From assembly GCA_020848455.1 (NCBI GenBank), contig JADLAB010000458.1, positions 1 to 34,426 of the forward strand: a stretch of 34,426 nt of DNA, written 5' to 3'. A model generated the notes under the pieces. The model made no database searches, was not told where the DNA came from, and saw only the letters and a list, made by a program, of their open reading frames with translations. How positions within the stretch are numbered: position 1 is the stretch's first letter; every line of letters begins with the position of its first letter. Below are positions 1 through 34,426 of this stretch, one piece after another. The DNA is from Polyangiaceae bacterium (GTDB lineage: Bacteria > Myxococcota_A > Polyangia > Polyangiales > Polyangiaceae). The position numbers and the translations under genes were made by a program.

Positions 1-1383
1 GACTTCGACCTGCTCGTGATCGGCTCGGGGCCGGCGGGCGAGAAGGGCGCCGCGCAGGCGGCGTACTTCGACAAGCGCGTCGCGGTGATCGAGAAGGCCG
101 CGGAGCCCGGTGGCGCCGGGGTTCACACCGGGACGCTGCCCTCGAAGACCCTGCGCGAGGCCGCGCTCTTCCTCTCGGGCTACCGCCAGCGCGAGCTCTA
201 CGGCGTCAGCGTGTCGGTCGATCCGGTGCTCGCGGTCCCGAAGCTCCTGTCGCGCAAGAACACCGTGCGCGGCCAGGAGGTCGAGCGGGTGCGCTGGAAC
301 CTCGGACGGCACAAGGTGACCTACGTCCACGGCTCGGCCCGGCTCGTCGACGCGCACACGGTCGAGGTGTCGAGCGAGCGCGAGGCGCCGCGCCGCATGA
401 GCGCCGAGTTCATCCTGCTCGCCCCGGGGTCCGTGCCCCACCACCCCGACCACATCCCCTTCTCGGACCCCGACGTCGACGACAGCGACACCATCCTGCG
501 CATCGACCGCATGCCCTCGCGCCTGCTCGTGGTCGGGGGTGGCGTCATCGGCTGCGAGTACGCCTCGATGTTCGCGGCGCTCGGCGTGAAGGTGACGCTC
601 GTCGAGCCGCGCACCGAGCTGCTCGCCTTCCTCGACGCCGACATGAGCGCGGCCCTCGGGCGGGCCTTCGTCGCGGCAGGCATGGATTTGCGCCTCGGCG
701 CGTGCGTGAAGAGCGTGCGCCGCTACGGCGAGCACCTCGAGGTGACGCTCGAGTCGGGCGACACCGTGGCCTGCGACAAGCTCCTCTACGCGGCGGGTCG
801 CTCCGGCGCGACGGCCGGCCTCGGCCTCGAGGAGGTCGGGGTCGAGCTCGGCAAGCGCGGGGTCGTCGTCGTCGACGAGGCCTTCCGCACGCGCGTGCCG
901 TCGATCTACGCCGCCGGGGACGTCATCGGGTTCCCGGCGCTCGCCTCGACCTCGATGGACCAGGCCCGCGTGGCCGTCTGCCATGCCTTCGGCTTCGGCT
1001 ACAAGCGCCAGGTGAGCGCGCTCTTGCCGTACGGCATCTACACCATCCCCGAGATCTCGTGCGTGGGATGGTCCGAGGAGGACGCGCGCGCCGCGGGCAT
1101 GGACGTCGTCTGCGGCAGCGCCCTCTACCGGCACAACGCGCGCGCGAAGATCCTCGGCGACCCGGACGGCCTCGTGAAGCTCGTGTTCGAGCGCGCGACC
1201 CGCAAGCTCGTCGGCGCGCACGTGCTCGGAGACCGCGCGACCGAGCTCGTGCACATCGGGCAGGCGGTGATCGCGCTCGGCGGCACGGTCGACACCCTCA
1301 TCGAGATGGTGTTCAACTACCCGACGCTCGCCGAGTGCTTCAAGTACGCCGCCTACGACGCGCTCGGACGCTTCGCGCGCTGA
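1..1383 (+). CDS. sthA: Soluble pyridine nucleotide transhydrogenase-like flavoprotein (5' end outside window)
   Basis: The reading frame is open from base 1 and begins inside the N-terminal FAD-binding segment (DLLVIGSGPAG), so only a few residues are missing; the GTG at 16 lies inside the dinucleotide fold and is not the true start. A second NAD(P)-binding motif (VVGGGVIGCEYASMF) lies near residue 180, and the second FAD motif (IYAAGDVIG) near residue 305. The dimerisation domain of the disulfide oxidoreductase fold follows. The site where lipoamide dehydrogenases carry CxxxxC reads GGAGVHTGTLPSK, with both cysteines replaced. That excludes a thiol-disulfide reductase and fits the SthA branch, which exchanges hydride between NADPH and NAD+ in the cytoplasm. 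About 460 residues are visible, the usual SthA length. A related FAD-dependent oxidoreductase of unknown substrate remains possible. Confidence 0.85.
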   Translation, partial: DFDLLVIGSGPAGEKGAAQAAYFDKRVAVIEKAAEPGGAGVHTGTLPSKTLREAALFLSGYRQRELYGVSVSVDPVLAVPKLLSRKNTVRGQEVERVRWNLGRHKVTYVHGSARLVDAHTVEVSSEREAPRRMSAEFILLAPGSVPHHPDHIPFSDPDVDDSDTILRIDRMPSRLLVVGGGVIGCEYASMFAALGVKVTLVEPRTELLAFLDADMSAALGRAFVAAGMDLRLGACVKSVRRYGEHLEVTLESGDTVACDKLLYAAGRSGATAGLGLEEVGVELGKRGVVVVDEAFRTRVPSIYAAGDVIGFPALASTSMDQARVAVCHAFGFGYKRQVSALLPYGIYTIPEISCVGWSEEDARAAGMDVVCGSALYRHNARAKILGDPDGLVKLVFERATRKLVGAHVLGDRATELVHIGQAVIALGGTVDTLIEMVFNYPTLAECFKYAAYDALGRFAR

Positions 1384-1404
1384 CGCGCGCCCCGACCGCG
1401 CCCG

Positions 1405-1800
1405 CTACTTCCCGAAGGCGCGGATGATCTTCACGAGCCCGTCGAGCACCTCGGGCTTGGCCTCGAGATCCGGGGCCGAGGGCATCGCGGGGCTCTTCTG
1501 GACGGCGGCGCCGCCGTAGAGGATCGTCTTCTTGATCTCCTCGTCGGTGACCTTCTTCTGCCACTCGCCGTCGGAGTAGTTGCGGGGCTTCGGCGTGAGG
1601 GTGGCGGCGCCGGGGCCGTCGCCCTTGCCGCTCTCGCCGTGGCACGGGACGCAGCGGTCCTTGAAGATCTGCTTGGCCTCTGCGGTGCCGTCCTTGCCCG
1701 TGCCGGTGCCCGACGGCTTGCTGCCCGAGTCGCCGCAGGCCGTCAGGCCGAGCACGAGCGCTGCCGCCGCGAGGCCGAGTCCGGTCGTGAGAGTGCGCAT
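1405..1800 (-). CDS. Monoheme cytochrome c lipoprotein
   Basis: A 131-residue protein with a lipoprotein signal peptide (lipobox LTAC near residue 22), a Gly/Ser/Thr/Lys linker and one cytochrome c domain with heme motif CVPCH. The stretch SPAMPSAP further on holds the likely distal methionine ligand. It is probably anchored to a periplasmic face of the envelope and carries single electrons there. The ATG at 1800 is chosen because AAAGGAG lies 7-8 bases before it; an in-frame ATG six codons upstream lacks such a site. It is convergent with the transhydrogenase gene 21 bases away, and divergent from the glycosidase gene. Its redox partner is not evident from neighbours. Confidence 0.88.
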   Translation of the reverse strand: MRTLTTGLGLAAAALVLGLTACGDSGSKPSGTGTGKDGTAEAKQIFKDRCVPCHGESGKGDGPGAATLTPKPRNYSDGEWQKKVTDEEIKKTILYGGAAVQKSPAMPSAPDLEAKPEVLDGLVKIIRAFGK

Positions 1801-1966
1801 GGTCGATCTCCTTTGCACGCGTTCCTAGTCGAGGATCGCGGCCGATGCACTGACGCTCGTCAGGGCGCGCGAGGTTCTCGGACCGGGGTCGGCCGGCGTC
1901 TTTCGGGCTTTCCTTCGCCGCACCGCTCTGGGAAGTTCGAGGGGTAGCGACGGGAGCTCCGGAACC

Positions 1967-3907
1967 ATGCAGCATCGCGCGCTCGGCCTCGTCTCCTGCC
2001 TGGCTCTGCTCGGCCCCGTCGCCGCGTGCGGCGACGACACGACCGAGGCGGAGCCGACGCCGCGGGTGCCTTGCGAGCCCGGGGCGGCGACGCTCGCACC
2101 CGCGCCCGTGGCGCTTGCGCTCGCCGACTCGTGCGGCGACCGGGTCGCGCTCTGGCCGCGGGTGCGCGTGGGAGGCGTGTGGCACGGCGCGGGCGACGAC
2201 GGGCCCTGCGCGCTCGCCGCGGACGCCGTGAGCTGCCCGGCGGGCTCGGTGGGGCAGGTGCGGGTGCGCCTGGAGGGCTCGATCGCCACGGTGGAGCTCG
2301 AGGCCGCGCTCGCGGCCGAGGTCGAGGCGCTCGGGCTCACCGGGGCGCTCGAGCTCGCGGGCGCGACCGGCTGGCTCTCGAACGGCTTTCAGTCGTGGTC
2401 GCAGAGCGGGGTCGTCGCGCTCGGCGAGCCCGTGAGCGACGCCGAGGTCGCGCAGGCGCTCGCGGCGCGCGGCGACGACGAGGTGCTGCGCGAGGGCCAC
2501 GAGCTGTCGTGGCAGTACACCTTCGTCGGCGGTGCGCTCCCGGACGGCGCGCCCGGCGCGACCTTCTTCGCCGGCGCGACGTCGGCGGCCCGGTGGAAGC
2601 CGTGGGCGCGCGCCTACCGCGGGGCAGGCCTCGTGGTCGAGCTCACGAGCGGGGGCGCGGGCGAGCGCGTGCCCGTCGCCGCGGGGCAGAGCCTGGCGGG
2701 CGAGCCCTTCCTGCTCGCGCTCGGCGACGGTCTCGAGACGGTGCTCGCCGGCTGGGCGGACGCGCTCGCGACGCGGCGCGCGACGAGCGCTCCGCCGGCG
2801 GAGGCCGGCTGGAACTCCTGGTACGAGCTCTGGGACGGCGTCGACGAGACCGGCGTGCGCGCGAACGCGGCGCTCGCGCGCGCGCTGCTCGAGCCGCGCT
2901 TGCCGCCGGGCACGCCGCTCCGCATCGTGGTCGACGACGGCTGGGAGGCGGCGTGGGGCGACTGGACGCCCAATGCGAAGTTCCCGTCCGGGCTCGACGG
3001 GCTCGCGGCCGATCTCGCGGCGGACGGCTTCGAGCTCGGCGTGTGGCTCGCGCCCCTGCTCGCGGGGGCGCAGAGCGAGGTGTACGCGGCGCACCCGGAC
3101 TGGTTCCTCCCCGACGCGACGTACAAGCACCCGAAGCACGGCACGATGTACGTGCTCGACGTCACGAACGTCGCCGCGGCGGCGCACCTGTCGAGCGTCA
3201 TCGGCACGCTCGTCGGCTGGGGCTACGGCCTGCTCAAGATCGACTTTCTGTTCGCGGGTGCCTTCGAGGGCACGCGGGCCGAGCCCGTGACGGGCATGCA
3301 GGCGTACGCGCGCGCGCTCGAGCTCGTCCGCGCGGCGGCCGGCGAGAGCACCCTCCTGCTCGCGGTCGGGGCGCCCGGCGTCGCGAGCTTCCCGCACGTC
3401 GACGCGTGGCGCGTGGGGGCGGACATCGCCTTCGAGAACACGGGGGCCGCGTGGCCGTTCCTGCCGAACCAGGCGCGCAGCATCGCGGCCCACTCTGCGC
3501 TCTGCCGCGCGACGCTGTGCGACGCCGACCCCGTGCTCCTGCGGACCTTGCCGCGCGAGGAGGTCGAGACGGGCGGCCACATCGTGGCGCTCGGCGGCGG
3601 GGCCCTGTTCCTGTCGGACGATCTGCGCGTCCTGCCCGCCGAGCGCACGACGTGGGGGCTCGACGACGAGCGCATCGGGCGCGCCCTCGGCGGCGAGCCG
3701 TCCACGCCCCTCGATCCGTTCCCGGCCGTGCCGCCCCCGACCCTGACCAACGTGGTCGTCGACATCGTCACGCAGAAGACGACCCAGCTCGTGCCCACGC
3801 GCTGGCGCAGCCCGTCGGGCGCCCTGTTCGCGCTCAACGTGAGCGACGCGTCCATCGTGGTCGCCGGCGTCGACGTGCCCGCCCACGCCGTGCGGCCGCT
3901 GCCCTAG
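1967..3907 (+). CDS. GH36-like alpha-galactosidase (melibiase) lipoprotein
   Basis: A 646-residue protein starting with a lipoprotein signal (lipobox near VAAC, residue 21). An N-terminal beta-rich domain is followed by a TIM-barrel melibiase domain: VDDGWE around residues 322-327, a GVWLAPL strand, LLKIDFLF with the probable nucleophile Asp426, and WRVGADI with the probable acid/base Asp486. The C-terminus is a small beta-sandwich-like region. This arrangement is that of GH36 alpha-galactosidases and related retaining alpha-glycosidases, which release terminal alpha-galactosyl units. The lipobox places it in the envelope rather than the cytoplasm, suggesting extracellular oligosaccharide use. 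A weak GGAG at 1953-1956 precedes the ATG. Substrate could also be alpha-N-acetylgalactosamine or another alpha-linked sugar. No sugar transporter or regulator is adjacent. Confidence 0.85.
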   Translation: MQHRALGLVSCLALLGPVAACGDDTTEAEPTPRVPCEPGAATLAPAPVALALADSCGDRVALWPRVRVGGVWHGAGDDGPCALAADAVSCPAGSVGQVRVRLEGSIATVELEAALAAEVEALGLTGALELAGATGWLSNGFQSWSQSGVVALGEPVSDAEVAQALAARGDDEVLREGHELSWQYTFVGGALPDGAPGATFFAGATSAARWKPWARAYRGAGLVVELTSGGAGERVPVAAGQSLAGEPFLLALGDGLETVLAGWADALATRRATSAPPAEAGWNSWYELWDGVDETGVRANAALARALLEPRLPPGTPLRIVVDDGWEAAWGDWTPNAKFPSGLDGLAADLAADGFELGVWLAPLLAGAQSEVYAAHPDWFLPDATYKHPKHGTMYVLDVTNVAAAAHLSSVIGTLVGWGYGLLKIDFLFAGAFEGTRAEPVTGMQAYARALELVRAAAGESTLLLAVGAPGVASFPHVDAWRVGADIAFENTGAAWPFLPNQARSIAAHSALCRATLCDADPVLLRTLPREEVETGGHIVALGGGALFLSDDLRVLPAERTTWGLDDERIGRALGGEPSTPLDPFPAVPPPTLTNVVVDIVTQKTTQLVPTRWRSPSGALFALNVSDASIVVAGVDVPAHAVRPLP

Positions 3908-3922
3908 AAGGACGCGCGCGCC

Positions 3923-4396
3923 TCAGCGCCGGGCGCGCGGCTTGTCGGGCGGCGGCGGTGCGGGCTCCTTCGGGCGGCGGCGGCGCGCGGAGCGCCGCGC
4001 CTCGATGCGCGCCTCGATCTCGAGGTTCGCTTCGAGGTCGGCCACGAGCTCGTCGACGGCGTCGCGGGCGAGCGCGTCGATGCGCTCGCCGAGCCGCTCG
4101 CGCAGCCGGGTGCGGAGCGCGTCGCGCAGGAGGTCCTCGAAGGCCGGACGTACGAGCGCCGCGGCGCGCGACGCGAGCACCTGCGAGATCTCGAGGTCGA
4201 GAAAGGCCGTCCCCTCGGGGCCGCCACCGCCGTGCCCACCGTGCCCGTGCCCGCCCTCGGGGTGGCCGTCGTGCCGACCGCAGCATCCCGGTCCACCGCC
4301 CGGGCCGTGTCCGTGCCCGCAGCCGTGCCCGTGCCCGTGACCCTGGCAGTGACCGTGGCAGTGGCAGTGTCCGTCGCGCCCGTCGAACTCGCCCAT
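3923..4396 (-). CDS. His/Cys/Gly-rich putative metal-binding protein
   Basis: A 157-residue protein of unrecognised family. Residues 1-62 form a very unusual segment with about 14 His and 6 Cys set in Gly (alternating GHGHGHG and HCHCH motifs), a composition typical of nickel, zinc or copper storage and chaperone tails. From about residue 65 it becomes an amphipathic, Arg/Glu-rich helical region (FLDLEISQVLASRAA, then DALARDAVDELVADLEANLE) that may dimerise or bind a partner, ending in a basic, Pro-rich tail. The ATG at 4396 is chosen because GGAGG sits 8 bases upstream. The frame stays open much further upstream, but that part overlaps the TPR gene and is a shadow. No function can be assigned; metal binding is inferred from composition only. 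Confidence 0.72.
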   Translation of the reverse strand: MGEFDGRDGHCHCHGHCQGHGHGHGCGHGHGPGGGPGCCGRHDGHPEGGHGHGGHGGGGPEGTAFLDLEISQVLASRAAALVRPAFEDLLRDALRTRLRERLGERIDALARDAVDELVADLEANLEIEARIEARRSARRRRPKEPAPPPPDKPRARR

Positions 4397-4455
4397 GTCG
4401 CTCGCCTCCGGGCCGAGCGTACCAAAGGCCGCTCTCGGGGCGAAGGGCGCAGCCG

Positions 4456-5211
4456 CTACTGCGAGGCGGGTACGGCCACGGGGACGAGGTCGCGCAGCAT
4501 GGCGCGCGCCGTCTGGGCCTCGCGCCAGCTGCGCAGGCGCGCGCGGAACGGGTCCTCGTCGCGGTCGGCGAGCGCGCGCTCGAGCACGCGTGCCGCCTCT
4601 TCCCGCTCGCCCGCGCGCCTGAGCGCCTGCGCGAGCCCGAGCGCGTGCCCGAGCCGCGGCGCCTGGCGGTACAAGTCGCGCATCACCTCGACCCCGAGCT
4701 CCGCCTCGCCCGCGCCGAAGTGCGCCTCGGCGAGCGCGGGGTAGGCGGCGTAGTCGCGGTACATCGAGCGGGCCTCGACGAGGCGGCCGAGCGCCTCGAT
4801 GGCGCCGCGGTCGTCGTGGAGCTCGAGCCGGCACAGGCCGAGGCCGTAGCGCGCCGAGACGTCGTCGGGCCGCGCCGCGAGCACCTCCGTGAACAGGGTG
4901 TGCGCCTCCTCGTAGGCCGCCTCGTCGTAGAGCCCCTGCGCGAGCGCTATTTGGTTCGCGACGCACGGCGTGCGCTCGAGCCGGCGCCGCAGCTCGGTGA
5001 CCCCGACGCGAGGAGCCAGCCGCGCGCGCAGGCGGTTCACGATCTGCCGGCCCGCCGGATCGCGGAGCTTCACCGCGAAGAAGTACACCCACTCGCCGAA
5101 GGGCAGCACCGTGATGACCCACATCCAGCGCCCTTGCGCGTCGCGCCGCACCGCGTCGACGAGCATCCAGAGCTTGAAGACGAGGCTGACGCCGCCGATC
5201 ACTCGCCACAT
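4456..5211 (-). CDS. Membrane-anchored TPR protein with PLDc_N-like N-terminus
   Basis: A 251-residue protein. The first 50 residues contain two hydrophobic helices separated by a basic loop (VSLVFKLWMLVDAV, then WMWVITVLPFGEWVYFFAV), resembling the short membrane module of cardiolipin synthase-type PLDc_N proteins. After it come about four tetratricopeptide-like helical pairs (residues 85-235; for example GLYDEAAYEEAHTLFTEVL and YGLGLCRLELHDDRGAIEAL). TPRs act as protein-binding scaffolds, so the likely role is assembling partners on the cytoplasmic side of the inner membrane. AGAGGAG precedes the ATG by about 6 bases. It is divergent from the FrnE-like gene, and 59 bases separate it from the downstream His-rich gene in the same direction, so the two may be co-transcribed. 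The partner proteins are unknown. Confidence 0.85.
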   Translation of the reverse strand: MWRVIGGVSLVFKLWMLVDAVRRDAQGRWMWVITVLPFGEWVYFFAVKLRDPAGRQIVNRLRARLAPRVGVTELRRRLERTPCVANQIALAQGLYDEAAYEEAHTLFTEVLAARPDDVSARYGLGLCRLELHDDRGAIEALGRLVEARSMYRDYAAYPALAEAHFGAGEAELGVEVMRDLYRQAPRLGHALGLAQALRRAGEREEAARVLERALADRDEDPFRARLRSWREAQTARAMLRDLVPVAVPASQ

Positions 5212-5265
5212 GGCTGCTCCTCTGCGCTCGACCGTGCGCGGGGGGCTGCCCCGCGCGTGCCACCG

Positions 5266-5271
5266 ATTCTA
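5266..5271 (-). promoter_or_regulatory. Candidate -10 element of the TPR gene (TAGAAT)
   Basis: On the minus strand TAGAAT matches the sigma-70 -10 consensus at five of six bases. It lies 54 bases before the ATG at 5211, in the 170-base divergent gap. No convincing -35 box was seen, so this is a motif match only. Confidence 0.3.
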
Positions 5272-5381
5272 CGTCTACGTCGACCCGGCCCGCTCCGAGT
5301 TGCGCACTTTCTTCGTCCGGGCCGCGCGGGCTCGCGGCCACCCGCTCGCCGGGGCGCCGCGGCGTGCTACGAAGCCGTGCC

Positions 5382-6029
5382 GTGCGGAAGATCGCCATCG
5401 ACATCGTCTCGGACGTCGTCTGCCCCTGGTGCTTCATCGGCCTCCGCCGCCTCGAGCTCGCGCTCGCGGATCTACCGGAGGTCGAGGCCACCGTGACCTT
5501 CCGCCCCTTCGAGCTCGATCCGTCGACGCCGCGCGAGGGGGTCGATCTCCGCGAGCGGCTGCGCAAGAAGTACGGCGGCGACCCCGAGGCGATGTTCGCA
5601 CGCGTCGAGGCCGCCGCGGCCGAGAGCGGCCTCGCGCTCGACTTCGGCAAGGTGCGCCGCTCGGTCAACACCCTCGCCGCCCACACGCTGCTGCGCAGTG
5701 CCATCGGCAAGGGCACCCAGCGCGCCCTGGCTCGCGCCCTTTTCGACGCCTACTTCGTCGCGGGGCGCGACGTCGGCGACCCCGAGGTCCTGGCGGAGCT
5801 CGCGGCCGACCACGGGTTCTCGCGCGACGAGGCGCTCGCGCTCGTGGCAGACGAGCGCGAGCGCGCCCGGACCCGCGCCGAGTGCGTCGAGGCGCAACAG
5901 AGCGGCGTGCGGGGCGTGCCCTTCTTCGTCTTCGCAGAGCGCCTGGCGGTGTCGGGCGCGCAGAGCCCCGAGGTGCTGCGCGCCGCGATCGAGCGCGCGC
6001 TCTCGGGGGTCGACTTCCCCGACGGCTGA
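5382..6029 (+). CDS. DsbA family oxidoreductase, FrnE-like
   Basis: A 215-residue thioredoxin-fold protein without a signal peptide, so probably cytoplasmic. The N-terminal strand leads directly into the active-site motif CPWC (Cys14 and Cys17), followed by the helical insertion typical of DsbA/FrnE/HCCA-isomerase relatives and the cis-Pro loop GVRGVPFFVF near residue 183. FrnE-type proteins are two-cysteine disulfide oxidoreductases or isomerases linked to oxidative stress and, in some pathways, polyketide tailoring. GTG at 5382 is preferred because it places the first strand (KIAIDIVSDVV) immediately at the N-terminus as in the family; an upstream in-frame GTG at 5364 adds six residues. No strong Shine-Dalgarno is present; TACGAA lies 8 bases upstream. 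It is 59 bases before the PLP-enzyme gene. Confidence 0.85.
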   Translation: MRKIAIDIVSDVVCPWCFIGLRRLELALADLPEVEATVTFRPFELDPSTPREGVDLRERLRKKYGGDPEAMFARVEAAAAESGLALDFGKVRRSVNTLAAHTLLRSAIGKGTQRALARALFDAYFVAGRDVGDPEVLAELAADHGFSRDEALALVADERERARTRAECVEAQQSGVRGVPFFVFAERLAVSGAQSPEVLRAAIERALSGVDFPDG

Positions 6030-6076
6030 CGGCGGCCGAGGGGGCGTTCGGCGCGCCTCCCGCCTGGGTGCGGGTG

Positions 6077-6082
6077 TATAGG
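6077..6082 (+). promoter_or_regulatory. Candidate -10 of a leaderless transcript (TATAGG)
   Basis: TATAGG ends 6 bases before the ATG at 6089. With no Shine-Dalgarno sequence between, transcription would start at or next to the start codon. The spacing matches that at 16014, 16116 and 21429. Confidence 0.35.
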
Positions 6083-6088
6083 GCGGGC

Positions 6089-7369
6089 ATGAGCGCCACC
6101 CGCAAGCCCGAGGGCTACATCGGCGACAAGCCGCTCCGCCCCGAGAGCCTGATGTCGAGCTACGGCTACAAGCCGGCGCTCTCCGAGGGCGCGTTGAAGT
6201 GCCCCATCTTCCAGACCTCGACCTTCGTGTTCAAGAGCGCCGAGGAGGGCAAGGCCTTCTTCGAGCTCGCCTACGGGCTGCGCGCGCCGCGCGAGGCCGA
6301 GAACATCGGGCTCATCTACTCGCGCCTCAACAACCCCGACCTCGAGATCCTCGAGGATCGGCTGAGCCTGTGGGACGAGGCCGAGGCGTGCGCCGTCTTC
6401 GAATCGGGCATGGCCGCCATCGCGACCACGCTCTTCGCGCTGCTCGCGCCGGGCGACGTCGTCCTCTTCTCGGAGCCCCTGTACGGCGGCACCGACTACT
6501 TCTTCAAGCACGTGCTCGAGCGCTGGGGCGTGCGCACGGTCGGCTTCCCGGCGGGGGCCTCGCCGGCCGAGATCGACGCCCTGGTCGCGGCGCGCGGCCT
6601 GGCCGAGCGGCTGCGGCTCGTGTTCATCGAGACGCCCGCCAACCCGACGAACACCTTGGTCGACATCGCCGCGTGTGCGGCGCTCGCGCGGCGCCTGTCG
6701 ACCTCGGAGCGGCGCGTGGTCGTCGCGGTCGACAACACCTTCCTCGGCCCGCTGTGGCAGCACCCGTTGAAGCACGGCGCGGACCTCGTGCTCTACTCGG
6801 CGACGAAGTACATCGGCGGCCACTCGGACGTCATCGCCGGCGTCTGCCTCGGCAGCCGCGAGCTCCTGGCCGAGGTGCGCGCCATGCGCACCTTCCACGG
6901 CACGATGTGCGGCCCGTGGACCGGCTGGCTCCTCATGCGCAGCCTCGAGACGCTGAAGCTGCGCATGACCTGTCAGATGAAGAACGCGCGCTACGTGGCC
7001 GACTTTCTCGCCGACCACCCGAAGGTCGAGAAGGTGCTCTACCTCGGGCACCTCGCCGAGACGGATCCGCAGCACGCCGTCTACCGGCGGCAGTGCCTCG
7101 CGCCGGGCGGCATGGTGAGCTTCCGGCTGATCGGCGGCGAGGCGGAGGCCTTCGCCTTCCTCAACGCCCTCAAGCTCTTCAAGCTCGCCGTGAGCCTCGG
7201 TGGCACCGAGAGCCTCGCCGAGCACCCCGCGAGCATGACCCACTCCGACGTGCCGCCCGCCGAGCGCGCGCGGCTCGGCATCTCCGAGAACCTGGTGCGC
7301 CTGTCCATCGGGGTCGAGCACCCCGAGGACCTCAACGCCGATCTCGCCCAGGCGCTCGCGGCCGTCTGA
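6089..7369 (+). CDS. Cystathionine gamma-synthase / methionine gamma-lyase family PLP enzyme
   Basis: A 426-residue fold-type I PLP enzyme of the Cys/Met metabolism family. Visible landmarks are SRLNNPDLEILEDRLS near residue 74, the cofactor-ring motif FESGMAAI near residue 106, the ETPANPTN loop near 181, VAVDNTFLGP near 213, the Schiff-base lysine in SATKYIGGHSD (Lys240), and the C-terminal motif LGGTESLAEHPASMTH. These enzymes make or cleave C-S bonds of cystathionine, homocysteine or methionine in the cytoplasm. The N-terminal extension with SSYGYKPALSEGALKCPIF marks a subfamily usually called cystathionine gamma-synthase-like, whose true substrate cannot be told from sequence alone. The ATG at 6089 follows a TATAGG hexamer and no ribosome-binding site. 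The methyltransferase gene starts 7 bases after the stop and is probably co-transcribed. Confidence 0.9.
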   Translation: MSATRKPEGYIGDKPLRPESLMSSYGYKPALSEGALKCPIFQTSTFVFKSAEEGKAFFELAYGLRAPREAENIGLIYSRLNNPDLEILEDRLSLWDEAEACAVFESGMAAIATTLFALLAPGDVVLFSEPLYGGTDYFFKHVLERWGVRTVGFPAGASPAEIDALVAARGLAERLRLVFIETPANPTNTLVDIAACAALARRLSTSERRVVVAVDNTFLGPLWQHPLKHGADLVLYSATKYIGGHSDVIAGVCLGSRELLAEVRAMRTFHGTMCGPWTGWLLMRSLETLKLRMTCQMKNARYVADFLADHPKVEKVLYLGHLAETDPQHAVYRRQCLAPGGMVSFRLIGGEAEAFAFLNALKLFKLAVSLGGTESLAEHPASMTHSDVPPAERARLGISENLVRLSIGVEHPEDLNADLAQALAAV

Positions 7370-7376
7370 GGGGCAC

Positions 7377-8033
7377 GTGGGCGAGCACCATCACGAGGCC
7401 CACGTTCACGGGCACTCGCACGACCGTGGGTGGTCCGGCGTCGTGCGCTACCTGAGCCTGCTGCCGTACATGTGGACGTCCGAGGTCAGCACGGCGGTGG
7501 TCGGCCTCGCGGCCCCGCGTGCCGGGGAGCGCGTCGTCGACCTCGGCTCCGGCATGGGGCCTGCGACGGTCGTGGCGGCCGAGACCGGCGCGTCCGTCGT
7601 GGCCGTCGACCCGACGCCGTTCCTGCGCCGCATCCTCGGCGCGCGCCGCCTTGCCCAGCGCGCACGACGACGCATCTCCGTGGTGGAGGGCGCTGCCGAG
7701 GCGATTCCGGTCGCCGACGCCAGCGTCGACGCGCTGTGGTCGGTCAACACGATGCACCACTGGACGGAGCTCGACCGCGCGCTCCGCGAAATCCACCGGG
7801 TTCTGCGTCGCGGCGGGCGGCTCGTGCTGGTCGACGAGGACATGGACGATCCCGCTCATCCTTTTCACGAGCGATTCGCACGACGCCGCGCTGGTCGCGC
7901 CCGGCACTTCGAGGTCATCGACCCCGTCGACGTGGCCGCGCGCCTGCGGCGCCTCGGCTTCGCCTCGGCCGACGGTTCGCTCGCGCCAGTTGCGGGCCGA
8001 CCGGCCAGGCTCGTGCGAGGCGTCAAGGGCTGA
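7377..8033 (+). CDS. Class I SAM-dependent methyltransferase
   Basis: A 218-residue protein with the Rossmann-type methyltransferase core: motif I VVDLGSGMGP near residue 58, the acidic loop VVAVDPTP near 75, a post-II stretch VEGAAEAIPVADASVDALW near 103, and motif IV-like LREIHRVLRRGGRLVLVDED. This pattern is that of the UbiE/Coq5-type Methyltransf_11 group acting on small molecules. Before the core is a His-rich leader (EHHHEAHVHGHSHD) that might bind metal. The GTG start lies 7 bases after the stop of the PLP-enzyme gene, suggesting translational coupling; a GAGGGG stretch overlaps that stop but is unusually close to the start. The neighbour suggests a substrate in sulfur amino-acid metabolism, which is inference only. 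Confidence 0.82.
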   Translation: MGEHHHEAHVHGHSHDRGWSGVVRYLSLLPYMWTSEVSTAVVGLAAPRAGERVVDLGSGMGPATVVAAETGASVVAVDPTPFLRRILGARRLAQRARRRISVVEGAAEAIPVADASVDALWSVNTMHHWTELDRALREIHRVLRRGGRLVLVDEDMDDPAHPFHERFARRRAGRARHFEVIDPVDVAARLRRLGFASADGSLAPVAGRPARLVRGVKG

Positions 8034-8069
8034 CCGAGGGGCAGCCCTTAGCTGGAGCCGAGCTTCCAT

Positions 8070-9143
8070 CTAGAGCAGCTCCACGCCCACCACGTAGCCG
8101 AGGCCGAGGTCCTGCGTCGTGCCGCCGCGCTGGCTCGTGGCGAGGGTCGGCACGTAGCTGATGTCCGACAGCCGCTTGCCGCTGGCGCTTCGATACGAGA
8201 CGAGCACGGGCCCGGCGTAGAGCGCGATGCCCTCGGTGACGCGGTAGCCGCCGACCACGCGCAGCTGACCGAGCACGCTCTCTCGGTCGAACTCCGAGCC
8301 TTCGTTCGTCGCGCTCGCCAGGAGCTCGATGTTCACGAAGCCGTCCTCGAGGATGGGGATCGACCCGCCGAGCCCCGCGGTGGGCATCCAGTAGCTCCGT
8401 CCCTCGACGAGCTGCAGGCCCATGCCGAGGACCGAGTAGACGTAGCGCGTGCCGAGCTTCGCCCCGAAGGACAACGCCGCCGTGCCGCTCGTCGCCACAT
8501 CGAAGCCGTGCCGCCCGTTCTTGAGCACCACGTTGACGAGCCCGACCGTCGCACCGTCCACCTCTTCGGCCACGTTCACGATGCCGATCTGGGCCCCGCG
8601 GACGTGCCCGCCGACGTTCACGATGCCGATCTGCGCGCCCGCGAGGTCGCCGGCGACGTTCACCGCGCCCGCGACCTGGACGCCCGCGCCGCCGTCGGGA
8701 GCCACGTTCACGACCCCGCCGATCTGCGCGCCGGTGAACGCGCCCGCGACGTTCGCGACGCCCGCCACCTGGATGCCGGTCGCCGTGCCGCCGACGATGC
8801 CGACCACGCTGCCGATCTGCGCGCCCACGAGGTCGCCACCGGCGTAGGAGCTCACGCCCCCGATCTGCAGGCCCCGCGCGTCGCCCCACGCGAGCCCGGC
8901 GAGCCCCGCGATGCCGAGACCCTCGAGGCCGAAGGTCGACCCGACGAGGACATCCAGCGTCATGTGGTTCTCGGGCATGGCGAAGTGCGAGTTGACGTCC
9001 ACATAGGGCACGAAGCCGATGTTGACGGGCACGGAAGAGGTCTCCACGCCTTCGGTCTCGCGTGGCTGGGCGTGCGCGAGGCTCGGCGCCCACGACGCGG
9101 CGGTGAAGAGGATGGCGAACGAGACGTTGGTGCGAGCGTGCAT
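8070..9143 (-). CDS. LA_2272-type surface repeat outer-membrane protein
   Basis: A 357-residue protein with a signal peptide cleaved near AHA-QP (residue 25). Residues 77-207 consist of about eight imperfect 14-16-residue repeats of the type GAQIG(I/G)VNVAG, alternating GAQIG and GVQVA units; such glycine-spaced repeats fold as stacked beta-strands in surface repeat proteins of the LA_2272 type. The remaining third has the alternating pattern of an outer-membrane barrel (LGTRYVYSVLGMGLQLVEG and later strands ending in YVVGVELL). AGGAGG lies a few bases before the ATG. The gene starts 19 bases after the stop of the receiver gene, so the two are probably one transcript. Function is unknown; the surface location is inferred. 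Confidence 0.8.
   Translation of the reverse strand: MHARTNVSFAILFTAASWAPSLAHAQPRETEGVETSSVPVNIGFVPYVDVNSHFAMPENHMTLDVLVGSTFGLEGLGIAGLAGLAWGDARGLQIGGVSSYAGGDLVGAQIGSVVGIVGGTATGIQVAGVANVAGAFTGAQIGGVVNVAPDGGAGVQVAGAVNVAGDLAGAQIGIVNVGGHVRGAQIGIVNVAEEVDGATVGLVNVVLKNGRHGFDVATSGTAALSFGAKLGTRYVYSVLGMGLQLVEGRSYWMPTAGLGGSIPILEDGFVNIELLASATNEGSEFDRESVLGQLRVVGGYRVTEGIALYAGPVLVSYRSASGKRLSDISYVPTLATSQRGGTTQDLGLGYVVGVELL
8523..8915 (-). repeat. Coding repeats of 14-16 residues (GAQIG-VNVAG type)
   Basis: About eight imperfect tandem units inside the surface protein gene. The core alternates hydrophobic residues with Gly and Asn, and the DNA repeats less exactly than the protein. The register is kept without indels that break the frame. 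Confidence 0.75.
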
Positions 9144-9162
9144 GGCTACCTCCTGAGTGAAT

Positions 9163-9546
9163 TCACGAACGATCCCTGCGGCGCAGCGCCTCGACGGCGC
9201 GCCCGAGCTCCTCGGGGGTGAAGGGCTTGCGCAGGAGCGGGATCCCCTGGGCGCGGAGCGCGATCACCTCCGGCGCGAGGACGAGGCCCGCGACCAGGAG
9301 CACGGAGAGCTCCGGTCGCAGGGCCCGCGCGCGCGCGACGAGGCCGACGCCGACGGCGCCCGACGCCGTCACGTCGACCAGCATCACGTCGATGCGCAGA
9401 GCCTCGGGACTGCCGAGCACGGCGAGTGCCTGGGCGACGGAGCGCGCGGGCCGGCACGGCAGCCCGAGGTACGACAAGCCGCGACAGAGCGTCTCGAGCT
9501 GGTCGACCTCGGCCGCGAAGAGCAGCACCGACTTTGCCTCGTCCAT
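9163..9546 (-). CDS. Stand-alone receiver-domain protein with degenerate acidic pocket
   Basis: A 127-residue single-domain protein with the CheY-like alternation of strands and helices. The probable phosphoacceptor is Asp58 (VMLVDV) and the conserved lysine is Lys107 (LLRKPFTPEEL). The N-terminal acidic pair that binds Mg2+ is poorly kept: the segment reads VLLFAAEVD where active receivers have a DD(E) triplet. It may therefore signal without phosphorylation or be a weak phosphate sink. The ATG at 9546 is used because it puts the first strand at the N-terminus; an in-frame GTG at 9579 would add eleven residues. It lies between a histidine kinase gene and the repeat outer-membrane protein gene, all in the same direction. 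Confidence 0.72.
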   Translation of the reverse strand: MDEAKSVLLFAAEVDQLETLCRGLSYLGLPCRPARSVAQALAVLGSPEALRIDVMLVDVTASGAVGVGLVARARALRPELSVLLVAGLVLAPEVIALRAQGIPLLRKPFTPEELGRAVEALRRRDRS

Positions 9547-9562
9547 CACGAGAGCGGCTACC

Positions 9563-9577
9563 GCAACGACCGTGCCC
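9563..9577 (-). promoter_or_regulatory. Candidate sigma-54 promoter before the receiver gene
   Basis: Read on the minus strand the site is GGGCAC-N5-TTGC, keeping the GG and GC dinucleotides at the correct spacing of the TGGCAC-N5-TTGC consensus with one mismatch. Transcription would start near 9551, only about 5 bases before the ATG at 9546. A sigma-54-type regulator is encoded in the same cluster. In GC-rich DNA a chance match is quite possible. Confidence 0.3.
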
Positions 9578-9760
9578 ACCGCGGCACGTGCACGAATCCC
9601 CGTGATTGCGCGGGGTTGCGCGCGAGGCGCGCCGCCGGCGAGGGCCGCGACATCGTGCCGAGATGGTACGAGCGGCGACCTAGCGGCGCGCGATCACTCG
9701 GCAATTCGCGGGACTATCCCAAGATGAGATACCCCGAGACGAGGCGACGACGCCGCTGGG

Positions 9761-12139
9761 TCAGCCGGCCGGTGCCACGGGCAGGCGCACGGTGAAGCGG
9801 CTGCCCTGGCCGAGCTCGCTCGCGACCTCGATGTGGCCGCCGTGCTCCTCGACGATCTGCTGCGAAATCGAGAGCCCGAGGCCCGTCCCGGTCTCGCGCC
9901 CCTTGCTCGTGTAGAACGGCTCGAAGATCTGCTCGAGACTGTCGGCCGGGATCCCCGCACCGTTGTCCGCGACGCGGATCTCGACGGCGTCGCCCGAGTC
10001 GGTCGCGCGCGCCGTGAGCTCGACCCACGAGGCCTCCTTGTCGGCCGCCTGGGCGGCGTTGATGAGCAGGTTGATGAGCACTTGCTCGATCTTGCCCGCG
10101 TTCATCCGCACCTGGGGCAGCGGCTCGTCGACCGTGACGGTGAAGCGCGCCACCATCTTCTGCACCTGCTTGCCGACGAGCGTCATGACCTGCTCGACGA
10201 CCTTGGCGACCGACCCCGCCGTCATCTCGAGCTCCTCGCCACCGCGCACGTAGTTCTTCAGGTCCGAGACGATCGCGCTGATGCGCGTCGAGCCGTGCTC
10301 CATGTTCTCGATGAGCTTCACGAGATCGGCGATGAACGCGTCGTAGCGCATGTGGAGTAGCTCGAGGTCGGGGTCGCGCTCGAGCTCGCGCTCGAGCAGC
10401 GGCTGCATCGCCTCGATGTAGCGGCGCAGGATCGGCAGGTTGAAGTGGATGAAGTTGTTGGGGTTGTTGATCTCGTGTGCGACGCCCGCGATGATCTGCC
10501 CGAGGGCGGCCATCTTGTCGGCGCGGACCATCTGCCGCTGGGCGCGCTTCAGGTCGGTCAGATCGAGGAACGAGCCGACCCGCTCCTTCGAGCCGGGCAC
10601 CATGGCGATGGTCACCACCCCGTCGTGGATCCGGCCGCGGCGATCGCGGAGCTCCGCCTCGTAGGTGCGCGGCGCGGAGCTCGGATCGCGGCTCCGTAGC
10701 TCGGGGTAGGCGCGCATCCTCTCGAGCGACGCGTCGCTGAAGAACGCCATCCACGTCATGCGCCCCTCGATCTCGGGCCGCTCGTAGCCGGTGAGCTTGA
10801 CCCACTCGTCGTTGGCGAGGGTGATGACGGCGTCGTCGGCGAACATGATCGTCCCGGTGCCCGTCGTCTGGAAGACCGTCCGATAGCGCTCCATGGCGTG
10901 GCTCTGGCGCGCCGACAGCTCCCCGATCTCGGTCAGCTGGCGCGCGAGGTCGGCGCGGTCGCGGGCGATGTCGCGCGCGAGGTACACGGACATCGAGCCG
11001 AGCAGCGCGAAGAAGCCGAGCTGGTAGGCGTGACCGAGCGGCGGCACGACGCGGAGATCGCCGAGCATCTGGGCCGTCGCGCCTAGCAGCCAGGTGACAC
11101 CGCCGGCGCCGACGATCCAGGCCCCGTTCACCTTCCTCTTCATCGCGCCGATGAGCACGCGGAACTGCCCGAGCGCCACGAGCCCGGCGAAGCCGTAGGC
11201 GAGCGCGCGCGGCGCCGCGAAGGAGCCGAGCGCGACCGCCAGGCCGAGCGCCAGGAGCAGCCAGTAGCTCCGCGGCAGCCGCGGGGAGAACACCGCGTGG
11301 TAGAAGCGCAGCAGCAGCAGGGCAGAAAGCGCGACCGCGGCGCCGAGCCCGCCGAACGCGAGCAGCGCTCCCTGCGCGGTCGTGACCGAGCGCAGCGCTC
11401 CGTCCAGGACCGCGATCGCCGCGACACCGAGCGCCGCCGCGGAGTAGTGCAGGTTCTCGCGCCGGTCGCGGTGGAAGAGGAAGAGCAAGAGGTGCAGGAG
11501 CGCGAGCGCCACCGTGGCCCCGGTGAAGGCCGCGTCGAGCGCCCGGTCCGTCGGTCGCGCGGCGGCGGCGAGCGGCCTGGCGAGCAGCTCGAAGCCGGCC
11601 GGAAAGCCGACGCGATGCAGCGCGCCGACGTCGCGCGACGCGAAGCGCACCGCGATGAGCTGGCGCCCCGGCCGAGGGAACGTGACCCAGCGCGGCGTCT
11701 GGGTGTCGAAGTCGATGGGGGTCGGGCCCCCCGCCACGACCGCGTCGGGATCGCCCGCGGCGAGCTGCCGTCGTCCGTCGACGAACAGCTCCGCGGCCCC
11801 GACGAAGCGGCCGTAGATCGGTGAGGACCGCCCCGCGGCGTCCTCTGGTACGTCGATCCAGCCGCGGAACCAGCCGATGCCGGCCCAGCCGGGAATGCTC
11901 GTCCCGGGCCTCAGTGCCGAGTCGACCTCGGCCCAGTCACCGTCGTCGAGATCGGCATCGGACCACGCCGGGTCGTCGCCGGCGTGCGCCTTGAAGGCTG
12001 CGTCGAGCCAGCCTCGCGCCGGCCCGCTCGGCTCCACCCGCGTGCCGCCGCACGCCGCGGCGCTCGCCACGACGAGCGCGAGCACGGCGAGAGAGAGGGC
12101 GAGGCGCGGACGCGTCCACCGTCCGCGCCTAGCGGACAT
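9761..12139 (-). CDS. Hybrid-input sensor histidine kinase (DISM-like / 7TM / PAS)
   Basis: A 792-residue kinase. It opens with a signal sequence ending in a lipobox-like ASAAAC (Cys30). Residues 31-195 form a periplasmic beta-rich, jelly-roll-like domain (WFRGWIDVPED, FVGAAELFVDG) as in 7TMR-DISM sensors. About seven hydrophobic helices follow (residues 200-390), then a PAS domain (415-530), the HisKA H-box AGVAHEINNP with His555, and the ATPase domain with INLLINAAQA, DNGAGIP and GTGLGLS. It should sense an extracytoplasmic or intramembrane cue and phosphorylate the regulator encoded just upstream. Its start codon overlaps the end of that gene by 11 bases, proving translational coupling is possible. 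The ligand is unknown. Confidence 0.9.
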   Translation of the reverse strand: MSARRGRWTRPRLALSLAVLALVVASAAACGGTRVEPSGPARGWLDAAFKAHAGDDPAWSDADLDDGDWAEVDSALRPGTSIPGWAGIGWFRGWIDVPEDAAGRSSPIYGRFVGAAELFVDGRRQLAAGDPDAVVAGGPTPIDFDTQTPRWVTFPRPGRQLIAVRFASRDVGALHRVGFPAGFELLARPLAAAARPTDRALDAAFTGATVALALLHLLLFLFHRDRRENLHYSAAALGVAAIAVLDGALRSVTTAQGALLAFGGLGAAVALSALLLLRFYHAVFSPRLPRSYWLLLALGLAVALGSFAAPRALAYGFAGLVALGQFRVLIGAMKRKVNGAWIVGAGGVTWLLGATAQMLGDLRVVPPLGHAYQLGFFALLGSMSVYLARDIARDRADLARQLTEIGELSARQSHAMERYRTVFQTTGTGTIMFADDAVITLANDEWVKLTGYERPEIEGRMTWMAFFSDASLERMRAYPELRSRDPSSAPRTYEAELRDRRGRIHDGVVTIAMVPGSKERVGSFLDLTDLKRAQRQMVRADKMAALGQIIAGVAHEINNPNNFIHFNLPILRRYIEAMQPLLERELERDPDLELLHMRYDAFIADLVKLIENMEHGSTRISAIVSDLKNYVRGGEELEMTAGSVAKVVEQVMTLVGKQVQKMVARFTVTVDEPLPQVRMNAGKIEQVLINLLINAAQAADKEASWVELTARATDSGDAVEIRVADNGAGIPADSLEQIFEPFYTSKGRETGTGLGLSISQQIVEEHGGHIEVASELGQGSRFTVRLPVAPAG

Positions 12140-13493
12140 CGTAGGCCTGGAGCTTGCGGTGCAGCGTCTGCAGTCCGATCTCGAGCACGCGCGCGGCCTG
12201 GCTCTTGTTCCGCCCGACGGCGTCGTAGACGGCCAGGATGTGTCGCCGCTCGATCGCGGCGAGGGGCTCGAGCTGCCCGACCTCGACCCGCACGCCGCGC
12301 GCTTCGACGGCGGGCGCCGCGCCGCCGCGCAGGCGCAGGTGCTCGGGCTCGATCACGCCGCCCTCGGCGAGGTTCGCGGCCGCCTCGAGCACCCCCTTCA
12401 GCTCGCGCACGTTGCCGGGCCAGGCGTGCCCGAGCAACGCGAGCTCGGCCCGCTCCGAGAGCGCGGCCTCGGCGTGACCGGCCGCGGCGAGCATTCGCGC
12501 GGCGAGCAGCGGGATGTCCTCGCGGCGGCGCCGCAGCGGCGGCAGCTCGAGGTGGGCGAACTGCAGGCGGTAGAGCAGGTCCTTGCGGAATTTACGCGTC
12601 GCGACGAGCTTCGGCAGATCCTGGTTGGTCGCCGCCACGATGCGCACCTCGGCGCGCTCGGCGCGGGTCTTGCCGACGGGCAGGTACTCGCCCTCCTGCA
12701 GGATGCGCAGGAGCTTGCCCTGGCTGTCGAGCGACAGATCGCCGATCTCGTCGAGGAAGAGCGTGCCGCTCTTGGCCCGGGCGAGGTAGCCGGGCCGATC
12801 GCGGTCCGCCCCCGTGAAGGCCCCTTTGGCGTGACCGAAGAACTCGGCCTCGAAGAGCGTGGGCGCCACGGCGAGCATGTTGATCGGCAAGAAGGGCCCC
12901 GCCGCGCAGCGGCTCGCCCGGTGGATCGCCCGGGCCAGCACCTCCTTGCCCACGCCCGTCTCGCCGGTGATCAGGATCGGGATGCGCGAGCCGGCGTGGA
13001 GCTCGGCCTCGCGCAGCACGCGCAGGGTGTGCGGATCCGCGGTGACGAACTCCGCGAACGCCTCGGGGTCGGCGAGCGCCGCAGCGTGCTCCGCAGCGCC
13101 GCGCAGCTGCAGGGCCTCGAAGAGCCGGCGGCGCTCGAGCGCGCGCTCGAGCGTCTGGCACAGCTCTTCCGGCGTCGTCGGCTTGAGCAGGTAGTCGTAG
13201 GCGCCGAGGCGGAGCGCGCGGACCACGACGGGGATGCTCTGCTGCGCGGTGACCATGATGCACTCGGTCTCGGGGCTTCGCTCCTTGATGAGCTTGAGGA
13301 GCGCGAGGCCGTCGAGCTCCGGCATCGTGATGTCGAGCAGCGCGCAGTCGAAGCGCTTGGCGTCGAGCAGGGCCGGCACCGCGCTCGAGCGGGTCACGGC
13401 CGTGACGTCCGAGTAGCCCTCGAGCCGCAGCCCCCGCGACACGCTGTCGACGAAGTCCTGCTCGTCGTCCACCACGAGAATCGCGATCGCCAT
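12129..13493 (-). CDS. Sigma-54-dependent response regulator (NtrC type)
   Basis: A 454-residue three-domain regulator. The receiver (1-120) has the acidic DDE triplet and phosphoacceptor Asp54. The AAA+ domain (about 145-370) has Walker A GETGVGKE, an intact sigma-54 contact loop GAFTGA, Walker B GTLFLDEIG and an arginine-finger region RKDLLYRL. A Fis-type helix-turn-helix ends the protein (SQAARVLEIGLQTLHRKL). When phosphorylated it should form a ring and open sigma-54 promoters. Gene order is regulator then kinase, overlapping by 11 bases, so they form a cognate pair. A TAGACT -10-like box lies about 40 bases upstream. A sigma-54-like site before the receiver gene downstream is one possible target. 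Confidence 0.93.
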   Translation of the reverse strand: MAIAILVVDDEQDFVDSVSRGLRLEGYSDVTAVTRSSAVPALLDAKRFDCALLDITMPELDGLALLKLIKERSPETECIMVTAQQSIPVVVRALRLGAYDYLLKPTTPEELCQTLERALERRRLFEALQLRGAAEHAAALADPEAFAEFVTADPHTLRVLREAELHAGSRIPILITGETGVGKEVLARAIHRASRCAAGPFLPINMLAVAPTLFEAEFFGHAKGAFTGADRDRPGYLARAKSGTLFLDEIGDLSLDSQGKLLRILQEGEYLPVGKTRAERAEVRIVAATNQDLPKLVATRKFRKDLLYRLQFAHLELPPLRRRREDIPLLAARMLAAAGHAEAALSERAELALLGHAWPGNVRELKGVLEAAANLAEGGVIEPEHLRLRGGAAPAVEARGVRVEVGQLEPLAAIERRHILAVYDAVGRNKSQAARVLEIGLQTLHRKLQAYDVR

Positions 13494-13532
13494 GGTCCTC
13501 GGCCGCGCACCGTCCCACCGGCGCGGGGTGCC

Positions 13533-13538
13533 AGTCTA
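13533..13538 (-). promoter_or_regulatory. Candidate -10 element of the regulator-kinase operon (TAGACT)
   Basis: Minus-strand TAGACT followed by GG lies 39 bases before the ATG at 13493, with TTGGTG about 18 bases upstream as a weak -35. The same TAGACTGG octamer precedes the diheme kinase gene at 26902. Confidence 0.35.
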
Positions 13539-13598
13539 CCCGGATGCCCCGAGCGGCACCAAGCGCGCCCCCGCGCCGCGCGCTTCACCGACATCACG

Positions 13599-14801
13599 TC
13601 AGGCTGTGGAGCCGGCGCGGCGGCCGCGCACGACCACGCTCATGCCGACCGCGAACAGCACGAGCCCGAGCAGAGCCATGCCCGCGCTGACCGCGATTCC
13701 GGTCCAGGACGCGGCGCTCTCTCGAACGCCCTTGAGCTTGCCCTTGTCCGCCTCGAGCTGCTCTCGGTATCGCTCGGCGGGTGGGCAGAACCACAGCTCC
13801 CCCTTCTGCTCGAAGCGCTTGAGCTCCCGTTGCCACTTCCCGTCGCTCGGCTTGGAGGCGAAGACGCGGCAGCCATGGCACAGGGTCTCGCGGGCCCAAT
13901 CTTCGGAAGAAAAAGTTGGATGAAGCAGCTCCCGACGATCCTTGAGGTTCTTGTCGGGGCAATCCTTGGGCGGGGGCTCGCCTGCCTTCGACCACGCGGC
14001 GTCTTGCTCGTCCAGCTCGACGAGGCTCTCGAGAGCACCCACCCGTCCTGCGGCATGCGAGCGCACGCCCGCAGCGCTGAGGCCAGCGGCCGCGCCGCCC
14101 AAGAGGAGCAGCACGCCGGCGCCAAACAGCACGAGCACACCGACGAAACCTCCCCAAGAGCGCGCTCCGAGCTTGGCATGGAGGCGCGCGGCGCTCTCCT
14201 GCTGCTGCTGGACAGCCATGGCGTGTCGTTGATTCCCCGAAGCCGCCTGGGCCATGGCAGCCTGCTGATGCTGCTGAACCGTCGCCTGTCGCGCCGGGCT
14301 GAGCGGGAATGCGCCTGCGGTGACCTGTTGTGCCAACCACGGCAAGAACCGCTGGTGGAGCTGCGGGTGGCTGGGAAGCCCCTCGAACGCGTTGACCGTG
14401 TAGTACTCGCGCACCTGGCCATCGCCGAGGCCCAGGGATGGATGTCGCGCCGTCAGGCGAATACACGTGAGGGTGTGGAGCTGCGCGGAGTCCATCTGGA
14501 CCGACGCGAGGTCCTGGTACCACCACTCCAGCACCCGCGCTGGCGGGTAATGGCGCGGCCGCGCATCGCCAAAGAGGGGCGCTGCCCCCGCCGTCCGACC
14601 GTAGTCAGCGCTCTTCCCCTCGAGGAGCAGGAGGCGGAGGTTCGTCGCCACCACCAGGAAGACCTCGTAGTCCCGGAAGTCGCTGTGGTGGGCCTTGTTC
14701 CTCTGTCGCACCGATCCCAGCGCCAGGATCTGCTCACCGTGAAGGAGGCGAGGCGTGGCTTCGGCCACCATCAGCTGCTCGACGTGGGACTGTGGGGACA
14801 T
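13599..14801 (-). CDS. Membrane protein of unknown function, PH-like N-terminus
   Basis: A 400-residue protein not recognised as a known family. Residues 1-150 contain strands resembling a bacterial pleckstrin-homology-like domain (VFLVVATNLRLLLLEG and later YYTVNAFEG). A Gln/Ala-rich, probably coiled-coil stretch follows (about 165-210, with QQHQQAAMAQAA and AVQQQQESAARLHAK). Two strong transmembrane helices lie near residues 217-243 and 365-390. The loop between them is polar and holds four Cys in two clusters (PPKDCPDKN, and CHGC), possibly disulfide-bonded. This gives a cytoplasmic N-domain and a roughly 120-residue external loop. The ATG at 14801 follows GAAGG; an in-frame start 16 codons upstream has no such site. 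The gene is oriented like the signalling cluster but separated by 105 bases. No function is assigned. Confidence 0.75.
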   Translation of the reverse strand: MSPQSHVEQLMVAEATPRLLHGEQILALGSVRQRNKAHHSDFRDYEVFLVVATNLRLLLLEGKSADYGRTAGAAPLFGDARPRHYPPARVLEWWYQDLASVQMDSAQLHTLTCIRLTARHPSLGLGDGQVREYYTVNAFEGLPSHPQLHQRFLPWLAQQVTAGAFPLSPARQATVQQHQQAAMAQAASGNQRHAMAVQQQQESAARLHAKLGARSWGGFVGVLVLFGAGVLLLLGGAAAGLSAAGVRSHAAGRVGALESLVELDEQDAAWSKAGEPPPKDCPDKNLKDRRELLHPTFSSEDWARETLCHGCRVFASKPSDGKWQRELKRFEQKGELWFCPPAERYREQLEADKGKLKGVRESAASWTGIAVSAGMALLGLVLFAVGMSVVVRGRRAGSTA

Positions 14802-15027
14802 GGCTACCTTCGGCTCTCGGTGACGCGACGATGACGGGCCGCGCTGCAACGCTCCGAGCTGGACGGAGCGCGACGGCGTGGGGACGTCGCGCCACGGCGA
14901 CCGCCCTTCACTGCAAGACGCTCGGCAGCGGAGGCTAGGCGATCCAAGCCCGCTCGCGCCAGCGGCTTGCGTTGCCCCACGTGCCTTCCAGGTCCGGGCG
15001 TGCTCGGGCAGGACCTTGGACCTTCGA

Positions 15028-16014
15028 CTACTCGAGGCACGCCATGCCGCTGCAGCGGGCGTCCTCGTCGGGGCGGTCGCCCTCGAAGTAGGCGAGACCG
15101 AAGGTGAGCCCGAAGCGCGGTGCGTCGCCGACGATGGTGCCCATGGCCGCCAGATCCGCGTGCAGATCGCGCTCGAGCTCGAAGAGGATGCCGACGCGCG
15201 GCCCGAAGCCCGCGGCGAAGGCGAGGTAGCTCGCGCTGCCGAGCGCGCCGAAGGTGTCGTGCTCGAGCGCCACGTCGAGGGCGACGATCTGGCCCCCGAG
15301 CCAGACCTCGCCGTAGGGGTGCACGGGCGCGTAGTCGGCCTCGGCTCCGAAGAAGGCCATCAGGTTCATGCCGGTCAGGTGGCGCGGGGTCGCGTGGAAG
15401 CCCGGCGTCAGCGCCTCGTGGCGCAGCTCCGGGCCCGTGAAGCCGAACACGTCGAAGTCGATGCCGCCGCGCAGGTGGTCGCCCTCGGCCGTGATGCGCA
15501 TGCCGCCGCCGAAGTAGCGGCCGTCGCCGTCGACGCGCAGCGCCCGGTCGACGAGCACGTCGGGCTCGGTCTCGCCGGGCGCCAGGTAGAGCTTCAGATC
15601 GCGCAGCGCGAGGTAGCCGCCCGCGCCGTAGAGCTGGAAGCTGCCGCCGTCGCTCGGGCGGCAGTCGTAGCCGCAGCCCACGGGCTCGTCCGGGCTCGGG
15701 GTCTCGTGCTCGACGAGGACGGCCGCGCTCGGCTCGGCGTCCGGATCGATCGCGATCTTGGCGCCGGCCGCGCCGGCTTCTGTCGCGGCGTCGGCGCTCT
15801 CGCCCGCCGGCTCGTCGGTGCCGGCGTCGGTCGCAACGCTGCACTCGAGGCCGTCGCCGTCGCAGGACTCGTCCTGTCCCGCGCCGTCCGTCGCTTCTTC
15901 TGCTGCGGCCGGCGCCTCGGTCGCTTCGGGGGGGTCGTCGGCCCGCGCCGCTCCGCCCGCGAGGACCGCTGCCGTCGCGACCACCACGCCGAGGGGCCTC
16001 GCCGAGAGCTTCAC
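15028..16014 (-). CDS. Secreted outer-membrane-like protein of unknown function
   Basis: A 328-residue protein with a signal peptide cleaved near ARA-DD (residue 25). A disordered acidic, Ala/Glu/Asp-rich stretch with two Cys follows to about residue 115. From there on, alternating amphipathic strands (FQLYGAGGYLALRDLKLYL, YGEVWLGGQIVALDVALE and a final GLTFGLAYFEGDR) suggest an outer-membrane beta-barrel or beta-sandwich. Cys pairs near the N- and C-termini (CGYDC, and ARCSGMAC) may form disulfides. No family is recognised. It starts with GTG directly after TATGCT and 6 bases, without a Shine-Dalgarno site. It is divergent from the dehydrogenase gene. The 226 bases between its stop and the gene beyond hold no gene that can be supported. 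Confidence 0.7.
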   Translation of the reverse strand: MKLSARPLGVVVATAAVLAGGAARADDPPEATEAPAAAEEATDGAGQDESCDGDGLECSVATDAGTDEPAGESADAATEAGAAGAKIAIDPDAEPSAAVLVEHETPSPDEPVGCGYDCRPSDGGSFQLYGAGGYLALRDLKLYLAPGETEPDVLVDRALRVDGDGRYFGGGMRITAEGDHLRGGIDFDVFGFTGPELRHEALTPGFHATPRHLTGMNLMAFFGAEADYAPVHPYGEVWLGGQIVALDVALEHDTFGALGSASYLAFAAGFGPRVGILFELERDLHADLAAMGTIVGDAPRFGLTFGLAYFEGDRPDEDARCSGMACLE

Positions 16015-16020
16015 GCCCCA

Positions 16021-16026
16021 AGCATA
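16021..16026 (-). promoter_or_regulatory. Candidate -10 of a leaderless transcript (TATGCT)
   Basis: Minus-strand TATGCT ends 6 bases before the GTG start at 16014, with no ribosome-binding site between. It fits a TANNNT -10 element placing the transcript start at the start codon. Confidence 0.4.
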
Positions 16027-16102
16027 GTCCCGGAGCGCGAGCTGGCCAGGGCCGCGGCGTGGCGCGCCCCGCGGGTGCTCGCGGCCCTGGCACGGAGTGG
16101 GC

Positions 16103-16108
16103 TATAAG
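16103..16108 (+). promoter_or_regulatory. Candidate -10 of a leaderless transcript (TATAAG)
   Basis: TATAAG matches the -10 consensus at five of six bases and ends 7 bases before the ATG at 16116. The sequence TGGCAC-N5-GGGC at 16088-16102 also has sigma-54-like GG and GC dinucleotides, but TT is replaced, so a sigma-70-type leaderless start is preferred. Confidence 0.4.
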
Positions 16109-16115
16109 CGCGCGC

Positions 16116-17153
16116 ATGCGCACCGAAGCGATGGTGATGGAGCGGCACGGTGGTCCGGAGGTGCTCGAGCGGCGCGAGATCGACGTCGGGGAGCTCGGGC
16201 CGCGCGACGTGCTCGTGCGCGTGCGGGCGGTCGCCCTCAACCACCTCGATCTCTGGGTGCGCCGGGGCGGACCCGCCTTCAAGCTCGCCTTTCCGCACCG
16301 GCTCGGCTCGGACGTGGCCGGCGAGATCGAGGCCGTCGGTGCCGACGTGCGGCACGTGGCCGTCGGTGCGCGCGTCATGCTGCAGCCGGGGCGCTCGTGC
16401 GGCTGCTGCGCCGCGTGCCTCGGCGGGCGCGACAACCTGTGCCGGAGCTACAAGATCCTCGGCGAGAACGCGCCGGGGGGCTCGGCGCGCCACCTCGTCG
16501 TGCCCGAGACCGAGGTCGTGCCCTTCGGCGCGGGGCTCGGCTTCGTCGAGGCCGCCGCGCTGCCGCTCTGCACGCTCACGGCCTGGCAGATGGCCTACCG
16601 CAAGGCCGCCGTGCGCCCCGGGGCGCGCGTGCTCGTGAACGCCGCGGGCAGCGGCGTCTCGTCGCTGCTCATCCAGCTCTGCAAGATCGCGGGCGCCGAG
16701 GTCATCGCCTCGACGAGCGACCCCGACAAGGCGGAGCGGGCCCGGGCGCTCGGCGCCGACCACGTGGTGGTGACGCGCGACGTCGACCTCGCCACCGAGG
16801 TCAAGCGCCTCACCGGCAAGGTCGGCGTCGACGTGGCCTTCGATCACGTCGGCGGCACCCTGTTCGAGAAGACGCTCGCGGCCGTGCGCTGGGGCGGCAA
16901 GCTCGTCACCTGCGGCGCCACGGCGGGCTTCGAGCCGCGCATCGATCTGCGCTCGATCTTCTTCCGCCAGGTCGAGATCAAGGGCTCCACGATGGGCCAG
17001 AAGAGCGACCTCTGGGAGGCCCTGCCGCTCGTCCTTGCGGGTCGCCTGCGGCCGGTCGTCGACCGCGTGCTGCCGCTCTGGGAGACGCGCGCGGCCCACG
17101 AAGCGCTCGAGGGGCGCAAGGTGTTTGGCAAGATCGTCCTCACGGTCGACTGA
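16116..17153 (+). CDS. Zinc-binding medium-chain dehydrogenase / quinone oxidoreductase-like
   Basis: A 345-residue MDR-superfamily oxidoreductase. The N-terminal GroES-like domain has the structural-zinc lobe with Cys95, Cys98, Cys101 and Cys109. The usual catalytic-zinc cysteine near residue 45 is replaced (VALNHLDLWVRRG), which points to the quinone-oxidoreductase-like branch, not a classical alcohol dehydrogenase. The Rossmann domain shows the nucleotide motif VLVNAAGSGVSSLLIQL near residue 170, with a following STSDPDKAERARALGAD that fits NADPH binding. It should reduce an alpha,beta-unsaturated carbonyl or quinone in the cytoplasm. The ATG at 16116 starts the first strand directly. An upstream in-frame ATG at 16059 adds 19 residues not expected in the family. 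Neighbours give no substrate clue. Confidence 0.87.
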   Translation: MRTEAMVMERHGGPEVLERREIDVGELGPRDVLVRVRAVALNHLDLWVRRGGPAFKLAFPHRLGSDVAGEIEAVGADVRHVAVGARVMLQPGRSCGCCAACLGGRDNLCRSYKILGENAPGGSARHLVVPETEVVPFGAGLGFVEAAALPLCTLTAWQMAYRKAAVRPGARVLVNAAGSGVSSLLIQLCKIAGAEVIASTSDPDKAERARALGADHVVVTRDVDLATEVKRLTGKVGVDVAFDHVGGTLFEKTLAAVRWGGKLVTCGATAGFEPRIDLRSIFFRQVEIKGSTMGQKSDLWEALPLVLAGRLRPVVDRVLPLWETRAAHEALEGRKVFGKIVLTVD

Positions 17154-17269
17154 CGCGGCGCCGCGCAACGTGGACGACGAGTGGGTCGGGCCGTCGGCGG
17201 TGTTCCGAAACGGCAGGTTTGGGAGCGCCGGCGAAGCGCCCCGGCGGGCTCGGTGCCGCGCGCGTCGTG

Positions 17270-17275
17270 TATGAT
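17270..17275 (+). promoter_or_regulatory. Candidate -10 element of the Cys-rich lipoprotein gene (TATGAT)
   Basis: TATGAT, five of six consensus bases, lies 44 bases before the GTG at 17320, giving a leader of about 38 bases that includes the strong AGAGGAGG site. No clear -35 box was seen. Confidence 0.35.
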
Positions 17276-17319
17276 GGGCCTCGAGGTGGCCGCGACCCGG
17301 CGCGGCAGAGGAGGTTCCC

Positions 17320-19908
17320 GTGTCGGCGTCGCGAGCTCGATACACCCTGCGTTTCGCGGCGTGCCTCGCCGTCCTCGGCGTCGGTGTCGTCGCGGCGTGC
17401 ACCTCGCCCGAGCGAGCCTTCGGGACCGGACCCGGCGGCACCGGCGGGACCGGCGGCTGCGGCGTGGCGGCGGACTGCGACGACCAGAACGCGTGCACCG
17501 CCGACGCGTGCGATGGCGGGGTCTGCGCCCACGTCCCCGCCGTCGACGGGCCCGCGCCCGAGCAGGTGGTGGGCGACTGCCAGACCGCCGTGTGCACCAA
17601 CGGTCACGTCTGGAGCCTGGAGAACAACTCCGACCTACCGGACGACGGCAACGACTGCACCACCGACGCGTGCGTGGTCGGCGTGCCCGCGTACACGGCC
17701 GTCGCGGCGGGCACGGGGTGCGCGACCAATGGCGGCACGATGTGCAACGGCGAGCCGGTCACTCCGGCCTGCGTCGAGTGCCTGCTCGCCGACGACTGCA
17801 CGGCGCTGCCTCCGACCGACGAGTGCCAGGTGCGGATCTGCACCGCCGGCGTGTGCGGGCAGACCTTCACCGCGAGCGAGACACCGCTGTCGACCCAGCC
17901 GGCGGGCGACTGCAACGTCGCGGTGTGCGACGGCGCGGGCGGCATCAAGCAGAACATCGACGACGCCGACCTGCCCGTCGACGGCAACGCCTGCACGAGC
18001 GACGTCTGCACGAACGGCGTGCCGAGCAATCCCAACATGCCGCTCGACTCGCCCTGCGGCAACCCGCCGGTGCTCTACTGCGACGGCCAGGGCAGCTGTG
18101 CGGGCTGCACCAACGCCGGTCAGTGCGGTGCGCCGCTGGCGTGCCAGGATCGCACCTGCGTCGGCGGCCAGTGCGGCGTCGCCAACAAGGCGAACGGCAC
18201 GGGCTGCGACGACGGCAGCTACTGCAACGGCGCGGACTCGTGCGTCGCCGGGGCGTGCAACGGGCACGCCGGGGATCCGTGCGCGCCGAACCTGGGCGAC
18301 GCCGACGCCGACTGCTCCGAGTCGTGCGACGAGGGGGCCGACGTCTGCACGGCGAACGACACGGCCGGTACGGCCTGCTCGAACGGGCCGGGCGGGCCCT
18401 GCAAGGTCCAGGACAGCTGCAACGGCGGCGGGACCTGCGTCACCGTCTGGCAGCCGTCCTCCATGGTGTGCAGCCCCGCCTCGGGCAGCGGCTGCACGGC
18501 CGCCGCGTACTGCACGGGGAGCTCGGCGAGCTGCCCGCCGAACACGCTCGCGCCCGTCAACACCTATTGCGGCACGACCTACGACTGCCCCGACTCCAAC
18601 TGCTACACGAACGACTGGGGCTGCGACGCGAGCGGCGGCTGCACCGTGCTGCTCTCGAGCGTCCTGTCGTGCCCGATCCTCTACAGCTGGGACGGGCAGG
18701 GCTTCGCGTTCGAGTCCGACATGTACACCTCGGGCACGCTCGGGCTTTGGCTCGGCACGCGGTACCGCAAGCCCGATCCCAACGACGCCTACGTGCTGCG
18801 CCAGCCGCTCACCGAGCGCGACGGCCTGCTCGAGCTGCGCCTCGTCGAGGAGCTCGAGGAGATCGACTACCTCGACCAGGTGCGCCTCTTCGCGGTCGAC
18901 GTCCCGGCCGACCGGCAGGTGGTCGCGTGGGCGAACAACGTGCCGGGCTCCGCGGTCGTCCTCGCCGAGCGGCTCGTGACGATCGGACAGACGCGCCTGC
19001 CGCTCCTGTCGGCCGTGCACCTCGAGAGCGGGCAGAACGTGACCGGCAAGCTCGCCCTGAGCGACGGGGACACGGTCGTGCTGTCCGAGGACCTGAACCT
19101 CCCCGAGTGGAACACGCTCGAGGTCGATCTCGGCGAGGTCGAGGGGGCGCCCGTCCTCAAGATGATCGTCGACGGGCGGTCTCGCTACCCGACCACGCAG
19201 GCCGGCATGGACCACCGGGCGCAGCAGGATCCAGGGGGCCTGCAGACCCAGCTCGAGGTCGCCGACGGCGTCGGCGGCTGGGTCGCCGTGCCGCGCAGCG
19301 TCGTGACGCTCGTCCGGCCGAAGGAGTTCCCGCGCCCGATGGCCATCGACATCACGAGCGTGTTCCCCTCGGGGGACCGCCGGATGCGCCTGCGCTGGGT
19401 GAACAAGACGGTGCTCGACGCCATCTGGATCGACACGACGCCGAACGCGCCGTTGACGATCACCGAGGCGCCGGTCGTCACGGCGAGCCTCGGCCACCAT
19501 GGCTTCTCGTTCCTGATGGGCGGCGATCTGCCAGTGTACTCCTACGCCGAGCCCGGGCAGCTCTCCTGGCCGCTCGCACCGGGCAACTACACGCGCTACG
19601 GCGACGTGCGCCCGCTGCTCGGCGCGGTCGACGACTTGTTCGCGATCTTCGGCCCGGGCGACGAGGTCGCGATGCAGTTCCAGCCGCCGCCGGCGCCCCC
19701 CGCCGACCAGAAGCGCTTCTACGCCTTCGCGAGCGTCGGCTACTACAAGCAGTCGAACCTCGTGAACGGCGGGCTCGTGCCCTTCACGGTCGCGCCGCTG
19801 CCCTTCGGCGCGATGTCGAACTTCCCCTACAGCGAGCCCGAGGCGTACCCGAGCGATGCGACCCACCAGGACTACCTCACCACCTGGAACACGCGTGCGG
19901 CCCCGTAG
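17320..19908 (+). CDS. Large Cys-rich surface lipoprotein, Myxococcota type
   Basis: An 862-residue protein with a lipoprotein signal (VVAAC, Cys27) followed by a Gly/Thr linker. Residues 47-455 hold many short Cys-rich modules of the form C-D-D-x-N-x-C-T-x-D-x-C-x-G-V-C and relatives, reminiscent of disintegrin or EGF-like disulfide modules with Asp/Asn that could bind calcium. From about residue 450 the protein changes to a globular beta-rich domain without such repeats (LYSWDGQGFAFESDMY, then YLDQVRLFAVDVPADRQV). Both halves are common in large exported proteins of Myxococcota. The GTG start is supported by AGAGGAGG five bases upstream. Role unknown; adhesion or a cell-surface structural role is inference. 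The decarboxylase gene begins 24 bases after it. Confidence 0.82.
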   Translation: MSASRARYTLRFAACLAVLGVGVVAACTSPERAFGTGPGGTGGTGGCGVAADCDDQNACTADACDGGVCAHVPAVDGPAPEQVVGDCQTAVCTNGHVWSLENNSDLPDDGNDCTTDACVVGVPAYTAVAAGTGCATNGGTMCNGEPVTPACVECLLADDCTALPPTDECQVRICTAGVCGQTFTASETPLSTQPAGDCNVAVCDGAGGIKQNIDDADLPVDGNACTSDVCTNGVPSNPNMPLDSPCGNPPVLYCDGQGSCAGCTNAGQCGAPLACQDRTCVGGQCGVANKANGTGCDDGSYCNGADSCVAGACNGHAGDPCAPNLGDADADCSESCDEGADVCTANDTAGTACSNGPGGPCKVQDSCNGGGTCVTVWQPSSMVCSPASGSGCTAAAYCTGSSASCPPNTLAPVNTYCGTTYDCPDSNCYTNDWGCDASGGCTVLLSSVLSCPILYSWDGQGFAFESDMYTSGTLGLWLGTRYRKPDPNDAYVLRQPLTERDGLLELRLVEELEEIDYLDQVRLFAVDVPADRQVVAWANNVPGSAVVLAERLVTIGQTRLPLLSAVHLESGQNVTGKLALSDGDTVVLSEDLNLPEWNTLEVDLGEVEGAPVLKMIVDGRSRYPTTQAGMDHRAQQDPGGLQTQLEVADGVGGWVAVPRSVVTLVRPKEFPRPMAIDITSVFPSGDRRMRLRWVNKTVLDAIWIDTTPNAPLTITEAPVVTASLGHHGFSFLMGGDLPVYSYAEPGQLSWPLAPGNYTRYGDVRPLLGAVDDLFAIFGPGDEVAMQFQPPPAPPADQKRFYAFASVGYYKQSNLVNGGLVPFTVAPLPFGAMSNFPYSEPEAYPSDATHQDYLTTWNTRAAP

Positions 19909-19932
19909 GAGCCGCGACCGGCGGCCCGGACC

Positions 19933-21390
19933 GTGAGGCCGCCGAGCCCCGGCGACCCGGCGAACCTCGAGCTCACCGCGTCCGAGATGCGCGGGCTCGC
20001 AGACGAGGTCGTCGCGCGCGTCGTCGCGCACGTGGCGACGCTCGCGACCCAGCCCGCCTGTGGCGACGTGCGCGCCGAGGCGCTGTGCCGCAGCCTGCGC
20101 GAGGCGACGCCGGAGGAGCCGGCCGCCGCGGCGCCCTTGCTCGACGCGCTCTTCCACGAGTGGATTCCGCGCTCCTTCACGGCGCCTCACCCGGGCTACC
20201 TCGCGTACATCCCGGGCGGCGGGCTCTTCCCGGCCGCGCTCGCCGACTTCATCTCCGCCGCGACCAACCGCTTCACCGGCGTGTGGCAGGCGGCGCCGGT
20301 GCTGCTGCAGCTCGAGGCGAACGCGCTCGCGTGGCTGCGGGACTGGATGCAGTTCCCGGCGACCACGAGCGGGCTCTTCACGACCGGCGGCTCGATGGCC
20401 ACCTTCAACGCGATCCTGTGCGCGCGCGAGCGACACCTCGGGCGCGAGCTGCGGCCGGGCGTCTTGTACGCGTCGACGCAGGCGCACCTCTCGGTCGCGA
20501 AATCGGGCAAGCTCGCCGGCATCTTCGACGACCGCGTGCGGAGCATCGCGGTGGACGCAGCGTTCCGGATGCGGCCGGACGCGCTCGCCGCCGCCGTGCG
20601 TGCGGATCGCGCGCGCGGGCTCCAGCCGTTCCTGGTGGTGTCGTCGGCCGGCACGACCAACACGGGCGCGGTCGACCCGCTCGACGCGATCGCGGACCTG
20701 TGCGCGGCCGAGGGGCTGTGGCACCACGTGGACGGCGCGTACGGCGCGTTCTTCCACGCCGTCCCCGCCCTGCGGCCGCTGCTCGCGGGGCTGTCGCGGG
20801 CGGACTCGCTCACGCTCGATCCCCACAAGGGGCTGTTCCTGCCCTACGGGACGGGGGCGCTGCTCGTGCGCGACGGCGCCGCGCTGCGCGCCGCCCACGA
20901 CGTCCCGCAGGCGGGCTACCTGCCGGCGCGACCCGACAGCGACGACTTCTACGATCCGAGCGTGCACGGCCCCGATCTGTCGCGGGGCTTCCCGGGGCTG
21001 CGGGTGTGGCTGTCGGTGAAGCTCTTCGGCGCGGCGCGCCTCCGGGCTGCCATCGCCGAGAAGCGCGAGCTCGCGCTCGAGGCCGCCGAGCGCATCGCGC
21101 GCATTCCGGGCGTCGTCCTCGACGCGGCCCCGCAGCTGTCGCTCTTCGCCTTCCACCTCTCGTGGCGCGGCGCGACCGTCGCCGACGAGAACGCGGCGAC
21201 GCGCGCGCTGCTCGAGCGCGTGACCGCACGGGGCCGGGTGATGCTGACCGGCTGCGCCGTGGACGGGCGCTTCCTCGGGCGGGTCTGCGTGCTGTCGTTC
21301 CGGACGCGTCGGGCCCAGATCGACGCGTGCGTCGAGGACCTGGCGACCGAGGCCGCGGGCCTCGTGCCGCGCGCGCTCGCCCCGCGCTGA
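19933..21390 (+). CDS. PLP-dependent decarboxylase, aromatic-L-amino-acid decarboxylase group
   Basis: A 485-residue fold-type I PLP enzyme of group II decarboxylases. Landmarks are the substrate-loop region SFTAPHPGYLAYIPGGG near residue 81, TTGGSMATFNAIL near 155, SSAGTTNTGAVDPL near 237, HHVDGAYGAF near 263 and the Schiff-base lysine in LDPHKGLFLPYG (Lys299). The family releases CO2 from tyrosine, tryptophan, DOPA, glutamate, aspartate or 2,4-diaminobutyrate; the substrate cannot be set from these motifs. The GTG at 19933 gives a normal N-terminus, but the only GGAG is over 20 bases upstream, so a later start is possible. It follows the Cys-rich lipoprotein closely. No transporter for an amine is adjacent. 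Confidence 0.87.
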   Translation: MRPPSPGDPANLELTASEMRGLADEVVARVVAHVATLATQPACGDVRAEALCRSLREATPEEPAAAAPLLDALFHEWIPRSFTAPHPGYLAYIPGGGLFPAALADFISAATNRFTGVWQAAPVLLQLEANALAWLRDWMQFPATTSGLFTTGGSMATFNAILCARERHLGRELRPGVLYASTQAHLSVAKSGKLAGIFDDRVRSIAVDAAFRMRPDALAAAVRADRARGLQPFLVVSSAGTTNTGAVDPLDAIADLCAAEGLWHHVDGAYGAFFHAVPALRPLLAGLSRADSLTLDPHKGLFLPYGTGALLVRDGAALRAAHDVPQAGYLPARPDSDDFYDPSVHGPDLSRGFPGLRVWLSVKLFGAARLRAAIAEKRELALEAAERIARIPGVVLDAAPQLSLFAFHLSWRGATVADENAATRALLERVTARGRVMLTGCAVDGRFLGRVCVLSFRTRRAQIDACVEDLATEAAGLVPRALAPR

Positions 21391-21416
21391 CTACTCCCGC
21401 CCCGCCGCGACTCTGC

Positions 21417-21422
21417 TAGCGT
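21417..21422 (+). promoter_or_regulatory. Candidate -10 of a leaderless transcript (TAGCGT)
   Basis: TAGCGT, a TANNNT-type hexamer, ends 6 bases before the ATG at 21429. No Shine-Dalgarno is seen. It is weaker than the 16014 and 16116 examples but has the same spacing. Confidence 0.3.
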
Positions 21423-21428
21423 CCGCCC

Positions 21429-22415
21429 ATGCATCGACCGCGTTCGTCACAGGGTTTGCGCCGCGCACCGGGCGCTCTCGTCGTCGCCTCGCTCGCCGCG
21501 GCCTGCGGTGGACCACCCACGCCGGTGAGCCCGCCTCCGACCGCCGCCCCGTCGGCCGTCGAGAGCTCGAAGCCGGTCGCGAGCGCCGCGCCGGTCGAGC
21601 CGGCTCCCCCTGCCAAGCCCGCGCTCCCCGCCGAGCTCGCCTCCGCGGAAAAGGCCTGCGAGGGCGGCGACGCCGGAAGCTGCTCGGAGCTCGCGATTGC
21701 GTACTACAAGGGCACCGAGGTCCCCGCGGACGGCTCCAAGGCCGCGGAGCTCTTCCGCAAGGCCTGCGGCCTCGGCCACGCGCAGGGCTGCTACAACGTC
21801 GGCGCGATGCTGTTCAAGGGCGAGCTGGGTCAGGCCGTCGATCAGCCGGGCTCGGTCCCGTTCTTCGACAAGGCCTGCAGCGCCGACTACGAGGGCGGGT
21901 GCTTCAACCTCGGAGTCATGTACCTGAAGGCCGAGGGCGTCGCGAAGGACGAGGCCAAGGGTAAGCGCTACATGGTCTCGGCGTGCCGGCTCGGCCGCGA
22001 GCAGGCGTGCGAGATCGTCAAGGAGCTCGAGGCCGGAGCGGCGGCGCAGGCCGGTCCGAGCGAGCCGGGCGTGCCCGGCGCCACCATCACCATGGGGTCG
22101 CTCAGCGCCGACGGCCTCGAGGCGCGCAACATCAGCTGCCGGCTCGACGGCGGCGGCGGGCTGCTCGGAGCGCTGGTCGGCCCGAGCGTCATCATCGGCT
22201 CGCTCGCGAAGAAGAAGGCGGCGCTCGACCAGTGCGCCCCCGCGGGAGCCCAGCCGCGCGTGACCTGGTCCTTCGCGGGTGGCCGCACGACCAAGGCGAC
22301 CGCCAGCGGCGTGCCCGCGAACGTCGGGAGCTGCGTCGAGCGTGTGATCAAGGGCGTCGCGTCGACCGGCGACGGCGAGTGCGCGGCGACGCTGCTCATC
22401 GGCAAGAAGAAGTAG
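21429..22415 (+). CDS. Sel1-like-repeat lipoprotein
   Basis: A 328-residue protein with a lipoprotein signal (LAAAC near residue 26), then a Pro/Ala-rich linker to about residue 70. Residues 73-200 contain three to four Sel1-like repeats with a Cys pair in each (ACEGGDAGSCSELAIAYYKG, ACGLGHAQGCYNVGAMLFKG, ACSADYEGGCFNLGVMYLKA). This is the disulfide-pinned form known from Helicobacter cysteine-rich proteins. The C-terminal 110 residues resemble the AgmX/PglI-like or TonB-adjacent modules of Myxococcota lipoproteins in which CVERVI and a final basic strand occur, though this match is uncertain. It is probably a periplasmic scaffold. It is followed 38 bases later by the MFS gene. Confidence 0.82.
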   Translation: MHRPRSSQGLRRAPGALVVASLAAACGGPPTPVSPPPTAAPSAVESSKPVASAAPVEPAPPAKPALPAELASAEKACEGGDAGSCSELAIAYYKGTEVPADGSKAAELFRKACGLGHAQGCYNVGAMLFKGELGQAVDQPGSVPFFDKACSADYEGGCFNLGVMYLKAEGVAKDEAKGKRYMVSACRLGREQACEIVKELEAGAAAQAGPSEPGVPGATITMGSLSADGLEARNISCRLDGGGGLLGALVGPSVIIGSLAKKKAALDQCAPAGAQPRVTWSFAGGRTTKATASGVPANVGSCVERVIKGVASTGDGECAATLLIGKKK

Positions 22416-22453
22416 CCCGGCCGAGCGCGCCCCTCGGGAGCCTGGTGGAGGCG

Positions 22454-23845
22454 ATGCCGGTCGAGCCCGAGCGCGCCGCTGACGGCATCTTCGCGCCGGG
22501 GCGCCGCCGCCTGACGGCCGGGATCCTGCTGGCCATCGGCGTGTTCGCCGTCGAGGGCATGGGGGTCGTGCCCGCGCTGCCGCTCGCGATGCGCGAGCTC
22601 GGCGCGCTCGGGGCGTTCGCCTGGTCGTTCAGCGCCTTCATGCTGGCCTGGCTCGTGGGGACCGTGGCGGCGGGCCTGCTCGCGGACGCGCGCGGGCCGC
22701 GCCTGCCGATGGCGACGGGCCTGGTGATGTTCGGCGCGGGCCTGCTCGCGGCGAGCGCCGCGCCTCACGTCGCGCCCTTCCTCGCCGGGCGCGCGCTGCA
22801 GGGCGCCGGGGGCGGCGGCATGATGGCGGCGGCCTACGTCGCCGTCGCGCGTGGCTACCCGGACGCCCTGCGCGCGCGCATGATGGCCGTGACGGCGAGC
22901 GTGTGGATCCTGCCGGCGGCGGTGGGGCCGGTGCTCTCCGGCGCCGTCGCCGAGTGGGTGGGCTGGCGCTTCGTGTTCCTCGGCGTCGTGCCGCTCGTCG
23001 CGCTCGCCGCGCTCGTGGTGCTGGCGCCGCTCGCCGCGCTCGACACCCGCAGGCAGAACGACGGCGGCGCGCGCCTGATCTCGGCCCTGCGCGTCGCGCT
23101 CGGCGCCGCGACGATCCTCGGCGCGGCGGGCCTCTTCGAGACGCACCTCGCCCTCGGGCTCGCCGTGCTCGCGCCCGGGCTCTGGCTCTTCGTGCCGGCG
23201 CTCGGCACGCTGCTCCCGCGCGGCACCTTCCTCGCGCGCCGCGGGCTCCCGGCCGGCATGGCTGCGCGCGCCCTCCTGTCGTTCAGCTTCTTCGGCACCG
23301 AGGCGCTCGTCCCGCTCGTCACGATGGAGCTGCGTGGGGCGACGGCCACGCGCGCCGGACTCGCGCTCACCGCGGGCGCCGCGGGCTGGATCTCGGCGTC
23401 CTGGGCGCTCGACCGGCTCGAGGCTCGCGTCGGCGCCGCGCGCCGCGTGCGCGCCGTGGGCGGCGGCTTCGCGCTCGTCGCGGCCGGAACGGCGCTCGTG
23501 GCGGGCGTGCTCCTGTCCTCCTTGCCGCTGTGGCTGCTGCTCGTCGGCTGGTCGGTCGCCGGCGCCGGGATCGGCCTCGCCTACAGCGCGGGCACGCTGC
23601 TCTGCTTCGCGGCCGCTCCGCCCGGCCGCGAAGGCGAGGTGAGCGGACAGCTGCAGGTGGCCGAGGCGCTCAGCAACGCGGCCGGTACGGGGCTCGGTGG
23701 TGCGCTGGCGACCGGGCTCCTGTCGGTGGGCGCGAGCGCGGAGCAGGCCTACGGCGCCGTCTTCGCGCTCACGGTCAGCGCGGGCGCCGCGGGCGTCGCG
23801 CTCGCGCCCAGGCTCGGGGTGACCGCGGCCCGCCCCGACGGGTAG
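22454..23845 (+). CDS. Major facilitator superfamily transporter
   Basis: A 463-residue integral membrane protein with about 12-14 hydrophobic helices. The loop between helices 2 and 3 has the MFS motif A-like GLLADARGPRLPM, and helix 4-5 shows the motif B/C-like pattern GRALQGAGGGGMMAAAY and WILPAAVGPVLSGAVAEWVGWRFVF, the latter marking drug/H+ antiporters of the DHA2 type. It should export a small molecule in exchange for protons at the inner membrane. Both ATG at 22454 and GTG at 22445 are possible starts; GGGAG and GTGGAGG occur close by at poor spacing, and the ATG is taken. The frame stays open further upstream, but that overlaps the Sel1 lipoprotein. The substrate is unknown. Confidence 0.87.
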   Translation: MPVEPERAADGIFAPGRRRLTAGILLAIGVFAVEGMGVVPALPLAMRELGALGAFAWSFSAFMLAWLVGTVAAGLLADARGPRLPMATGLVMFGAGLLAASAAPHVAPFLAGRALQGAGGGGMMAAAYVAVARGYPDALRARMMAVTASVWILPAAVGPVLSGAVAEWVGWRFVFLGVVPLVALAALVVLAPLAALDTRRQNDGGARLISALRVALGAATILGAAGLFETHLALGLAVLAPGLWLFVPALGTLLPRGTFLARRGLPAGMAARALLSFSFFGTEALVPLVTMELRGATATRAGLALTAGAAGWISASWALDRLEARVGAARRVRAVGGGFALVAAGTALVAGVLLSSLPLWLLLVGWSVAGAGIGLAYSAGTLLCFAAAPPGREGEVSGQLQVAEALSNAAGTGLGGALATGLLSVGASAEQAYGAVFALTVSAGAAGVALAPRLGVTAARPDG

Positions 23846-23893
23846 CCTCGAGGGGCGCGCCTCGTGACGGCGCGGCACGGCCCCGGCGCCGAC

Positions 23894-25243
23894 TCAATCG
23901 CGCAGCTTGTACTTCTTGATCTTGTCGTGCAGCGTGACCCGATCCACCTCGAGCGCGCGCGCGGCCCGCGCGAGGTCCCAGTCGTGGCGCTCGAGGATGC
24001 GCGCGATGTGGAGCTTCTCGGCGTCGGCCAGCGTCACGGGCTCGTCCGTCGCCGCCGCGACGGGTGAGTCGTGAAGGGCCACGAGGTCCTTCACGTCCAC
24101 GCTGGGGGGCTCGGCGAGCACCGCGGCGCGCTCGATGGTGTGCAGGAGCTCGCGCACGTTGCCGGGCCATGGGTAGCGCTCCAAGAGCGCGATGGCCTCG
24201 GGGGTGATGTCGACGAGGTCCTTGTCGAGCTTCGCGGCGAAGCGCCGGACGAAGTGGCGCGCCAGGAGCGGAACGTCGCCGGTGCGCTCGCGCAGGGGGG
24301 GCAGATCGATGCGGAAGCCCTGGATGCGGAAGTAGAGATCCTCGCGCAGCTCCTGCTTGGCCACGAGGGCCTCGAGGTCCTGGCTCGTGGCGCACAGCAG
24401 CCGGAAGTCGACCGCCACCGGGCGCGCGCCGCCGGTGCGCGTGAGCTCCTTCTGCTCGAGCACCTGCAACAGCTCCGCCTGCGCCTGCGCGCCGATGCGG
24501 CCGACGTCGTCCAGGAACAGGGTGCCCCCGTCGGCCTGCTCGAGCTTGCCGCGGCGCCGGTGTTGCGCGCGCGTGGCGGCTCCCGGCTCGATGCCGAACA
24601 GCTCGCTGTAGAGCAGGGCTTCCGGCAGGGCTCCGCAATGGACCGGCACCAGCGGGAAGTGGCGTCGCGCGCTCTTGCCGTGAAGGGCGCGCGCCACGAG
24701 CTCCTTGCCCGTGCCGCTCTCGCCGTGGATGAGGACGGTCATGTCGCTTGCGGCCAGGGCATCGACCGACTCGCTCACGCGGCGCATCGCCGGGCTCTGG
24801 CCCACGATCTCGTCCCACTCGGCGAGCGACGCGATCTTGGAGCGCAGCCGGGTGTTCTCGTCGGTCAGGCGCCGGTGCGCGAGCGCCTTCTGCACCACGC
24901 GACCGAGATCGTCCGGGTCGACCGGCTTGGTCAGGTAGTCGAACGCGCCCGCCTTGAGGGCCTCGATCGCGGTCTCGATGCTGCCGTAGGCGGTGATCAT
25001 GATCACGACCGCATCGGGCGCGACCTGTCGCAGGCGCCGCTGCAGCTCGAGCCCGTCCATGCCTGGCATCTTGATGTCCAAGAGGACCAGGTCCCAGGGC
25101 TCCTCCTGGAACTTCTGCAGGGCCGCGGCGGCGCTCTCGGCCTGCGCGACGCGGAAGCCGTCCTTCTTGAACCAGTGAAAGAGCGAGTCCCTGATCGAGA
25201 GCTCGTCGTCGACGACCAGGATGCCGTAGCCTTCACTCACCAC
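23894..25243 (-). CDS. NtrC-type response regulator with degenerate GAFTGA loop
   Basis: A 449-residue regulator. The receiver (1-120) is intact, with DDE and phosphoacceptor Asp56, and lysine in LTKPVDPDDL. The AAA+ domain keeps Walker A GESGTGKE (174-181) and the arginine-finger region REDLYFRI. However, the sigma-54 contact loop reads GAATRA (221-226) instead of GAFTGA, Walker B reads TLFLDDVG, and ATNQDL has become ATSQDL. The Fis-type DNA-binding end (DRVTLHDKIKKYKLRD) is nearly identical to that of the intact regulator at 27135. In NtrC-family proteins loss of the loop Phe abolishes sigma-54 contact, so this may be a DNA-binding repressor or decoy. The GTG start overlaps the end of the diheme kinase gene by 7 bases. 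Confidence 0.9.
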   Translation of the reverse strand: MVSEGYGILVVDDELSIRDSLFHWFKKDGFRVAQAESAAAALQKFQEEPWDLVLLDIKMPGMDGLELQRRLRQVAPDAVVIMITAYGSIETAIEALKAGAFDYLTKPVDPDDLGRVVQKALAHRRLTDENTRLRSKIASLAEWDEIVGQSPAMRRVSESVDALAASDMTVLIHGESGTGKELVARALHGKSARRHFPLVPVHCGALPEALLYSELFGIEPGAATRAQHRRRGKLEQADGGTLFLDDVGRIGAQAQAELLQVLEQKELTRTGGARPVAVDFRLLCATSQDLEALVAKQELREDLYFRIQGFRIDLPPLRERTGDVPLLARHFVRRFAAKLDKDLVDITPEAIALLERYPWPGNVRELLHTIERAAVLAEPPSVDVKDLVALHDSPVAAATDEPVTLADAEKLHIARILERHDWDLARAARALEVDRVTLHDKIKKYKLRD

Positions 25244-26868
25244 CGTTCACCACCTTCGCTTGCGTGGCCGTCGTGCGACTCGCGGGGCGAGGTCGCCGGC
25301 GCACGGGGGAAGACCATCCGGAACGTGGTCCCGGCGCCCGGCCTGGACTCCACGTCGATGCGACCGTCGTGGCGGCGGACGATACCGTACACCACCGCCA
25401 AGCCTAGCCCGACCCCCTTGTCGCCCTTGGTCGACACGAACGGCTCGAAGATCTCCGGCAACACCTCCGGGGGGATGCCGACCCCGGTGTCGCTGATGGT
25501 CACGGCGATGGAGCTCTCGCCGGCCTCGGTCCCTATGCGCAGCTCGCCGCCGTCCGGCATCGCCTCGACCGCGTTCACGAGGAGCGCGACCAGCGCCTGC
25601 TGGAGCTGGGCCGCATCGCAGAAGAGGCGGTCGTCCCCCTCGGCCGGCGTGACCACGTGCTCCACGTTGTTCGTCTTGAGCAGGTGCTGCACCGTCATCA
25701 GGCTCTTGTCGACGATGGCGTTGACGCCGTGCTCCGCCATCACGTCCTTCGACACGCGGGCGAAGGACAAGAGGTTCTTCACGATCTCGCCGCAGCGCGA
25801 GGACTCCGAGCGCACCATCTCCACGTAGCCTTGCAGCTCTTGTCGTTCCTCTTCGGTCAGGGTCGGCTGGGCGAGATCGCGCTGGATCAGCTTGGCGTAC
25901 ACCAGGATGCCGCCGAGCGGGTTGTTCAGCTCGTGGGCGACGGTGGCGGCGAGCTTGCCGAGCGAGGCCATCTTCTCCATGTGCGTGATGTGCCGCTGGG
26001 CCACGGCGAGCTCGTGGGTCTTCTTGTCGACCGCCTGCGCCAGCTCTTCCTCCCACTTTTCGCTGCGCTCGCGCGCGATCGCCAGCTCACGGCCCATCTG
26101 GTTGAAGGCCTCGGCGAGCTCGACCAGCTCCTTGCCGCGAGTCACCTTCACGCGCGCGCTGAGATCGCCCGCTGCCACGCGACGCGTGCCCTCCACGAGA
26201 GAGAGCACCGGCCGGCGGACGAAACGCCAGATGAAGAGCGCGGTCGCGACCCCGCCCACCACGGCCATGAGGACGGCGGTCCAGAGCGTGGCGCGCTCGG
26301 CGCTGACCCGGCCCTCTTCGGCCGGCTCCATCGACATCTGGAAGTCCATCAGGCCGAGGTACTCCTGGCTGGCAGTGGAGACGTGGCACCTGCCGCCCGC
26401 GCACTGCTCGGAGTTCCGGATCATGCGGGACTGGGCCATCACCGGCATCCCGCTCGCGTCTCGGAAGGTGCGCGTCGAGCTCGTCGCCTCGGCCACGCCG
26501 AAGGGCGTGCCGTGGCAGGTCACGCAGACCTCGGCGCTCCTCGTGATCTTGGTGCGCAGGTCCTGCGGCACGGTCGAGAAGTGGATCTCGCCCTGCTTGT
26601 CGTAGATGCGGATGCTGCGGATCCCCGGGGCGTCGGCCAGGTCCGCGAGCGCGGCGTGCACGGCCTCCTTGTTCTTGAGCAGCATCCCCTGCCGCAGCAC
26701 CCGCTCGATGATGGCGGTGGTCTGACCCGCGTGCTGCTCGAAGGACTTCTCCCAGGTGTCCGTCGTCCGCCGCGCGTTGAAGTAGGAGAACGACAGGAAC
26801 ACGATCACCACGGAACCGAAGATCCCGAGGAACAGGTTCACGCCGATCGAGCTCTTCAATCGCGACAT
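25237..26868 (-). CDS. Histidine kinase with c-type diheme sensor domain
   Basis: A 543-residue kinase. A first transmembrane helix (10-30) is followed by a periplasmic sensor (31-195) containing CVTCH (Cys115-Cys118-His119) and an atypical C-x4-CH motif (Cys156, Cys161, His162). That layout resembles the DUF3365/Tll0287-like heme-binding sensors. After a second helix (196-218) come a HAMP domain (213-266), a coiled coil, the H-box VAHELNNPLGG with His312, and the ATPase motifs VALLVNAVEA, DTGVGIP and GVGLGLAVV. It should report the redox or ligand state of periplasmic heme to the co-encoded regulator. The regulator gene overlaps its end. A TAGACT -10-like box and GCAGG precede the ATG. The dihemic state needs the cytochrome c maturation system. 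Confidence 0.92.
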   Translation of the reverse strand: MSRLKSSIGVNLFLGIFGSVVIVFLSFSYFNARRTTDTWEKSFEQHAGQTTAIIERVLRQGMLLKNKEAVHAALADLADAPGIRSIRIYDKQGEIHFSTVPQDLRTKITRSAEVCVTCHGTPFGVAEATSSTRTFRDASGMPVMAQSRMIRNSEQCAGGRCHVSTASQEYLGLMDFQMSMEPAEEGRVSAERATLWTAVLMAVVGGVATALFIWRFVRRPVLSLVEGTRRVAAGDLSARVKVTRGKELVELAEAFNQMGRELAIARERSEKWEEELAQAVDKKTHELAVAQRHITHMEKMASLGKLAATVAHELNNPLGGILVYAKLIQRDLAQPTLTEEERQELQGYVEMVRSESSRCGEIVKNLLSFARVSKDVMAEHGVNAIVDKSLMTVQHLLKTNNVEHVVTPAEGDDRLFCDAAQLQQALVALLVNAVEAMPDGGELRIGTEAGESSIAVTISDTGVGIPPEVLPEIFEPFVSTKGDKGVGLGLAVVYGIVRRHDGRIDVESRPGAGTTFRMVFPRAPATSPRESHDGHASEGGERW

Positions 26869-26901
26869 GTCGGGGCCTGCGATGGCCGAGCCGGTGCGGC
26901 C

Positions 26902-26907
26902 AGTCTA
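26902..26907 (-). promoter_or_regulatory. Candidate -10 element of the diheme kinase operon (TAGACT)
   Basis: Minus-strand TAGACTGG lies 33 bases before the ATG at 26868, in a 266-base divergent gap. The same octamer precedes the other two-component operon at 13493. The rest of the gap shows no gene and no clear sigma-54 site. Confidence 0.35.
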
Positions 26908-27134
26908 GGTCATGCTGCGCCGTTGCGCTGGCACAACGCGTCATCGGCAGGCGCGAGCAGCTCGCTCGCCACCCGCGTTCCACCGTGGCTGGAATCTGGG
27001 GCCAAGCCGATCTCGCCTCCCGATCGTGCCCGGGCGGGCACGCAACCGGCAGCCGGCGTGCGAAGATGTTCACGGACTCGCCCGTGCCGTGCCCGCTGGG
27101 CAGGTCCCGCCGAGCCCGGCCGCTGGAGACCCGC

Positions 27135-28499
<1,365 letters not shown>

Positions 28500-28508
28500 C
28501 CGCTCGCC

Positions 28509-29039
28509 ATGACCGACCTCTGGCTGCTTCCGCTCTCGCTCCGCGAGCCCCCCGAGCTGCTGCGCTGGCTCGGCCACGCGCTCGCGCCCGTGTTCCACGC
28601 CAAGGTGGGGCTGCTCCAGCGCGAGCTCGCGCTCGACGGCGGGCGACACCCGATGCGACGCCAGGTCGACGCCGGCTGGATCCTGTCCCAGCTCCTCGGC
28701 CTGCCCGACCCCGGCCTCGTGCTGGCGGTGACCAGCGAGGACCTGTACCTGCCGGTCTTCACCTACGTGATCGGCGAGGCCTGCCTGGGCGGCCGCGCGG
28801 CGGTCGTGTCGACGCATCGCCTGCACGAGGAGCGCTACGGGATGGCGCCGAACGTGGAGCGGCTGCGCGCGCGTGTGGTGAAGGAGGCGATCCACGAGAT
28901 CGGGCACTGCCACGGGCTCGTCCACTGTCCGAGCGGCGCGTGCGTGATGCACTCGTCGTCGTCGGTGGAGGACGTGGACAACAAGGGGCATGAGCTGTGT
29001 CCCGAGTGCGCGCGCGCGGTCACGCGGCGGCGGGGGTGA
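28509..29039 (+). CDS. amzA: Archaemetzincin-family zinc metalloprotease
   Basis: A 176-residue protein with the archaemetzincin signature. The catalytic zinc site is HEIGHCHGLVH (three His ligands, Glu as base), followed by Cys-x4-Cys-Val-Met, with the Met of the Met-turn, and a second pair CPEC. The extra four Cys form the structural zinc site known from the family. It has no signal peptide and so is probably cytoplasmic. Family members exist in archaea, some bacteria and animals (AMZ1 and AMZ2) and their natural substrates are unknown. It begins 9 bases after the sigma-54 regulator's stop, so it is probably translated from the same message. Its link with the redox cluster is positional only. 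It converges with the GcvH-like gene 5 bases away. Confidence 0.9.
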   Translation: MTDLWLLPLSLREPPELLRWLGHALAPVFHAKVGLLQRELALDGGRHPMRRQVDAGWILSQLLGLPDPGLVLAVTSEDLYLPVFTYVIGEACLGGRAAVVSTHRLHEERYGMAPNVERLRARVVKEAIHEIGHCHGLVHCPSGACVMHSSSSVEDVDNKGHELCPECARAVTRRRG

Positions 29040-29044
29040 GCGGG

Positions 29045-29785
29045 TCAGCAGAACAGCTCGTCGCGCACGGCGTCCCACGTCGCGTCGTCGAGGTCGGAGA
29101 GATCGCCGACGAGCTCGCCGCCGTCCGCCATCGCGACCCCGAGCGCGTGCGGTGACGCGGCCGCCACCAGCCGATCGATCTCCCGGCCCAACCATGCGCG
29201 GGCCTGCTCGCCGCGCATGAGGTCCTCGAGCGCCGCCCCTGGCGCCGGCGCGCTCGGGGTGAGCTCGACGAGCCAGCCCTGTCGGTAGGGCGCGCGGTTG
29301 ATCATCCCCGGATCGCGGGCGAGCTGGCGGTTCGCGCGCGCGACCGTCCCCGCCACCGGGGCCCGCGCCGCGATCGACCGCCCGCCGTGTCGCAGCACGG
29401 CGATCACCTCGCCCACCTCGACGCGGTCCCCGACCTTCGCGATCTGCACCGCGTCGACCGTTCCGAGCGTGAGCTGCGTGAGGTCGTCGACGCCCGTGCG
29501 CACGCGCCCGGCCGGGGTGCGGCGTGCCCACGTGTGCCTGGGCCCGATCCGGAGCCGGAGCGGGAGCTGTACCCCCTTCACCTGCGCGAGCGAGAGCTCG
29601 AAGCGCTGCGCGAGTGCCTGCGCGCCGGTGAACACGCCGGCGAGCACGACGAGCGCGGGCATGAAGACGGCGAGCCCGGCGCGCGGCCCGACACCGGCGA
29701 CCGCCAGGAGCAGCAGCAGCGCGACGAGCCCGAGCGGGATCGCGAGCCGTGCGTCGAGGACGGACCCTGAATTGCGCTTGTTCAT
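29045..29785 (-). CDS. Membrane-anchored GcvH-like protein without lipoyl-lysine (copy 1)
   Basis: A 246-residue protein. Two hydrophobic helices (14-32 and 36-58) are followed by a GcvH-type barrel (about 82-178): HTWARR at 84-89, GVDDLTQLTLGTV, VGDRVEVGE, APVAGTVARAN and GWLVELTP. Ungapped alignment with GcvH puts Gly135 where the lipoylated lysine of ESVKA should be (here LRHGGRS), so it is unlikely to carry lipoate. A conserved tail (about 185-246, with LMRGEQARAWL, ADGGEL and LDDATWD) is shared with the two related genes. It is not a working glycine-cleavage H protein, and no gcvT or gcvP is nearby. The barrel is probably cytoplasmic, judged from the basic N-terminus. AAGGTGA precedes the ATG. 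Function is unknown. Confidence 0.85.
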   Translation of the reverse strand: MNKRNSGSVLDARLAIPLGLVALLLLLAVAGVGPRAGLAVFMPALVVLAGVFTGAQALAQRFELSLAQVKGVQLPLRLRIGPRHTWARRTPAGRVRTGVDDLTQLTLGTVDAVQIAKVGDRVEVGEVIAVLRHGGRSIAARAPVAGTVARANRQLARDPGMINRAPYRQGWLVELTPSAPAPGAALEDLMRGEQARAWLGREIDRLVAAASPHALGVAMADGGELVGDLSDLDDATWDAVRDELFC

Positions 29786-29818
29786 GGCTCACCTTGTGAA
29801 AAGGGGCGCGGGCGCCGC

Positions 29819-29840
29819 CGTGACGCACCACGGCGTCACG
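29819..29840 (-). other. Intercistronic hairpin in the multiheme operon
   Basis: Perfect 8-base arms CGTGACGC / GCGTCACG enclose a 6-base loop, in the 114-base gap between the 25-heme gene and GcvH-like copy 1. There is no U-tract directly after, so it is not a standard terminator. It could stop some transcripts, protect the upstream message or act as an operator. The rest of the gap shows only the ribosome-binding site of copy 1. Confidence 0.45.
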
Positions 29841-29899
29841 CAGACACCGAGTCCCGTAGCAGCGTGTGGGCTCGCCGAGCCGTGCGGTTGGCCTCGGTC

Positions 29900-31564
29900 T
29901 CAGCGGAAGAGGTGACAGGCGTAGCAGCGCGGGCCCTCCGCCTCGTGGTCGCGGCGGTCGACATGGCAGTTGGACGTGCACGTCTGGCGCTGGGGCAGGG
30001 ACCCGTGGGCCGAGTGGCAGTTGGCGCAGGTCGCGTGCTCGGCGATGCCGTGCAGCTTTGCCTGCGGTGTCGTGTGGCAGCTCTTGCAGCCAGGCGTCGC
30101 GTCCGCGCCCACCGAGTGCGCCTTGTGACAGGTCGCGCAGCCACCCGCGCGCTGTGCGTGCGTCGTCTGCGCCTGGCCGATGTGACAGCTCGCGCAGTTG
30201 TCCTTCGAGCGCACCGCCCCGGAGTGCGGCTCGTGGCACTTCGAGCACTCGGCGTGGCCGGCCGGCGCGCTCGCCTGCTCCGCGGCGTGGCAGCTCGCGC
30301 ACTTCGGCGGTGTCGTCGGCGCGTGCACGTCGGCGTGGCAGCTCGCGCAGTTCGCGTGTCCGCTCTGGGTCGAGGCGAGCTTCACCTCGCTCGTGTGACA
30401 GCGGGCGCAGAGCGCGGTGGCGGTCGCCGGCGCCGCGACCTGGTGCGGCGCGTGGCAGCTCGTGCACGACAGCGTCGCCGCGTGCGCGCCGCCGGTCGTC
30501 GCGTGGCACGACGTGCACGCCGCGGCCTTCTGCTCCGGCGCGTGCGCGTCGTGGCAGGCGGTGCAAGAGCGCGGCGCGTCGGAGCCGCCGCTCGCGCCGT
30601 GCGACGCGCCGGTACGGCCCGCGTGCTCCACGCGCACCGTCGTGTGACAGCGCGCGCAGGAGGCGTCGCCGGTCTCGGTCGGCGCTTGCGCCGAGTGACA
30701 GCTCGTGCAGGCCGCATGCTCGGCGACCCGGTTGGCGCGCTGCACGACCTTCTGGCCGTGGCAGGTGGCGCAGCTGCCCGCCGCCCGCGGGGTGTCGGCG
30801 TGCGGCTGGTGGCAGCTGACGCACTCGCCCCGCTGCGCGGCGGCAGCGTGGCCGTGGGCCCGGACCTGCTCATGACAGCCCTGGCACGACTCGCGCGCCG
30901 CGGACGCGGGGGCGTGGTCGGCGTGGCAGTCCGAGCAACCCTGGCTGCCCGCGTGCGCCGCGTGCGCCTTGGCGTTGTCCGTGTGGCACGAGATGCAGGC
31001 CGGGGCCTGGGTGTCGCCGTGGGCGCTGTGGCAGCTGGCGCAGTCGACCTTGGCGTGGCCGTCCTCGATGGGCGCGAGCATCGGCGCGAGCTCGGCGACG
31101 ACGACGGCGCGGGGCTGCGGGTCCTGGTGACAGTCGAGGCACTCGGGCGTGGTGCTCTCCGGCCGGAAGCCGTGGCAGGTGACGCAGCCGGTGCCGTCGG
31201 TGGCACCGTGCCCGCGGTCGGACTTGTCGGCGTGACAGTCGGCGCTCGCGCAGGCGCGCTCGCCGGCCTCCTCGAAGCCGCCGGCCGCGTGGCACTCCTT
31301 GCAGACCACGCGACCGAGGTGCGCCTCGTGCCCGGGGCTCGCACGGAAGGCGGCCCACGTCTCGCCGTCGTGGTCGCGCGGCGGCTGCGGGGGCTCGTCG
31401 CCGATCAGGAACCAGGCGACGGCGTCCGGCGGCGACCAGACGCCTTCACGGGAGACCTGGGCCGGGGCGCGCGTCTCCGAGCCGCACGCCGAGACGAGGG
31501 GCGCGAAGGCGGCGAAGGCGAGGACCAGGAAGAGTGTCGCGTGTTGGGCTCGGGGGGACCACAT
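29900..31564 (-). CDS. 25-heme c-type cytochrome lipoprotein
   Basis: A 554-residue protein with a lipoprotein signal (LVSAC) and, by direct count, 23 canonical CxxCH heme motifs plus one C-x4-CH (CASADCH, near the start) and one C-x3-CH (CTSNCH, near the end). The motifs recur about every 15-25 residues, many of them followed by a distal His, suggesting bis-His hemes in a long chain. Such proteins move electrons across the periplasm or outward from the outer membrane. ATG at 31564 is preferred to the upstream GTG because AAGGTGA lies 8 bases before it. It follows the cytochrome b gene by 49 bases in the operon. No outer-membrane porin partner is seen in the window. Confidence 0.93.
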   Translation of the reverse strand: MWSPRAQHATLFLVLAFAAFAPLVSACGSETRAPAQVSREGVWSPPDAVAWFLIGDEPPQPPRDHDGETWAAFRASPGHEAHLGRVVCKECHAAGGFEEAGERACASADCHADKSDRGHGATDGTGCVTCHGFRPESTTPECLDCHQDPQPRAVVVAELAPMLAPIEDGHAKVDCASCHSAHGDTQAPACISCHTDNAKAHAAHAGSQGCSDCHADHAPASAARESCQGCHEQVRAHGHAAAAQRGECVSCHQPHADTPRAAGSCATCHGQKVVQRANRVAEHAACTSCHSAQAPTETGDASCARCHTTVRVEHAGRTGASHGASGGSDAPRSCTACHDAHAPEQKAAACTSCHATTGGAHAATLSCTSCHAPHQVAAPATATALCARCHTSEVKLASTQSGHANCASCHADVHAPTTPPKCASCHAAEQASAPAGHAECSKCHEPHSGAVRSKDNCASCHIGQAQTTHAQRAGGCATCHKAHSVGADATPGCKSCHTTPQAKLHGIAEHATCANCHSAHGSLPQRQTCTSNCHVDRRDHEAEGPRCYACHLFR

Positions 31565-31613
31565 CGGGATTCTCACCTTCTGCTCAGCAAGAAGCCTGCC
31601 GCGGTGACGGCGC

Positions 31614-32273
31614 CTAGGCGCGCTCGGCGCGCGCGGCCTTGGGGGTCGTGGCCGGCGGCGGTGGCGGCGGGACGCGATCTCCGAGCAGCATCGACGCGAC
31701 GCCCGTGTGAGGCTCGCCGACCGTGAGGGCGAGGTACAGGTGGACGAACAGGAACGCGCAGGACGCGTAGGCGACGATGGAGTGGCCGAGGGCCATCGGC
31801 CAGACGCCGCCGAGGCCGAGCACCTGCTCGGGCGCGAGGTCCGGGAAGAGCAACAGGAGCCCGGTCACGATCTGCGCCGGAATGAGGACGAACACGGCGA
31901 AGACGTACGCGAGCTGCTGGACGGGGTTGAAGCGCCGCTCCGGGACGGCCACGAAGGGGTGGTGCTCGCCGCGCAGGATGCCGAACACGTAGAAGCGCAC
32001 CTGCTTGACCGAGTCGCCGAGGATCGTCCGCCTCGGGAGGTACTGGCGCCAGTGTCCCGTGATGACCATGGCGACGAGGTAGCCCACGAACGCCACCACG
32101 AGCCCGACCCCGAGGACGTTGTGGACGAGGACGGAGATGCGGAAGCCCACGCCGACGGAGCCGGACCCGGCGAAGTGCAGGCTGAAGCCGGTCACGATCA
32201 GCACGGCGAACAGCACGGCGTTGAGCCAGTGCCAGAGCCGCAACCAGCGGGGGAACATGGTGCGCTTCTTCAT
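31614..32273 (-). CDS. Four-helix cytochrome b (b561/HydC-like) membrane subunit
   Basis: A 219-residue integral membrane protein with four transmembrane helices and histidines placed as heme b ligands: LWHWLNAV in helix 1 (His15), VLVHNVLG in helix 2, and GHSIV and FVHLYLAL in helix 4. This is the pattern of the cytochrome b561 / formate-dehydrogenase-gamma / HydC family, which carries two b hemes and oxidises or reduces quinol. The C-terminus is a short Pro-rich cytoplasmic tail. It begins inside the stop of the heptaheme gene (four-base ATGA overlap) after AGGAGG, so the two are translationally coupled and very likely one complex, passing quinol electrons to the c hemes. Confidence 0.93.
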   Translation of the reverse strand: MKKRTMFPRWLRLWHWLNAVLFAVLIVTGFSLHFAGSGSVGVGFRISVLVHNVLGVGLVVAFVGYLVAMVITGHWRQYLPRRTILGDSVKQVRFYVFGILRGEHHPFVAVPERRFNPVQQLAYVFAVFVLIPAQIVTGLLLLFPDLAPEQVLGLGGVWPMALGHSIVAYASCAFLFVHLYLALTVGEPHTGVASMLLGDRVPPPPPPATTPKAARAERA

Positions 32274-33271
32274 GACGGGTGTCCTCCTGCGTGCACGACG
32301 CGCCGGCGAAACGCCTTGTGGAACAGGAACCGGAGCAGGCCGTGTCCCGCGATCCCGCCCCCCGCGCCACCGATGACGATGATCATGAGGGCGTCGAGCA
32401 GCCCGTTGCGCGTGGCGCCGATCACGTACGCGTCGTCGATGAGCCTGGCGTTGAGGAAGCCGAGCTTGTCGACGTCGCCGTCGCCGCGGTCGCGGTACCG
32501 ACGGAGCAGCTGCGTGGGGGTCTCGGCGTGACAGGCCTCGCAGTTCTTGACGGCCTCTTCCTTGGGCAAGATGAGGTGGGAGGCGAGCGGCGCGTCGTAC
32601 CCCGTGTGACAGTCGAGGCAGCGGACCGTCTGCCAGTGGAGATCCCGGTTGGGGAGCCAGGCGTGCGCCTCGTCCAGATCGGGCGGCGCCTTGTCGACGA
32701 GCTTCTGGAACCGCGCCTCGTCGGCGTGGCAATGGAGGCAGACCTTGTTGTGCTCGAAGAGGCGGGCGCGCGTCGTGGGGAGCTGCAGCGTGTGCGCGTC
32801 GTGGCAGTGGACGCAGCGGAACTCGGCGCTCTTCTGGGCGTGCACGCTCTGCTCGAAGTCCTCGGCGATGTCCTTGAACGCGACGCCGCCCTCTCGGGTC
32901 TCGTTCACCACGTGGCAATCGCGGCAGTCGGCGCGGCGCGCGGGCGGGTGGGGATCGACGGCGAACGAGCGGGCGTGGCAGTCGCCGCACACCATCTCGC
33001 GGTGCTCGCTCTCGGCGAGGCCCTGCTGGTCGACGTAGACGCTGGCCTTGCGTTCGCCGGGATCCTCGCGAACGGCGTCCTGCTCGCCGTGACAGCTCAG
33101 GCACGCGCTCGCGTCCGGCTGGGCTGCCGCCCGCCCCGCAGAGAGCGCGAGGGCGGCGCCGAGGAGGGCCGCGGGGAGCGCCGCGGCACGGCGCCGCGAC
33201 GCCCGCGACGCCCGCGACCTGGAGGAGCTCGTAGTGGAGGGGTGATTGCGCTCGGTGCCCATGGGACCCAT
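32270..33271 (-). CDS. Heptaheme c-type cytochrome with C-terminal membrane helix
   Basis: A 333-residue protein. A long, Arg/Ser-rich N-terminus leads into a signal sequence (ALPAALLGAALALSAG) cleaved near AAA-QP. Seven CxxCH motifs follow (CLSCH, CGDCH, CRDCH, CVHCH, CLHCH, CLDCH, CEACH). Residues near 300-325 form a membrane helix (LMIIVIGGAGGGIAG), so the heme domain is tethered to the periplasmic face of the inner membrane. It resembles the periplasmic half of Geobacter CbcL-type quinol oxidoreductases, here encoded separately from the b subunit. AGAGG lies 2 bases before the ATG at 33271; a second in-frame ATG at 33262 has the better spacing and may be the true start. It lies 43 bases after GcvH-like copy 2. 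Confidence 0.9.
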   Translation of the reverse strand: MGPMGTERNHPSTTSSSRSRASRASRRRAAALPAALLGAALALSAGRAAAQPDASACLSCHGEQDAVREDPGERKASVYVDQQGLAESEHREMVCGDCHARSFAVDPHPPARRADCRDCHVVNETREGGVAFKDIAEDFEQSVHAQKSAEFRCVHCHDAHTLQLPTTRARLFEHNKVCLHCHADEARFQKLVDKAPPDLDEAHAWLPNRDLHWQTVRCLDCHTGYDAPLASHLILPKEEAVKNCEACHAETPTQLLRRYRDRGDGDVDKLGFLNARLIDDAYVIGATRNGLLDALMIIVIGGAGGGIAGHGLLRFLFHKAFRRRVVHAGGHPS

Positions 33272-33314
33272 TGCCTCTCGCGCTGCGTTGCCTGACGCTC
33301 GAACGACCTTCCGC

Positions 33315-34061
33315 TCAGGAGAAGAACTCGCTCTGCACCCTGTCCCACGTCGCATCGTCGAGCGTGGACAGGTCGAGCGACACCTCGCCGCCGTCCGCCA
33401 TCGCGGCTCCGACCGCGCTCGGCGTGGTCACGGCGACCAGGCGACTCACCTCGCGCTCCATCCACGCCTTGACCGGCTCGCCGCGCATGAGCGACGCGAG
33501 GACCGAGTCGCGGGAGGCGCGCGGCATGAGCTCCACCAGCCACCCGCGGCCGTACGGCGCGCGGCTCACGCGGCCGGCGTCGCGCGCGAGCGCCTCGTTC
33601 ACCCGGGCGATCGTCCCGGCGACCGGGGCGCGCGCGGCGATCGACCGGCTACCCCGCCGGAGGATCGCGACCACGTCACCCGCCTCGACGCGCTCGCCGA
33701 CGAGCCTGGTCTCGACCGCATCGACCTCGCCGATCACGCGCTGTGCGAAGGCGTCGATCCCCGCGCGCACGCGACCGCCACCGGCGTGAGTCGCCCACAC
33801 GTGGCGCGCGTGCATCCAGAGGCGCTTGGGAATGTCGATCCCCATCACCCGGACGAAGCGCGCCGTGACCACGTAGGCGGCCACCTGGAGCGCCGTGAGG
33901 CCCACCACGGTCGCCATGAACATCACGAAGGCCGCTTTCAGCGCGAGGCCGACGAAGGCGAGCGACGGGATCATGACTGCGAAGGCGATGGGGATCGGCA
34001 GGAACCAAGCCCACTGCCAGCTCGTTCGGTCGTTTTCGATGTGGTCTTGCATGGCACCCAT
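33315..34061 (-). CDS. Membrane-anchored GcvH-like protein without lipoyl-lysine (copy 2)
   Basis: A 248-residue relative of copy 1. Two hydrophobic helices (about 17-36 and 42-68) are followed by the GcvH-type barrel: HVWAT at 87-91, VGERVEAGDVVAIL, APVAGTIARVN and GWLVELMP. The lysine position is Ser138 within LRRGSRS, so no lipoate is expected. The tail again shows LMRGEPVKAWM, ADGGEV and LDDATWD, ending FFS. GGAG lies 2 bases before the first ATG; ATG at 34052 is an alternative. It directly precedes the heptaheme gene, so it is presumably made with the quinol oxidase. Sequence agreement with copy 1 is highest in the barrel and the tail, not in the helices. Confidence 0.85.
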   Translation of the reverse strand: MGAMQDHIENDRTSWQWAWFLPIPIAFAVMIPSLAFVGLALKAAFVMFMATVVGLTALQVAAYVVTARFVRVMGIDIPKRLWMHARHVWATHAGGGRVRAGIDAFAQRVIGEVDAVETRLVGERVEAGDVVAILRRGSRSIAARAPVAGTIARVNEALARDAGRVSRAPYGRGWLVELMPRASRDSVLASLMRGEPVKAWMEREVSRLVAVTTPSAVGAAMADGGEVSLDLSTLDDATWDRVQSEFFS

Positions 34062-34141
34062 CGCTCCGTCTGGGGTCGCTGCGACGTGGCTTCACACCCG
34101 GGCGGCGCGCCGCGTTCTACGCCGCGCGCACGCTACGCCCC

Positions 34142-34170
34142 GGCCCCCCCGGCCCCCCGGCCCCCCGGCC
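34142..34170. repeat. Short GC tandem repeat (GGCCCCCC, about 3.5 units)
   Basis: Three units of GGCCCCCC (the first with an extra C) and a partial fourth lie in the 129-base gap between GcvH-like copies 2 and 3. It may be slippage-prone. The rest of the gap shows no gene. Confidence 0.6.
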
Positions 34171-34190
34171 CGAGCTCGAGCGCTTCAGCT

Positions 34191-34426
34191 TCAGGGGAAC
34201 AGCTCGGTGGTCAGGCGCTTCCAGGTGACGGCGTCGAGGTGCGAGCCCACATCGCCGACGACCTCACCGCCGTCCGCCAGCCTCACCGCGTCGGGGGACG
34301 GCGCCATCAGCGCCACCAGGCGATCGATCTCGCTCCGCATCCAGCGGGCGGCGCGGCCGCCACCGACGAGCTCCTTCATGTAGCTGGCGACGTTGGGCGT
34401 ATCGGGCGTCATCTCCACGAGCCAGC
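34191..34426 (-). CDS. GcvH-like protein, C-terminal part only (copy 3, runs off the window)
   Basis: The visible 77 residues start with WLVEMTPDTP, the end of the GcvH barrel, and continue into the same conserved tail as copies 1 and 2: ARWMRSEIDRLVAL, then LADGGEV and a final TWKRLTTELFP. The 5' end, membrane helices and lysine region lie beyond base 34426, so whether it can be lipoylated is unknown. It is upstream of copy 2 in the same direction, showing that the operon continues past the right edge of the window. Confidence 0.8.
   Translation of the reverse strand, partial: WLVEMTPDTPNVASYMKELVGGGRAARWMRSEIDRLVALMAPSPDAVRLADGGEVVGDVGSHLDAVTWKRLTTELFP

Follow-up and report, generated by a model that had tools for sequence, protein, structure and literature searches.

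The window analysed here, a stretch of 34,426 nucleotides from a Polyangiaceae bacterium (contig JADLAB010000458.1), carries towards its end a group of cytochrome and GcvH-like genes on the minus strand, adjoined by genes for an archaemetzincin and for sigma-54-dependent regulation. The following features were annotated, with the supporting evidence given in brackets:

23894..25243, minus strand: another sigma-54-dependent response regulator, whose gene overlaps that of the kinase (Pfam)
25237..26868, minus strand: membrane histidine kinase (HAMP, HisKA, HATPase_c)
26985..28499, plus strand: sigma-54-dependent response regulator (Response_reg, Sigma54_activat, HTH_8)
28509..29039, plus strand: archaemetzincin, peptidase M54 (Pfam PF07998, 79.5 bits; complete HExxHxxGx3Cx4CxM...CxxC motif)
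29045..29785, minus strand: GcvH-like copy 1 with a pair of hydrophobic helices at the N-terminus; Gly135 replaces the lipoyl-lysine (Pfam GCV_H; alignment)
29900..31576, minus strand: c-type cytochrome carrying about 25 heme motifs (23 CxxCH, one CX3CH, one CX4CH)
31614..32273, minus strand: cytochrome b with four hydrophobic helices, Ni_hydr_CYTB (Pfam PF01292, 84.6 bits)
32270..33271, minus strand: 7-heme c-type cytochrome (seven CxxCH; Cytochrome_C7 / Cytochrom_c3_2)
33315..34061, minus strand: GcvH-like copy 2, consisting of a pair of hydrophobic helices at the N-terminus, the barrel and a C-terminal extension; Ser138 replaces the lipoyl-lysine (Pfam GCV_H; alignment; structure)
33648..33650, minus strand: codon of copy 2 Ser138, the equivalent of the lipoyl-lysine (alignment)
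34191..34426, minus strand: C-terminal part of GcvH-like copy 3, with which the operon begins (contig overlap; complete orthologue in a same-genus genome)

In the direction of the minus strand, the operon comprises copy 3, copy 2, the 7-heme cytochrome, cytochrome b, the 25-heme cytochrome and copy 1. The 7-heme cytochrome has a signal-like N-terminal segment and a membrane helix at its C-terminus; its open reading frame extends to 33355, and a start at about 33271 was preferred. The 7-heme and cytochrome b genes overlap at the stop of the former and the start of the latter, and the 25-heme cytochrome contains a lipobox-like LVSAC segment. Chance occurrence of CxxCH in a GC-rich frame was rejected on the strength of the 23 motifs and the Pfam cytochrome matches. 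The original prediction had placed the GcvH-like genes inside a multiheme cytochrome operon, and such an operon is real, with CxxCH-rich genes and a cytochrome b of the Ni_hydr_CYTB type. As judged from sequence, the pairing, within one operon, of a membrane cytochrome b and a multiheme c subunit anchored in the membrane resembles that of a quinol:cytochrome c oxidoreductase.

Copies 1 and 2 scored 64.0 and 60.6 bits, respectively, against Pfam GCV_H (cut-off 22.2). Alignment with canonical GcvH proteins, including that of the own genome, was ungapped at the site and showed the column of the lipoyl-lysine to be occupied by Gly in the first copy and by Ser in the second, in agreement with the residues originally predicted. 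Only the last 77 residues of copy 3 are contained in the window, at 34191–34424 on the minus strand. The remainder was located on another contig of the same genome (C256), which shares an exact 127-bp overlap with the window at the contig ends. In the completed protein, the hairpin sequence is GEREI, Glu standing in the lysine column. An identical GEREI was found by alignment in the orthologue from a same-genus metagenome-assembled genome (G001, Myxococcales JACRDA01), in which a single contig holds the three copies in the order seen in the window, copy 2 being 84% identical to its counterpart. The contig overlap and this genome together exclude a contig-end artefact and establish copy 3 as a true third paralogue, and a pseudogene reading of the copies was likewise rejected. 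The earlier claim of at least two out of up to three copies without the lipoyl-lysine thus extends to all three (Gly, Ser and Glu), and, as judged from sequence, the window copies are probably unlipoylated. Hydropathy analysis assigned two hydrophobic N-terminal helices to each copy, which supports the membrane helices proposed for copies 1 and 2.

A structure model of copy 2, built from five sequences and consequently weak outside the barrel, had an overall pLDDT of 55, with values of 76–83 in the barrel. Foldseek returned 22 matches with E≤0.001, all 22 of them H-proteins, and superposition of the model on a solved H-protein yielded a VIA Z-score of 13.3 over 107 residues at 2.7 Å. Together with the Pfam scores, this match bears out the predicted retention of the GcvH barrel and puts the register of the lysine column beyond doubt; a lysine at that position, which would have contradicted the original prediction, was absent after sequence alignment. 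The runner-up Pfam match of copy 1 was RnfC_N (PF13375; 15.8 bits, E 0.015), below its cut-off of 25.6. The N-terminal barrel-sandwich hybrid domain of RnfC is a related barrel within a redox enzyme and bears no lipoyl group; the window copies differ from RnfC in having no attached flavin or NADH domain.

The archaemetzincin gene and the first sigma-54-dependent regulator face the operon, and the kinase and the second regulator lie beyond them. The extracytoplasmic part of the kinase contains a CxxCH and a CX3CH motif. Archaemetzincin is a widespread protease, for which we know of no established role in bacteria. A putative sigma-54 -24/-12 site, TGGCACGGGCGGTGCT, with one mismatch, was located 53 bp before the start of copy 3 on the adjoining contig (C256; L003:1192-1207). 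The two-component system, its CxxCH-bearing kinase, the archaemetzincin and this promoter-like site had all been missed in the earlier reading of the sequence. Upstream of the first GcvH-like gene, putative sites were also found at 54 bp in the same-genus genome and at 55 bp in a more distant one (G145). Across the family described below, sigma-54-like sites lay less than 200 bp from the start of 20 of 55 genes, versus none of 20 canonical ones, and occurred in 2.5% of random 400-bp stretches of the same loci; since the stretches searched vary in length, the binomial p values (rates of 6% and 2%) are approximate. With a putative site before its first gene and two regulators adjacent, the operon may be under sigma-54 control.

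Canonical GcvH identity was rejected for the window copies owing to the missing lipoyl-lysine, sub-threshold scores against the NCBIfam gcvH equivalog (TIGR00527; 55.1 and 51.7 bits, cut-off 115.85) and the absence of gcvT or gcvP alongside. As originally noted, no other glycine-cleavage gene is present in the window; elsewhere in the genome, a separate canonical gcvH with the lysine adjoins a gcvPA-like gene (contig C332). Thus, the window copies have in common with GcvH (PF01597, TIGR00527) the barrel fold and clear sequence similarity, but differ in the lost lysine, the N-terminal membrane helices, an extra C-terminal stretch and the neighbourhood. Two named GcvH relatives likewise stand outside glycine cleavage, namely GcvH_rel_desulf (NF045810), against which copies 1 and 2 scored 27–31 bits (cut-off 150), and not_gcvH (TIGR03077), with 39–40 bits (cut-off 144). 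No NCBIfam model reached its cut-off for any family member tried, and no description of a lysine-less GcvH in respiratory clusters was found in the open-licence literature. The statement that the system is not known as characterised therefore agrees with our searches, and the copies represent a familiar fold in a genetic setting that recurs and has not been described.

The nearest published parallels come from sulfur oxidation and from an NrfD-containing quinone complex. LbpA of the sHdr pathway is a lipoate-binding protein that strictly keeps the lysine and is lipoylated (PMC6067878). Like the window family, it is a GcvH-like protein that serves outside glycine cleavage and is associated with redox (Hdr-like) gene clusters, but the lysine that it keeps is not kept in the window family. 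Pfam searches found no Hdr-like gene in the window operon, and a single locus (L073) had a relative near CCG/FAD-type genes. LarG is reported to be encoded by a GcvH-like gene near the act operon of Pelobacter carbinolicus; its authors proposed it as a lipoyl carrier and assumed it to be lipoylated (PMC3543383). Its reported proximity to the NrfD-containing Act quinone complex recalls the NrfD linkage of the present family.

Profile searches recovered non-canonical GcvH members in at least 28 of about 489 Myxococcota genomes. A scan of genome contigs matched the same-genus genome alone, and tblastn against plasmids returned ordinary gcvH only. In the alignment, the lysine column was occupied by Lys in 22/22 canonical domains and by another residue in 52/55 family domains, where it varies freely (Gly in 24, Asp in 8, Gln in 6, Glu in 4, Ala in 4, and others including Leu, Ser, Asn, Arg and Pro). 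The tree separated the family from canonical GcvH with support of 100/97, made copies 1 and 2 sisters, and grouped copy 3 (99/95) with the single copy of G145, where the GcvH-like gene is followed by an 11-heme cytochrome and a 10-heme cytochrome b fusion. Past the G-W of the barrel, family members extend for a median of 75 residues versus 28.5 in canonical proteins. Two or three copies occur at 15 of the 36 loci, as would be expected of subunits. Some members combine the barrel with a NuoG-like 2Fe-2S/4Fe-4S unit in one protein and lie next to NuoE/NuoF genes (L071, L073, L080, L081 and L123), which places the barrel among cytoplasmic electron carriers; in others, it is fused to an unnamed four-Cys domain (L071, L072, L074 and others) or, in three genomes (L086, L129 and L130), to a receiver domain. 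Members with transmembrane segments mostly have Lys or Arg directly after the last helix, which favours a cytoplasmic barrel.

Linkage to neighbouring genes was assessed on 36 case loci, picked by the GcvH-like domain alone, and 40 controls, made up of canonical gcvH loci from Myxococcota (20) and arbitrarily chosen loci of genomes that carry the family (20). Genes for NrfD and for FeS proteins were each present at 17 case loci and at no control, multiheme cytochromes at 14 versus one, archaemetzincin at 19 versus none, sigma-54 regulators at 21 versus six, and heme-bearing kinases at 17 versus none. With one locus per genus, respiratory genes (NrfD, cytochrome b or multiheme) were found in 14/23 against 1/40 (p 2.7e-7), archaemetzincin in 13/23 against 0/40 (p 1.1e-7), NrfD in 11/23 against 0/40, a heme-bearing kinase within about 9 kb in 10/23 against 0/40, and sigma-54 regulators in 14/23 against 6/40. 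Exclusion of the loci that had supplied queries left respiratory genes at 10/19 versus 1/40 (p 1.3e-5) and archaemetzincin at 11/19 versus 0/40 (p 2.7e-7). The arbitrary loci of the same genomes accounted for one respiratory neighbourhood in 20 and for no archaemetzincin or NrfD in 20. Eight of the 36 case loci had no respiratory, ferredoxin or complete regulatory neighbourhood on the available sequence, in some cases because of short contigs; the stretches examined at contig ends are shorter, so neighbours are harder to find there. The family is thus recurrently linked to redox modules; a lack of recurring linkage to cytochrome genes would have contradicted the original prediction. Of note, the partners are often NrfD/FeS or NuoEF-type modules instead of a cytochrome b.

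The pairing with redox modules, the several paralogues and the electron-carrier fusions fit a docking or scaffold role. We give an even chance to the reading that the unlipoylated GcvH branch supplies docking or scaffold subunits of sigma-54-controlled redox modules. Under this reading, the heme-bearing sensor kinase would probably read the periplasmic redox state and turn on the operon, from which the three GcvH-like proteins would be made starting at the sigma-54 promoter-like site. Cytochrome b and the 7-heme subunit may oxidise quinol, with the electrons then passing to the 25-heme lipoprotein-like cytochrome. The N-terminal helices would anchor the GcvH-like proteins, the barrel most likely facing the cytoplasm according to the charge rule, and the copies may hetero-oligomerise with the membrane subunits. 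The barrels would then present a surface that serves assembly or that binds a redox or regulatory partner in the cytoplasm, and the lipoyl arm would take no part. Some FeS partners have a Tat-like signal and others lack one, so that a single common docking partner is not obvious. More tentatively, the lysine-less barrels might define an undescribed class of sigma-54-controlled redox modules in which two or three paralogues form a cytoplasmic docking platform joining NADH/ferredoxin-type or regulatory partners to membrane NrfD or cytochrome b complexes and periplasmic multiheme cytochromes, with archaemetzincin acting in assembly or control.

A regulatory role fits the receiver-domain fusions equally well. 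In the main alternative, the barrel could chiefly be a signalling adaptor that binds the kinase or the regulator, or is itself a phosphorylation-controlled effector, and so couples the state of the respiratory complex to sigma-54 control, as the enrichment of heme-bearing kinases and sigma-54 regulators among the genera would also suggest. We regard this as unlikely to be its principal function, given that the NuoG-like ferredoxin fusions beside NuoEF, and the kinase-free operons in which the barrel gene lies directly next to FeS and NrfD genes (L076, L120 and L129), are cases that a purely regulatory role fails to cover.

It is improbable that the proteins are still carriers, with another nearby lysine lipoylated or another cofactor bound. 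Lys does occupy the column in three of the 55 members and occurs within three residues of it in 15, but the window copies have it in neither place. Moreover, the canonical lysine flanks (ESVK.. or SQK..) are absent from the whole family and the position is freely variable, while conserved Cys/His within the barrel are limited to an H-x-W that canonical GcvH has as well. That the GcvH-like genes are passengers, their linkage being a by-product of cytochrome-rich genomes, is very improbable: the patchy spread over the phylum would suit such an origin, but the arbitrary loci from the same genomes show next to no such neighbours, and where redox domains are fused to the barrel, the genes cannot be passengers. 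Finally, decaying or moonlighting glycine-cleavage H-proteins, as fold and sequence similarity might suggest, are scarcely credible in view of the intact lysine-bearing gcvH elsewhere in the genome, the conservation of all three copies in the same-genus genome, and the membrane helices, family-specific C-terminal stretch and regulated operons.

Few carrier proteins are as well known as GcvH, whose lipoyl group is its defining feature. That a branch without this group is maintained in two or three copies in regulated respiratory operons indicates that electron-transfer complexes can make use of the fold for its own sake. The annotation of glycine cleavage H-protein has probably been given to many genes of this branch, which misleads pathway predictions. 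The family also links archaemetzincin to one genetic context and provides a concrete gene set for testing. The recurrence in myxobacterial electron-transfer clusters of a very old fold that has lost its lysine and gained membrane anchors points to an undescribed role.

Lysine-less GcvH genes were adjoined by archaemetzincin (M54) genes in 13 of 23 genera, each represented by one case locus chosen by its GcvH-like domain alone, versus none of 40 control loci (20 canonical gcvH and 20 arbitrary loci). Several loci carried the order kinase, sigma-54 regulator, M54, or had two swapped. Examples from the window and from case loci (L numbers, sequence extracts) were:

Window 28509-29039, + strand: M54 gene
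L070:7818-8432: M54 gene
L077:17204-17791: M54 gene

The GcvH barrel was also joined to other domains, including a NuoG-like ferredoxin and a receiver domain; we know of no description of the latter combination in one protein. NuoE/NuoF-like genes adjoined the ferredoxin fusions in L073, L080 and L081, with CCG and FAD-type genes also alongside in L073.

Fusions of a NuoG-like ferredoxin to a lysine-less GcvH barrel:
L071:6398-7693
L073:3451-5484
L080:7449-8771
L081:4346-5662
L123:8017-9315

Receiver-domain/GcvH fusions:
L086:7891-8703
L129:2061-3242
L130:168-935
L130:907-2163

A motif with four cysteines was repeatedly seen N-terminal to the barrel, as one copy or in tandem; its approximate pattern is C-W-x-x-x-G-x(6-8)-C-x(5)-[DE]C-x2-C. 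It would likely bind a metal or cluster; the N-terminal parts of the two proteins scanned (L072, L074) had no Pfam match.

Proteins with N-terminal four-Cys motif:
L071:7725-8672
L072:8195-9187
L074:8047-9081
L119:10809-11600
L127:6559-7467

Copy 3 is the GcvH-like gene cut at the window end (34426). Within it, the window and the end of contig G000:C256 (L003) of the same genome share 127 identical bp, which joins the two contigs; this break is an artefact of the draft assembly. Also noted, on the opposite strand to M54, were:

29900-31576, - strand: small cytochrome, lipobox-like signal, very dense (25 heme motifs in 558 residues)
25237-26868, - strand: histidine kinase, outer domain with CxxCH and CX3CH

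CxxCH-bearing homologues of this kinase, likely a c-heme redox sensor, were found repeatedly next to the lysine-less GcvH family.
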